DNA of 48,932 nt, taken from contig NZ_CADIJR010000048.1 in assembly GCF_902859645.1 (NCBI RefSeq), positions 1 through 48,932 on the forward strand. Direction: 5' to 3'. Positions 1 through 48,932 of this stretch are shown here, one piece after another; within the stretch, counting starts at the first letter, position 1; each line of letters opens with the position of its first letter. The notes beneath the pieces were generated by a model. The model ran no database searches and was not told where the DNA came from. It saw nothing but the letters and a program-made list of their open reading frames with translations. The translations under genes were made by a program, and so were the position numbers. The DNA comes from Achromobacter insuavis (GTDB taxonomy: Bacteria > Pseudomonadota > Gammaproteobacteria > Burkholderiales > Burkholderiaceae_B).

Positions 1-2
1 CG

Positions 3-839
3 CGGCAGCCCGAGGCTCCCGCCGCCCAGGCCGCCCGCGCCACCCTGCCCGGCACCGCGCAGTTCGACCTGCAGGCGCCCGGCCGGCCCGACCAGCCCTA
101 CCGCATCCAGGTGGCCGAACCGCGCGGCAAGCCTCCCGCCAACGGCCTGCATCCCGTCATCTACCTGCTGGACGGCAATGCGGTATTCGGCGCCTACTAC
201 GACGCGACCCGCCTGCAGCAGGACCTGGCCGGCAGCGCCATCGTGGTGGCGGTGGGCTACCCGACCGACCTGCCGTTCGACTTCCTGCGGCGCTCGTACG
301 ATTTCTCGCCGCCAGAGCCGCCAGGCAAGCCGCTGCCGCGCGTCAACGGCTATCCGCCGCCCCTGGGCGGCGAGCAGGCGCTGCTGGCGTTCCTGGAGCA
401 CACCCTGCTGCCCGAGATCGCCCGCCGCTATCCGGTGGATCCGCGCCGCCGGATACTGGTCGGTCATTCGTTCGGCGGCATGTACGCGTTGAACGTGCTG
501 TACACGCGGCCCGACCTGTTCACCCAGATCGTGTCGATCAGTCCGTCGCTGTGGTGGCAGGACCACTACCTGCTGGAGCGCGAAAGCGCCTTCATGCGCC
601 AGACGCAGGCCGGCAAGCACGACCTGCGCCGCAGCCGGCTGCTGCTGATGGCCGGCGGCGCCGAGAGTCCGCAAACGGTGCACGAGGCCCGCTCGCTGGC
701 GCGGCGGCTGGACCAATCGCTGGCGCCCCAGGGCCTGGCCACTGTCTATGTGGAGCTGCCCGAGGAAACGCACATGTCGGTGCCGGTGGCGGCCGCCACC
801 CACGTGCTGCGCCACGTGCTGACGGCGCGCCAGCAATGA
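3..839 (+). CDS. Siderophore-esterase-like alpha/beta hydrolase (5' truncated)
   Basis: The reading frame is open from the window edge, so the true start lies upstream; the GTG at 111 is internal. The visible 278 residues have an alpha/beta hydrolase fold of the IroE/Fes/BesA type (PF00756-like). There is an early strand with a YLLDGN motif, the nucleophile elbow GHSFGG (Ser codon 468-470), an SPSLWW segment characteristic of this family, and a late His in EETHMSV that could complete the triad. Family members cut ester bonds of ferric triscatecholate siderophores so that iron can be released. Acidic residues that could serve as the third triad member occur near the C-terminus. I cannot see the N-terminus, so periplasmic or cytoplasmic location is unknown. 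The 169-base gap before the next gene suggests it ends its own unit. A general esterase remains possible. Confidence 0.75.
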   Translation, partial: RQPEAPAAQAARATLPGTAQFDLQAPGRPDQPYRIQVAEPRGKPPANGLHPVIYLLDGNAVFGAYYDATRLQQDLAGSAIVVAVGYPTDLPFDFLRRSYDFSPPEPPGKPLPRVNGYPPPLGGEQALLAFLEHTLLPEIARRYPVDPRRRILVGHSFGGMYALNVLYTRPDLFTQIVSISPSLWWQDHYLLERESAFMRQTQAGKHDLRRSRLLLMAGGAESPQTVHEARSLARRLDQSLAPQGLATVYVELPEETHMSVPVAAATHVLRHVLTARQQ

Positions 840-1008
840 GCGCGCGGACGCGGCGCGCGACGCCCGCCGCGTCCGCCGGTTATTTGGTCATGACGCACAA
901 CTAAACAACCAATCCTTCGTTGGGCGCCGCGCGGCGCTCCCGTAATGTTTGCCAGGCAAGCAGGGACTTCCCCTGCGCCTCGCGATACGACCCACGGAGA
1001 GCGCCAGC

Positions 1009-2529
1009 ATGAACCAGCCTTTGCACCCGAGCCACGCGTCACGGTCCGCCGCCGTCAAGGCGACCCTGGACTACCCGGTGATCGACACCGACGTGCACGT
1101 CAACGATTACGCGCCGGTCCTGGAGGACTACGTCCAGCACTACGGCGGCGGCAAGCTGGTGGATGCGCTGCGCAAGGCGCTGGGCTCGCGCTTCGCCACC
1201 AAGAGCGGCGGCAAGGACTGGTACCAGCAGACGCCGGCCGAGCGCCAGGACAACCGCACCCTGCGCTCGCCCTGGTGGGCGCGGGTCACGCGCAACACGC
1301 TGGACCTGGCCACCTATACCCTGCCCGAGCTGCTCAACGAGCGCCTGGCCGAGCAAGGCGCGGACTACTCCGTGCTGTTCCCCAACGACGTGCTGGCGCC
1401 GCTGGCCGCGGGCGACGAGTTCCGCCAGCCGCTGCACCGCGCCATCAACCACTTCCATGCCGACCAGTACCGCAAATACAGCGACCGCCTGACGCCGGTG
1501 GCCGGCATCCCGCTGAACACCCCGCAGGAAGGCATCGAGGAGCTTGAGTTCGCGGTCAAGACCCTGGGGCTGAAGGTCATCAACATCGCCGGCGGCGTGA
1601 AGCGGCCGATCAAGGCGATCGCGCGCAAGTATCCCGCCGCCGACTATCCCGAGATCGCCAAGCACGCCAGTTATATCGATTTCTATGGCATCGACAGCGA
1701 GTACGACTACGACCCGTTCTGGGCCAAGGTGGTCGAGCTGGGCGTGCCGGTCACCACGCACTACGGCAGCCAGGGCTGGACCGGCCGCCATTCCATCAGC
1801 AACTACATGTTCAACCACATCGGCCACTTCGCCGATGGCTCGCAGGCCTTCGCCAAGGCGCTGTTCTTCGGCGGCGTCACGCGGCGCTTCCCGAACCTGC
1901 GCGTGGCGCTGCTGGAAGGCGGCGCCGACTGGGGCTCGCACGTCTACACCCACCTGGTGGACCGCTGGGAAAAGCGCAACCGCGCGGCGGTGCAGAACTA
2001 CAACCCGGCCAACGCCGACGTGGCGCTGCTGCACGAGCTGTTCCAGCGCTACGGCGCCGATTTCATCCGCGGCCGCGACATCGACCCGCGACAGCTGCTG
2101 CGCGACAGCCTCGGCATCTCGGCCCTGCCGCACAGCCGCGACCCGCATCCGGACGAACTGGACGACTTCGCCGCCGCCGGCATCGAGTCGGTCGAGGACA
2201 TCCGCAAGCGCTGGGTCGACAGCTTCTACTTCGGCTCGGAATCCGACGACCGCACCGTGGCGGCAGCGTTCAACGACAAGGTCAATCCGCTCGGCGTGAA
2301 GATCAACGCCATCTGGTCCTCGGACATCGGCCACTGGGACGTGCCCGACCTGACCGCGCCGCTGGCCGAAAGCTGGGACCTGGTCGAACAGGGCGTGATC
2401 AGCGCGCAGGACTTCAAGGCGCTGGTGTTCGGCAACCCCTACCGCTTCTACACCGAGGCCAATCCGGCCTTTTTCCAGGGCACCGCCATCGAGCGCAAGC
2501 TCGCCGCGCCGGCCCGCGCGGCCGCCTGA
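1009..2529 (+). CDS. Amidohydrolase-2 family metal-dependent hydrolase
   Basis: This is a 506-residue protein of the amidohydrolase-2 (PF04909) TIM-barrel family, whose members hydrolyse or decarboxylate (often aromatic) acids using a divalent metal. Supporting motifs are DTDVHVN near the N-terminus (the metal-binding D-x-H strand), VTTHYGSQ in mid-protein, EGGADW, and SSDIGHWDV near the C-terminus with the conserved Asp. The start at 1009 is preferred over the in-frame ATG at 949 because a GGAG precedes it at a normal distance and the homologous region begins soon after. It is the first gene of a co-directional block that continues with an SsuA-like importer and a flavin monooxygenase, so it probably acts on the imported compound or a breakdown product. 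The substrate cannot be read from sequence. Confidence 0.8.
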   Translation: MNQPLHPSHASRSAAVKATLDYPVIDTDVHVNDYAPVLEDYVQHYGGGKLVDALRKALGSRFATKSGGKDWYQQTPAERQDNRTLRSPWWARVTRNTLDLATYTLPELLNERLAEQGADYSVLFPNDVLAPLAAGDEFRQPLHRAINHFHADQYRKYSDRLTPVAGIPLNTPQEGIEELEFAVKTLGLKVINIAGGVKRPIKAIARKYPAADYPEIAKHASYIDFYGIDSEYDYDPFWAKVVELGVPVTTHYGSQGWTGRHSISNYMFNHIGHFADGSQAFAKALFFGGVTRRFPNLRVALLEGGADWGSHVYTHLVDRWEKRNRAAVQNYNPANADVALLHELFQRYGADFIRGRDIDPRQLLRDSLGISALPHSRDPHPDELDDFAAAGIESVEDIRKRWVDSFYFGSESDDRTVAAAFNDKVNPLGVKINAIWSSDIGHWDVPDLTAPLAESWDLVEQGVISAQDFKALVFGNPYRFYTEANPAFFQGTAIERKLAAPARAAA

Positions 2530-2558
2530 TCCTGCCCGTGCGTGGTTTGCCTGCCAGC

Positions 2559-2579
2559 GGGCCGGCGTGATGCCGGCCC
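2559..2579 (+). other. Intercistronic stem-loop
   Basis: An 8-bp perfect inverted repeat (GGGCCGGC and GCCGGCCC, 5-base loop) lies between the amidohydrolase and binding-protein genes. No U-run follows, so it is unlikely to be an intrinsic terminator. It could act as an mRNA-stabilising or processing hairpin that sets the higher level of the binding protein. Confidence 0.45.
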
Positions 2580-2613
2580 GCTGCCCGATTCCTTCCTGAA
2601 CGAGCCTTTTTCC

Positions 2614-3708
2614 ATGAAGTCATTGATGATCCTGAGTAAACGCGTTGCCGCGCTGGGCCTGGTGGCCCTGGCGGCGTGGGGCGGCAGCGCCCGGGCCGCC
2701 GACGTCATCCGCGTCGGCGTGGCCACCGCCGGCGGCGGCGACCCGATCACCTGGGGCGGCTCGCCGGGCGGCGTGGTGCGCGTCAACCAGTGGCTGGAGC
2801 AGGCCTTCGCCGCCGACGGCGTCAAGGTCGAGTGGCTGTTCTTCAAGGGCGCCGGGCCGGCCGTCAACGAGGCGCTGTCGAACAAGCAGATCGACTTCGC
2901 CTACCAGGGCGACCTGCCGCAGGTGGTGGGCCGCGCCAACGGCCTGAAGACCAAGCTGCTGCTGGTCAGCGGCGCGCGCAACAACCTGTACCTGGTGGCG
3001 CCGCCGAATTCCCCGCTCAAGTCCATCGAGGACCTGAAGGACCGCAAGGTGTCGATCTTCCGCGGCACCAACGGCCACCTGGTGGCGATCAACGTGCTGG
3101 CCGCGCATGGCCTGGCCGAGCGCGACATCAAGGGCGTCAACCTGGATGCCGGCAGCGCCCAGGCGGCGCTGGTGTCCAACGGCGTGGACGCGGCCTTCGG
3201 CGGCTACGAATGGTTCAAGGTTCGCGACCAGGGCCTGGCCAAGGTCATCTACAGCACCCAGGGCCAGGACCCCGCCTACACCCGCCAGGCCTCGCTGCTG
3301 GTGCGCGAGGACTTCGAGCGCGAAAACCCCGCCCAGGTGCAGAAGGTGGTGGACGTGTTCGTGCGCGCCGCGCAGTGGTCGTCCGACGAGAAGAACCGCG
3401 ACGCCCTCTTCAAGATCTGGGAAAAGAGCGGCGTGCCCTACGCCTCGTGGGCGGCCGAGTTCGACAAGCAGGACCTGGCCGCGCGCAACTCGCCGCTGAT
3501 CGACGACTTCATCATCGCCCGCTACAAGGCGGTGGTGGCCGACGCCGCCAAGCTCAAGCTGATCCGCCGCGAGGTCTCGCTGGACGGCTGGTTCGATCCG
3601 CGCTACCTGCAGAATGCGCTCAAGGCCCAGGGGCTGGAGCGCTACTGGACCGCGTTCGACGCCGCCGGCAAGCCGGTGGCCGGCCCGGCCCAGGCCGCCG
3701 CGCGCTGA
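2614..3708 (+). CDS. ABC transporter substrate-binding protein, sulfonate/SsuA type
   Basis: This 364-residue periplasmic binding protein starts with a clear Sec signal (MKSLMILSKR, hydrophobic core, SARA-A cleavage near residue 28). The mature protein resembles the SsuA/TauA/NMT1 family, with VIRVGVATAGGGDP at the N-terminus, IDFAYQGDLPQVVGRANG, and a SIEDLKDRKVSIFRGTNGH segment typical of aliphatic-sulfonate binders. ATG 2614 was chosen because it begins the signal peptide; the in-frame upstream start at 2542 would add 24 non-signal residues. The two permeases and the ATPase follow directly. The ligand is probably a sulfonate or similar small anion, but this family also binds nitrate, thiamine precursors and aromatic acids. 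Confidence 0.88.
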   Translation: MKSLMILSKRVAALGLVALAAWGGSARAADVIRVGVATAGGGDPITWGGSPGGVVRVNQWLEQAFAADGVKVEWLFFKGAGPAVNEALSNKQIDFAYQGDLPQVVGRANGLKTKLLLVSGARNNLYLVAPPNSPLKSIEDLKDRKVSIFRGTNGHLVAINVLAAHGLAERDIKGVNLDAGSAQAALVSNGVDAAFGGYEWFKVRDQGLAKVIYSTQGQDPAYTRQASLLVREDFERENPAQVQKVVDVFVRAAQWSSDEKNRDALFKIWEKSGVPYASWAAEFDKQDLAARNSPLIDDFIIARYKAVVADAAKLKLIRREVSLDGWFDPRYLQNALKAQGLERYWTAFDAAGKPVAGPAQAAAR

Positions 3709-3720
3709 CGGGACCGCGCC

Positions 3721-4557
3721 ATGGCCTCTCTTTCCCATCACGCCCTGCCGCGCCTGGCCCCGGCGCCGGCCTGGGCGCGCCAGGCGGCCTGGACCGCCGC
3801 GCCCTGGCTGCTGCCGCTGGCCTTGCTGACGCTGTGGCAGACCGGCGCCAGTCAGGGCTGGATCTCGCCGCAGGTGCTGCCGCCGCCCGCCTTCGTCTGG
3901 GACACCCTGCGCGACCTGGCCACCAGCGGCGACCTGTGGCTGAACACCCGCGCCAGCCTGCAGCGGGTGCTGGTCGGCTTCGCGCTGGGCAGCCTGCTGG
4001 GGCTGCTGCTGGGCACGGCGATGGGCCTGTCTCGCCGGCTCGAGGCCTACGTGCTGCCGACCTTCAACGCGCTGGTGCAGATCCCGGTGCTGGCCTGGCT
4101 GCCGTTCGTGCTGCTGATCGTCGGCATCGGCGAACCGCTCAAGTACATCCTGATCGCCAAGGCGGCGCTGGTGCCGGTCACACTCAACACCTTGCAGGGC
4201 TTTCGCCAGGCCAGCCCGGCGCTGCGCGAAGTGGCGCGGGTCTATGGCTACAGCCGGCGCCAGGAGGTGCTGGAGGTGGTGGTGCCGCTGGCCCTGCCGA
4301 CGCTCTTCACCGGCCTGCGGCTGGGCTTCACCAAGGCCTGGCTGTCGCTGGTGGTGGTCGAACTGGTGGCCTCCAGCGAGGGCCTGGGCTACCTGATCGT
4401 CTACGGCCGCCAGTTGTTCCAGCTGGACCTGGTGATGGCCGCGGTGATCGTGGTGGGCGCCATCGGCTACGCCATCGACCGGCTGCTGGACTGGGCCGAG
4501 ACCCGCCTGATCCACGGCCGCCGCGGCGCCGCCACGGCCCCGCAGGTGCAACCATGA
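3721..4557 (+). CDS. ABC transporter permease, SsuC/TauC type (first subunit)
   Basis: This is a 278-residue inner-membrane permease of the binding-protein-dependent transport family (PF00528). It has about six hydrophobic segments, starting with PWLLPLALLTLW near residue 28, and the cytoplasmic EAA-like coupling loop LREVARVYGYSRRQEVLEVVVP. It starts 12 bases after the binding-protein stop. Its stop overlaps the start of a second permease (ATGA at 4554-4557), which implies coupled translation. SsuABC and TauABC systems usually have one permease acting as a homodimer; here two related but different subunits are encoded, suggesting a heterodimeric channel. Confidence 0.9.
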   Translation: MASLSHHALPRLAPAPAWARQAAWTAAPWLLPLALLTLWQTGASQGWISPQVLPPPAFVWDTLRDLATSGDLWLNTRASLQRVLVGFALGSLLGLLLGTAMGLSRRLEAYVLPTFNALVQIPVLAWLPFVLLIVGIGEPLKYILIAKAALVPVTLNTLQGFRQASPALREVARVYGYSRRQEVLEVVVPLALPTLFTGLRLGFTKAWLSLVVVELVASSEGLGYLIVYGRQLFQLDLVMAAVIVVGAIGYAIDRLLDWAETRLIHGRRGAATAPQVQP

Positions 4558-5378
4558 GCGCGCCGACGCCTGTCTCGCGCGACGCGGCCGAGCTGGCGCT
4601 GTCGCAACCGCTGGCCGTGCGCGGCGGCGGCCGCTGGCGCGGCCTGGTGCTGCCGGTGGCGGCGATCGCGCTGTGGTGGCTGCTGGCCCGCGCCGATCTG
4701 GTGAACTCGGCCCTGCTGGTGTCGCCCGGCAAGGTGCTGGCCACCGCCGCCGACCAGATCGTCGGCGGCAAGCTGTGGCGCGCGCTGGGCGCCAGCCTGG
4801 GCCGCGAGCTGACCGGGTTCGCCATCGGCACGCTGTCCGGCCTGCTGCTGGGGGTGCTGCTGGGCCTGTCGCCGGTGTTCAACCGGCTGGTGGGGCCCAG
4901 CTTCAACACCTTCAAGCAGATCTCGCTGTTCGCCTGGATCCCGCTGATCTCGGTGTGGTTCGGGCTGGGCGACACCGCCAAGGTGGTGTTCCTGTCGCTG
5001 GCGGCGCTGGTGCCGGTGGTGGTCAACACCTGCGACGGCGTGCGCAACGCGCCGCCCAAGCTGCTGGAGGTGGCGCGGGTCTACGGCTACAGCCGTTGGC
5101 AGACCTTCGCCCAGGTGGTGCTGCCGGCCGCCGCGCCCGCCATCTTCACCGGCGTCTACCTGGCGCTGATCTATTCCTGGCTGGCCACCATCGGCGCCGA
5201 ATACCTGCTGGTGGCGGGCGTCGGCATCGGCAACCTGCTGATCGAGGGCAGCGAACATTTCCAGATGGACCTGGTGATCTTCGGCATGTTCGTGGTCGGG
5301 GTGATCGGCTGGCTCATGAATGCCCTGGCCCGCGTGGCCGAACGGCGGCTCGCGCGCTTGCGCGGCCAGGACCAATAA
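4554..5378 (+). CDS. ABC transporter permease, SsuC/TauC type (second subunit)
   Basis: This is a 274-residue permease of the same family as its upstream neighbour. Membrane segments begin at GLVLPVAAIALWWLLA, and the coupling loop LLEVARVYGYSRWQTFAQVVLP closely matches the one in the first permease. The GEYLL-like segment and the FQMDLVIFGMFVVGVIGW segment also align with it. The two genes therefore look like an old tandem duplication that has diverged, with the central coupling helix preserved. ATG 4554 overlaps the preceding TGA. An ATPase gene follows 18 bases after its stop. Confidence 0.9.
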   Translation: MSAPTPVSRDAAELALSQPLAVRGGGRWRGLVLPVAAIALWWLLARADLVNSALLVSPGKVLATAADQIVGGKLWRALGASLGRELTGFAIGTLSGLLLGVLLGLSPVFNRLVGPSFNTFKQISLFAWIPLISVWFGLGDTAKVVFLSLAALVPVVVNTCDGVRNAPPKLLEVARVYGYSRWQTFAQVVLPAAAPAIFTGVYLALIYSWLATIGAEYLLVAGVGIGNLLIEGSEHFQMDLVIFGMFVVGVIGWLMNALARVAERRLARLRGQDQ

Positions 5379-5396
5379 CCGCAGGAAAACTCAGGC

Positions 5397-6263
5397 ATGA
5401 CTCAACCTACTTCGTTGGACCTGTCACTGCAGGCGGTCGGCAAGCGCTATCCCAGCGCCCAGGCCGAGGGCGGCGTGCTGCAGGTGCTCACGGGCGTGGA
5501 CCTGGACATCCCCGCCGGCCAGTTCGTTTCCATCGTCGGCGCCAGCGGCTGCGGCAAATCCACCCTGCTGCGCCTGATCCTGGGGCTGGACGACGCTTAC
5601 GAGGGCGCTATCACGCTGGGCGGCGAGCCAGTGCGCGGCACCGGGCCGGAACGCGGCATCGTGTTCCAGGACCACCGCCTGTTCCCGTGGCTGACGGTGG
5701 CGCAGAACATCGCCGTGGGGCTGCGCAACGCCGCCATCTCCAGCGCCGATAAGCGCGACCGGGTGGCCGAACACATCGCCCTGGTGGGGCTGGAGGGCTT
5801 CGAGCAGTCGTATCCGCACCAGATCTCGGGCGGCATGGCGCAGCGCGTGGCGATCGCGCGCGGCCTGGTCAACCGGCCGCGCGTGCTGCTGCTGGACGAG
5901 CCCTTCGGCGCGCTCGACGCGCTGACCCGGGCGCGGCTGCAGACCGAGCTGCAGCGCATCTGGCAGAAGGAGCGCATCACCATGATCCTGGTGACGCACG
6001 ACGTCGAGGAAGCGGTCTACCTGGGAGACCGGGTGGTCATCATGCAGCCGCGCCCGGGGCGCATCCGCCGCATCGTCGACGTGCCGTTGCCGCACGCCCG
6101 CAACCGCAGCGACCCGCGCTTCATCAGGCTGCGCGACGACGTGCTGTCCGACTTCCTGGAGCCGGACGGCGCGCCCGCCGACGACAGCCCGCCGCTGGGC
6201 GCCGACGCCCGCGGCGGCGTGCCGGCGCTGCCGTCGCTGGCCTCGCTGCGGATGGCCTGGTGA
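5397..6263 (+). CDS. ABC transporter ATP-binding protein, SsuB/TauB type
   Basis: This 288-residue ATPase energises the importer encoded by the two upstream permeases. It carries Walker A GASGCGKST (residues 48-56), a Q-loop region IVFQDHRLFPWL, the signature ISGGMAQRVAIARG, Walker B VLLLDEPFGALD and the switch His in LVTHDVEEA. The DHRLFPWLTVAQN and FGALD sequences are typical of the nitrate/sulfonate/taurine importer class. About 40 C-terminal residues after the nucleotide-binding domain are Pro/Ala-rich and probably not conserved. ATG 5397 follows a GCAGGAAAA ribosome site. The flavin monooxygenase gene follows after 67 bases. Confidence 0.92.
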   Translation: MTQPTSLDLSLQAVGKRYPSAQAEGGVLQVLTGVDLDIPAGQFVSIVGASGCGKSTLLRLILGLDDAYEGAITLGGEPVRGTGPERGIVFQDHRLFPWLTVAQNIAVGLRNAAISSADKRDRVAEHIALVGLEGFEQSYPHQISGGMAQRVAIARGLVNRPRVLLLDEPFGALDALTRARLQTELQRIWQKERITMILVTHDVEEAVYLGDRVVIMQPRPGRIRRIVDVPLPHARNRSDPRFIRLRDDVLSDFLEPDGAPADDSPPLGADARGGVPALPSLASLRMAW

Positions 6264-6330
6264 CCGTCATGTTCCGCTTCCCGGCGGCGCGCGCCGCGTT
6301 GCCGCCCCACCTATTGCTGGAGTCATTGCC

Positions 6331-7707
6331 ATGACCCGTTCCACGCGCCAGATCAAGCTCGGCGCCTTCCTGATGCAGACCGGCCACCACATCGCCGCCT
6401 GGCGTCATCCCGAGGCCCAGGCCGACGCGCCGGTCAACTTCCGCCACTACGCCGAATTGGCGCGGCGCGCCGAGGCCGCCAAGTTCGATGCCATCTTCCT
6501 GGCCGACTCGGTCGGCGTGCGCAACACCGACCTGGCGTCGCTGTCGCGCACCGCCCGCAGCGACCACTTCGAGCCGCTGACGCTGCTGTCGGCGCTGGCC
6601 GCCGTGACCGAGAAGATCGGCCTGATCGCCACCGTCTCCACCACCTACAACGAGCCCTACCACGTGGCGCGCAAGTTCGCCTCGCTCGACCACATCAGCG
6701 GCGGCCGCTCGGGCTGGAACCTGGTGACCTCCAGCGGCCAGGGCGAGGCGCAGAACTTCAACCTGGACGAGCATGTCGAACACGCCCGCCGCTACGCACG
6801 CGCCGCCGAGTTCCACGACGTGGTGCTGGGGCTGTGGGACAGCTGGGAAGACGACGCCTTCCTGCGCGACAAGCCCAGCGGCCAGTACTTCGACCCCGCC
6901 AAGCTGCATCCGCTACACCATCGCGGCGAACATTTCTCGGTGCGCGGGCCGTTGAACGTGTCGCGCTCGCCGCAGGGCCGGCCGGTGGTGGTGCAGGCCG
7001 GCGCCTCGCCCGCCGGCCGCGACCTGGCGGCGCGCACCGCCGAAGTCATCTTCGTGGCCCACCAGACCTTCGACGAAGCCCAGGCGTTCTACCGCGACAT
7101 CAAGGGCCGCGCCGTGGCGTACGGCCGCGATCCCGACGACATCAAGATCATGCCCGGCATCTTTCCCGTGATCGGCCGCACCCAGGCCGAGGCCGAGGAC
7201 AAGTTCGCGCGCCTGCAGGACCTGATCCATCCGGTGGTCGGCGTGCAGTTGCTGTCCAACATGATCGGCGGCTTCGACCTGTCGGGGTATCCGGTCGACG
7301 GGCCCTTGCCCGACCTGCCCGAGACCAACGGCGGCAAGAGCCGCCAGCAGCTGCTGATCGATCTGGCGCGGCGCGACAACCTGACGATCCGCCAGCTGTA
7401 CCTGCGCATCGCCGGCGCCCGCGGCCACCAGCAGGTGGTCGGCACGCCGCAGAGCGTGGCCGATCAGTTGCAGCAATGGTTCGAGCAAGACGGCGCCGAC
7501 GGCTTCAACATCATGTCGCCGTGGCTGCCCGGCGGGCTGGACGACTTCATCGAACTGGCGCTGCCGGAGCTGCGCCGCCGCGGCCTGTTCCGCAGCGAGT
7601 ACGAGGGCGCCACGCTGCGCCAGCATCTCGGCCTGGCGCGTCCGCCGCATCGGGCCGTGGCGGCGGCGCAAGCCGCTGTCGCCGAGGCGGAAGCCGCCTC
7701 CGCCTGA
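6331..7707 (+). CDS. FMNH2-dependent monooxygenase, NtaA/SnaA/DszA family
   Basis: This 458-residue protein is a bacterial-luciferase-like (LLM) flavin monooxygenase of the NtaA/SnaA/DszA/SoxA subgroup. Typical features are the start RQIKLGAFLMQTGHHIAAWRHP, DHISGGRSGWNLVTS, the HRGEHFSVRGPLNV segment, VVQAGASPAGRDLAA, and the C-terminal DGFNIMSPWLPGG. Family members use FMNH2 from a separate reductase and O2 to open C-S or C-N bonds (nitrilotriacetate, dibenzothiophene sulfone) or to act in sulfur scavenging. No flavin reductase gene is visible nearby, so reduced flavin must come from elsewhere. Its place after an SsuABC-like importer supports oxidation of the imported compound. Substrate unknown. 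Confidence 0.9.
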   Translation: MTRSTRQIKLGAFLMQTGHHIAAWRHPEAQADAPVNFRHYAELARRAEAAKFDAIFLADSVGVRNTDLASLSRTARSDHFEPLTLLSALAAVTEKIGLIATVSTTYNEPYHVARKFASLDHISGGRSGWNLVTSSGQGEAQNFNLDEHVEHARRYARAAEFHDVVLGLWDSWEDDAFLRDKPSGQYFDPAKLHPLHHRGEHFSVRGPLNVSRSPQGRPVVVQAGASPAGRDLAARTAEVIFVAHQTFDEAQAFYRDIKGRAVAYGRDPDDIKIMPGIFPVIGRTQAEAEDKFARLQDLIHPVVGVQLLSNMIGGFDLSGYPVDGPLPDLPETNGGKSRQQLLIDLARRDNLTIRQLYLRIAGARGHQQVVGTPQSVADQLQQWFEQDGADGFNIMSPWLPGGLDDFIELALPELRRRGLFRSEYEGATLRQHLGLARPPHRAVAAAQAAVAEAEAASA

Positions 7708-7852
7708 GGCCGGGCGTGGCGGGACGCCAGGCGGCCCGGCGATATCATCCTGGCTCATAGCAGATAGGCGGTTTTTCATATTGATGAATGACCGCGCTGG
7801 CCTCATCATGGCGCGGGGTCCGTCCGGACCCCGCGCCGATTCCGCCACCGAC

Positions 7853-8566
7853 ATGCCGCACAAACCGCTCGCCATCCTGCAAATGGGCCGTCCGCCCGAA
7901 GACCTGCGCGCCACCCACGGCGAACAGGCCGACTGGGTCGCCGCCGCCCTGGACGGCATCGACGTCCCCCTGACGGTCCTGCATCCCGCCGCCAGAGACG
8001 CGCTGCCCGACCCCGCCTCGCTGCGCGGCGCGGTGCTGACCGGCTCCTGGTCCATGGTCACCGATCGCGAGCCATGGAGCGAACGCACCGCGCAATGGCT
8101 GCGCGACGCCATGGCCGCGCAGTTGCCGCTGCTGGGCATCTGCTATGGCCATCAGCTGATGGCGCACGCGTTCGGCGGCGTGGTCGACTATCACCCGCGC
8201 GGCCGCGAAATCGGCCTGCATACGGTTCAGCGCCTGCCCGCCGCGGCCGCCGATCCGCTGCTGGCGAGCCTGCCCGACCGTTTCCTGGCCCACCTGACGC
8301 ACGAGCAGAGCGTGCTGCAGCCGCCCGCCACCGCGACGGTGCTGGCCGGCACGGCGCACGATCCGCATCAGGTGCTGCGCTACGGCCCGCGCGCGCTGTC
8401 GGTGCAGTTCCACCCCGAATTCACCGCCGGCCTGATGGACGCCTGCCTGGCGCGGCGCCAGGGCCTGCTCGCGGCGGACGGCCATGACGTCGCCGCGCTG
8501 CGCGCCGCCCTGGCGCCCACCCCGCACGCCCAATCGATCCTGCGCGGCTTCGCGGCGGCATGCTGA
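7853..8566 (+). CDS. Class I glutamine amidotransferase-like protein
   Basis: This protein (237 residues from ATG 7853) has the class I glutamine amidotransferase fold (PF00117). The nucleophile is Cys97 in LLGICYGHQLMAHAFGG, and the His187/Glu189 pair lies in SVQFHPEF. It matches the stand-alone YfeJ/GMP-synthase-like group, which releases ammonia from glutamine or hydrolyses related gamma-glutamyl compounds; the acceptor is unknown. Starts at TTG 7781, ATG 7784 or ATG 7808 are also open; 7853 is preferred because family homology starts at KPLAILQMG. No strong ribosome site precedes any of them. Its stop overlaps the start of the next gene (ATGCTGA), so the two are translationally linked. 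Confidence 0.8.
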   Translation: MPHKPLAILQMGRPPEDLRATHGEQADWVAAALDGIDVPLTVLHPAARDALPDPASLRGAVLTGSWSMVTDREPWSERTAQWLRDAMAAQLPLLGICYGHQLMAHAFGGVVDYHPRGREIGLHTVQRLPAAAADPLLASLPDRFLAHLTHEQSVLQPPATATVLAGTAHDPHQVLRYGPRALSVQFHPEFTAGLMDACLARRQGLLAADGHDVAALRAALAPTPHAQSILRGFAAAC

Positions 8567-10020
8567 CCTACCTGCTGTGGTCGCTGCCGGCGCTGATCGT
8601 CATCGCCGCCATCGCCAGCGGCCGCCTGAACACCACCCTGGCCGCCGTGCTGGGCCTGCTCGCGGCCGCGCCGGTGGCCCTGTTCAGCGCGCCCGGCGTC
8701 TTCGGCGCGGGCCAGCTGGGCCATGCCCTGGCGCGCGGACTGTGGATCGGCGCCATCATCACCCCCTACATCCTGGGCGGCCTGCTGTTCTGGCAGATGG
8801 CCGCGCGCGGCGATCCCGGCCAGCGTGACGCGCTGGCGCCGGCCGACCCGCTGGCGCGGCGCCGCCTGCTGTTCTTCGCCTGTTTCCTGATCGGCCCTTT
8901 CGCGGAGTCGGCCACCGGCTTCGGCGTCGGCATGCTGGGCACGGTGCTGCTGATCCGGCCGCTCGGCTTCAAGCCGCGCGAGCTGATGGTGTTCGCGTTG
9001 TTGAGCCAGACCCTGATCCCCTGGGGCGCCATGGGCAGCGGCACGCTGCTGGCCTCGGCCTATGCGCGCGTGCCGGCATCCCAGCTGGCGCTGGTCGGCA
9101 TGGTGCCGGTGGCCCTGCTGATGATCGTCTGGATGACATTGTTCTGGCGCACCGCGAACCGCGCCGGACTGCCGGCCGCCGCCAACGAGCGCGCCCGCGA
9201 GGCCGGCTGGATGCTGGCCTGCCTGGCGCTGCTGACGGCGGCCACGGCGCTGCTGGGGCCCGAAACCGCCCTGCTGGCGGCCTATGGCCCGCTGATCGTG
9301 CTGCGTTTCGTGCTCGACCGCCGGCCCGGCCGCGCCGAGCTGCGCATGGCGGCGCGCGGCGCCCTGCCCTACATCGTGCTGATCGCCTGCCTGGTGGTGA
9401 CGCGCCTGGCGCCGGGCCTGAACCCGGCCCTGGCCCGGCTGGCCAGGATCGCGCCCTATCCCGACCTGCCCGCCTGGGCGCCGTTCCTGCACGCCGGCAG
9501 CTGGCTGATCGGCGGCGCGCTGCTGATGGCGCTGCTGCGCCGCCAGCCCGGCCTGCTGGCCGGCAATGCGCGCCACGCCTGGAACACCGGCAAGCACGCG
9601 GTGCTGTCGGTGTTCCTGTTCGCGATGATGGCCGAGGTGCTGGCCGGCGCCGGCATTTCGCAGGCCTTCGCGGATGGGTTGTTCCGTAGCCTGCAGGACT
9701 GGACGCTGCTGTTGACGCCGCTGCTGGCCGGCGCCTTCGGCATCCTGGCCAATAGCGGCAACGCGCCCAACAGCCTGTTCATGCCGTCGCAGCTGTCGCT
9801 GGCGCTGCACGCCGGCCTGAGCCTGCCGGCGGCGGCCGCGCTGCTGCACGTGTCGGGCACGTCGATGGGATTTTTCTCGCCGATCCGCATGTCGATCGCC
9901 GCCGGCCTGGCCCACGGCCGCGGCCAGGAGCGCGCGGTCTACGCGCAACTGCTGCCGTTCGCGGTGGGCGCCTTCGCCATCCTGCTGGGCCTGGCGCTGC
10001 TGCTGGTGCTGGCGGGCTGA
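8560..10020 (+). CDS. LctP-family (lactate permease-like) transporter
   Basis: This is a 486-residue integral membrane protein with about 12 to 14 hydrophobic segments, matching the L-lactate permease family (PF02652). It has LTYLLWSLPALIVIAAI at the N-terminus, FAESATGFGVGMLGTVLL in the first half and a conserved NSGNAPNSLFMPSQ segment in the second. Such transporters import short hydroxy acids such as lactate or glycolate with protons. At 486 residues it is somewhat shorter than the E. coli enzyme (about 550), so the substrate may differ. The start overlaps the stop of the amidotransferase gene. It ends facing copD, with a GC-rich stem-loop between them. Confidence 0.82.
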   Translation: MLTYLLWSLPALIVIAAIASGRLNTTLAAVLGLLAAAPVALFSAPGVFGAGQLGHALARGLWIGAIITPYILGGLLFWQMAARGDPGQRDALAPADPLARRRLLFFACFLIGPFAESATGFGVGMLGTVLLIRPLGFKPRELMVFALLSQTLIPWGAMGSGTLLASAYARVPASQLALVGMVPVALLMIVWMTLFWRTANRAGLPAAANERAREAGWMLACLALLTAATALLGPETALLAAYGPLIVLRFVLDRRPGRAELRMAARGALPYIVLIACLVVTRLAPGLNPALARLARIAPYPDLPAWAPFLHAGSWLIGGALLMALLRRQPGLLAGNARHAWNTGKHAVLSVFLFAMMAEVLAGAGISQAFADGLFRSLQDWTLLLTPLLAGAFGILANSGNAPNSLFMPSQLSLALHAGLSLPAAAALLHVSGTSMGFFSPIRMSIAAGLAHGRGQERAVYAQLLPFAVGAFAILLGLALLLVLAG

Positions 10021-10023
10021 ACC

Positions 10024-10052
10024 GCCCGCCGCGCCCGGCCAACGTGGCGGGC
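10024..10052. other. Stem-loop between convergent genes
   Basis: GCCCGCC (10024-10030) and GGCGGGC (10046-10052) form a 7-bp stem in the 37-base gap between the convergent LctP and copD genes. There is no U-run on either strand, so terminator function is uncertain. Confidence 0.35.
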
Positions 10053-10057
10053 GCAGG

Positions 10058-10945
10058 CTAGTGCGGCGACATCAGCCCCAGCAGGCCCGCCACCGCCAGC
10101 ACCAATGCGCCCAGCGCCAGCTCCCATAGCGTGTTGCGCCGGATCGCGCGCAACGCCACCACGGGTTGTGTCCGGATGCGCGCGATCCAGCGATAGCGGT
10201 TGCGCAGCGCCAGGCCCGTCATCGCCAGCGCCAACAGCGCCTTGACCAGCAACACCTGCACGTAGCCGGAGGCCGGGTCGGGCAACCCGGGGCCGAGAAT
10301 CAGCGCCGCGTTGGCGACCCCGCTCAACAGCAGCACGGCCACGGCCACATGCCCCCAGGCCGAAAAGCGCAGCAGCGCCCGCGTGGCGTCCCGCCGCCAC
10401 GCCGGCCGCCGCCAAGCCGCCAGCCACAGCAGGAACACCGGCAGCGATCCCAGCCAGAACGCCGCCGCCAGCACGTGCAGGAAGTCATTCAGCGCGTGCG
10501 CCAGCCCCAGCCAGCCCTCGTGCATCGCCGCATGGCCGCTCAAGGCCAGCGGCGCCAGCGCCAGCGCGGCGACCCCGGCGATCAGGCTGGGGCTGCCGGG
10601 CCGCAAGCCGAGCACCACGCCCAGCAGCGCCGCCGCGGCCACCGCCCGCACGATCCAGACCTGCCCGTAGCGGGTCTGCAGGATGACCGTGTCGAGCATG
10701 TCTTCATCGAACATCGCGTGCCAGTCGCCGGCGATGCTGGCGGCCTGCAACGGCAACAGGCACAGCGTGGCGGCGAGCCCGACGATCCCCGCCAGGCGGA
10801 AAACGCGCCGCAGCGCGGCTTCCGTCTCCAGCTCGAGGCGGGGCGAACCGCCCAGGGCCAGCATCGCGCCAGCGCCGAACAACACCGCCACCGCGCCGGC
10901 GGCGAGGGCCCGGCACAGCGCGAACGCCAGCAACAACGGGGTCAT
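10058..10945 (-). CDS. copD: CopD family copper resistance membrane protein
   Basis: This 295-residue protein has about eight transmembrane segments and matches the CopD/PcoD family (PF05425), which works with periplasmic CopC in copper handling or uptake. Family-like features are the first segment LLLAFALCRALAAGAVAVLFGA, SGHAAMHEGWLGLAHALNDFLHVLAAAFWLGSL with its potential metal-binding His residues, and the C-terminal RNRYRW segment. The start at 10945 lies one base after the copC stop (TGA-G-ATG), so the two are one transcription and translation unit. The longer open frame up to 11077 only reads through copC in another frame. Confidence 0.88.
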   Translation of the reverse strand: MTPLLLAFALCRALAAGAVAVLFGAGAMLALGGSPRLELETEAALRRVFRLAGIVGLAATLCLLPLQAASIAGDWHAMFDEDMLDTVILQTRYGQVWIVRAVAAAALLGVVLGLRPGSPSLIAGVAALALAPLALSGHAAMHEGWLGLAHALNDFLHVLAAAFWLGSLPVFLLWLAAWRRPAWRRDATRALLRFSAWGHVAVAVLLLSGVANAALILGPGLPDPASGYVQVLLVKALLALAMTGLALRNRYRWIARIRTQPVVALRAIRRNTLWELALGALVLAVAGLLGLMSPH

Positions 10946-10946
10946 C

Positions 10947-11303
10947 TCAAGGCTTGACCGTGAAGGTCCAGGCGCCGTCGGTCTTGTGGCCGTCCTTGGA
11001 CAGCGCCTGCCATTTGACCGTGTAGGCGCCGGCCGGCAGGGGCTTGGCCACCGGCAGCACCAGCGTCTTGTCGTCACCGGGTGCAGGCACCGCCTTGGCC
11101 GTGACGGCGGGCTTGCCGGCGGCGTCCAGCACGGTCAGCGTGGAAAACGCGGGCTCCAGCCCTTCGGAAAAGCTGGCGCTCACCGAGGACGGCGTGGCCA
11201 CTTCGGCCTTGTCGGCCGGCGTGGCGCGCTGCAGGTGGGCGTGGGCCCAGGCCCATTGCGGGGCCAGGATCAGCGTGGCGGCGATCAGAACGGGTTTAAA
11301 CAT
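10947..11303 (-). CDS. copC: CopC-domain periplasmic copper-binding protein
   Basis: This is a 118-residue secreted protein of the CopC family (PF04234). A signal peptide (MFKPVLIAATLILAPQWAWA) is followed directly by HAHLQRATPADK, which places a His at the mature N-terminus as in Cu(II)-binding CopC proteins. The domain ends with SKDGHKTDGAWTFTV, whose Asp and His are the usual remaining Cu(II) ligands. A good AGGAG ribosome site precedes the start. It is followed immediately by copD. The mature protein lacks an obvious Met-rich Cu(I) loop, so it is probably the Cu(II)-only type. Confidence 0.92.
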   Translation of the reverse strand: MFKPVLIAATLILAPQWAWAHAHLQRATPADKAEVATPSSVSASFSEGLEPAFSTLTVLDAAGKPAVTAKAVPAPGDDKTLVLPVAKPLPAGAYTVKWQALSKDGHKTDGAWTFTVKP

Positions 11304-11493
11304 GATGAATCTCCTGGAAAATGGGCGGCGCCGGGCCGCGTGGCGAATAAGAGACGCGCGGCAGGCGCGCGGGAAAATCGCGGAAGGAATGGCGCACGAG
11401 ACGGGGCGCGGCAGGCGCCTGGGCCGGGGTCCCGTGTGTGTCACACGACGAGCGAGCCGGGCGAAACCGTGCAGGCGCGGCGCGAAAACGGCA

Positions 11494-11955
11494 TCAGGCC
11501 GCGCGCGGCGGGGCCCGTGACTGCTGTGGCAGCCACAGCGGCTCGCCGCGGGGATGCGGCGCGACGTCAATGGCGAAAGGCAACGCCGGCAGCTCGGCCG
11601 GCAGGCGCCAGGCGATGCCGGCTGGCGCGGGCGGGCCAGCCCCGCCCAGCATGGCGCAGGTCGATGCGCAGCAGTGCGGCAACGGGCCGCCCAGGGCCCC
11701 GGCGTCATGGCCGGCCGCGGACGGGCTGACCGGTGCATCCGCCGCCAACACCACCACGCGCGGACCGCTGGCGGTGCAGAGGATGACGCTGGCGCCATTT
11801 CCGGACACCCCCGCGGACGCCGCCGGCGCGGGCGCGCCGAACGCCGCGGAGGCCACCAGCGACTGGAAAACCAGCAACGCCGCCGCCAGCCACGCCACCG
11901 CGCGGCGGGCGGCGGCGGACGGGCTTGTAAACGTAACCGGCGTGTGCATCCCCAT
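11494..11955 (-). CDS. DUF2946-like copper-associated protein
   Basis: This is a small secreted or membrane-tethered protein (153 residues from ATG 11955) with one hydrophobic segment, AVAWLAAALLVFQSLVASAAFG. It also has ILCTASG and a Cys/His cluster, PHCCASTCAML, that could bind metal. The CTASG plus HCxxC layout is seen in DUF2946 proteins, which often sit near copper genes and TonB receptors. It lies 190 bases upstream of copC on the same strand, consistent with a copper role, but the function is unknown. An internal start at 11949 is also possible. The C-terminal 50 residues are Pro-rich. Confidence 0.62.
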   Translation of the reverse strand: MGMHTPVTFTSPSAAARRAVAWLAAALLVFQSLVASAAFGAPAPAASAGVSGNGASVILCTASGPRVVVLAADAPVSPSAAGHDAGALGGPLPHCCASTCAMLGGAGPPAPAGIAWRLPAELPALPFAIDVAPHPRGEPLWLPQQSRAPPRAA

Positions 11956-12058
11956 GGTGGCCACGAGCTTACGACGGCCGCCGGAGGGCCGCAACTTCAA
12001 TCTGACCCGCTACAACTGTTATGCTCCACGCTTTCAACATTTGAAGTCGCAGCACACC

Positions 12059-12760
12059 ATGGGTCTAGAACAGCTCGCCGCAATCCGAGAACTGCTCGTG
12101 AAGCAGGCTCCCGAAGAGGCGGCTTCCAAAAAGAAACCCGCCCGTCCGGCCACCAACGAAGCGGGGTCGCGCAAGCCCTCCGCGCGTCCGTCCGACGATG
12201 CGGCTGCCGCCCGGAAGAAACCTGCGCGTTCGCCGGCTGGCGAACGACGCGAGGCGCCGGCGGTCGACCCGGTGCTGATCGCCATTTCGCGGTTGCAACG
12301 GCAATTCCCCAAGGCCTTCCCCAAGAAGCCGGCGCCCAAGGTGCCGCTCAAGCTGGGCGTGCTCGAGGATCTGGTGCAACACGCCAAGGCCCTGCAGCTC
12401 AGCGCCGACGAAATCAAGCAGGCCGTCAAGACCTGGTGTGACGGCCGCCGCTACTGGGACTGCATGGTCGAGGCCGCCGCGCGCGTGGACCTGAACGGCG
12501 AACCCGCCGGCGCCGTCACCGCCAATGAGGCGCAGCACGCCAAGCGCATGGCCTCGCGCCGCCACGCCAAGGCGGGCGGCCGCGGCGGCAAGGGCAATGC
12601 GAACAAGGGCAAGCCGGCCGCGGAAGGCGCCAAGCAACCGGCGCAGGCCGAGGCCGCCGCGCCCGCCGATACGTCCGTGGACGCGCCGGTCGATACCTCT
12701 GTCGATACTTCGGTGGCAACGCCGGCCCAGGCGCCGTCGGATACGCAGACGGCCGACTGA
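12059..12760 (+). CDS. proQ: ProQ/FinO-family RNA chaperone
   Basis: This is a 233-residue RNA-binding protein. The FinO/ProQ domain covers about residues 75-150, with FPKAFPKKPAPKVPLKLGVLEDL and the conserved QAVKTWCDGRRYWDCM near its end. It is flanked by low-complexity tails: an N-terminal Lys/Arg/Pro tract with repeated KKPAR units, and a Gly/Lys then Asp/Thr/Val-rich C-terminus with near-repeats of DTSVD (about 12667-12716). ProQ proteins bind structured sRNAs and mRNA 3' ends and alter their stability. ATG 12059 is preferred over an open frame reaching back to 11438, which overlaps the DUF2946 gene on the other strand. The gene stands alone and ends at a two-way terminator. Confidence 0.9.
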   Translation: MGLEQLAAIRELLVKQAPEEAASKKKPARPATNEAGSRKPSARPSDDAAAARKKPARSPAGERREAPAVDPVLIAISRLQRQFPKAFPKKPAPKVPLKLGVLEDLVQHAKALQLSADEIKQAVKTWCDGRRYWDCMVEAAARVDLNGEPAGAVTANEAQHAKRMASRRHAKAGGRGGKGNANKGKPAAEGAKQPAQAEAAAPADTSVDAPVDTSVDTSVATPAQAPSDTQTAD

Positions 12761-12779
12761 TCGCGGCATTCCAAAAAAA

Positions 12780-12814
12780 GCGGACCGTGTGGCGCCAGGC
12801 GCTCCACGGTCCGC
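12780..12814. terminator. Bidirectional terminator between proQ and the Bug gene
   Basis: A 10-bp stem (GCGGACCGTG at 12780-12789, CACGGTCCGC at 12805-12814) has an A-run before it and GTCTTTT after it. On the minus strand it reads as a hairpin followed by seven Ts, a strong intrinsic terminator for the Bug gene; on the plus strand the U-run is weaker but could end proQ. Confidence 0.8.
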
Positions 12815-12852
12815 GGTCTTTTGGAGGGGACAGGGCGTGCCGGTCGCCCGCC

Positions 12853-13830
12853 TCAATCCAGCCGGATATCGGCGCTCTGCACCACCTTGGCCCAGCGCGC
12901 CCGCTCGCTGTTGAAGAACTGCGTCAGCTGCGCCGGGTCGCGCACCACGATCTCGGCGCCCTGCTCGTTCAGCTGCGATTTCACGTCGGGCTGGTTGACG
13001 ATCTGGCCCATCAGCGTGGCCAGCAGGCTGGCGGTCTTGTCGGTGGTGGTGACGGGCGCCATCACGCCCTGCCAGGTGCCGGACTCGAAGCCCGCCACGC
13101 CCTGCTCCGAAATCGTCGGGATGTCGGCCACCAGCTGCATGCGTTCCTTCTTCGAGATCGCGATCGCGCGCAGCTTGCCGCCCTTGATGTGCGGCAGCGT
13201 CGCCAGCAGGCCGTTCATGATGACCTGGGTCTGGCCGCCGATGGTGTCCGTCACCGCCTGCGAACCGCCCTTGTAGGGCACGTATTCCCATTGCGCGCCG
13301 GTGGCCTGCTGCACCGCCACGGCCGCCAGGTGCGGCGCGCTGCCGATGGCGGTGACGGCGAAGTTCAGACGCTGCTTCTTCGACAGCGCCACCAGCTCCG
13401 GCACGGTCCTGGCGGGCACATCCGGATGCACCGCCAGCACGTGCGGCGAATAAGCCAGCATGCCGACCGCGCGCAGGTCCCTGGACGGATCGAAGCTGAG
13501 CTTGGTGTAGACCGACGGGCTGATCGCCAGCGCGCCGACGTCGCACAGCAGCACCGTATGGCCCTCCTGCGCCGACTGCACCACGATGCCGGCGCCCAGG
13601 TTGCCGTTGGCGCCGGGCTTGTTCTCGACCACCACCGTCTGCTTGAGCGCCTCGGCCAGGCGCGGCGCGATCATGCGCGCGATGATGTCCGACGAACCGC
13701 CGGGCGGGTACGGCACCACGATGCGCACCGGCCGCGTCGGCCATGCATCCGCCTGGGCCCAGGCCGGCGTCAGGCGCGCCAGTCCCAGCGCGGCGGCGCC
13801 GGCCAGCAGGTGCCTTCTGTTTGAATCCAT
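12853..13830 (-). CDS. Bug/TctC-family solute-binding protein
   Basis: This is a 325-residue periplasmic binding protein of the Bug (TctC, PF03401) family, hugely expanded in Bordetella and relatives. A signal peptide with twin Arg (SNRRHLLAG) is followed by WPTRPVRIVVPYPPGGSSDIIAR, the hallmark segment, then VVENKPGANGNLGA and YVPYKGGSQAVTDTIGGQ. These proteins bind small carboxylates and normally feed TctAB permeases, which are absent here. It lies 128 bases downstream of garD on the same strand, so galactarate, glucarate or a related sugar acid is the reasonable ligand guess. Two GC-rich stem-loops separate the genes. Confidence 0.88.
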   Translation of the reverse strand: MDSNRRHLLAGAAALGLARLTPAWAQADAWPTRPVRIVVPYPPGGSSDIIARMIAPRLAEALKQTVVVENKPGANGNLGAGIVVQSAQEGHTVLLCDVGALAISPSVYTKLSFDPSRDLRAVGMLAYSPHVLAVHPDVPARTVPELVALSKKQRLNFAVTAIGSAPHLAAVAVQQATGAQWEYVPYKGGSQAVTDTIGGQTQVIMNGLLATLPHIKGGKLRAIAISKKERMQLVADIPTISEQGVAGFESGTWQGVMAPVTTTDKTASLLATLMGQIVNQPDVKSQLNEQGAEIVVRDPAQLTQFFNSERARWAKVVQSADIRLD

Positions 13831-13891
13831 GTTGTCTCCGTTGTCGTTGTAAGTAGAGTGTCCGGGCCGGCCGCGGCAGGCCCGGTCCAGC

Positions 13892-13946
13892 CCCCGGCGT
13901 CGCGCGCCGGGGTGCCGCTTGCGTCGGGTCCGCCGCCGGCGGACCC
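13892..13946 (-). other. Two stem-loops between garD and the Bug gene
   Basis: An 8-bp stem (CCCCGGCG 13892-13899 with CGCCGGGG 13905-13912) and a 9-bp stem (GGGTCCGCC 13926-13934 with GGCGGACCC 13938-13946) sit in the 128-base gap. Neither is followed by a U-run on the minus strand. They may stabilise or separate the two parts of the transcript. Confidence 0.45.
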
Positions 13947-13958
13947 GAGGGAAAGGCG

Positions 13959-15533
13959 TCAGGTCACCGGACCCGGGTTGAACAGCGCCAGGGCGTTGTG
14001 CAGCTTGAGCGCCTCGGCACAGGTCTGGCGCCGGCCGCTGGCCACGTCCAGCATCAGGCGGAACAGCTCCCAGCCCACGTCCTCGATGCTGGCCTGGCCG
14101 GTGGCGATGCGGCCGGCGTCCACATCCATCAGGTCGTGCCAGCGCCGCGCCAGGTCGCTGCGGGTGGCGACCTTGATCACCGGCACCTGCGCCAGCCCGT
14201 AGGGCGTGCCGCGGCCGGTCGTGAAGATGTGCAGGTTCATGCCCGCCGCCAGCTGCAGCGTGCCGCAGATGAAATCGCTGGCCGGCGTGGCCGCGAAGAT
14301 CAGGCCCTTGCGCGTCAGCCGTTCGCCCGGCGACAGCACGCCGTCGATGTCGGACGTGCCGGACTTGATGATCGACCCCATCGCCTTCTCGACGATGTTG
14401 GACAGGCCGCCCTTCTTGTTGCCCGGGCTGGTGTTGGCGCTGCGGTCGGCGCTGCCGCGTTGCAGGTATTCGTCGTACCAGGCCATTTCGCGCACCAGCG
14501 CCTGCGCCACTTCCGGCGTGGCGGCGCGCGCGGTCAACTGGTCGATGCCGTCGCGCACCTCGGTGTTTTCCGAGAACATCACGGTGCCGCCGGCGCGCAC
14601 CACCAGGTCGGCCGCGAAGCCGACCGCCGGATTGGCCGTCACGCCCGAGAACGCGTCGCTGCCGCCGCACTGCACGCCCACCACCAGTTCGGACACCGGA
14701 CAGGTTTCGCGGCGGCGCTGGTCCAGGATCCGCAGATGGCGCTCGGCGGTGCGCATGATGTTGGCGATCATGGACTCGAAGCCCACGTGTTCGTCGTCCT
14801 GCAGCACGATGGTATCGACGCCGCCGTCCGCCGCCATGCCCTCGCCAGCGCGGATCGGGATCGCGCCGGGCGCCAGCAGGCGCTCGGGCTGCAGTTTCTC
14901 GCATCCCAGGCTCACCACCATCGCGGTGCCGCCGAAGTTGGGATTGCGGGCGATGTTGTGCAGCGTGCGCACCGGAATCGCCGCGCCCGGCGCGTCGATG
15001 GCGACGCCGCAGCCATAGGTGTGCTCGATGCCCACCACCCCGTCGACATTGGGATAGCGCGGCAACAGCTCGCGGCGGATGCGCTCGACCGCGTGTTCGA
15101 CCACGCCCTGCACGCATTGCACCGTGGTGCTGATCGCCAGGATATTGCGCGTGCCGACGGTGCCGTCGGCATTGCGGTAGCCCTCGAACGTATGGCCCTC
15201 CAGCGGCGGCAGCGGCGCGCGCTTGCGCGTGCCGACCGGCAGGTCCTGCAGCGTGCGCGCGGCGGGCATGGTGTTGACGCGCTCATTGACCCAGCTGCCG
15301 CGCGGCAGGTCGCGCGCGGCGTAGCCCACGATGACGTTGTAGCGGCGCACCGGCTCGCCCTGCGCCAGGTCGCGCAGCGCCACCTTGTGGCCTTGCGGCA
15401 CGGCCTCGACCAGCGTCAGGCCGTCCGGCAGCGCGGCGCCGGCCGCCAGGCCGCCGTCATTGGCCACGATGGCGACGTTGTCCTCGGGATGAATCTTGAT
15501 CAGCACGGGCGCTGGGCCAGCCGCGGGCAGCAT
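13959..15533 (-). CDS. garD: Galactarate dehydratase, UxaA/GarD family
   Basis: This 524-residue enzyme matches the length and layout of galactarate dehydratase. An N-terminal SAF-like domain (about residues 10-90, [17 protein letters not shown]) is followed by the UxaA catalytic domain with [53 protein letters not shown], and a C-terminal TGRGTPYG segment. It dehydrates galactarate (or altronate in relatives) to 5-dehydro-4-deoxyglucarate, which is the substrate of KdgD encoded divergently. Start 15533 has a TGAGGA ribosome site; the longer frame to 15593 would run through the operator. Galactarate rather than altronate is inferred from the kdgD neighbour. Confidence 0.87.
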
Positions 15534-15576
15534 GGTGGAATCCTCAGGGAAAGGGGCGTCGCGGTAGGCGGCGCGC

Positions 15577-15594
15577 GATACGTTATCGTACAAC
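15577..15594 (-). promoter_or_regulatory. Operator copy 1 (garD side)
   Basis: Read on the minus strand this is GTTGTACGATAACGTATC. It differs at only two positions from the copy on the kdgD side and has the same TACG/CGTA dyad. It lies 44 bases before garD and just after a CATAAT (-10-like, minus strand 15607-15602), so a bound protein would block transcription or its start. The binding protein is not encoded in this window; a GntR-family sugar-acid regulator is my guess. Confidence 0.7.
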
Positions 15595-15676
15595 TTCAGC
15601 GATTATGCGTTGGACCCGGATTGCCCCGCATTGCGGATTTCCCCAATGTTCTCCTGTAATGCTCTGGGGGAACGGG

Positions 15677-15705
15677 TTGAATGGCGGAAAATCATGTTGT
15701 ACGAT
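15677..15705 (+). promoter_or_regulatory. Probable kdgD promoter
   Basis: TTGAAT (15677-15682) and TACGAT (15700-15705) are separated by exactly 17 bases, a plausible sigma-70 promoter for kdgD. The -10 hexamer falls inside operator copy 2, as expected for repression. Confidence 0.5.
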
Positions 15706-15713
15706 GACGTACC
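15696..15713 (+). promoter_or_regulatory. Operator copy 2 (kdgD side)
   Basis: GTTGTACGATGACGTACC contains the dyad GTACG-N4-CGTAC. It is the mirror of the copy at 15577-15594 (16 of 18 positions equal), with centres 119 bases apart. It overlaps the presumed kdgD -10. Confidence 0.72.
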
Positions 15714-15780
15714 TATTCAACCGAATTCGCATGGCAGGCACGCCTGCCTGCGATGACCCGCCACTTACGGAAACCCGCCC

Positions 15781-16695
15781 ATGACCACGCCGCAGGAGCT
15801 CAAGGCCATCGTCTCGGAAGGACTGCTCTCCTTCCCCGTGACCGATTTCGACGCGCAAGGCAACTTCAACGCCAAGACCTACGCCCAGCGCCTGGAATGG
15901 CTGGCCCCCTATGGCGCCACCGCCCTGTTCGCCGCCGGCGGCACCGGCGAGTTCTTCTCGCTGGCCCCCGATGAGTACTCGGATGTCATCCGCACCGCCG
16001 TCACCACCTGCGCCGGCAAGGTGCCGATCCTGGCCGGCGCCGGCGGCCCGACCCGCCTGGCCATCGCCTACGCCCAGGAAGCCGAACGCCTGGGCGCCAA
16101 GGGCGTGCTGCTGCTGCCGCACTACCTGACCGAAGCCTCCCAGCAGGGCATCGCCGACCACGTCGAACAGGTCTGCAAGTCCGTCAAGATCGGCGTCATC
16201 GTCTACAACCGCGCCCAGTCGCGCCTGTCGGCCGACCACCTGGCCCGGCTGGCCGAGCGCTGCCCCAACCTGATCGGCTTCAAGGACGGCGTCGGCGACA
16301 TCGAAGCCATGGTCCGCATCCGCCGCAAGCTGGGCGACCGCTTCTCCTACCTGGGCGGCCTGCCCACCGCCGAGGTCTATGCCGCCGCTTACCGCGCGCT
16401 CGGCGTGCCGGTGTATTCGTCGGCCGTCTTCAACTTCGTGCCCAAGACCGCGATGCAGTTCTACCGCGCCATCGCCGCCAACGACCACGACACCACCAAC
16501 CGCCTGCTCGACGAGTTCTTCCTGCCCTACCTCGAGATCCGCAACCGCTGCGCCGGCTACGCCGTCAGCATCGTCAAGGCCGGCGCCAAGCTGGTCGGCC
16601 ACGATGCCGGCCCGGTGCGCGCGCCGCTGACCGACCTGCGTCCCGAGGAACTGGACATGCTCGACGCCCTGATCCGCAAGCTCGGCCCCCAATAG
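15781..16695 (+). CDS. kdgD: 5-dehydro-4-deoxyglucarate dehydratase
   Basis: This is a 304-residue member of the dihydrodipicolinate synthase/N-acetylneuraminate lyase family. It removes water and CO2 from 5-dehydro-4-deoxyglucarate to give 2-oxoglutarate semialdehyde. Visible features are [12 protein letters not shown] (carboxylate-binding loop), Tyr142 in VIVYNRA and the Schiff-base Lys168 in GFKDGVGD, plus SSAVFNFVP in the C-terminal part. The length is that of KdgD. It faces garD across a shared control region and is followed by the dehydrogenase for its product, which fixes the pathway as galactarate/glucarate to 2-oxoglutarate. A terminator lies between it and the next gene. Confidence 0.93.
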
Positions 16696-16718
16696 GCCCG
16701 CGACGCGCCACACCTGTT

Positions 16719-16741
16719 CGCCCCCGTTCCGGGGGCGTTTT
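16719..16741 (+). terminator. Intrinsic terminator after kdgD
   Basis: CGCCCCCG (16719-16726) and CGGGGGCG (16730-16737) form an 8-bp GC stem with a 3-base loop, followed by TTTT. It lies 15 bases before the dehydrogenase start, so it may act as a partial, stoichiometry-setting terminator unless the next gene has its own promoter. Confidence 0.78.
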
Positions 16742-16756
16742 CATTCGGAGAGATTC

Positions 16757-18337
16757 ATGACCTTGACCGGCAATATGTTGATCGGCGCCCAGGCCGTAAA
16801 GGGGGCCGGCGCCCCGCTGCACGCCATCGACCCGGCCCGCGGCGAACCGTTGCAACCCGGTTTCTGCGCCGGCACCGCCGAGGACGTGGCGCGCGCCGCG
16901 GAACTGGCCGCCGCTGCGTTCGACCCCTACCGCGCCGCGCCGCTCGAGACCCGCGCGCAATTCCTCGAAAGCATTGCCGAAGGCATCCTGGCGCTGGGCG
17001 ACGCGCTGATCGAACGCACCCACCTGGAAACCGGCCTGCCGCTGGCCCGCCTGCAGGGCGAGCGCGGCCGCACGGTCGGCCAGCTGCGCCTGTTCGCGCG
17101 CGTGGTGCGCGACGGCTACTTCCTGGACGCCACCGTCGACCCCGCCCAACCCGACCGCCAGCCGCTGCCGCGCGCCGACCTGCGCCTGGCCAACGTGCCG
17201 CTGGGCCCGGTGGCCGTATTCGGCGCCAGCAACTTCCCGCTGGCGTTCTCGGTGGCGGGCGGCGATACCGCGTCGGCGCTGGCCGCCGGCTGCCCGGTGA
17301 TCGTCAAGGCCCACAACGCCCATCCCGGCACCTCCGAAATGGTGGGCCGCGTGATCCAGCAAGCGGTGGCCAAGCACGGCCTGCCCGAAGGCGTGTTTTC
17401 GCTGCTGTTCGGCGCCGGCAACGAGATCGGCACCGCGCTGGCGACGCACCCGGCCATCACCGCGGTCGGCTTCACCGGCTCGCGCCGCGGCGGCCTGGCC
17501 CTGGTGGCGGCCGCCAACGCGCGCCCGGTGCCGATCCCGGTGTATGCCGAGATGTCCAGCATCAACCCCGTCTTCCTGCTGCCCGCCGCCCTGGAAGCGC
17601 GCGCCGAGACCATCGCCAAGGGCTTCGTCGAATCGCTGGTCATGGGCGTGGGCCAGTTCTGCACCAACCCCGGCCTGGTGATCGGCATCGAAGGCCCGGC
17701 GCTGGAGCGCTTCCGCCAGGCCGCCGGCCAGGCGGTGCAGGCCAAGGGCGCCGCCACCATGCTGACCCCCGGTATCTTCTCGGCCTACGCGCAAGGCGAA
17801 CAGGCCCTGGCCGGCCACGCCAGCGTCGCCACGCTGGGACGCGGCGAAGCCTCGCGGCCCGCCGCCAACGCCGCCGGCCCCGCCGTATTCGGCACCGACG
17901 CCACCCGCTTCCTGGCCTCGCCCGAGCTGGAGGCCGAAGTGTTCGGCCCCGCCTCGCTGGTGGTGGCATGCCGCGACGCCGCGCAGATGCGCGCGGTGGC
18001 CGAGCACCTGGAAGGCCAGCTGACCGCGACCCTGTTCGTGGACGACGCCGACGCCGACGTCGCGCGCGGCCTGCTGCCGGTGCTCGAACGCAAGGCCGGC
18101 CGGATCCTGGCCAACGGCTATCCCACGGGCGTCGAAGTCAGCCATGCGATGGTGCACGGCGGCCCGTTCCCGGCCACCTCCAATCCCGCCTCGACCTCGG
18201 TCGGCGCCACCGCCATCCGCCGTTTCCTGCGTCCGGTCTGCTACCAGGACCTGCCCGACGCGCTGCTGCCCGACGGCCTCAAGCGCGCCAATCCGCTCGG
18301 CCTGCCGCGCATGACCGACGGCGTGCTGTCGGCCTGA
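16757..18337 (+). CDS. 2-oxoglutarate semialdehyde (2,5-dioxovalerate) dehydrogenase
   Basis: This 526-residue aldehyde dehydrogenase oxidises 2-oxoglutarate semialdehyde to 2-oxoglutarate, the last step of the oxidative sugar-acid pathway. The NAD(P)-binding half has [22 protein letters not shown] and GFTGSRRGG. The catalytic Glu265 is in AEMSSINP and the nucleophile Cys302 is in [12 protein letters not shown]. The [11 protein letters not shown] and SSINPVF patterns are typical of the KGSADH-III type in bacterial galactarate/glucarate clusters, which usually prefers NADP+. A GGAGAG ribosome site follows the intrinsic terminator. The gene is followed by an 8-bp stem-loop (18353-18374) with only a weak T tail. 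Confidence 0.9.
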
Positions 18338-18352
18338 CGGCACGCCCACGGG

Positions 18353-18374
18353 ACGGCGGCACCGGCGCCGCCGT
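18353..18374 (+). terminator. Weak terminator-like stem-loop
   Basis: ACGGCGGC and GCCGCCGT form an 8-bp stem with a 6-base loop after the dehydrogenase stop. It is followed only by TCATTC, so any termination would be inefficient. Confidence 0.4.
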
Positions 18375-18444
18375 TCATTCACCCCTGCCTCGGTCCGATT
18401 TACCGACCCCGCGCCTCTCCGGGTGGGGGGCCGGCGCCACACGC

Positions 18445-18461
18445 CTTAACGAGATCTTGAG
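18445..18461 (+). promoter_or_regulatory. Direct-repeat box upstream of the TonB receptor
   Basis: CTTAAC-GAGAT-CTTGAG is two six-base half-sites in direct repeat, 11 bases apart (one helical turn). It has the form expected for an OmpR/PmrA-like response regulator. The same arrangement recurs at 22932-22948. It ends 57 bases before the receptor start. The regulator encoded at 22142-22825 is the natural candidate. Confidence 0.62.
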
Positions 18462-18476
18462 ACGCGCCTTCCTAGA

Positions 18477-18497
18477 ATCGCTAACGATTCTCATTGG
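18477..18497 (+). promoter_or_regulatory. Candidate Fur box upstream of the TonB receptor
   Basis: The segment contains ATTCTCATT (18487-18495), the same nine bases found in the presumed Fur sites before alcR and fauA. The left half (AATCGCTAACG) matches the Fur consensus poorly, so the site may be weak. Confidence 0.45.
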
Positions 18498-18518
18498 CAC
18501 TTTTCCTGGAACCCGATC

Positions 18519-20852
18519 ATGGCGCAGTACAAACCCTCTCATCCCGGCGCGATGGCGCTCAAGACCCTGGGCGTGGCGCTTGGCGCCGCCGCCAGCGCGC
18601 AGGCGCAACCCGCCAACGACAACGCCACGGTGCTGGCGCCGGTGACGGTGCAGGCCGACAGCCCCGCGCCCTACAAGGCGGAACGGGTGCAATCCGGCAA
18701 GTTCACCGAGCCGCTCCTGAACACCCCGCAGAGCATCACCGTGGTGCCCCGCGAGGTGCTGGAGGAACAACAGGCCCAGAGCCTGCAGGACGTGCTGCGC
18801 AACGTTCCCGGCATCACCTTCAGCTCCGGCGAGGGCAACCTGGGCTGGGGCGACATGTTCACCATCCGCGGCTTCTCGGCGGAACAGAGCATCACCGTCG
18901 ACGGCATCCGCGACGCCGGCATGTCCAGCCGCACCGACATCTTCAACCTGGAGCGCGCCGAGGTCTTCAAGGGCACCGGCTCGATCGAGTCCGGCGTCTC
19001 CGCGGTCGGCGGCAGCGTCAACCTGGTCAGCAAGGAAGCCCGGCTGGGCTCGTTCTACAAGGCGTCCGGCGGCCTGGGCACCGACCACTACCGCCGCATC
19101 ACGGCCGACCTGAACCAGGAACTGACCGACAGCTCGGCGCTGCGCATCAATCTGATGCGCCACCACAACGGCGTGGCCGAGCGCGACGTGACCGAGTTCG
19201 ACCGCTCCGGCATGGCGGCCTCGCTGGCGATGGGGCTGGGCACGCCCACCCGCGTCACCCTGAACTACCTGCACCAGGAAGACAACAACATTCCCGACGG
19301 CGGCGTGCCGATCCAGCGCGGCACCGGCGGCCAGCGCATGCCGAACGTGTCGCGCAACGCCTGGTACGGCGATCCGTCGCTGTACACCGAACAGACCCGC
19401 ACCGACCAGGCCACCCTGAAGGCGGAACACGATTTCAACGACCGCGTGCGCCTGTCCAACATCAGCCGCTGGGAACAGACCGACCGCATCGGCGTGCTGT
19501 CGCCGGCGCGCCTGAACAGCACCTCGCGCACCTCCTACGGCTACGCCGGCGCCGGACCGCTGGTCAACAGCGCTGACGGCATCCCCTCGTACAGCGGCTA
19601 TGTGCCGCTGGACAACCCCAGCCCCTACGGCCAGCTGCGCGGCAACGACTTCGGCACCTCCAAGCGCTACACCATCCTGGCCAACCAGACCAACCTGAGC
19701 CTGGATTTCCAGACCGGCGCCATCAAGCACCAGCTGGTGACCGGCGTGGAGTTCTACAAGGAGACCTACGGCGACCACGAACGCACCATCAAGGCGCCGT
19801 CGACCAACCCGACCTTCGACCTGCGCAACAACGGCGGCGTCGACATGGGCGGGGTCGACACGGTCAAGGGCGCCGACGGCAACCGCGCCGAGGTCTTCAA
19901 CACCGGCCTGTACGTGGGCGACACGCTGACGCTGACGCCGCAATGGCTGCTGCAGGGCGCGCTGCGCTATGACCGGTTCCGCGTCACGCAGGTCACCGGC
20001 TCCGCCGGCAAGCACAGCACCAACCGGGTCGAGGACGGCGCCTGGAGCGGCCGCCTGGGCGTGACCTACAAGCCGGCGCCCGAAGCCAGCCTCTACGCCG
20101 CCTACAGCCAGGCCGCGCAGCCATCCGCGCTGGGCGCCTCGACCAACAACAACATCTACGGCGCCACCGGCGGCGACAGCTACAAGCCGGCGGTGTCCAA
20201 GACCTACGAGCTGGGCGGCAAGTGGGACCTGGCCCAGGGCGACCTGTCGCTGACCGGCGCGGTGTTCCGCACCGAGCTGTCCGACTCCTGGGAGTATGGC
20301 GACGACGCCACCGACGTGGTGCGCGCGCTGCCCGCCAAGCGGGTCGACGGCATCGAACTGGGGCTGGCCGGCAACCTCACCCCGCGCTGGTCGGCCTTCG
20401 CCGGCGTCAGCGCCATGAAGAGCCGCATCACCAAGGGCGCCAACAGCGGCGAGGAAGCCAAGAACGTGCCCGACCTGACGTTCAACCTGTGGACCACCTA
20501 TGCCGCCACCGACAAGCTGTCGCTGAGCTACGGCGCGCAATACGTGGGCAAGCGGCGCTACACCGACAACAAGTACGTGGGCGGCAAGAACAACAACAGT
20601 TCCACCGTGTCGGGCCCGTCCGGCACCCATCCCATCTGGGTGCGCGACGACGAGAAGGCGCCGTCCTACTGGCTGCACTCGGTCGCCGCGCGCTACCGCG
20701 TCGACAAGTCGCTGACCCTGGGCATGAACGTGGAGAACCTGTTCAACAAGTTCTACTACAGCCGCGTCGGCGCCTCGCTCGACGGCTTCCAGCTCTATGG
20801 CGTGCCGGGCGCGGGCCGCACCGTGACCTTCACGGCCGACCTGGCGTTCTGA
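18519..20852 (+). CDS. TonB-dependent siderophore receptor
   Basis: This 777-residue outer-membrane receptor has an N-terminal export signal ending near ASAQAQ and a TonB-box-like stretch (VLAPVTVQAD). The plug domain (about 60-175) has NTPQSITVVPREVLEEQQAQSLQDVLRNVPGI, FTIRGF and FNLERAEVFKGTGSIESGVSAVGGSVNLVSKEA, and a 22-strand-type barrel ends in the terminal Phe (TFTADLAF). The plug resembles the BfrD/Fiu/PfeA-like catecholate receptor group of the siderophore family, but the ligand is unproven. A response-regulator-type box and a Fur-like site lie upstream, and the two-component genes are encoded convergently just after it. The last 23 bases overlap the histidine kinase gene on the opposite strand. 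Confidence 0.92.
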   Translation: MAQYKPSHPGAMALKTLGVALGAAASAQAQPANDNATVLAPVTVQADSPAPYKAERVQSGKFTEPLLNTPQSITVVPREVLEEQQAQSLQDVLRNVPGITFSSGEGNLGWGDMFTIRGFSAEQSITVDGIRDAGMSSRTDIFNLERAEVFKGTGSIESGVSAVGGSVNLVSKEARLGSFYKASGGLGTDHYRRITADLNQELTDSSALRINLMRHHNGVAERDVTEFDRSGMAASLAMGLGTPTRVTLNYLHQEDNNIPDGGVPIQRGTGGQRMPNVSRNAWYGDPSLYTEQTRTDQATLKAEHDFNDRVRLSNISRWEQTDRIGVLSPARLNSTSRTSYGYAGAGPLVNSADGIPSYSGYVPLDNPSPYGQLRGNDFGTSKRYTILANQTNLSLDFQTGAIKHQLVTGVEFYKETYGDHERTIKAPSTNPTFDLRNNGGVDMGGVDTVKGADGNRAEVFNTGLYVGDTLTLTPQWLLQGALRYDRFRVTQVTGSAGKHSTNRVEDGAWSGRLGVTYKPAPEASLYAAYSQAAQPSALGASTNNNIYGATGGDSYKPAVSKTYELGGKWDLAQGDLSLTGAVFRTELSDSWEYGDDATDVVRALPAKRVDGIELGLAGNLTPRWSAFAGVSAMKSRITKGANSGEEAKNVPDLTFNLWTTYAATDKLSLSYGAQYVGKRRYTDNKYVGGKNNNSSTVSGPSGTHPIWVRDDEKAPSYWLHSVAARYRVDKSLTLGMNVENLFNKFYYSRVGASLDGFQLYGVPGAGRTVTFTADLAF

Positions 20853-22149
20853 GGTCCACCCGGAACACGCTGCCCTGCCCTGGCGCCGACCGCAGCGAGA
20901 CGCGCCAGCCCTGGTGCTCGCAGATGCGCCGCACCAGGGACAGGCCCAGCCCCAGGTTGCCGGCATCGGGCTGCGCGCCGCGCACGAACGGGCTGAAGAC
21001 GGCTTCCTGCCGTTCCAGCGGGATGCCCGGGCCGTCGTCGGCCACCTGCAGGTAGTCGGGGCCGGCGCTGATTGTGACCCGCGCGCCCGGGCCGGCATAT
21101 TGCAGCGAGTTGCGGATCAGGTTGGACAGCAGCGCGCGCAGCAAGGGCGCGGGAAAACGCGGCGCGTCGGCCTCTCCGGCCGCCGCCGGCGCATCGCCTG
21201 GACCCGCCATGCTCGCCTGCGCCGGCGCTTCGAGCACCAGCGACATGCCACGCCGTTGCGCCATCGCGCTCCAGGCCGCCAACTGTTCGCGCGCCGCGCC
21301 GCCGGCGCTGTCGCGCGCGAACTGGTCGCCGGCATCGCGGCCGCGCGCCAGCATCAGGTAGGTGTCGAGCCGTTCCCCCATGTCGGCCGCGGCCGCGGCG
21401 ATGCGCCGCACGCGGGCGCTGCCGTCGGCGTCCAGGCCGGGCTCGTCCAGCAGCAGCTCGCAGGAGCTGGAAATCACCATCAGCGGCGTGCGCAGTTCAT
21501 GGCCGACGTCGGCCGTGAACAGCTGTTCGCGCCGCAACGCCTGTTCGAGCTGGTTGTAGGTGGCGTCGAAGGCGTCCGCCAGCCGGCCGATCTCGTCCGG
21601 CGGATAGTCCGCCGCCAGGCGGGTCTGGGGCGGCTGGGCGCCGCGCGCCGTGACCTGCGCCGCCAGCCGCGCCAGCGGCCGCAGCATGCGCCGGGTCGCC
21701 AGCGTGCCCAGCACGAACGCCAGCACCAGGCCGCCGGCCAGGCCGCTGACCACGGTCCAGTGCGAAGTGGACTGGTTGCGTTCGTACTCGGTGTAGTCGC
21801 GCAGCAGCATGTAGCGCTGGCCGTCCTTGTCGTCCACCATCACGTGCCAGACGCGGCCGTCGCGCTCGATCTTGTGAAAGCCCGGCGCCAGCCCGCGCAG
21901 CCATTGCGGAAACGCCGCGCCGCCCGGTTCGCCGTGGAAGAACCGGTGCGGCCGGCCCGGGTCGATGCCGGCCAGGAAGTCGCTGCGGACGCGCTCGACC
22001 GCCATGCCCATGTCGATGCGCTGCAGGTGGACTTCGAGCGTGTTCACGCTCCAGATCGAGACCCAGGTCAGCACGCCGCCGACCAGCAGCGCCAGCAGCA
22101 GGTAGGTGCGCACCAGATAGCGCGCCAGCCCGCGCCGCGCGCTACGCAT
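20830..22149 (-). CDS. Sensor histidine kinase of an OmpR-type two-component system
   Basis: This is a 439-residue membrane sensor kinase. Its first transmembrane segment is at about 13-33, followed by a small periplasmic domain (about 34-131, with HRFFHGEPGG and GRVWHVMV), a second segment at about 132-152 and a HAMP region. The phospho-acceptor His217 is in ADVGHELRTP; the ATPase domain has N-box LSNLIRNSLQYA, DDGPGIP and GLGLSLV. The short periplasmic sensor and pairing with a TonB receptor resemble PfeS-type siderophore sensors; a copper or other metal signal is an alternative because of the scattered His residues. It overlaps the response regulator gene by 8 bases, and its 3' end overlaps the receptor gene. 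Confidence 0.9.
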   Translation of the reverse strand: MRSARRGLARYLVRTYLLLALLVGGVLTWVSIWSVNTLEVHLQRIDMGMAVERVRSDFLAGIDPGRPHRFFHGEPGGAAFPQWLRGLAPGFHKIERDGRVWHVMVDDKDGQRYMLLRDYTEYERNQSTSHWTVVSGLAGGLVLAFVLGTLATRRMLRPLARLAAQVTARGAQPPQTRLAADYPPDEIGRLADAFDATYNQLEQALRREQLFTADVGHELRTPLMVISSSCELLLDEPGLDADGSARVRRIAAAAADMGERLDTYLMLARGRDAGDQFARDSAGGAAREQLAAWSAMAQRRGMSLVLEAPAQASMAGPGDAPAAAGEADAPRFPAPLLRALLSNLIRNSLQYAGPGARVTISAGPDYLQVADDGPGIPLERQEAVFSPFVRGAQPDAGNLGLGLSLVRRICEHQGWRVSLRSAPGQGSVFRVDLRTPGRP

Positions 22150-22825
22150 CGTCAACGGCCCGCAACTGGTAGCCGATGCCATGCACGGTGTGCAGCAGCG
22201 GCGTGGCGAACGGCTTGTCCACCACCTGGCGGATCTGGTGGATATGGGTGCGCAGGCTGTCGCTGTCCGGCGGCGAATCGCGCCACAGCGCCTCTTCGAG
22301 CCGGCCGCGGTGCACCACCGCGGGACTGGCGCGCATCAGCAGCATCAGCAGTTGCAGCGGCGACGGCGGCAGCCGCAGCGCCTGCCCGCCGCGCGCCAGC
22401 GCCAGCGTGCCGGTATCCAGCGTCAGGTCGCCGACCCGCAGCACCCGCGCCGCGCCGGCGCCGCTGGCGCGGTGCAGCAGCGCCTTGGCGCGCGCGGCCA
22501 GCTCAGCCAGGGCGAACGGTTTGACCAGGTAGTCGTCGGCGCCGGCGTCGAACCCCGTCAACCGGTTGTCCAGGGTATCGCGCGCGGTCACCATGATGAC
22601 CGGGGTATCGCAGCCGGCCTCGGTGCGCAGCCGCCGGCACAGGTCATAGCCGTCCAGCCGCGGCAGCATCAGGTCCAGCACGATCAGGTCGAAGCCGCCC
22701 TCGGCCGCCATGGCGTAGCCGCGCAGCCCGTCCTCGGCGCAGTCGACGATGTAGCCGCGGCGCGTCAGGTGGTGCGTGATGTTGGCGAGGATATCGGGGT
22801 CGTCTTCGATGACAAGAACGCGCAT
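22142..22825 (-). CDS. OmpR-family response regulator
   Basis: This is a 227-residue regulator with a receiver domain and a C-terminal winged helix. The acidic pocket is E7/D8/D9, the phosphorylated Asp is D51 in LIVLDLMLPRLDG, with T80 and K102 (YLVKPF) as switch residues. The winged helix ends with LLHTVHGIGYQL, as in the PmrA/QseB/TctD subgroup, whose members bind direct repeats one helical turn apart. That is the form of the two CTTAAC-N5-CTTGAR boxes flanking this gene pair. It is the first gene of the two-component operon; the kinase start lies inside its stop region. A Fur-like sequence at 22840-22851 lies just upstream. Confidence 0.93.
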   Translation of the reverse strand: MRVLVIEDDPDILANITHHLTRRGYIVDCAEDGLRGYAMAAEGGFDLIVLDLMLPRLDGYDLCRRLRTEAGCDTPVIMVTARDTLDNRLTGFDAGADDYLVKPFALAELAARAKALLHRASGAGAARVLRVGDLTLDTGTLALARGGQALRLPPSPLQLLMLLMRASPAVVHRGRLEEALWRDSPPDSDSLRTHIHQIRQVVDKPFATPLLHTVHGIGYQLRAVDDA

Positions 22826-22839
22826 GGGGCGGAGCCGGG

Positions 22840-22851
22840 AATGGAAATCAA
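22840..22851 (-). promoter_or_regulatory. Possible Fur-like site upstream of the response regulator
   Basis: AATGGAAATCAA matches 10 of 12 bases of the AATGAAAATCAT core in front of alcA. It starts 15 bases upstream of the regulator start codon. One half only, so the call is tentative. Confidence 0.3.
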
Positions 22852-22931
22852 TCTCAGATTGTAAGCGCGACCGCGATCCGGCCACGCACGCGAACCGTTT
22901 CGCGGCGGGGCCGCCACCGCCTGGCGAGCGT

Positions 22932-22948
22932 CTTAACGAATTCTTGAA
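22932..22948 (+). promoter_or_regulatory. Direct-repeat box upstream of the binding-protein operon
   Basis: CTTAAC-GAATT-CTTGAA repeats the arrangement at 18445-18461, matching 13 of 17 bases overall and 11 of 12 in the half-sites. It lies 91 bases upstream of the binding-protein gene and in the divergent region shared with the response regulator, so it could serve both directions. Confidence 0.62.
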
Positions 22949-23039
22949 CCCCGATGGCGGAGACTGCCTGCCGATAGGAATGGTTCGCGTTACCCGCAAG
23001 CCCGCGGGGCGTGTCGTGGCCACTGGATCGGGATCTCCC

Positions 23040-24161
23040 ATGCGTTTGAAAATCATGTTCCGCGCGGCGCTGGCCGCCACCGCCCTGCTCTGCGCCCTGC
23101 CCGGCGCCCAGGCCCGCCAGGTGACCGACCTGGCCGGCCGCGTCGTCACCGTGCCCGATCATCCGCAGCGGGTGCTGCTGGGCGAAGGCCGCTTCGTCTT
23201 CGCCATGGCGCTGCTGGATCGCGCCGACCCGGTGGCGCGCGTGGTCGGCTGGCAGGGCGAACTCAAGCAGCAGGATCCCTATTCCTGGCAGCAACTGATC
23301 AAGCGCTTCCCCAAGGCGGCCGACGTGCCGCTGATCGGCACCACCTCGGAAGCCAGCGTCAGCCCGGAGAAGATCGTCTCGCTCAAGCCGGACGTGGCCA
23401 TCTTCAGCCTGAGCGGCCATGGCCCGGGCCGCAACAACCCGATGATCGCGTCGCTGCAGCAGGCCGGCATCCCGGTCGTGTTCATCGACTTCCGCCAGCA
23501 TCCGGTCAAGAACACCGTGCCCAGCCTGCGCATCCTGGGCCAGGCGCTCGACCGCCCGGAACAGGCCGAGCGCTACATCGCCTTCTATGAGTCGCACCTG
23601 GCCAAGGTTCGCGAGCTGGTGCAGCCGGTGCCGCAGGCCGAGCGTCCGCGCGCATTCGTCGAGATGCTGGCCGGCGTCTGGCCCGCCTGCTGCCACACCA
23701 CCGGCAACGGCAGTTTCGGCGACCTGCTGGAAGCCGCCGGCGGCGTCAACGTCGCCGCCCCGGTGCTGCCGGGCGCGATCGGCGACGTCAGCATGGAGTT
23801 CCTGCTCAAGGCCCAGCCGCAGGTCTACATCGCCACCGGCAGCCGCTCCGACCCCGGCCGCCCAGGCCTGCTGGTGGGCCCCGGCGCCGCGGCCGAGGTC
23901 TCCGCCGCCAGCCTGTCCACCGTGCTGCAACGCGACGGCATCCGCGACCTGGACGCGGTCAAGCGCGGCCGCGCCTTCGGCATCTGGCACGCGTTCTACA
24001 ACTCGCCCTACAACGTCGCGGCGATCGAAGCGATGGCCAAGTGGCTGTACCCCGTACGCGCCGCCGCGCTGGACCCGGACGCCACGCTGGCCACGCTGTA
24101 CCGCGACTTCCTCGACGTGGACGGCGCCGGCACCTACTGGACCGCACCCTCCGCCCGTTGA
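23040..24161 (+). CDS. Metallophore ABC transporter substrate-binding protein
   Basis: This is a 373-residue periplasmic binding protein of the FecB/BtuF class (PF01497). The signal peptide ends near residue 25 (GAQA-RQVTDLAGR), followed by VPDHPQRVLLGEGR, SVSPEKIVSLKPDVAIFS, and LLEAAGGVNVAAPVLPG. A vicinal Cys pair with His (C217-C218-H219 in WPACCHTTGNGS) could form a disulfide or touch the ligand; I have not seen enough relatives to say. It heads an operon with the FecCD permease, azurin and the ATPase. Ligand unknown: ferric siderophore is the family default, and the azurin neighbour raises a copper-linked alternative. Confidence 0.88.
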   Translation: MRLKIMFRAALAATALLCALPGAQARQVTDLAGRVVTVPDHPQRVLLGEGRFVFAMALLDRADPVARVVGWQGELKQQDPYSWQQLIKRFPKAADVPLIGTTSEASVSPEKIVSLKPDVAIFSLSGHGPGRNNPMIASLQQAGIPVVFIDFRQHPVKNTVPSLRILGQALDRPEQAERYIAFYESHLAKVRELVQPVPQAERPRAFVEMLAGVWPACCHTTGNGSFGDLLEAAGGVNVAAPVLPGAIGDVSMEFLLKAQPQVYIATGSRSDPGRPGLLVGPGAAAEVSAASLSTVLQRDGIRDLDAVKRGRAFGIWHAFYNSPYNVAAIEAMAKWLYPVRAAALDPDATLATLYRDFLDVDGAGTYWTAPSAR

Positions 24162-24181
24162 TGGCAAGCAGGCACGCCATC

Positions 24182-25258
24182 ATGCAGACTTCCGCTACCG
24201 TCCTCGCCGCCGACGGCGTCCTGGACGATCCCGTCGCCCGCTACCATCGCACCCGCCGGCGGCGGCTGGCGCTGGCCCTGGCGCTGGCCGTGGCCATCGC
24301 CATCAGCCTGTTGGCCGACATCGCCACCGGCCCGGCCGGCCTGGCGCCGCTCGACCTGCTGCGCACCCTGCTGCACCCCGACGCCGCCGACGCCGGCACC
24401 CGCGTCATCGTCTGGCAGTTCCGCCTGCCCTACGCCCTGATGGCGCTACTGGTGGGCCTGGCCCTGGGCCTGGGCGGCGCCGAGATGCAGACCATGCTGG
24501 ACAACCCGTTGGCCAGCCCCTATACGCTGGGCGTGTCGGCCGCGGCCGCGTTCGGCGCCTCGCTGGCCATCACGCTGGACTGGCACGTGCCGGCGCTGCC
24601 GCCCGGCATGGTGGTGTCGCTGTCGGCCTTCGCCAGCACCCTGGTGTCGGTGCTGATCCTGGAGCGCGTGGCGCGCTGGCGCGGCGGTTCGACGCTGGGC
24701 GTGGTGCTGTTCGGCATCGCCCTGGTGTATTCGTTCCAGGCGCTGGTCATGCTGCTGCAGTTCATCGCCAGCGAGGAAGCGCTGCAAGGCATCGTGTTCT
24801 GGACCATGGGCAGCCTGGCGCGCGCCACCTGGACCACCGTCGGCGTGATGGCGGCCGCGCTGGCGCTGGCGCTGCCGTTCTCGTTGCGCGACGCCTGGAA
24901 ACTCACCGCCGTGCGCCTGGGCGAGGAACGCGCCGCCAGCTTCGGCATCGACGTCAAGCGCCTGCGCCTGGTGAGCCTGCTGCGGGTCAGCGCGCTGGCG
25001 GCGCTGGCGGTGTCGTTCGTCGGCACCATCGGCTTCGTCGGCCTGGTGGCGCCGCACATCGCCCGCCTGCTGCTGGGCGAGGACCATCGCTACTACCTGC
25101 CCGGCAGCGCGCTGGCCGGCGCCCTGATCCTGTCGCTGGCCTCGGTCGCCTCCAAGACCGTGCTGCCCGGCGCCCTGATCCCGGTCGGCATCGTGACCTC
25201 GCTGGTCGGCATTCCCTTCTTTCTCACCATCGTCATCCGCGCCCTCAAGCGCGGCTGA
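24182..25258 (+). CDS. FecCD-family ABC transporter permease
   Basis: This is a 358-residue inner-membrane permease (PF01032) with about ten hydrophobic segments. Family marks are VIVWQFRLPYALMALLVGLALGLGGAEMQTMLDNPLASPYTLGVSAAAAFG, where the NPLA-P-LGV sequence is diagnostic, then GTIGFVGLVAPHIARLLLGEDHRYYLPGS near the C-terminus. ATG 24182 has an AGCAGG ribosome site; ATG 24161, which overlaps the preceding stop, is an equally open alternative and adds seven residues. Only one permease gene is present, so it would form a homodimer. The next gene, azurin, starts 31 bases after the stop. Confidence 0.9.
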   Translation: MQTSATVLAADGVLDDPVARYHRTRRRRLALALALAVAIAISLLADIATGPAGLAPLDLLRTLLHPDAADAGTRVIVWQFRLPYALMALLVGLALGLGGAEMQTMLDNPLASPYTLGVSAAAAFGASLAITLDWHVPALPPGMVVSLSAFASTLVSVLILERVARWRGGSTLGVVLFGIALVYSFQALVMLLQFIASEEALQGIVFWTMGSLARATWTTVGVMAAALALALPFSLRDAWKLTAVRLGEERAASFGIDVKRLRLVSLLRVSALAALAVSFVGTIGFVGLVAPHIARLLLGEDHRYYLPGSALAGALILSLASVASKTVLPGALIPVGIVTSLVGIPFFLTIVIRALKRG

Positions 25259-25289
25259 CGCCTTTCCCTGTCCCCGGAGACGCCTCCCC

Positions 25290-25745
25290 ATGCAATACCG
25301 TTACCCGCTCGCCCTCGTCGCCCTGCTGGCCACCGGCGCCGCCCACGCCGCCGATCCCGCCTGCAGCATCGACGTCGAAGGCCAGCCCGGCAAGAAGTTC
25401 GCGCCCAACCACATCGTGGTGCCCGCGACCTGCAAGGACTTCACGGTGCGCCTCATCCACACCGGCAAGAACAGCAAGGAAAAGGCCGGCCACAACTGGG
25501 TGCTGACCAAGACCGAGGACATCGACGCGGTCATGGTCGACGGCATCAAGGCCGGCGCGGCGCACGACTTCCTGGCGCCCGGCGACGGCCGCATCCTGGC
25601 CAAGACGCCGATGCTCGGCGGCGGCGAAACCGCCACCGTCACGTTCCCGGTCAGCCGCCTGGCCGCCGGCCAGTCGTACACCTTCTATTGCTCGTTCCCG
25701 GCCCACGCCCAGCACATGCGCGGCACGCTGGCGCTGCAGCCCTGA
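25290..25745 (+). CDS. azu: Azurin (type 1 blue copper protein)
   Basis: This 151-residue precursor has a signal peptide (cleavage near A20/A21). The mature cupredoxin has the azurin disulfide pair C25/C48 (same 23-residue spacing as classical azurin) and all copper ligands: G67 and H68 in GHNWVL, then C134, H139 and M143 in CSFPAHAQHM. Azurin carries electrons in the periplasm, and in Pseudomonas aeruginosa a secreted form has been linked to copper uptake with a TonB receptor. Here the gene sits between the permease and ATPase genes of a metallophore importer, with its own GGAGA ribosome site and a 4-base gap to the ATPase gene, so it is an operon member. This placement is unusual. Confidence 0.92.
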   Translation: MQYRYPLALVALLATGAAHAADPACSIDVEGQPGKKFAPNHIVVPATCKDFTVRLIHTGKNSKEKAGHNWVLTKTEDIDAVMVDGIKAGAAHDFLAPGDGRILAKTPMLGGGETATVTFPVSRLAAGQSYTFYCSFPAHAQHMRGTLALQP

Positions 25746-25749
25746 CGCC

Positions 25750-26574
25750 ATGGCCTCGCTGGAGATCCGCTCGCTGACCGCCGGCTACGGCAACCGCCCG
25801 GTGCTGCGCGGCCTGCGGGCGGCGCCGCTGCCCGAAGGCACGCTGACGGCCCTGCTGGGACCGAACGGCAGCGGCAAATCGACGCTGCTCAAGACGCTGG
25901 CGGGGCTCAATCCCATGCTGGGCGGCGACCTGCGGCTGGACGGCGCGGATTTCGCCGGCCTCTCTCCGGCCCGCCGCGCCGAGCACGCCATGTACATGCC
26001 CCAGGCCCTGCCCAAGGGCGTGCACATGACCGTGCTGGAGTCGGTGCTGGTGGCGGCCCGCTCGGGCCGCGCGCGCCAGGGCGGCGACGCCTTGATGCGC
26101 GAGGCCATGCAGGTGCTGGCCGAACTGGGCATCGGCCATCTCGCCAGCCGCTACCTCGACGAGCTGTCCGGCGGCCAGAAGCAGCTGGCCTCGCTGGCGC
26201 AGGCGCTGGTGCGGCGGCCGCGCCTGCTGCTGCTGGACGAGCCGCTGTCGGCGCTGGACCTGAACTACCAGTTCCACGTCATGGACGTGCTGCGGCGCCA
26301 GACCGTCCGCCACCGGCTCATCACGCTGGTGGTGCTGCACGACCTGAACATCGCGCTGCGCCACGCCGACCATGCGCTGCTGCTGCACGGCGGCGTCCTG
26401 CTGGCCGAAGGCCCGCCGCGGCACGTGGTCACGCCCGATACGCTGCGCCGCGCCTATGGCGTGCTGGCGCGCGTGGAGCGCTGCCCGCAAGGCCAGCCCC
26501 AGGTGCATGTGGACGGGTTGGCCCATCATGGGTTGGCCCATCATGGGCTGGCCCATCATGGGTTGGCCGCCTAG
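25750..26574 (+). CDS. FecE-type ABC transporter ATP-binding protein with His-rich tail
   Basis: This 274-residue ATPase partners the FecCD permease. Walker A is GPNGSGKST (37-45), the Q-loop is in MYMPQALPKGVHMT, the signature is ELSGGQKQLASLAQAL, Walker B is LLLLDEPLSALD, and the switch His is in VVLHDLNIALRHAD. The C-terminus ends in three GLAHH repeats coded by a 15-base tandem repeat, then GLAA-stop; this tail is not part of the nucleotide-binding domain and is unusual in FecE-type proteins. The stop codon shares the palindrome CTAG with the stop of the convergent ilvA gene. Domain assignment is firm; the role of the tail is unknown. Confidence 0.92.
   Translation: MASLEIRSLTAGYGNRPVLRGLRAAPLPEGTLTALLGPNGSGKSTLLKTLAGLNPMLGGDLRLDGADFAGLSPARRAEHAMYMPQALPKGVHMTVLESVLVAARSGRARQGGDALMREAMQVLAELGIGHLASRYLDELSGGQKQLASLAQALVRRPRLLLLDEPLSALDLNYQFHVMDVLRRQTVRHRLITLVVLHDLNIALRHADHALLLHGGVLLAEGPPRHVVTPDTLRRAYGVLARVERCPQGQPQVHVDGLAHHGLAHHGLAHHGLAA
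26515..26568 (+). repeat. 15-base tandem repeat coding GLAHH
   Basis: Three units of GGGTTGGCCCATCAT (26515-26529, 26530-26544, and 26545-26559 with one T-to-C change) are followed by a partial unit, GGGTTGGCC. The unit is a multiple of three, so gain or loss of copies changes the His tail length without a frameshift. Confidence 0.95.
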
Positions 26575-28157
26575 ATCAGAAACTGCCGGTACGCCTCGTT
26601 CGCCGTCTCTTCCCAATGCGCGTAGCCCAGCTGCGCCAGGAAGCGGTCCAGCGCCGCGTCGTCCGCCAGCGGCGCCTGGATGCCCACCAGCACCGAGCTG
26701 AAGTCCGCGCCCTGGTTGCGGTAGTGGAACAGGCTGATGTTCCAGTTCGGCGCCATCGCCGACAGGAACTTCATCAGCGCGCCCGGACGCTCCGGGAACT
26801 CGAAGCGGAACAGCCGTTCGCCGCCCGCCAGCGGCGAGCGTCCGCCCACCATGTAGCGGATGTGCTGCTTGGAGACTTCGTTGTGGCTCAGGTCGCTGAC
26901 CGCGAAGCCTTCCTGCTCCAGGCCGCGCATGATGTCCGCGCCCTCGCCGCGGCGCGCGATCTGCACGCTGACGAAAATGCGGGCGGTGTTGGCGTCGGCG
27001 ATGCGGTAGTTGAACTCGGTCACGCTGCGCGCGCCCATCACGGCGCAGAAGCGGCGGAAGCTGCCGCGTTCCTCGGGCAGCGTCACGGCGAACACGGCTT
27101 CGCGCGCCTCGCCCACCTCGGCCCGGTCCGCCACGAAGCGCATGCGGTCGAAATTCATGTTGGCGCCCGAGGTGATCGCCACCAGCGACTGGCCCTGCGC
27201 GCCTTCGCGCTCGACGTACTGCTTGAGCCCGGCCAGCGCCAGCGCGCCCGCCGGTTCCAGCACGCTGCGGGTGTCCAGGAACACGTCCTTGATCGCCGCG
27301 CAGACCGCGTCGGTATCCACCAGGATGACCTCGTCCAGATACTGGCGGCACAGGCGGAAGGTCTCCTCGCCCACCAGCTTGACCGCCGTGCCGTCCGAGA
27401 ACAGCCCGACCTCGGCCAGGCTGACCCGCTCGCCCACCTGGATCGACTGCGCCATGGCGCTGGAATCGACCGTCTGCACCCCGATCACCTTGACCGACGG
27501 ATCCACCGCCTTCATGTACACCGACACCCCCGCCGCCAAGCTGCCGCCGCCGATCGGCACGAACACCGCGTCCAGCCGCCCCGGGTGCTGGCGCAGGATC
27601 TCCATGCCCACCGTGCCCTGGCCGGCGATGACGTAGGGATCGTCGAACGCCGGGATGAAGGTCAGGTCCTGGTCGCGGGCCAGCGTCTGCGCGTAGGCAT
27701 AGGCATCGCTGTAGGAATCGCCCGCCAGCACCACCTGCACCGTCGGGCCGCCGAAGGCGCGCACCGCGTCCACCTTCACCTGCGGCGCGGTCTGCGGCAC
27801 CACGATGGTGGCCCGCACGCCGAGCCGGGCGGCGGAGATCGCCACGCCCTGGGCGTGGTTGCCGGCCGAGGCCGTGATGACGCCGCGTTCCAGCGCCGCC
27901 TGCGGCGTGTTGCGCATCTTGTTGTAGGCGCCGCGCACCTTGAACGAGAACACCGGCTGGTTGTCCTCGCGCTTGAGGTGCACGCGGTTGCCCAGGCGGC
28001 GCGACAGGCCCTGGGCCAGGTCCAGTTCGGTCTCGCGGGCGATGTCATAGACCCGCGCCGTCAGGATCTGGCGCAGGTATTCCATGGGCGCGGCATGGCC
28101 CGGAGTGAAGGGGTCGGTCTCGGACGTCTTGGCGGTGGCGGCTTGCGGTTGTTGCAT
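26571..28157 (-). CDS. ilvA: Threonine ammonia-lyase, biosynthetic
   Basis: This is a 528-residue PLP enzyme that converts threonine to 2-oxobutyrate, the first step to isoleucine. The PLP Lys73 is in PVFSFKVRGAYNK, the phosphate loop is VPIGGGSLAAGV, and SAGNHAQGVA is the Ser/Asn segment. The C-terminal 190 residues form two ACT-like regulatory domains (VFAVTLPEERGSFRRFC and RLFRFEFPERPGALMKFL), so this is the isoleucine-inhibited biosynthetic form. Start 28157 follows a leader peptide and terminator (attenuator), pointing to control by isoleucine supply. The 3' end overlaps the ATPase gene by four bases. Confidence 0.95.
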   Translation of the reverse strand: MQQPQAATAKTSETDPFTPGHAAPMEYLRQILTARVYDIARETELDLAQGLSRRLGNRVHLKREDNQPVFSFKVRGAYNKMRNTPQAALERGVITASAGNHAQGVAISAARLGVRATIVVPQTAPQVKVDAVRAFGGPTVQVVLAGDSYSDAYAYAQTLARDQDLTFIPAFDDPYVIAGQGTVGMEILRQHPGRLDAVFVPIGGGSLAAGVSVYMKAVDPSVKVIGVQTVDSSAMAQSIQVGERVSLAEVGLFSDGTAVKLVGEETFRLCRQYLDEVILVDTDAVCAAIKDVFLDTRSVLEPAGALALAGLKQYVEREGAQGQSLVAITSGANMNFDRMRFVADRAEVGEAREAVFAVTLPEERGSFRRFCAVMGARSVTEFNYRIADANTARIFVSVQIARRGEGADIMRGLEQEGFAVSDLSHNEVSKQHIRYMVGGRSPLAGGERLFRFEFPERPGALMKFLSAMAPNWNISLFHYRNQGADFSSVLVGIQAPLADDAALDRFLAQLGYAHWEETANEAYRQFLI

Positions 28158-28206
28158 GAAAACTCTCTGCGGCGTGGGGGCTGGGCCCGGCAGAGGCGGC
28201 AACAAA

Positions 28207-28230
28207 AAACCCGCCTCGTGGGGCGGGTTT
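28207..28230 (-). terminator. ilvA attenuator terminator
   Basis: On the minus strand AAACCCGCC, a CCACGA loop and GGCGGGTTT form a 9-bp hairpin (28230 to 28207) running directly into further Ts. It lies between the leader peptide stop (28254) and the ilvA start (28157), the position of an amino-acid-operon attenuator. On the plus strand the flanking A/T runs are less favourable. Confidence 0.88.
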
Positions 28231-28253
28231 GTTTGACTGACTGCGGTCGCGCG

Positions 28254-28316
28254 TTAACCCACCATTCCAGGAATGATGGTAATAATCAGCGAAATGCGGA
28301 CGGCGCGGGAAGTCAT
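28254..28316 (-). CDS. ilvA leader peptide
   Basis: This is a 20-codon open frame on the minus strand, beginning MTSRAVR and containing ISLIITII, then PGMVG and TAA. Five of its 20 codons are Ile (four packed in IITII), with Leu and two Val besides, as expected for a ribosome-stalling leader sensing branched-chain aminoacyl-tRNA. The Ile codons lie inside a hairpin (ACCATTCC 28261-28268 with GGAATGATGGT 28270-28280) that could compete with the terminator. It is too short for routine gene calling. No ribosome site precedes the ATG. Confidence 0.82.
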   Translation of the reverse strand: MTSRAVRISLIITIIPGMVG

Positions 28317-28323
28317 GGGCCGT

Positions 28324-28352
28324 AGCTTCCCGCATGCGCGGCCGTTTGTCAA
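28324..28352 (-). promoter_or_regulatory. Probable ilvA leader promoter
   Basis: A perfect TTGACA (minus strand 28352-28347) is followed after 17-18 bases by GAAGCT/AAGCTA as a poor -10. The predicted transcript start falls at or next to the leader ATG (28316), which would make the leader mRNA almost leaderless. Confidence 0.5.
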
Positions 28353-28435
28353 ATCGGCCTTTCCGGCGCGCTTGCGGCCGGCCTGCACGGATGCGGGCTT
28401 GGGAGGTGCCCGCACAGGGCGCCTGCACCGGGGGC

Positions 28436-29962
28436 CTACAGATAGGCGCCCGCCTGCGGCGGCAAGTCATCGATCGGCCGGTGCTTCGCCAGCTGCGCCA
28501 GCACGCCGCGGAACATGTTCTTCCTGCCGGCCGCGTCCGGCACCCGCCGCACGAACAGGTATTCGAAGTGCGCCAGCAGCCGGCGCAGCAGGCCCGCGTC
28601 CAGCGTCAGCAGGATCTGGCGCAGGTCGTCCGGCAGCACCTCGTCGGGCGAGGACAGGAACAGCCCCATCTGCGCCCGCGTCAGGGGCTTGGTCCGGTAC
28701 AGCGTCTCGCAGGCCGTCAGGCAGGCCTGGCGGTCGTCCAGCGCCAGCAGCGTGGTGCACTTGAGCACCATCAGGAACACCTGGAACTCCGAGCCGGCCT
28801 CGGCCAGCTCGATGCCCTGGTCGAAGTAATCGATGGCCTCCCGCAGGCGCCCGCGGTTCAGCCGCAGCTGGCCCAGCACCGCGAAGGCCGACGCGAACGC
28901 GGTGCTGCGGGCGAAGGCCTCCTCGGCCAGCGCCTCGGCCAGTTCCAGATGCCCGTGGCTGACGAAGCACAGCAGCTTGGCGGCCGCCAGCGCCAGCATC
29001 GGGTTGTCGCGCACGTGCGGCAGCGCCTGGAACACCAGCGCCTCGATCTGCGGCTCCAGCGCGGCCGGATCGGCCGACAGGTCCAGCACCAGCCGGGAAT
29101 ACAGGTGCGAAGCCCACATCAGCGCCGTCTGCGGATCCTCGGGCTGCTCGGCGCGCAGCTTGCTGAGCTCGGCCTCCGATTCGAGCCAGCTCTGCGGAGT
29201 GCGCGACAGGAGCACGGCGGCGCGATGCAGGCGCAGCTCGATCGGTTCGTCGGTGGGGCCGGCCACGCCGCCCCGGGCGCGCGCCAGGTTGCGCCAGATC
29301 TCGCTCTTGATGGCGGCGGCGAACGTCGCGGCGGCGGTGCGGCCGACCTCGGCCTCGTCGGTCGGCGCGATGGTCCAGCGCTCGGCGCGCAGCGCGGCGC
29401 CGCTGGCGGCTTCGCGCAGCACCACGGCGCAATGCACCCCGGCGTCGTCCTGGCGCAGCCCGACCTCGACACGGAACGGCGCGCCGGCTTCGTTGGCGGC
29501 CGCCAGCGACAACAGGCTGACGCCGCGCTCGCTCGGCAGCCGCGCCCGCAGGGCGCCGGCCAGATCGGTCAGGAAGGCCCGCACGCGCGGCTCGGCGCGC
29601 AGGGCCTCGGGGCCGGCCGCCGGGCCGATGGCGACGTAGACGTCGCCGCCCGGCCCCGCCTCGCGCGCGGCGACCCAGCTGTAGCCCTCGCCATAGCTGG
29701 TGGCGATGAAGCGCGGCGCGCGGGCCGAATCGCCAAGCTTGCCGCGCAGGCGGTTGATGAGCAGGTCCACGCTGCGCTCGAGCGCTTCGGCGTCACCGCG
29801 CTGGGTCGCGTCCAGCAGGCGCTGGCGCGGCAGGATCTGGCCAACGTGTCCGGTGAGCAGCGACAGGGCCGCGCTCTCGACCGGCGTGAAATGGATCGTC
29901 TTGCCATCGGTACGGCTGGCGTAGCGAAACTTCGGATCGAACAACAGATTGCCAAACCGCAT
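28436..29962 (-). CDS. Winged-helix transcriptional regulator with TPR-like C-terminus
   Basis: This is a 508-residue cytoplasmic protein. Residues 1-100 form an OmpR/PhoB-type winged helix (FTPVESAALSLLTGHVGQILPRQRLLD, ERSVDLLINRLRGKLGD, RFIATSYGEGYSWV), but there is no receiver domain and no membrane segment, unlike CadC or ToxR. The middle (about 115-230) could be a small ligand or adenylate-cyclase-associated-like domain; I do not recognise it. The C-terminal half is helical and TPR-like (FASAFAVLGQLRLNRGRLREAIDYFDQGIELAEAG). The overall plan resembles HilA-like regulators. Start 29962 was chosen because the strand-forming RFGNLLFDP begins there. It stands alone upstream of the ilvA promoter, on the same strand; target genes are unknown. 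Confidence 0.78.
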   Translation of the reverse strand: MRFGNLLFDPKFRYASRTDGKTIHFTPVESAALSLLTGHVGQILPRQRLLDATQRGDAEALERSVDLLINRLRGKLGDSARAPRFIATSYGEGYSWVAAREAGPGGDVYVAIGPAAGPEALRAEPRVRAFLTDLAGALRARLPSERGVSLLSLAAANEAGAPFRVEVGLRQDDAGVHCAVVLREAASGAALRAERWTIAPTDEAEVGRTAAATFAAAIKSEIWRNLARARGGVAGPTDEPIELRLHRAAVLLSRTPQSWLESEAELSKLRAEQPEDPQTALMWASHLYSRLVLDLSADPAALEPQIEALVFQALPHVRDNPMLALAAAKLLCFVSHGHLELAEALAEEAFARSTAFASAFAVLGQLRLNRGRLREAIDYFDQGIELAEAGSEFQVFLMVLKCTTLLALDDRQACLTACETLYRTKPLTRAQMGLFLSSPDEVLPDDLRQILLTLDAGLLRRLLAHFEYLFVRRVPDAAGRKNMFRGVLAQLAKHRPIDDLPPQAGAYL

Positions 29963-32633
<2,671 letters not shown>

Positions 32634-32669
32634 GCCCCCCGCCCCGGGCCGCCTGGCCCGGTGGCGCAA

Positions 32670-32705
32670 AAAAGCCGGCGGTTCCGCAAGGAACCGCCGG
32701 CTTTT
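32670..32705. terminator. Bidirectional terminator after icd
   Basis: AAAAGCCGGCGGTTCC (32670-32685), loop GCAA and GGAACCGCCGGCTTTT (32690-32705) form a 16-bp perfect hairpin with a T-run on both strands. It ends icd and the convergent DedA gene. Confidence 0.93.
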
Positions 32706-32734
32706 TCTTTGGCCCGCGTTTTATGCCGGGCCGC

Positions 32735-33376
32735 TCAGGCCTGCGACACCCTGCGCGCCCGGCGGATCTGCAGCCACTGCAGCGCCACCGGAATCAGCGA
32801 CAGGCCGATGATGATGACCGACACCCAGTGCAGATTGGCGCGCACCCAGGCGATCGAGCCGAGCCAGTAGCCCGCCAGCAGCATCGAGCCGCACCAGAGG
32901 ATGGCGCCGACCACGTTGTAGATGAAGAAGGTGCGGCGCGGCATCTGCGACAGCCCGGCCACGAACGGCGCCAGCGTGCGCACGATCGGCACGAAGCGCG
33001 CCACCGTGATGGTCATGGCGCCATAGCGGGCGAAATAGTCGCGCGCGCGCTCCAGGTGGTCCGGCTTGACCCAGCGGCTGTGCGCCAGTTTTTGCCCCCA
33101 GCGCGACGAAGCGATGGCGTAATTGAGCGCGTCGCCAGCGATGGCGGCAAAGGTGATCGCCGCCAATGAAATCATGGGATCGATGCCGGCCAGGCCCAGG
33201 AAGGCGCCGGCGGCGAACAGCAGCGAGTCGCCCGGCAGGAACGGCATCACCACCAGTCCGGTCTCGATGAACACGATGGCGGCGATGATGCAGGTGCCCA
33301 GCACCCAGTTCTGCGCCAGCAGCGCCATCAGGCCCTGCTCGCTGGTCAGCCACGAGAACAGCTCGGTAATACTCAT
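32735..33376 (-). CDS. DedA-family membrane protein
   Basis: This 213-residue inner-membrane protein belongs to the DedA/VTT (SNARE-associated, PF09335) family. It carries [32 protein letters not shown], the Arg-rich motif [20 protein letters not shown] and three C-terminal hydrophobic segments. DedA proteins act in membrane homeostasis, with recent members shown to be polyprenyl-phosphate or phospholipid flippases/transporters. The exact substrate here is not readable. It ends at the icd terminator and is separated from fetB by 140 bases, so it may have its own promoter. Confidence 0.9.
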
Positions 33377-33516
33377 GCGGATCCGGTCCTTGTTGCGGCG
33401 GCCGGCGCGGCCGGCCTGCGTATGAAAACGCCGAGTATGCCGCGGGCCCCGTCGATATTTCATCAAATTTTGCCGCTTCGGCCGCGCTGGCGCCGGCCCG
33501 CGGACGCGCGCGCCGG

Positions 33517-34317
33517 CTAGCGCTCGGACAGCAGCCGGTCCAGCCGCAGGCGGCCGCGCTCGTCGGTGAGCCGCCGCATGGCGCCGTAGGCCGCGCCCAT
33601 GGCGGCCATGCCGCTGGCGCCGCACAGCAGGAACATCAGCAGGATCTGGTACTTGGCCGCGTCGATCGGATCCATGCCGGCGATGATCTGGCCGGTCATG
33701 ATGCCGGGCAGCGTGATGATGCCGGCCGCCGACATCTGGTTGATGCTGGGCACGATGCCGCGCCGCACCGATTCGCGCAGCAGCGAGGCGAAGGCCTGGT
33801 GCGCGGTGGCGCCCAGCGACAGGCGCGCCTCGATCGCGAGCCGGTCGCGCCGCACCCCCGACAGCACGCCGTCCAGCGCCAGGCTGGCCGCGTTCAGCAC
33901 GCTGCCCAGCACGATGCCGACCAACGCGATGGTATAGCGCGGGTCGTACCAGGGCTCGGGCCGCAACGCCGTGCTGAGGATGAACAGCGCGGTCACCACC
34001 GTGGTGGCCACCACCGCCATCGCGCCCACCTGGCCGTTGCCACGGCGCGCCAGCCGGGCCTTGGGCCGGGCCGCGACCTCGCGCGCCGCCAGTGCCATCA
34101 TCACGGCGACCACCAGCGCGGTCAGCCACGGCGCCGCGTGCGCGAACACGATGCGCAGGATGTGGCCGACCAGCAGCAGCTGCACCACGGTGCGCAATGC
34201 CGCCCACAGCACCTGGCGCTGCAGGTTCAGCCGCAGCGCGAATGAGATGCCGGCCGACAGCAGCACCAGCAGCGAGGCGATGACCAGGTCCAGCGCCTGC
34301 AGTTTGATCACGTCCAT
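33517..34317 (-). CDS. fetB: FetB-type ABC transporter permease
   Basis: This is a 266-residue inner-membrane protein of the YbbM/FetB (UPF0014, PF03649) family. It has IKLQALDLVIASLLVLLSAGISFALRL, the LLLVGHILRIVFA segment, IVLGSVLNAASLALD and GIVPSINQMSAAGIITLPGIMTGQIIAGMDPIDAAKYQ. E. coli FetAB is an iron exporter that protects against peroxide stress. The start overlaps the end of fetA by ten bases, so the pair is translated together. The assignment to iron export is by family; other metals are possible. Confidence 0.9.
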   Translation of the reverse strand: MDVIKLQALDLVIASLLVLLSAGISFALRLNLQRQVLWAALRTVVQLLLVGHILRIVFAHAAPWLTALVVAVMMALAAREVAARPKARLARRGNGQVGAMAVVATTVVTALFILSTALRPEPWYDPRYTIALVGIVLGSVLNAASLALDGVLSGVRRDRLAIEARLSLGATAHQAFASLLRESVRRGIVPSINQMSAAGIITLPGIMTGQIIAGMDPIDAAKYQILLMFLLCGASGMAAMGAAYGAMRRLTDERGRLRLDRLLSER

Positions 34318-34922
34318 TGCGGCTCCAGCCTGCCCTGCTCCATGCGCCAGCCGCGCCGCGCCATGCGCCGCGCCTGCTCGGGATTGTGCGTCACCATCAG
34401 GATGGCGGCGCCGCCGTCGAGGTAGCGACGCAGCTCGGTCTCGACCCGCGCGGTGGCCTCGGGATCGAGCGCCGCGGTGGGTTCGTCCAGCAGCAGGGCC
34501 CGCGGCGCCAGCGCCAGGGCGCGCGCCAAGGCGGCGCGCTGGCGCTCGCCGGTGGAGAGCTCCTGCACCAGCGCGTCCATTTTCCCGGGCGCCAGGCCCA
34601 GCCGCTGGAACAGCTCGGCCGCGCGGGCCGCATCGGTGTAATGCGGCGCGACGTGGTCATCCCACCAGCCGGCCTCGGCCTGACAGTAGATCACCTGGCG
34701 GCGCCAGGCATGGCCGCGCATGCCCGAGCGCGGCGCGCCGTCCAGTTCGACTTCGCCATGGCCGGGATCCAGGTCGGCTACCTGGCGCAACAGCAGGGAT
34801 TTGCCCGAGCCCGAGGGGCCGGTGATGGCGGCGCACTCGCCCGCCGCGAGATCGAGGCTGACGGGCGACAGGCGTTCGCTGTAGACGCCGCGCAGCCTGA
34901 GCACAGGAGGTTTATCTGACAT
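34308..34922 (-). CDS. fetA: FetA-type ABC transporter ATP-binding protein
   Basis: This is a 204-residue ATPase (from ATG 34922; ATG 34934 is an alternative adding four residues). It carries Walker A GPSGSGKSLL, a Q-loop at IYCQAEAGWWDD, signature ELSTGERQRAALARAL and Walker B ALLLDEPTAALD, with VTHNPEQARRMA as the H-loop. Its small size and LSTGE signature fit the FetA/YbbL group that works with FetB. Encoded back-to-back with alcA, across a 365-base gap containing a Fur-like site. Confidence 0.88.
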   Translation of the reverse strand: MSDKPPVLRLRGVYSERLSPVSLDLAAGECAAITGPSGSGKSLLLRQVADLDPGHGEVELDGAPRSGMRGHAWRRQVIYCQAEAGWWDDHVAPHYTDAARAAELFQRLGLAPGKMDALVQELSTGERQRAALARALALAPRALLLDEPTAALDPEATARVETELRRYLDGGAAILMVTHNPEQARRMARRGWRMEQGRLEPQWT

Positions 34923-35287
34923 GGCGGCAAGCATAACCCGCCGGCATGGCGCGGGCAGGCGCGCCGCATGAGCTTATGCGCGGCGGCCATGTCCCTATGC
35001 GCTTCGCCACCCTGCATATGGTCGCCGCCTGCTTGGCTTTGGCAACGCATCACGCCAAAAAACCATTTGCTAGAGTGTCTATATTGCAAATGAAAATCAT
35101 ACCTACTCAGATGTTTGATTCGTGCAATACCGGCGCTGGAAATCCTTTGTTGATGCGGTGGACGGATGGGCAGGCCCGCTCGTCGTGTCCCGTGCCGCCT
35201 GATTAGGCGCCACGGCCGGCCCTGTCCCGCGGCGCCCCGACCGGGCGCCGCCTGTGAAACGCAGACTCAGCAAAAGGCGTCAGCATC
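34923..35287. other. Divergent region between fetA and alcA
   Basis: This 365-base gap includes the presumed alcA control region (AT-rich 35050-35140, a drop in GC compared with flanks). No open frame in it looks like a gene. The Fur-like site and a TATATT (35080-35085), a possible -10, are described separately. Confidence 0.6.
35086..35103 (+). promoter_or_regulatory. Candidate Fur box upstream of alcA
   Basis: GCAAATGAAAATCATACC fits the Fur consensus (core AAATGAAAATCAT) and directly follows TATATT (35080-35085), a possible -10. Iron repression through Fur at this position is known for the Bordetella alcaligin operon. Confidence 0.65.
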
Positions 35288-36688
35288 ATGAACCGTGAAA
35301 TCTATGACTTCGTCGCGATCGGCCTAGGCCCCTTCAACCTCAGCCTTGCCTGCCTGTCGGCCCCGCTGCCTGGCGTGCGCGCCCTGTTCCTGGACAAGAA
35401 GCCCGGCTTCGACTGGCATCCCGGCATGCTGATCGAGGCGTCCACGCTGCAGAATCCGTTCCTCGCGGACCTGGTCAGCCTGGCCGATCCGCGCAGCGAA
35501 TACAGCTACCTGAACTACTGCAAACAGACCGGCCGCATCTACTCGTACTACATGCGCGAGAACCACTACCTGACGCGCGCCGAATACAACCGCTATTGCA
35601 AGTGGGTCGCCGCGCGCCTGCCCAACCTGCGCTTCAACAGCGACGTGCAGAGCGTGCTGCACGATCCCGAGACCGACACCTACCTGGTCACCGGCCAGCA
35701 CAGCATCAATGGCGAGCGCTTCATGGTCCGCTGCCGCAAGCTGGTGCTGGGCCTGGGCTCGCAACCGTTGCTGCCGGCCTGCTGCGACCGGCGCGAGGCG
35801 CCCTATGTGCACAGCGCCGAGTACCTGCGCCACAAGGAGGCGTTGCAGCGCCGGCAGTCGGTCACCATCGTCGGCAGCGGCCAGAGCGCGGCCGAGGTCT
35901 TCCACGACCTGCTGCGCGACAGCGACGAGCACGACTACAGCCTCACCTGGATCACGCGCTCGCCGCGCTTTTTCCAGATGGAGAACACCAAGCTCACGCT
36001 GGAACTGATTTCGCCGGACTACACCAACTACTTCTACGACCTGCCCGAAGCGCGCCGCCGCCAGATCCTGGCCGAACAGAGCAGCCTGTACAAGGGCATC
36101 AACGCCTCGCTCATCAACCAGATCTACGACCTGCTGGACGAGAAGATCCACAACGGCGACCGCCGCTACACGCTGCTCACCAACGCCGAACTGCGCGCCA
36201 GCCGCTACGACCGCCACGCTGCACGCTACCACCTGGAGTTCCGCCACGTCGACACCGGCCAGGCGTTCTCGCACGCCGCCGACGGCCTGGTGCTGGCCAC
36301 CGGCTACACCCGCAGCATCCCCGCGTGCGTCAACCCGATCAACGACCGCATCGCCTGGGCCGAGGACGGCGGCTACCGCATCGCGCGCAACTACACCATC
36401 GACCACGGCGGCAACGAGATCTTCGTGCAGAACAGCGGCCTGCTCAGCCATGGCGTGACCAATCCCGACCTGGGTTTCTGCTGCTACCGCAACTCGCAGA
36501 TCCTGCGCGAGCTGACCGGCCATGAACACTATGCGATCGAGCCGCGCACCGCGCTGCAGGATTTCCGTCCGCCCGCCAGCGGCGTGCTCGGCCATCGCGC
36601 GCCGCAGCCGGCGGTGGCGGCGTGCCGCGGCGGCGTGGCGCCGGAACTGATGCCCATGCTGGACGGCCATCGAGCCGCCACGGTCTGA
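35288..36688 (+). CDS. alcA: Alcaligin biosynthesis N-hydroxylase
   Basis: This is a 466-residue FAD/NADPH N-monooxygenase of the SidA/IucD/PvdA family, hydroxylating the amine of putrescine in alcaligin synthesis. FAD is bound by GLGPFNL (12-18), the flavin face includes DWHPGMLIEASTLQNPFLADLVSLADPRS, and the NADPH site is IVGSGQSAAEVFHDLL. The C-terminal LATGYTRSIPACVNPI is the family ATGY motif. First gene of alcABCDE with 24 bases to alcB. A Fur-like site lies about 185 bases upstream. The gene order and protein family together identify alcA. Confidence 0.93.
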   Translation: MNREIYDFVAIGLGPFNLSLACLSAPLPGVRALFLDKKPGFDWHPGMLIEASTLQNPFLADLVSLADPRSEYSYLNYCKQTGRIYSYYMRENHYLTRAEYNRYCKWVAARLPNLRFNSDVQSVLHDPETDTYLVTGQHSINGERFMVRCRKLVLGLGSQPLLPACCDRREAPYVHSAEYLRHKEALQRRQSVTIVGSGQSAAEVFHDLLRDSDEHDYSLTWITRSPRFFQMENTKLTLELISPDYTNYFYDLPEARRRQILAEQSSLYKGINASLINQIYDLLDEKIHNGDRRYTLLTNAELRASRYDRHAARYHLEFRHVDTGQAFSHAADGLVLATGYTRSIPACVNPINDRIAWAEDGGYRIARNYTIDHGGNEIFVQNSGLLSHGVTNPDLGFCCYRNSQILRELTGHEHYAIEPRTALQDFRPPASGVLGHRAPQPAVAACRGGVAPELMPMLDGHRAATV

Positions 36689-36712
36689 CCCGCGACCGCA
36701 CGAGGAGCCGCC

Positions 36713-37318
36713 ATGATCACCATGACCGCCGCCTTCCTGGGCGAGATCGACCGCCACGCGCGCAACCACTATGACGAGGGCCACGGCCTGGCGCTGCGCC
36801 CGCTCGATCCGGCCACCGACGCCGCGCTGCTGCGCCAGTGGTTCGCGATGGACTACGCCCATTTCTGGTCGATGCAGACCTTCACCGACGCGCAGGTGCG
36901 CGAGTTCTATGAAGCGCTGGCCGACAGCGGCCACGCCGGCGCCTGGCTCGGCAGCCACGACGGCCGCCCGGCGTTCCTGGTGGAATGCTACGACCCTGCC
37001 TACGACCAGGTCGGCGATCACTATCAGGTGCGGCCCGGCGACCTGGGCATGCACATCTTCATCGGCCCGCCGCGGGTGCGCATCCCGAATTTCAGCCGCA
37101 ACGTGCTCGCCTTCGTGATGCGCTTCATGTTCGAGCGCCTCCAGGCCCGCCGCGTAGTGGTGGAACCCGACAGCAACAACCGCAAGATCCATGCGCTCAA
37201 CCTGGCCATGGGTTTTGTCTACGCCGGCCAGGCGCGTTTTCGCGAGAAGACCGCCAGCATCGCCTTCTGCACCCGGCAGCAGTTTGAACAGGCCCAACTC
37301 CAGGAGTCGTCCCTATGA
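36713..37318 (+). CDS. alcB: Alcaligin biosynthesis acyltransferase
   Basis: This is a 201-residue GNAT-fold acyltransferase of the IucB/AlcB family that adds an acyl group (succinyl in alcaligin) to the N-hydroxy-putrescine made by AlcA. Family features are LRPLDPATDAALLRQWFAMDYAHFWSMQ, GMHIFIGPPRVRIPNFSRNVLAFVMRFMF and VVEPDSNNRKIHALNLAMGFVYAGQ. A GAGGAG ribosome site precedes the start. The stop overlaps alcC (ATGA), which implies coupled translation. Confidence 0.93.
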   Translation: MITMTAAFLGEIDRHARNHYDEGHGLALRPLDPATDAALLRQWFAMDYAHFWSMQTFTDAQVREFYEALADSGHAGAWLGSHDGRPAFLVECYDPAYDQVGDHYQVRPGDLGMHIFIGPPRVRIPNFSRNVLAFVMRFMFERLQARRVVVEPDSNNRKIHALNLAMGFVYAGQARFREKTASIAFCTRQQFEQAQLQESSL

Positions 37319-39168
37319 GCACCCAGCCCCACCCCGCCCAGATCGCCAGCCACCTCGCCCCCGAGGTCTGGGAGAAAGTGAACCGCCTGCTGGTGAAGAA
37401 GGCAATCTCGGAATACGCCCATGAATGGTTGCTGGAACCCGAGCGCCTGGGCCCGGCCGAGGCGCCCGGCTTCGACCGCTACCGCCTGGTGCTGGCCGAC
37501 GGCCACGCCGAATACCGGTTCGACGCGCAGCTGATGGCCATGCGCCACTGGCGCATCCCGCCCGAGTCCATCAGCAAGACCATGGCCGGGACGCCCGCGC
37601 CGCTGGACGCGCTGCAGTTCGTCATCGAGATCCGCGACAAGCTCGGCATGCCCGAGGACCGCCTGCCGATCTACCTGGACGAGATCACCAGCACGCTGCA
37701 CGGCAGCGCCTACAAGCACACCCGCGCCGCGCCCCCGGCCGCCGAGCTGGCGCGGGCCGACTACCAGACCATCGAGACGTCGATGATCGAAGGCCACCCC
37801 AGCTTCGTCGCCAACAACGGCCGCCTGGGCTTCGACGCCGAGGACTACCACGCCTACGCGCCGGAATGCGCCAGCCCGATCCGCGTCATGTGGCTGGCGG
37901 TGCACAAGGACAACGCCCACTTCGCGTGCCTGTCCACCATGGACTACGACAGCCTGCTGCGCGACGAGCTGGGCGCCGATACCGTCGCCCGCCACACCCA
38001 GACGCTGCGCGACCAGGGCCTGGATCCGGCCGACTACTTCCTCATGCCCTCGCATCCGTGGCAATGGTTCAACAAGCTGTCGCTGGCCTTCGCCCCCTAT
38101 GTGGCCACGCGCAAGATCGTGTGCCTGGGTTATGGCGATGACGACTACCTGGCGCAGCAGTCGATCCGCACCTTCTACAACATCAGCCAGCCCGGCAAGC
38201 ACTACGTCAAGACCTCGCTGTCGATCCTGAACATGGGCTTCATGCGCGGGCTGTCGCCCTACTACATGTCCGGCACCCCGGCCATCAACGAATACCTGCA
38301 CGGGCTGATCTCGGCCGATCCGTGGCTGCGCCGGAACGGCTTCACCATCCTGCGCGAAGCGGCCTCGCTGGGATTCCGCAACTACTACTACGAGGCCGCC
38401 ATCTCGGTCGACACGCCGTACAAGAAGATGTTCTCGGCGCTGTGGCGCGAAAACCCCACCGCGCTGATCGGCGCCAACCAGCGCCTGATGACCATGGCCG
38501 CGCTGCTGCACGTCGACCCCCAAGGCGGCGCGCTGCTGCCGGAACTGATCCGCGCCTCGGGCCTGGACGCCGCCGGGTGGCTGGAGCGCTACGTCGACGC
38601 CTATCTCACGCCGCTGGTGCATTGCTTCTACGCCCACGACCTGGTGTTCATGCCGCACGGCGAGAACGTCATCCTGGTGATCGAGGACCATGTGCCGGTG
38701 CGCGCCTTCATGAAGGACATCGCCGAGGAATCGTCGATCCTCAATCCGCACGCCGCGCTGCCCGAGAACGCCCGCCGCCTGGCCGCCGACGTGCCCGAGG
38801 AATACAAGCTGCTGACCATCTTCGTCGACGTGTTCGAAGGCTACTTCCGCCATCTGGCGCAGGTGCTGGCCGACAGCGGCGTGATGGCCGAGGACGCCTT
38901 CTGGAAACTGGTGGCCGGCCGCATCACCGCCTACCAGGAGGCGCATCCGGAACGGCTGGAGAAGTACCGCCAGTACGACCTGTTCGCCCCCGAGATGATC
39001 CATTCGTGCCTGAACCGCCTGCAATTGGCCAACAATCTGCAGATGGTCAACCTGGCCGACCCCATCGGCAGCTTCCAGATGGCGCCCAACCTGGCCAACC
39101 CGATCGCCCCCTACCGGCCGCAATGGCTGGGCCAGGGCCAGGCCGACACCGCGCGGGCGCTTGCGTGA
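37315..39168 (+). CDS. alcC: Alcaligin NIS synthetase (IucA/IucC family)
   Basis: This 617-residue ATP-dependent ligase joins and macrocyclises the two hydroxamate units of alcaligin. It matches the NRPS-independent siderophore synthetase family, with GHPSFVANNGRLGFD, the ATP-binding HPWQ at 247-250 (PSHPWQWFNKL), SIRTFYNISQPGKHYVKTSLSI and MPHGENVILV. The C-terminal part is the FhuF-like domain usual for the family. Start 37315 has CAGGAG upstream; the stop overlaps the GTG start of alcD. The closest known relatives by family are AlcC and DesD. Confidence 0.95.
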   Translation: MSTQPHPAQIASHLAPEVWEKVNRLLVKKAISEYAHEWLLEPERLGPAEAPGFDRYRLVLADGHAEYRFDAQLMAMRHWRIPPESISKTMAGTPAPLDALQFVIEIRDKLGMPEDRLPIYLDEITSTLHGSAYKHTRAAPPAAELARADYQTIETSMIEGHPSFVANNGRLGFDAEDYHAYAPECASPIRVMWLAVHKDNAHFACLSTMDYDSLLRDELGADTVARHTQTLRDQGLDPADYFLMPSHPWQWFNKLSLAFAPYVATRKIVCLGYGDDDYLAQQSIRTFYNISQPGKHYVKTSLSILNMGFMRGLSPYYMSGTPAINEYLHGLISADPWLRRNGFTILREAASLGFRNYYYEAAISVDTPYKKMFSALWRENPTALIGANQRLMTMAALLHVDPQGGALLPELIRASGLDAAGWLERYVDAYLTPLVHCFYAHDLVFMPHGENVILVIEDHVPVRAFMKDIAEESSILNPHAALPENARRLAADVPEEYKLLTIFVDVFEGYFRHLAQVLADSGVMAEDAFWKLVAGRITAYQEAHPERLEKYRQYDLFAPEMIHSCLNRLQLANNLQMVNLADPIGSFQMAPNLANPIAPYRPQWLGQGQADTARALA

Positions 39169-39914
39169 ACCGCGACCTGGACGATCTGCTGGACCTGACC
39201 GGCCGCCTGGTGCCCGGGCTGTCGGGCCAGGTCGCGCCGGCGGCCGGCCCGGGCATCCGCCCGGGCGCCGACAACGCCCAGGCCATCGCGCAATTGCGCG
39301 ATGTCTGGGGGCAGCGCTATCCGGAAGCGGGGCCGCACTATCTGGCCCTGCGCTGCTGGGGGCTGCTCATCTGGCAGCCCGTCTACCTGAGCGTGATCGC
39401 CGCGCATCGCAGCGCGATCGTGCCCGACCTCTCGAGCATGACCCAGCCGGTGCCGGACGACGGCTTCATCATCGGCTACACGCTGGACCGCCACGAACCC
39501 CTGCGCGCCTGCCTGCGCCAACGCATGCAGGCCGCCGCCGCGCAGCTGCGCAACATCTGCGCCACCTTCTACCGCGAGCTGACCCAGGTGCTGCGGGTCA
39601 GCCCGCGCGCCGCCGAGAGCATGCAGGCCGACTGCGTGCTGTATGCCCTGCTGGCCGCGCGCCACGACGATGGCGCCGAGGCCAATGACTGGGCGCGGCG
39701 CCAGGCCATCGAATGGATGGACCTGCTGGGCCTGCAGGGCCGCAGCGGCTACCTGACCTGGCAGCGCGCGGCGCAGCCGGTCATCGCCGTTGACCGGCAG
39801 GTCTGCTGTCACTACTTCCGCAGGCGCGATGGCGACTATTGCAGCACCTGCCCCAAACTGGATCTTGCCGAACGCATTGCCCGGATCGACGCCGAGAGCG
39901 CCATGCCCGCCTGA
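39165..39914 (+). CDS. alcD: FhuF-like ferric siderophore reductase
   Basis: This is a 249-residue protein starting at GTG 39165, overlapping the alcC stop. The C-terminus carries a CC-x10-C-x2-C motif (C214, C215, C226, C229), the [2Fe-2S]-binding pattern of FhuF. FhuF proteins reduce the iron of hydroxamate siderophores in the cytoplasm to free it. The N-terminal 210 residues (WGLLIWQPVYLSVIAAHRS) are of the same family. Position matches alcD of Bordetella. It is a plausible partner for releasing iron from imported alcaligin. Confidence 0.87.
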   Translation: MNRDLDDLLDLTGRLVPGLSGQVAPAAGPGIRPGADNAQAIAQLRDVWGQRYPEAGPHYLALRCWGLLIWQPVYLSVIAAHRSAIVPDLSSMTQPVPDDGFIIGYTLDRHEPLRACLRQRMQAAAAQLRNICATFYRELTQVLRVSPRAAESMQADCVLYALLAARHDDGAEANDWARRQAIEWMDLLGLQGRSGYLTWQRAAQPVIAVDRQVCCHYFRRRDGDYCSTCPKLDLAERIARIDAESAMPA

Positions 39915-39955
39915 CAGCGGCCCGGGGCCTTGCGGGACGGCACAAGGAGTCGGAT

Positions 39956-41122
39956 ATGACGGACATTGGCCGCCTCGAGCATGTGCAGCAGGCCCTGAGC
40001 CCGCTGCACGTTCGGGCCTATTTCGACGAAGCCCTGTTCGCGCGCGAACAGGAACGGATATTCAAGCAATCGGCCCTGTACGTGGGCCACGAGAAAGGCG
40101 TGCCCGAGCCGGGCGACTGGCGCCGCCTGCCGCACGAGGAAGGCGGCCGCGTGCTGGTGCGCAATGCGCGCGGGGTGGAACTGGTGTCGAACGTCTGCCG
40201 CCACCGGCAGGCGTTGATCCTGGGCGGCGAGACCGGCGCGGTGACCGGCCCGGGCAATCCCGCCGGCAACCTGTCGGCCAGCGGCGGCAACATCGTCTGC
40301 CCGCTGCATCGCTGGACCTACGACAACCAGGGCCAGATACTGGGCGCGCCGCAGTTTCCCAGCACGCCGTGCCTGAACCTGCCGCGCTTCCCGCTCAAGA
40401 ACTGCCACGGCCTGCTGTTCGAGGGCCCGCGCGACCCGCGGGACGACCTGGGCCACCTGTTCGCCCGCCCCGAGTTCGATTTCTCCGACTATGTGCTGGA
40501 CCACGTCGAGGTGCACCAGTGCAACTACAACTGGAAGACCTTCATCGAGGTCTACCTGGAGGACTATCACGTCGGGCCGTTCCACCCGGGCCTGGGCCGG
40601 TTCGTCACCTGCGACGACCTGAGCTGGGAGTTCGGCCGGCAGCACAGCCTGCAGCGGGTGGGCGTGCACGACTCGCTGGAGAAGCCCGGCTCCGACGTCT
40701 ACCGCGACTGGCACGATACGCTGATGCGCTACCGCGGCGGCTCGGCGCCCGATTATGGCGCGATCTGGGTGACCTATTTCCCGACCCACATGATCGAGCT
40801 CTATCCGCACGTGCTGGTGCTGTCGACCCTCTACCCCAAGAGCCCGCAGGAGACCATCAACATCGCCGAGTTCTACTACCCCGAGGAAATCGCGCTGTTC
40901 GAGCGTGAATTCGTCGAGGCCCAGCGCGCGGCCTACATGGAAACCGCCATCGAGGACGACGAGATCGGCGAGCGCATGGATGCCGGCCGGCTGGCGCTGC
41001 TGCGCCGCGGCACCTCGGAAAGCGGCCCCTACCAGTCGCCGATGGAGGACGGGATGCAGCATTTCCACGAGTGGTACCGCGACGTCATGGGCGACGAACT
41101 GGGAGATTGCGCGGCGCCCTGA
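39956..41122 (+). CDS. alcE: Rieske iron-sulfur oxygenase-like protein
   Basis: This 388-residue protein has a Rieske [2Fe-2S] centre (C81 and H83 in CRHRQA, C115 and H118 in CPLHRW). It also has a ring-hydroxylating-oxygenase catalytic domain with the Fe(II) site in NWKTFIEVYLEDYHVGPFHPG (two His and carboxylates). It starts at 39956 after AAGGAGT. It matches alcE of Bordetella in place and fold; its step in alcaligin metabolism has not been fixed to my knowledge and it may modify the siderophore or its precursor. No ferredoxin reductase is next to it. Confidence 0.9.
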   Translation: MTDIGRLEHVQQALSPLHVRAYFDEALFAREQERIFKQSALYVGHEKGVPEPGDWRRLPHEEGGRVLVRNARGVELVSNVCRHRQALILGGETGAVTGPGNPAGNLSASGGNIVCPLHRWTYDNQGQILGAPQFPSTPCLNLPRFPLKNCHGLLFEGPRDPRDDLGHLFARPEFDFSDYVLDHVEVHQCNYNWKTFIEVYLEDYHVGPFHPGLGRFVTCDDLSWEFGRQHSLQRVGVHDSLEKPGSDVYRDWHDTLMRYRGGSAPDYGAIWVTYFPTHMIELYPHVLVLSTLYPKSPQETINIAEFYYPEEIALFEREFVEAQRAAYMETAIEDDEIGERMDAGRLALLRRGTSESGPYQSPMEDGMQHFHEWYRDVMGDELGDCAAP

Positions 41123-41192
41123 GGCGTCGCTGGGGGGAGGCAAAGGCCCGAGGAGATAGCGGTGCCGGAACACTACGGCAAAAAACCGCAAC

Positions 41193-41217
41193 AATGAGAA
41201 CATATGCTATTCTCATT
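41193..41217 (+). promoter_or_regulatory. Palindromic Fur-like box upstream of alcR
   Basis: AATGAGAA (41193-41200) and TTCTCATT (41210-41217) are perfect inverted 8-mers around CATATGCTA. It resembles a Fur site and ends 53 bases before the alcR start. It suggests iron control of alcR separate from alcA. Confidence 0.75.
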
Positions 41218-41270
41218 CTCACATTTGGCGAGGCTTTTCGCCCCGCCAAAGGGCTCATCCCGTAACGCGA

Positions 41271-42245
41271 GTGACGATCTTGAACCCATCTGCCTCCCCC
41301 GCCCAATTCACCGTCGCCGACTTCAACCGCATGGGCAGCCAGAGCGGTTTCCGCTACCGCCTGCCGCAGCTCTCGGGCGCGGTCCGCGCGGACCCGGAAA
41401 CCCTGTGCATCGCCGAAGGCCGGGTCGACACCTATGCCATCCGGCCCGGCCTGACGCTGGTGCTGTCCGACGTGCGCGTGCACCAGCACTACGAAGCCAC
41501 CTCGATGATGTCGCCGCGCTTTTCGGCCATCGTCATGCTGCAGGGCCACGCCCAGACCCGCATCGATCGCCATGACGACGTCCGCCTGGCGGCGCACAGC
41601 GGCGTCAGCGCGCTGTACGGCGACACCGTCGCCATGACCGGCACCCATGCCGCCGGACAGCGCCTGCGCAGCGTCAACCTGTCGCTGTCCGATCCCGACG
41701 GCGCCGGCGACGACCAGACCAGCGAGATGATCTGGAAGGCGCTGCGCTCGCCGTCACTGCGGCTGCGCCGCTGGCAGGTGCAGGGCCATCTGTTGCAGGC
41801 CATCGAGCATCTGCTGGACTGCGGCTGGGACGGACCGCTGCAGAACATGCTGCGCGAAGGCGTCGGCACCCAACTGCTGGCCCATGCGCTGGCCACGCTG
41901 GAGCAGCGCGCGCCGGCCGAGAACGCCGTGTCGGAACGCGACCGCCAGCTGCTGGAACGGGTGCGCGAGCGGCTGCACAGCGCGCCCGGCGAAGAGCACA
42001 CGCTGGACGACCTGGCGCGGCTGGCCTGCATGAGCCCCAGCACGCTGCGCGCCAAGTTCCAGGCCACCTACCAGCGCTCGGTCTTCAGCTGGCTGCGCGA
42101 ACGCCGGCTCGAAGTGGCCCGCGAGCAGCTGGCCCAGGGCTGCAGCGTGCAGCAGGCGGCGCACTTCGTCGGCTACCGCCACGCCACCAACTTCGCCACC
42201 GCGTTCCGCGAACGCTACGGCATCGCCCCCAGCGAACTGAACTGA
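41271..42245 (+). CDS. alcR: AraC-family alcaligin regulator
   Basis: This 324-residue transcription regulator has an AraC/XylS-type helix-turn-helix domain at the C-terminus (HTLDDLARLACMSPSTLRAKFQ and VQQAAHFVGYRHATNFATAFRERYG). It has an N-terminal sensing domain that in AlcR responds to alcaligin. GTG 41271 is the chosen start; TTG 41280 is nearly equal and neither has a clear ribosome site. It lies downstream of alcE with its own Fur-like palindrome and precedes alcS, as in Bordetella. Confidence 0.92.
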   Translation: MTILNPSASPAQFTVADFNRMGSQSGFRYRLPQLSGAVRADPETLCIAEGRVDTYAIRPGLTLVLSDVRVHQHYEATSMMSPRFSAIVMLQGHAQTRIDRHDDVRLAAHSGVSALYGDTVAMTGTHAAGQRLRSVNLSLSDPDGAGDDQTSEMIWKALRSPSLRLRRWQVQGHLLQAIEHLLDCGWDGPLQNMLREGVGTQLLAHALATLEQRAPAENAVSERDRQLLERVRERLHSAPGEEHTLDDLARLACMSPSTLRAKFQATYQRSVFSWLRERRLEVAREQLAQGCSVQQAAHFVGYRHATNFATAFRERYGIAPSELN

Positions 42246-42327
42246 GCGCCGGCCGTGGACGGCTTCCGGCGGCGCCCATTGGTCTTACGGCATTGCCCAT
42301 TCCTGCAATCCGCGGTGACGGGCGACC

Positions 42328-43605
42328 ATGCGGCAGAGCTTCCCCTCCCGGGAAGCGCCCGCCCTGGATGCTCCCGTGTCACGCCCCCAACCCCTGCCCT
42401 CGTTTCCCGTCATGGTGCTGATGCTGGGACTGCTGTCCTGTGTCGCGCCCGCCACCATCGACGCCTACCTGCCCGCCTTCGGGGCGCTGGGCCGGGAATT
42501 CGATGTGCCGCAGGAAACCGTGCAGCTGACGCTGGGCGTCTACATGGCCTGCTATGCGTCGATGCTGCTGCTGCACGGCACGCTGTCGGACTCGCTCGGC
42601 CGGCGGCGCATCGTGCTGGCGGCGCTGGCGGTGTACGTCTGCGGTTCGCTGATGGCGGCGCTGGCGCCCGGCTTCGGCTGGCTGCTGGCCGGGCGCGCCG
42701 TGCAGGGCCTGTCGGCGGGCGCCGGCATCGTGGTCGGCCAGGCCATCATCCGCGACTGCTACGACGGCGCGGTGGCGCGCCGCGCCATGTCCTACCTGAT
42801 CCTGGTGTTCAACCTGTCGCCGGCGCTGGCGCCCATCCTCGGCGGCTACCTGGCGGCGCACCAGGGCTGGCGCGCCGTCTTCCTGCTGCTGACCGCGCTG
42901 GCCGGCGCGGCCTGGCTGCTGTGCGCGCGGCGCCTGCCCGAGACCCTGCCGCCCGAACGCCGCCAGCCGCTGGCCTGGCGCACACTGGCCGCCAACTACG
43001 CCCGCGTGCTCGGCAACCGGCGCTACACCGCGCTGGGCCTGGCGTTCAGCCTGCTGTTCGCCGCCCAGGGCTTCCTGATCGGCGCCGCGCCCGACTTCAT
43101 CAGCAATGTGCTGGGCCTGCCGGAGACCGACTTCGCCTATCTGTTCGTGCCGCTGGTGGTCGGCGCCATGGCGGGCGCCCTGGTGGCGGCCCGCAAGGCC
43201 GGCCGCTGGTCGGATGGCCGCATCACGCTGCTGGCTTTCGTGCTGATGGGCGGCAGCTGCCTGGCCTACGTGCTGTACATGGCCGCGGCCGAGCCGCCGC
43301 GCCTGCCCTGGGCGGTGCTGCTGCCCGGGCTGTTCACCTGCGGACTGGCCATGGGGGTGCCGGCCATGACCCTGCGCATCCTGGGGCATGTGCCGGACCT
43401 GTCGGGCACCGCCGCCTCGGTGCTGGGCTTCATGCAGATGCTGACGTTTTCCGTGGCCAGCGGCTGGGGCGTGCCGCTGGTCTATGGCCAGCCGTTGCGG
43501 CTGGCGGCGGCCATGCTGGTTTTCGTGGCGGCCAGCGCGGCCGGCTGGGCCTGGCTGCACCGCTGCGCCGCGCCGCTGGCGGAGGCGCCGGCCAAGGCAG
43601 GATAG
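42328..43605 (+). CDS. alcS: MFS alcaligin exporter
   Basis: This is a 425-residue major facilitator with 12 hydrophobic segments of the Bcr/CflA drug-efflux family. Segment one is FPVMVLMLGLLSCVAPATIDAYLPAF, with SDSLGRRRIVLAALAVY as motif A and QAIIRDCYDGAVARRAMSYLIL. In Bordetella the gene at this place exports alcaligin and limits its intracellular build-up. The start 42328 follows alcR by 82 bases; it probably belongs to the same transcript. Confidence 0.9.
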   Translation: MRQSFPSREAPALDAPVSRPQPLPSFPVMVLMLGLLSCVAPATIDAYLPAFGALGREFDVPQETVQLTLGVYMACYASMLLLHGTLSDSLGRRRIVLAALAVYVCGSLMAALAPGFGWLLAGRAVQGLSAGAGIVVGQAIIRDCYDGAVARRAMSYLILVFNLSPALAPILGGYLAAHQGWRAVFLLLTALAGAAWLLCARRLPETLPPERRQPLAWRTLAANYARVLGNRRYTALGLAFSLLFAAQGFLIGAAPDFISNVLGLPETDFAYLFVPLVVGAMAGALVAARKAGRWSDGRITLLAFVLMGGSCLAYVLYMAAAEPPRLPWAVLLPGLFTCGLAMGVPAMTLRILGHVPDLSGTAASVLGFMQMLTFSVASGWGVPLVYGQPLRLAAAMLVFVAASAAGWAWLHRCAAPLAEAPAKAG

Positions 43606-43663
43606 CCCGGCGGCATTTGTCATACGCATCCCATCGCGGCGCATACATCAACCCAACGGTAAA

Positions 43664-43683
43664 AATCAATAATTCTCATTACC
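43664..43683 (+). promoter_or_regulatory. Candidate Fur box upstream of fauA
   Basis: AATCAATAATTCTCATTACC holds the shared ATTCTCATT core and an A/T-rich left half. It lies 27 bases before the fauA start, as expected for an iron-repressed receptor. Confidence 0.65.
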
Positions 43684-43709
43684 AAACCTTACCGCTGGAG
43701 CTTGTCCTC

Positions 43710-45929
43710 ATGCTGTCCGTTCCGCCTTCGCCCGCCGCGCAGCCGCGCCGGGTGCGTCCCCTTGTCCACGCGATCCAGACAGCCCTGCTCTGCTCCGCAC
43801 TCGCCCATCAGCAAGCCGGCGCCCAGACCGCGGCTTCCGCCGGTTCGTCCGGCGACGTGGCGCAACTGCCCGCCGTCACCGTCAGCGGCGCCGGCATCCC
43901 GGGCACCACCGAAGGCACCCATTCCTACACCACCGATGCCATGAACACGGCCACCGGCCTGACGCTCTCGCCACGCGAGACGCCGCAGTCGGTCAGCGTG
44001 GTCACGCGCCAGCAGATCGAGGACCAGGGCCTGCGCGACACCGGTTCGATCCTGGCCAGCGCGCCGGGCATCTCGGTGACCCGCAGCGACAGCAACCGGC
44101 TGTCGTTCTCGTCGCGCGGCTTCTCCATCGACAACTTCCAGTTCGACGGCCTGAATTCGCCCATCCTGAGCCAATGGAACTACGGCGCCACCGACATCGA
44201 CGCGGCCATCTACGACCGGGTCGAGATCGTGCGCGGCGCCACCGGCCTGATGACCGGCTCGGGCAACCCCTCGGCGGCGGTCAACTTCATCCGCAAGAAG
44301 CCGCTGCGCGAATTCGCCCTGTCCGGCAGCGCCAGCGCCGGCAGCTGGGACTACGTCGGCGGCGACCTGGACCTGTCGGTGCCGATCACGCCGGACGGCC
44401 GCATCCGTTCGCGTTTCGTCGCGGCCTATAACCAGGGGGACGACTACGTGACCTTCCTGGACTCGCGCAAGCGCACCTTCTACGGCGTGGTCAGCGCCGA
44501 CCTGACGCCGGATACCGTGCTGACCGCCAGCGTCGAATACTTCCGCAACCAGAGCAACGGCTTCGGCAGCGGCTTCCCGCTGTTCTACAGCGATGGCTCG
44601 CGCACTGACTTCAACCGCTCGGTGGCCAACAACACCCGCTGGGCCCGCATCGACACCGAGTCCACCACCACTTTCGTCGACCTGACGCACCGCTTCGCCA
44701 ACGACTGGAAGGTGCGCGCCGCCTACAGCCACACCGACGGCGACTACCGCATGAAGCAGCTGTACCGCGGCGGCTACCCCAACAAGGTGACCGGCGCCGG
44801 CATGACCAGCTCGTTCAACAACTACGACGGCGACCGCTCGCGCGACGACATCCACCTGACGGTGTCGGGTCCGTTCCAGCTGCTGGGCCGCAAGCACGAG
44901 CTGGCGCTGGGCTGGATGAGCGTGAACGACCACAGCAACATCGGCCAGTACCTGATGACGGGCGCCAAGCCGGCAATCGGCAGCTTCCTCGACTGGCGCC
45001 AGGACCATATCGCCGAGCCCACCTGGTCCGGCACCAAGACGCCCGCCGACGACCTGCGCGTCAAGCAGACCGGCGCCTACGCGGTCGGCCGCTTCTCGCT
45101 GGCCGACCCCCTGCACCTGATCGTCGGCGGCCGCTGGAGCAACTGGGAAACCAACCAGACCTACTTCGGCAGCAAGCGCGCCTACAAGATCAACGACCAG
45201 TTCACGCCCTACGCCGGCCTGCTGTACGACATCAACAGCACCTACACGGCCTACGCCAGCTATACCGAGATCTTCCAGCCGCAGAACGCCCGCACGCCCA
45301 ACGGCTCGATCCTGCCGCCGATCGACGGCAAGAGCTACGAGGTCGGCCTGAAGGCGGCCTACCTGGAAGGCCTGCTGAACGCGTCCGCCTCGCTCTACCA
45401 GACCCGCCAGAACAACCTGGCGCAGGCCATTCCCGGCGAGTCGGTCAGCGGCATGCCGGGCACCCAGGCCTACCGCGCCGCCACCGGCGCCAAGGTCGAA
45501 GGCTTCGAGCTGGAGACCAGCGGCCAGCTGAGCCCGGGCTGGAACATCGGCGCCAGCTATACCCATTTCACCGCCAAGGACGCCGACGGCAAGCCGATCA
45601 ACACCAGCCATCCGCGCAGCCTGTTCAAGGTCTACACCACCTACCGCCTGCCGGGCGACCTGCACCGCCTGACCGTGGGCGGCGGCGTCGACTGGCAGAG
45701 CCGCATGTACCAGTCCGCGCCCAGCCCGCGCGGCAACGTGGATGTCGAGCAGAGCAGCTACGCGCTGGTCAACCTGATGGCCCGCTTCGATTTCAGCAAG
45801 CAGGTCTCGGCCACCCTCAACCTGAACAACGTCTTCGACCGCAAGTACTACGACCAGATCGGCTTCTTCAGCCAGGGCTGGTACGGTGCGCCGCGCAACG
45901 TCATGCTGACGGTGCGCGCGCAATATTGA
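43710..45929 (+). CDS. fauA: Ferric alcaligin TonB-dependent receptor
   Basis: This 739-residue outer-membrane receptor has a long signal region (MLSVPPSPAAQPRRVRPLVH, then ALLCSALAHQQAGAQ), a TonB-box-like LPAVTVSG, and a plug with SPRETPQSVSVVTRQQIEDQGLRDTGSIL, FSSRGFSIDNFQFDG and YDRVEIVRGATGLMTGSGNPSAAVNFIRKKP. The barrel ends in FDRKYYDQIGFFSQGWYGAPRNVMLTVRAQY with the terminal aromatic residue. Size and position directly after alcS match FauA of Bordetella, which imports ferric alcaligin. A longer open frame from 42255 only overlaps alcS in another frame. Confidence 0.94.
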   Translation: MLSVPPSPAAQPRRVRPLVHAIQTALLCSALAHQQAGAQTAASAGSSGDVAQLPAVTVSGAGIPGTTEGTHSYTTDAMNTATGLTLSPRETPQSVSVVTRQQIEDQGLRDTGSILASAPGISVTRSDSNRLSFSSRGFSIDNFQFDGLNSPILSQWNYGATDIDAAIYDRVEIVRGATGLMTGSGNPSAAVNFIRKKPLREFALSGSASAGSWDYVGGDLDLSVPITPDGRIRSRFVAAYNQGDDYVTFLDSRKRTFYGVVSADLTPDTVLTASVEYFRNQSNGFGSGFPLFYSDGSRTDFNRSVANNTRWARIDTESTTTFVDLTHRFANDWKVRAAYSHTDGDYRMKQLYRGGYPNKVTGAGMTSSFNNYDGDRSRDDIHLTVSGPFQLLGRKHELALGWMSVNDHSNIGQYLMTGAKPAIGSFLDWRQDHIAEPTWSGTKTPADDLRVKQTGAYAVGRFSLADPLHLIVGGRWSNWETNQTYFGSKRAYKINDQFTPYAGLLYDINSTYTAYASYTEIFQPQNARTPNGSILPPIDGKSYEVGLKAAYLEGLLNASASLYQTRQNNLAQAIPGESVSGMPGTQAYRAATGAKVEGFELETSGQLSPGWNIGASYTHFTAKDADGKPINTSHPRSLFKVYTTYRLPGDLHRLTVGGGVDWQSRMYQSAPSPRGNVDVEQSSYALVNLMARFDFSKQVSATLNLNNVFDRKYYDQIGFFSQGWYGAPRNVMLTVRAQY

Positions 45930-45972
45930 CCGGACGAACAGGCGGCAAGATGCCCGGGAGTACCGCAACACA

Positions 45973-47067
45973 ATGCGTTTGAATCTGGCTATCGCGGCAC
46001 GCCTGCGCCGCCACGTCCTGACTGGCGCGGCGGCGCTGGCCCTGGTCATGCCCCTTGCCGCCTGCGAGCGCGCGCCAGCGCCGGTCGCGGCCGAACCCGC
46101 TTCCAACGCCGCCCCGGCAGGCCAGCCGGGGCCGACGGCCACGGCGCCGGGATTTCCCGTCACGCTGCGCAGCGCCCTGGGCGAGGCGGTGATCGCCGCG
46201 CCGCCCCGGCGCGTCGTCACCCTCGGCCTGGGCGCCGACGACCTGGCGCTGGCGCTGGGCGTGGTGCCGGTGGGCGTGGGCCGGGCCGACTGGGGCGGCG
46301 ATCCCGACCACTACTGGCCCTGGGTGCGCGCCGCCATCGAAGCCCGCGGCCAGCCGCTGCCCGAGCGCATCACCGTCTACCCCGAACTGGACATCGAAAA
46401 GATCATCGCCCTGCGTCCGGACGTGGTGCTGGCGCCCTTCTCCGGCGTCAGTCCCGAGGCCTACGCCCAGCTGTCGCGGCTGGTGCCGGTGGTGGCGTAT
46501 CCCGAACAGCCGTTCCTGACCCCGGTGCAGACCCAGGTAGACCTGATGGCCGCGGCCCTGGGCAAGCGCGACGCGGCCGCCGCGCTCAAGGCCGGCATCC
46601 ACGACGCGCTGGCGCAGGCGGCGCGCCGCCACCCGGAACTCTCCGGCAAGACCTTCGCCTACGTGCGCGCCGACCTGGGCTCGGGCAATTTCGCCGCCTA
46701 CGTGGCCGGCGACCCGCGCGTCGACACGCTCACGGCCATGGGCCTGACGCTGGCGCCCTCGGTGCGCGGCCTGCATGCCAGCGCCGGACATTTCGCCCAC
46801 TACCTGGGCTTCGAACATGCCGACGCGCTGGGCGACGCCGATATCCTGGTGTCCTGGTTCTATACGCCCGAGGAGCGCGACCGCACCGCGGCCCTGCCCC
46901 TGTATGCGTCCATCCCCGCCGTGCGCCGGGGCAGCTACGTGGCGCTGAGCGATCCGGCGCTGGTCATGGCGTCGTCATCGGGCACGCCGCTCGCGGTGGC
47001 CTGGATGCTCGACCGGCTGGTGCCGCAACTGGCCGAGGCGGCGCGGCGCGCCCAGGCGGGCCGCTGA
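45973..47067 (+). CDS. Siderophore ABC transporter binding lipoprotein
   Basis: This is a 364-residue binding protein of the FecB/FepB class (PF01497). A lipobox LAAC with Cys31 anchors it to the membrane, followed by a Pro/Ala-rich linker to about residue 60. Family motifs include RRVVTLGLGADDLALALGVVPVGV, PELDIEKIIALRPDVVLAPFSG and VSWFYTPEERDRTAALPLYASIPAVRRG. It overlaps the following permease (TGATG at 47065-47069). It lies 43 bases after fauA on the same strand, so alcaligin is the natural candidate ligand, though other hydroxamates are possible. Confidence 0.88.
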   Translation: MRLNLAIAARLRRHVLTGAAALALVMPLAACERAPAPVAAEPASNAAPAGQPGPTATAPGFPVTLRSALGEAVIAAPPRRVVTLGLGADDLALALGVVPVGVGRADWGGDPDHYWPWVRAAIEARGQPLPERITVYPELDIEKIIALRPDVVLAPFSGVSPEAYAQLSRLVPVVAYPEQPFLTPVQTQVDLMAAALGKRDAAAALKAGIHDALAQAARRHPELSGKTFAYVRADLGSGNFAAYVAGDPRVDTLTAMGLTLAPSVRGLHASAGHFAHYLGFEHADALGDADILVSWFYTPEERDRTAALPLYASIPAVRRGSYVALSDPALVMASSSGTPLAVAWMLDRLVPQLAEAARRAQAGR

Positions 47068-48098
47068 TGCCGCCGCGCCAAGCCCCGGCCGACACCCGGC
47101 CCGACGACGCGATGCCGCGCCTGCGGGCGCCGCTGTTGCTGGGCGCCTGTATGCTGCTGGCGGCCGCCGCGCTGGCCAGCCTGTGGCTCGGCTCGCGCGG
47201 CCTGTCGGCCGCCACGGTCTGGCGCGTCCTGCTCCAGCCCGACGACAGCCACGCCGCGCTGGTGGTCGCCTCGCGCATCCCCCGGACCCTGCTGGCCCTG
47301 CTGACCGGCGCCGCCCTGGCGGTCGCCGGCGCCTTGATCCAGGCGCTGACCCGCAACCCGCTGGCCGAACCCGGGCTGCTGGGCGTGAACGCCGGGGCGG
47401 CCGCTTCCATCGTGACCGCGGCGCTGCTGCTGGGCGGCCTTCCCGCGCATCCCTTCTGGGCGGCGCTGCCCGGGGCGCTGGGCGCCGCCGCCGCGGTATA
47501 TCTGATCGGCGCCGGCGGCCGCGGACTGCAGCCGGTGCGGCTGATCCTGGCCGGCGCCGCGGTCAATGCCGTCCTCTTCGCCTATGTGCAGGCGGTGGCG
47601 CTGCTGCGCGACGACATCTTCGACGCCTACCGTTTCTGGGCCGTCGGTTCGCTGGCCGGCCAGTCGCTTGACGCCGCATTGCGCGCGGCGCCCTACATCG
47701 GCGCCGGCCTGCTGCTGGCCGCCGCGCTGGCGCGGCCGCTCAATCTGCTGGCGCTGGGCCACGCGCTGGCGCAGGCGCTCGGGCTGCGGGCCGGCCTGTG
47801 CCGCCTGCTGGGCCTGCTGTGCGTGGCGATACTGGCCGCGGCCGCCACCGCCGCCGCCGGCCCGATCGCCTTCGTGGGCCTGGCGGTGCCGCAAATGGCC
47901 CGCCGCGTGGCCGGACCGGACCTGCGCTGGCTGCTGGCCTACTGCGTGGTGCTCGGGCCGCTGCTGATGCTGATCGCGGACATCCTGGCGCGGCTGCTGC
48001 GCGCGCCCGCCGAACTGCTGACGGGCGTGGTCGTGGCGTTCATCGGCGCGCCCTTCCTGTTGGCGGCGCTGCGCAGCCGGCCGCGGAGCCTGGCATGA
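47067..48098 (+). CDS. FecCD-family ABC permease (FepD-like)
   Basis: This is a 343-residue permease with about ten membrane segments. It has SRIPRTLLALLTGAALAVAGALIQALTRNPLAEPGLLGVNAGAAAS, the family coupling signature, and GPIAFVGLAVPQMARRVAGPDLRWLL at the C-terminus. The start overlaps the stop of the binding protein and its stop overlaps the start of the second permease (ATGA), so the three are translated together. The importer has two different permeases, as in FepDG and FhuB. Confidence 0.92.
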   Translation: MPPRQAPADTRPDDAMPRLRAPLLLGACMLLAAAALASLWLGSRGLSAATVWRVLLQPDDSHAALVVASRIPRTLLALLTGAALAVAGALIQALTRNPLAEPGLLGVNAGAAASIVTAALLLGGLPAHPFWAALPGALGAAAAVYLIGAGGRGLQPVRLILAGAAVNAVLFAYVQAVALLRDDIFDAYRFWAVGSLAGQSLDAALRAAPYIGAGLLLAAALARPLNLLALGHALAQALGLRAGLCRLLGLLCVAILAAAATAAAGPIAFVGLAVPQMARRVAGPDLRWLLAYCVVLGPLLMLIADILARLLRAPAELLTGVVVAFIGAPFLLAALRSRPRSLA

Positions 48099-48932
48099 CC
48101 CGCGGAACGCCGCGCCTGATCGCGCAACCGCCGCGCCTGCTGCGCGCCGGCAACTGGCTCGCCTGGCCCGTCGCGCCGCGCGCGCTGGCCTATGCGGCGC
48201 TGCTGCTGGCGCTGGCCGGCGCCGTGCTCGCCACGACGCTGCGGGCCGGCGATCCCGGGTTGTCCTGGAGCGCGTTGTGGCTGGCGCTGCAAGGCGCCGG
48301 CGGCGCCGTGGAGCAATGGCTGGTGCATACCGTGCGCCTGCCGCGCGCCCTCTCGGCGCTGGGCGCCGGCGCCGCGCTGGGCCTGTCCGGCGCGCTGTTC
48401 CAGAGCCTCACCCGCAACCCCCTGGGCAGTCCCGACGTCATCGGCCTGACGGCCGGCGCGTCCGCGGGCGCGGTGGCCGTGGCCATGGTCTGGCCCGGGC
48501 TGATGCCGGTGGCATGGGGCGCGGCGGCGGGCGCGCTGCTGGCCACGGCCGGCGTCTGGTTCGGCTCCGGCGCCGGCTTCGCCGCGCCCCAGCGCATGGT
48601 CATCGCCGGCATCGCCGTGGGCGCGATCGCCTTCGCCTTCGTGCAATACGGCCTGTCCAATCTGCGGCGCGAACAGGCCTACCTGGCCGCGGCCTGGCTC
48701 AATGGCAGCCTGGCCGGCAAGACCTGGACCGACGTCGCCCTGATCGGGGCGGCCGGCGCCCTGTTGCTGCCGCTCGGGCTGGCGCTGTGCGCTCGCCTGC
48801 GGCTGCTGGAGATGGGCGACGATCTGGCCCAGGCCCTCGGCGCCACGCCGTCGCGCAGCCGGCTGGCCGCCACGCTGGTGGCGGTGCTGGCGGCCGCGGC
48901 GGCGGTCACGGTGGCCGGCCCGGTGGCCTTCG
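48095..48932 (+). CDS. FecCD-family ABC permease (FepG-like), truncated by window end
   Basis: The visible 279 codons are the N-terminal part of the second permease. It has VRLPRALSALGAGAALGLSGALFQSLTRNPLGSPDVIGLTAGASAG (same NPL-P-G signature) and ends in VTVAGPVAF, just at the segment conserved before the C-terminal helices. The 3' end lies beyond the window; an ATPase gene is expected next. ATG 48095 overlaps the preceding TGA. Confidence 0.92.
   Translation, partial: MTRGTPRLIAQPPRLLRAGNWLAWPVAPRALAYAALLLALAGAVLATTLRAGDPGLSWSALWLALQGAGGAVEQWLVHTVRLPRALSALGAGAALGLSGALFQSLTRNPLGSPDVIGLTAGASAGAVAVAMVWPGLMPVAWGAAAGALLATAGVWFGSGAGFAAPQRMVIAGIAVGAIAFAFVQYGLSNLRREQAYLAAAWLNGSLAGKTWTDVALIGAAGALLLPLGLALCARLRLLEMGDDLAQALGATPSRSRLAATLVAVLAAAAAVTVAGPVAF

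Follow-up and report, generated by a model that had tools for sequence, protein, structure and literature searches.

A divergent azurin in a YiuABC-type transport operon of Achromobacter suggests copper chemistry built into iron uptake

Azurin is a textbook electron carrier, and its cellular role is still argued over. The azurin gene generally lies outside operons and was found in a multigene operon in one of ten selected Proteobacteria, according to the accessible part of a survey (PMC8779525). Among the matches listed from the open-access literature, titles and abstract openings did not describe a siderophore or FecCD operon that encodes an azurin, and neither did the accessible parts of PMC6769254 and PMC2535785. 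A description of a copper-gated step in ferric-siderophore uptake was likewise not found in the open-access literature searched.

The YiuABC(R) system of Yersinia, an iron-siderophore importer, resembles the locus described here: its binding protein shares family and fold with the one encoded here, and it likewise has a single FecCD permease and a single ATPase. In the accessible portion of PMC5683015, Y. pestis yiuA is reported to be upregulated when cells are starved of iron and when fur is mutated, and the YiuR receptor is reported to be dispensable; the receptor is also variable at the locus studied here. In contrast, the same portion mentions neither an azurin nor a two-component system (PMC5683015). 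YiuR is IrgA-like, whereas the receptor here is Fiu-like, and the YiuA residue Arg223 is replaced by Leu. A second related system, FtrABCD, encodes a periplasmic cupredoxin together with a ferrous-iron importer, and the available part of PMC11966278 proposes a redox step on iron. FtrB is thus a precedent for a cupredoxin that oxidizes Fe(II) within an iron importer, but it lacks the His-His-Cys type-1 site (PMC11966278, same part), and the permease described there is of the Ftr1 kind and not an ABC transporter, whereas the permease here is FecCD (PF01032). In Pseudomonas aeruginosa, azurin has been linked to a TonB receptor (PMC6907878, as far as its accessible text goes); that system comprises the OprC receptor, CueR control, and azurin secreted by the T6SS, and was compared here by receptor family, which is non-OprC at our locus. 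PA2911-PA2914 of P. aeruginosa also combines a TonB receptor with a siderophore-type ABC importer, the metal of which may not be iron. However, the accessible part of its description gives Zur control and a proposed cobalt-pyochelin substrate, and azurin does not appear there.

The window, i.e., the whole stretch of DNA that was analyzed (48,932 nucleotides of Achromobacter insuavis), contains the following genes:

18519 to 20852, forward strand: TonB-dependent siderophore receptor, Fiu-like (TIGR01783, Fiu model, PDB matches)
20830 to 22182, reverse strand: sensor histidine kinase (HAMP, HisKA, HATPase_c)
22142 to 22825, reverse strand: OmpR-family response regulator (Response_reg and Trans_reg_C)
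23040 to 24161, forward strand: YiuA-type ferric-siderophore binding protein
24161 to 25258, forward strand: FecCD-type permease (PF01032, 268.4 bits)
25290 to 25745, forward strand: azurin, from a divergent subfamily tied to the operon; its N terminus resembles a signal sequence (TIGR02695)
25750 to 26574, forward strand: ABC ATPase (PF00005, 97 bits)

The original prediction, that an azurin is encoded inside a FecCD-type transport operon, proved real: the azurin gene is intact, and the order permease-azurin-ATPase is seen in the genome. Every gene was found in the predicted place and order. As predicted, the azurin gene lies 31 bases from the permease gene, and the ATPase gene starts 4 bases past the azurin stop codon; the predicted ribosome site of azurin is a GGAG that ends 10 bases 5′ of its ATG. 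The assignment of azurin to the transport operon is further borne out by its placement in relatives and by one motif common to the promoters of the receptor and of the transporter-azurin genes (see below).

The arrangement was sought in related genomes and was conserved. Orthologues of azurin and of the binding protein co-occurred in the identical 19 of 43 Achromobacter genomes (Fisher p about 1e-12), and the order permease-azurin-ATPase was kept in all 19. Among 268 genomes of the family, azurin accompanied the binding protein in 23 of the 24 genomes positive for the latter, and the pair was also present in four Bordetella-group genomes. In two genomes of one genus from another family, the order was binding protein-permease-ATPase-azurin, with azurin starting 87 and 54 bases 3′ of the ATPase gene. 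The dN/dS of azurin was 0.10–0.36 (against six relatives). Together with the conserved gene order, this indicates that the arrangement is not due to chance. The absence of azurin from most homologous loci had been named as what would refute the proposed system. Such absence is indeed the rule among distant relatives, since outside the family no azurin was present in the stretch fetched around 15 of the 17 YiuABC-type loci, but it does not hold within the family. One close locus within the family (genome G103), with an FhuA/FoxA-like receptor, had no azurin in the fetched stretch. YiuA-like genes at about 51% were found on Burkholderia and Paraburkholderia replicons; the annotation of one of these loci lists a two-component system, divergently oriented, but no azurin, and a Burkholderia record was unannotated at this place. 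A mobile origin was considered and set aside, as 11 plasmid records gave no operon-type azurin (best identity, 46.3%). In several relatives, open frames of 310–377 amino acids recur between the ATPase gene and ilvA. Three of these frames scanned against Pfam and one scanned against NCBIfam gave no match. They were not accepted as a conserved extra gene and may be nothing more than reading frames that stay open in GC-rich DNA.

The binding protein groups with YiuA, to which it is 42% identical in the structural alignment. The matched YiuA structure was solved with Fe and DHB-L-Arg-L-Ser. According to the residue positions mapped by hand on the binding-protein alignment, four of the five named ligand-site residues of YiuA are kept: Arg64 and Arg165 of the basic triad (R51 and R152 here), His331, and Tyr334. 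The third triad residue, Arg223, is replaced by Leu210 in all azurin-bearing loci, so that the basic triad is incomplete and the ligand may differ from that of YiuA. The receptor scored 270.6 bits with TIGR01783 (cut-off, 223.5) and 429.8 bits with the Fiu model NF007349, below the equivalog cut-off of 686, which makes it a relative of Fiu rather than Fiu itself. Its PDB matches were 5nec, 5fok, 5fp1, and Fiu 6bpm; some of these presumably carry the name PiuA, and the receptor can be taken as PiuA-like. With a YiuA-type binding protein, a Fiu-like receptor, and Fur-like sites at both promoters, the transporter looks like an iron-siderophore uptake system and not like a copper importer. Its substrate would be an iron-catecholate or a related siderophore.

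The promoter elements found at the locus were:

18445 to 18460, forward strand: direct repeat CTTAACGAGATCTTGA, probable response-regulator site, starting 74 bases 5′ of the receptor start codon
18480 to 18498, reverse strand: Fur-like site, 14/19 against the E. coli consensus, the top match in the 48.9-kb window
22837 to 22855, forward strand: Fur-like site adjoining the regulator start, 13/19
22932 to 22947, forward strand: direct repeat CTTAACGAATTCTTGA, starting 108 bases 5′ of the binding-protein start codon

The pattern CTTAACGNNNTCTTGA (CTTAACG-N3-TCTTGA) has exactly two exact matches in the 6.8-Mb genome, one at the receptor promoter and one at the binding-protein promoter. These two copies tie the receptor and the transporter-azurin genes into what is probably one regulon, and the response regulator of the operon probably binds the repeat. 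With one mismatch, two matches occurred elsewhere in the genome, compared to 4 for the reversed pattern. The shorter form CTTAA-N6-CTTGA was present 5′ of the receptor orthologue in all 11 Achromobacter rows, which represent 10 distinct genomes, i.e., all 10 with the orthologue at the locus. At the binding-protein promoter, the repeat was missing in 8 of 29 rows, including both loci of the second family. Candidate regulator sites elsewhere in the genomes were rejected: in 22 further genomes every exact match lay within the operon region, and at most one mismatch gave 66 matches altogether, compared to 95 for the reversed control, so that one-mismatch matches outside the region carry no weight. 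The Fur-like sites, scored against the E. coli consensus, are moderate matches (11–14/19 5′ of the receptor orthologues). For the 11 Achromobacter rows with a receptor orthologue, 1–18% of random 200-base stretches from the same locus scored as high, and two more 13/19 sites lie elsewhere in the window (28272 and 43665). The operon is probably also controlled by Fur and may be repressed by iron.

Ligand-sensing kinase systems of siderophore receptors are known (PfeRS and PirRS), in which the kinase responds to the ferric siderophore. At the locus studied here, the gene arrangement and the shared repeat are seen, and the kinase would sense a siderophore or a metal. Its best NCBIfam model was the heavy-metal kinase (CzcS/CopS type, TIGR01386; 105.4 bits, cut-off 292.55), and those of the regulator were the CopR type (CzcR/CopR, TIGR01387; 172.1 bits, cut-off 279.2) and PmrA (169.4 bits, cut-off 330). 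These best models speak for a heavy-metal link, but both scores are far below cut-off and do not place the pair among the CzcRS/CopRS systems, and the PmrB/PmrA models scored almost equally.

The operon azurin scored 149.4 bits with TIGR02695 (NCBIfam; cut-off, 105.1) and thus belongs to the family. As predicted, alignment showed that all copper ligands and the disulfide are kept: Gly45, His46, Cys112, His117, and Met121, and Cys3/Cys26 (numbering presumed from the alignment of His46 and Cys112). The five type-1 ligands and Cys26 are present in all 25 distinct operon azurins. Cys3 is present in 20 of them, the remaining five rows ending short of this position, and in 40 intact operon rows. The genome of A. 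insuavis contains two ordinary azurins elsewhere; the operon copy is a third, divergent one, and the operon azurins form a single clade (support, 100/100). Positions 39, 43, 44, 116, and 120, which are not part of the TIGR02695 model, constitute what we take to be the hydrophobic docking patch of azurins studied as electron carriers. The operon azurins lack this patch. All 25 have Ala at position 44 (Met in 40 of 40 other azurins), Asn or Lys at 39, Ala or Thr at 116 (Gly in 37 of 40 others), and Lys, Asn, Glu, or Gln at 43. Lys41 is not distinctive, as it also occurs in 37 of the 40 others. Judged from these alignments, the usual electron-transfer patch is rebuilt in the operon azurin clade and the copper site is intact. 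The protein is predicted to be exported to the periplasm.

Operon membership, conservation, the shared motif, the separate clade, the intact copper site, and the changed docking surface point to azurin having been recruited into the regulon. We tentatively favor, with somewhat less than even confidence, a ferric-siderophore uptake regulon in which a specialized azurin is a working part with a redox mechanism, alongside a YiuABC-type transporter, a Fiu-like receptor, its own two-component system, and probable Fur control. The most likely mechanism is an alternative raised in the original prediction, in which azurin holds the metal or ligand being imported in a particular redox state. Azurin might then be a periplasmic one-electron acceptor that keeps the incoming iron or siderophore in a usable redox state, a proposal we make with some reserve. 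Next to the binding protein, oxidized azurin would take up electrons one at a time, either from the siderophore or from Fe(II) that is set free or arises in the periplasm. The iron would stay a ferric chelate, the form recognized by the transporter, and azurin would pass the electrons on to a further redox partner. Azurin is less likely to reduce the chelate, since its potential, about +0.3 V, is too high for this. It is possible, but rather doubtful, that the subfamily is a true importer component performing a one-electron step that depends on copper and acts on the entering iron chelate, close to the YiuA-type binding protein or at it. The favored regulon with its recruited azurin is countered by the azurin-less YiuABC-type loci (15/17 outside the family and the close one within it), the variable receptor, the Arg223 replacement, the heavy-metal best models, the moderate Fur-like matches, and the promoters that lack the repeat (8/29). 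Moreover, type-1 copper with closed ligands is suited to outer-sphere transfer and not to catalysis.

Catecholate-type siderophores bind and reduce copper, and azurin could instead capture Cu brought in along with the siderophore and so shield the transporter or the periplasm. The relationship to YiuA suggests a catechol-type ligand, the intact copper site with its changed docking surface fits a job other than the usual electron transfer, and the best kinase and regulator models, below cut-off, are of the heavy-metal type. However, the promoter signals found, among the two kinds sought, were Fur-like sites and a dedicated repeat, and with one Cu per protein azurin is a poor store. We regard such buffering as less likely, but as a live alternative. 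Replacement of haem cytochrome c by azurin in respiration under iron starvation, with azurin placed in the operon just to share its control, is a second live alternative of similarly low probability. Cytochrome c has a lysine ring, which is echoed in the operon azurins by Lys43 (22/25) and Lys or Arg at position 65 (21/25), close to the copper edge, and Fur control is probable. Nevertheless, the motif, of which the genome contains no further exact copy, ties azurin to one siderophore regulon and not to iron-starvation genes at large; all 19 operon-bearing Achromobacter genomes already contain an ordinary azurin; and both second-family azurins carry Trp41 together with either Glu or Gln at position 43.

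The predicted acquisition of copper in the manner of P. aeruginosa, with azurin delivering copper to the TonB receptor, was not upheld and is very unlikely. It draws on the azurin-OprC precedent (PMC6907878, accessible part) and on the promoter motif common to azurin and the receptor. In contrast, the receptor scored only 20.7 bits with the OprC/NosA copper receptor model (TIGR01778; cut-off, 472.45), the binding protein is of the chelate kind, and a separate OprC-type receptor above cut-off is encoded elsewhere in the genome (contig C60). OprC-type receptors did not co-occur with the operon in Achromobacter (13 of 19 genomes with it and 13 of 24 without it; Fisher p=0.37; the 26 positives include one genome, G018, with a match in two pieces below cut-off). 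The receptor is not a fixed part of the operon: its orthologue was at the locus in just 10 of the 19 operon-bearing Achromobacter genomes and absent from the fetched stretch in 8, which keep the azurin operon, and one further contig ends early. Neighbors at receptor-less loci were a porin (L083), an arginase (L085), an HD protein (L087), and a cyclopropane synthase (L086); the other neighbors scanned there gave no match. Thus, the outer-membrane step of uptake is not fixed. That azurin is a chance passenger unlinked to transport, as its absence from 15 of 17 related loci outside the family might imply, is hardly credible given one azurin clade in two gene orders and two families, purifying selection, and a docking patch changed subfamily-wide.

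The favored reading, an azurin recruited into ferric-siderophore uptake, thus concerns one azurin subfamily bound by its operon and a two-copy motif to a single metal-chelate importer. If azurin acts on the iron chelate, this would give it a concrete, testable partner and function, and would add to siderophore import a redox step bearing on periplasmic iron release or ferric retention. The specialized azurin, which occurs in Achromobacter, in some members of Bordetella, and in a single genus beyond these, suggests copper chemistry built into iron uptake; if so, the iron uptake of Achromobacter and Bordetella would be linked to copper supply.

The original prediction had placed an azurin gene within a metallophore uptake operon, and its gene list and spacings proved correct when the window genes were re-checked. 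The genes of this region are as follows.

18519–20852, + strand, TonB receptor (Fiu-like)
20830–22182, − strand, kinase
22142–22825, − strand, regulator
23040–24161, + strand, binding protein (YiuA-type)
24161–25258, + strand, FecCD permease
25290–25745, + strand, azurin; 31 bases 3′ of the FecCD permease and 4 bases 5′ of the ATPase
25750–26574, + strand, ATPase

The azurin scored 149.4 bits against the NCBIfam azurin model (cut-off 105.1), and a GGAG sequence ends 10 bases before its ATG. The genome of the window, an Achromobacter, encodes two more azurins of the ordinary type, with 44% and 47% identity to the operon azurin. Among the nearest named loci, where very near records are possibly missing, those of A. 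ruhlandii and A. dolens had azurin identities of 97% and 96%, respectively. The C-terminal end of the ATPase carries a His-rich tandem repeat of GLAHH units (window 26515–26568, 15-base period, 3.6 copies). This repeat also occurs in the fetched loci L007/L072 and L008/L071, with differing copy number, and is absent from locus L006, which has a 99% identical azurin. In most other loci, the ATPase ends near a conserved VHVDGLA.

Operon-type azurin (80%–100% identity) was found in 19 of the 43 genomes of the genus, and the same 19 carried the binding-protein orthologue (81% or more). Neither was found in the other 24 genomes, one of which is only 57% complete (Fisher p about 1e-12 for co-occurrence in the 43 genomes). 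The original prediction had called for a search of family genomes for azurin between permease and ATPase; this arrangement recurred, with the order permease-azurin-ATPase in 19/19 operon genomes of the genus. Across 268 family genomes, azurin at E<=1e-42 was detected in 24, or 23 after setting aside G190, where the azurin (50% identity) lies in surroundings without transport genes of the operon's kind. The binding protein at E<=1e-95 was likewise detected in 24/268, and 23 of these were the 23 azurin genomes. The exception, G103, has the regulator, kinase, binding protein, permease and ATPase without azurin, and its adjoining receptor is FhuA/FoxA-like. The four members outside Achromobacter belong to one genus (Bordetella genomosp. 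1, 5, 12 and genome G082). The receptor orthologue was present at the locus in 10 of the 19 operon-bearing genomes of the genus and was not found in eight, where the fetched stretch extended past the kinase gene by about 0.7 kb to several kb; in the remaining one (G027), the contig ends before the receptor position.

In G082 (L070/L090), the frames of azurin and ATPase remain open, while a stretch of about 1.2 kb interrupts the permease match and the regulator matches as two separate pieces. In A. kerstersii (G012, L082/L093), the two-component system and the binding-protein operon lie about 4 kb apart, with other genes in between, one of them for an M24 peptidase. In Bordetella trematum (L088), a broken azurin remnant lies around 8001–8222 next to a kinase-like fragment, and no binding-protein, permease or ATPase match was found within 16 kb; here the operon seems to have decayed.

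Beyond the family, a binding-protein profile (E<=1e-100) matched 11 of 349 genomes from the order and 10 of 398 from the phylum, with the window's own genome counted in both. After its removal, 16 genomes with 17 loci remained, all of which were examined. Azurin was absent from the fetched stretch in 15 of these loci, one of which (L149) is an 11-kb contig. The other two, from G466 and G689, which belong to a single genus in a different family, have the order binding protein-permease-ATPase-azurin, with azurin on the same strand, downstream of the ATPase by 87 and 54 bases. Azurin has therefore joined, or moved within, the operon in two gene orders. A divergent two-component system of a subtype other than the window's adjoins the transporter in 5/17 loci (L124, L146, L147, L149 and L150), and a Paraburkholderia record likewise has a divergent two-component system. 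In L149, the binding protein is directly preceded by a receptor with 58% identity to that of the window. The binding proteins of all azurin-bearing loci have Leu210 with His219 instead of the YiuA basic-triad Arg. The same residues occur in five azurin-free loci (L066, L147, L149, L150 and L152), which suggests a separate ligand class.

A maximum-likelihood tree was built from 65 distinct azurins out of 87 fetched. These comprised 40 others and 25 operon-bound azurins, i.e., 23 with over 60% identity to the window's (window's included) and two from the second family. The operon-bound azurins formed one group with support of 100/100, for which the tool warns of long branches meeting there and the root is midpoint only. 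Their copper ligands are intact in 25/25. In studied azurins, the hydrophobic surface around His117 carries electron exchange. Position 44 is Ala in 25/25 operon-bound azurins, whereas it is Met in 40/40 others; position 39 is Asn or Lys in 25/25, compared to Leu, Met, Gln or Ile; and position 116 is Ala or Thr in 25/25, compared to Gly (37/40) or Ala (3/40). Position 43 in the operon-bound azurins is Lys, Asn, Glu or Gln. Judging from these residues, the surface around His117 is rebuilt. The dN/dS values relative to the window in six relatives were 0.10–0.36 for azurin, 0.11–0.37 for permease and 0.19–0.64 for ATPase. Based on these values and the rebuilt surface, the operon azurin is under constraint and its partner probably differs from that of ordinary azurins.

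The window contains two perfect copies of the direct repeat CTTAACGNNNTCTTGA, compared to 0.01 expected from shuffled sequence.

First copy: starts 74 bases before the receptor
Second copy: starts 108 bases before the binding-protein start codon

These are its only exact matches in the whole 6.8-Mb draft genome; two one-mismatch matches were found elsewhere, compared to four for a reversed control pattern. The motif CTTAA-N6-CTTGA lies upstream of the binding-protein gene in 21/29 rows; it is missing in two Bordetella and in G103, in the two loci from the second family and in three distant loci. It also lies upstream of the receptor in 11/11 Achromobacter rows (10 distinct genomes), and is absent upstream of the 58% receptor of L149. 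Because the repeat layout is consistent with a PmrA-type response regulator, the operon's own regulator likely binds it. The best NCBIfam models were CopR-type heavy-metal for the regulator (172.1, cut-off 279.2; PmrA next, 169.4, cut-off 330) and heavy-metal kinase for the kinase (105.4, cut-off 292.55), with neither protein over a cut-off among these models. The top Fur-like match in the window (14/19) is in the receptor promoter, and three matches reach 13/19, one beside the regulator start and two elsewhere. Fur control is likely, with 1%–18% of 200-base stretches drawn at random from the same locus reaching the receptor-side scores. In the presumed periplasmic part of the kinase, His52, His83, His103 and His113 are invariant across the ten sequences aligned, including one from an azurin-free locus, and could mark direct metal sensing.

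At the sequence level, the locus is one operon with a common promoter motif, and its conserved azurin subfamily keeps the copper site intact but has an altered docking face. Azurin would carry out a one-electron reaction in the periplasm, with iron or siderophore as the substrate. Oxidation is favoured, with azurin taking electrons from Fe(II), because the azurin potential near +0.3 V suits this reaction and not the reduction of ferric catecholates. FtrB offers a precedent, as this copper protein works alongside an iron permease and oxidises iron; in vitro, its oxidation of Fe2+ was 3.5 times faster than autoxidation (PMC11966278). In contrast to the operon azurin with its intact copper site, FtrB has no type-1 site.

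The role of azurin may instead be copper buffering or iron sparing. Copper import in the azurin-OprC manner, as described in PMC6907878 and in line with the copper acquisition of the original prediction, is unlikely because the receptor fails the copper-receptor model and OprC-type receptors, present in 26/43 genus genomes (25 over cut-off), show no association with the operon (13/19 operon-bearing vs 13/24 operon-free genomes, p=0.37). The OprC-type receptor of the window's own genome (contig C60, 20036–21445) covers only model positions 3–474 of 637, and may be cut by the assembly or truncated.

According to a survey of azurin genes (PMC8779525), these generally lie outside operons, and the only neighbours in common were a regulator pair, in two Flavobacteriaceae. 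Among the matches listed in the open-access literature searched, none described an azurin within a siderophore operon. The locus is classed here as a siderophore importer of the YiuABC type that carries an azurin of its own.
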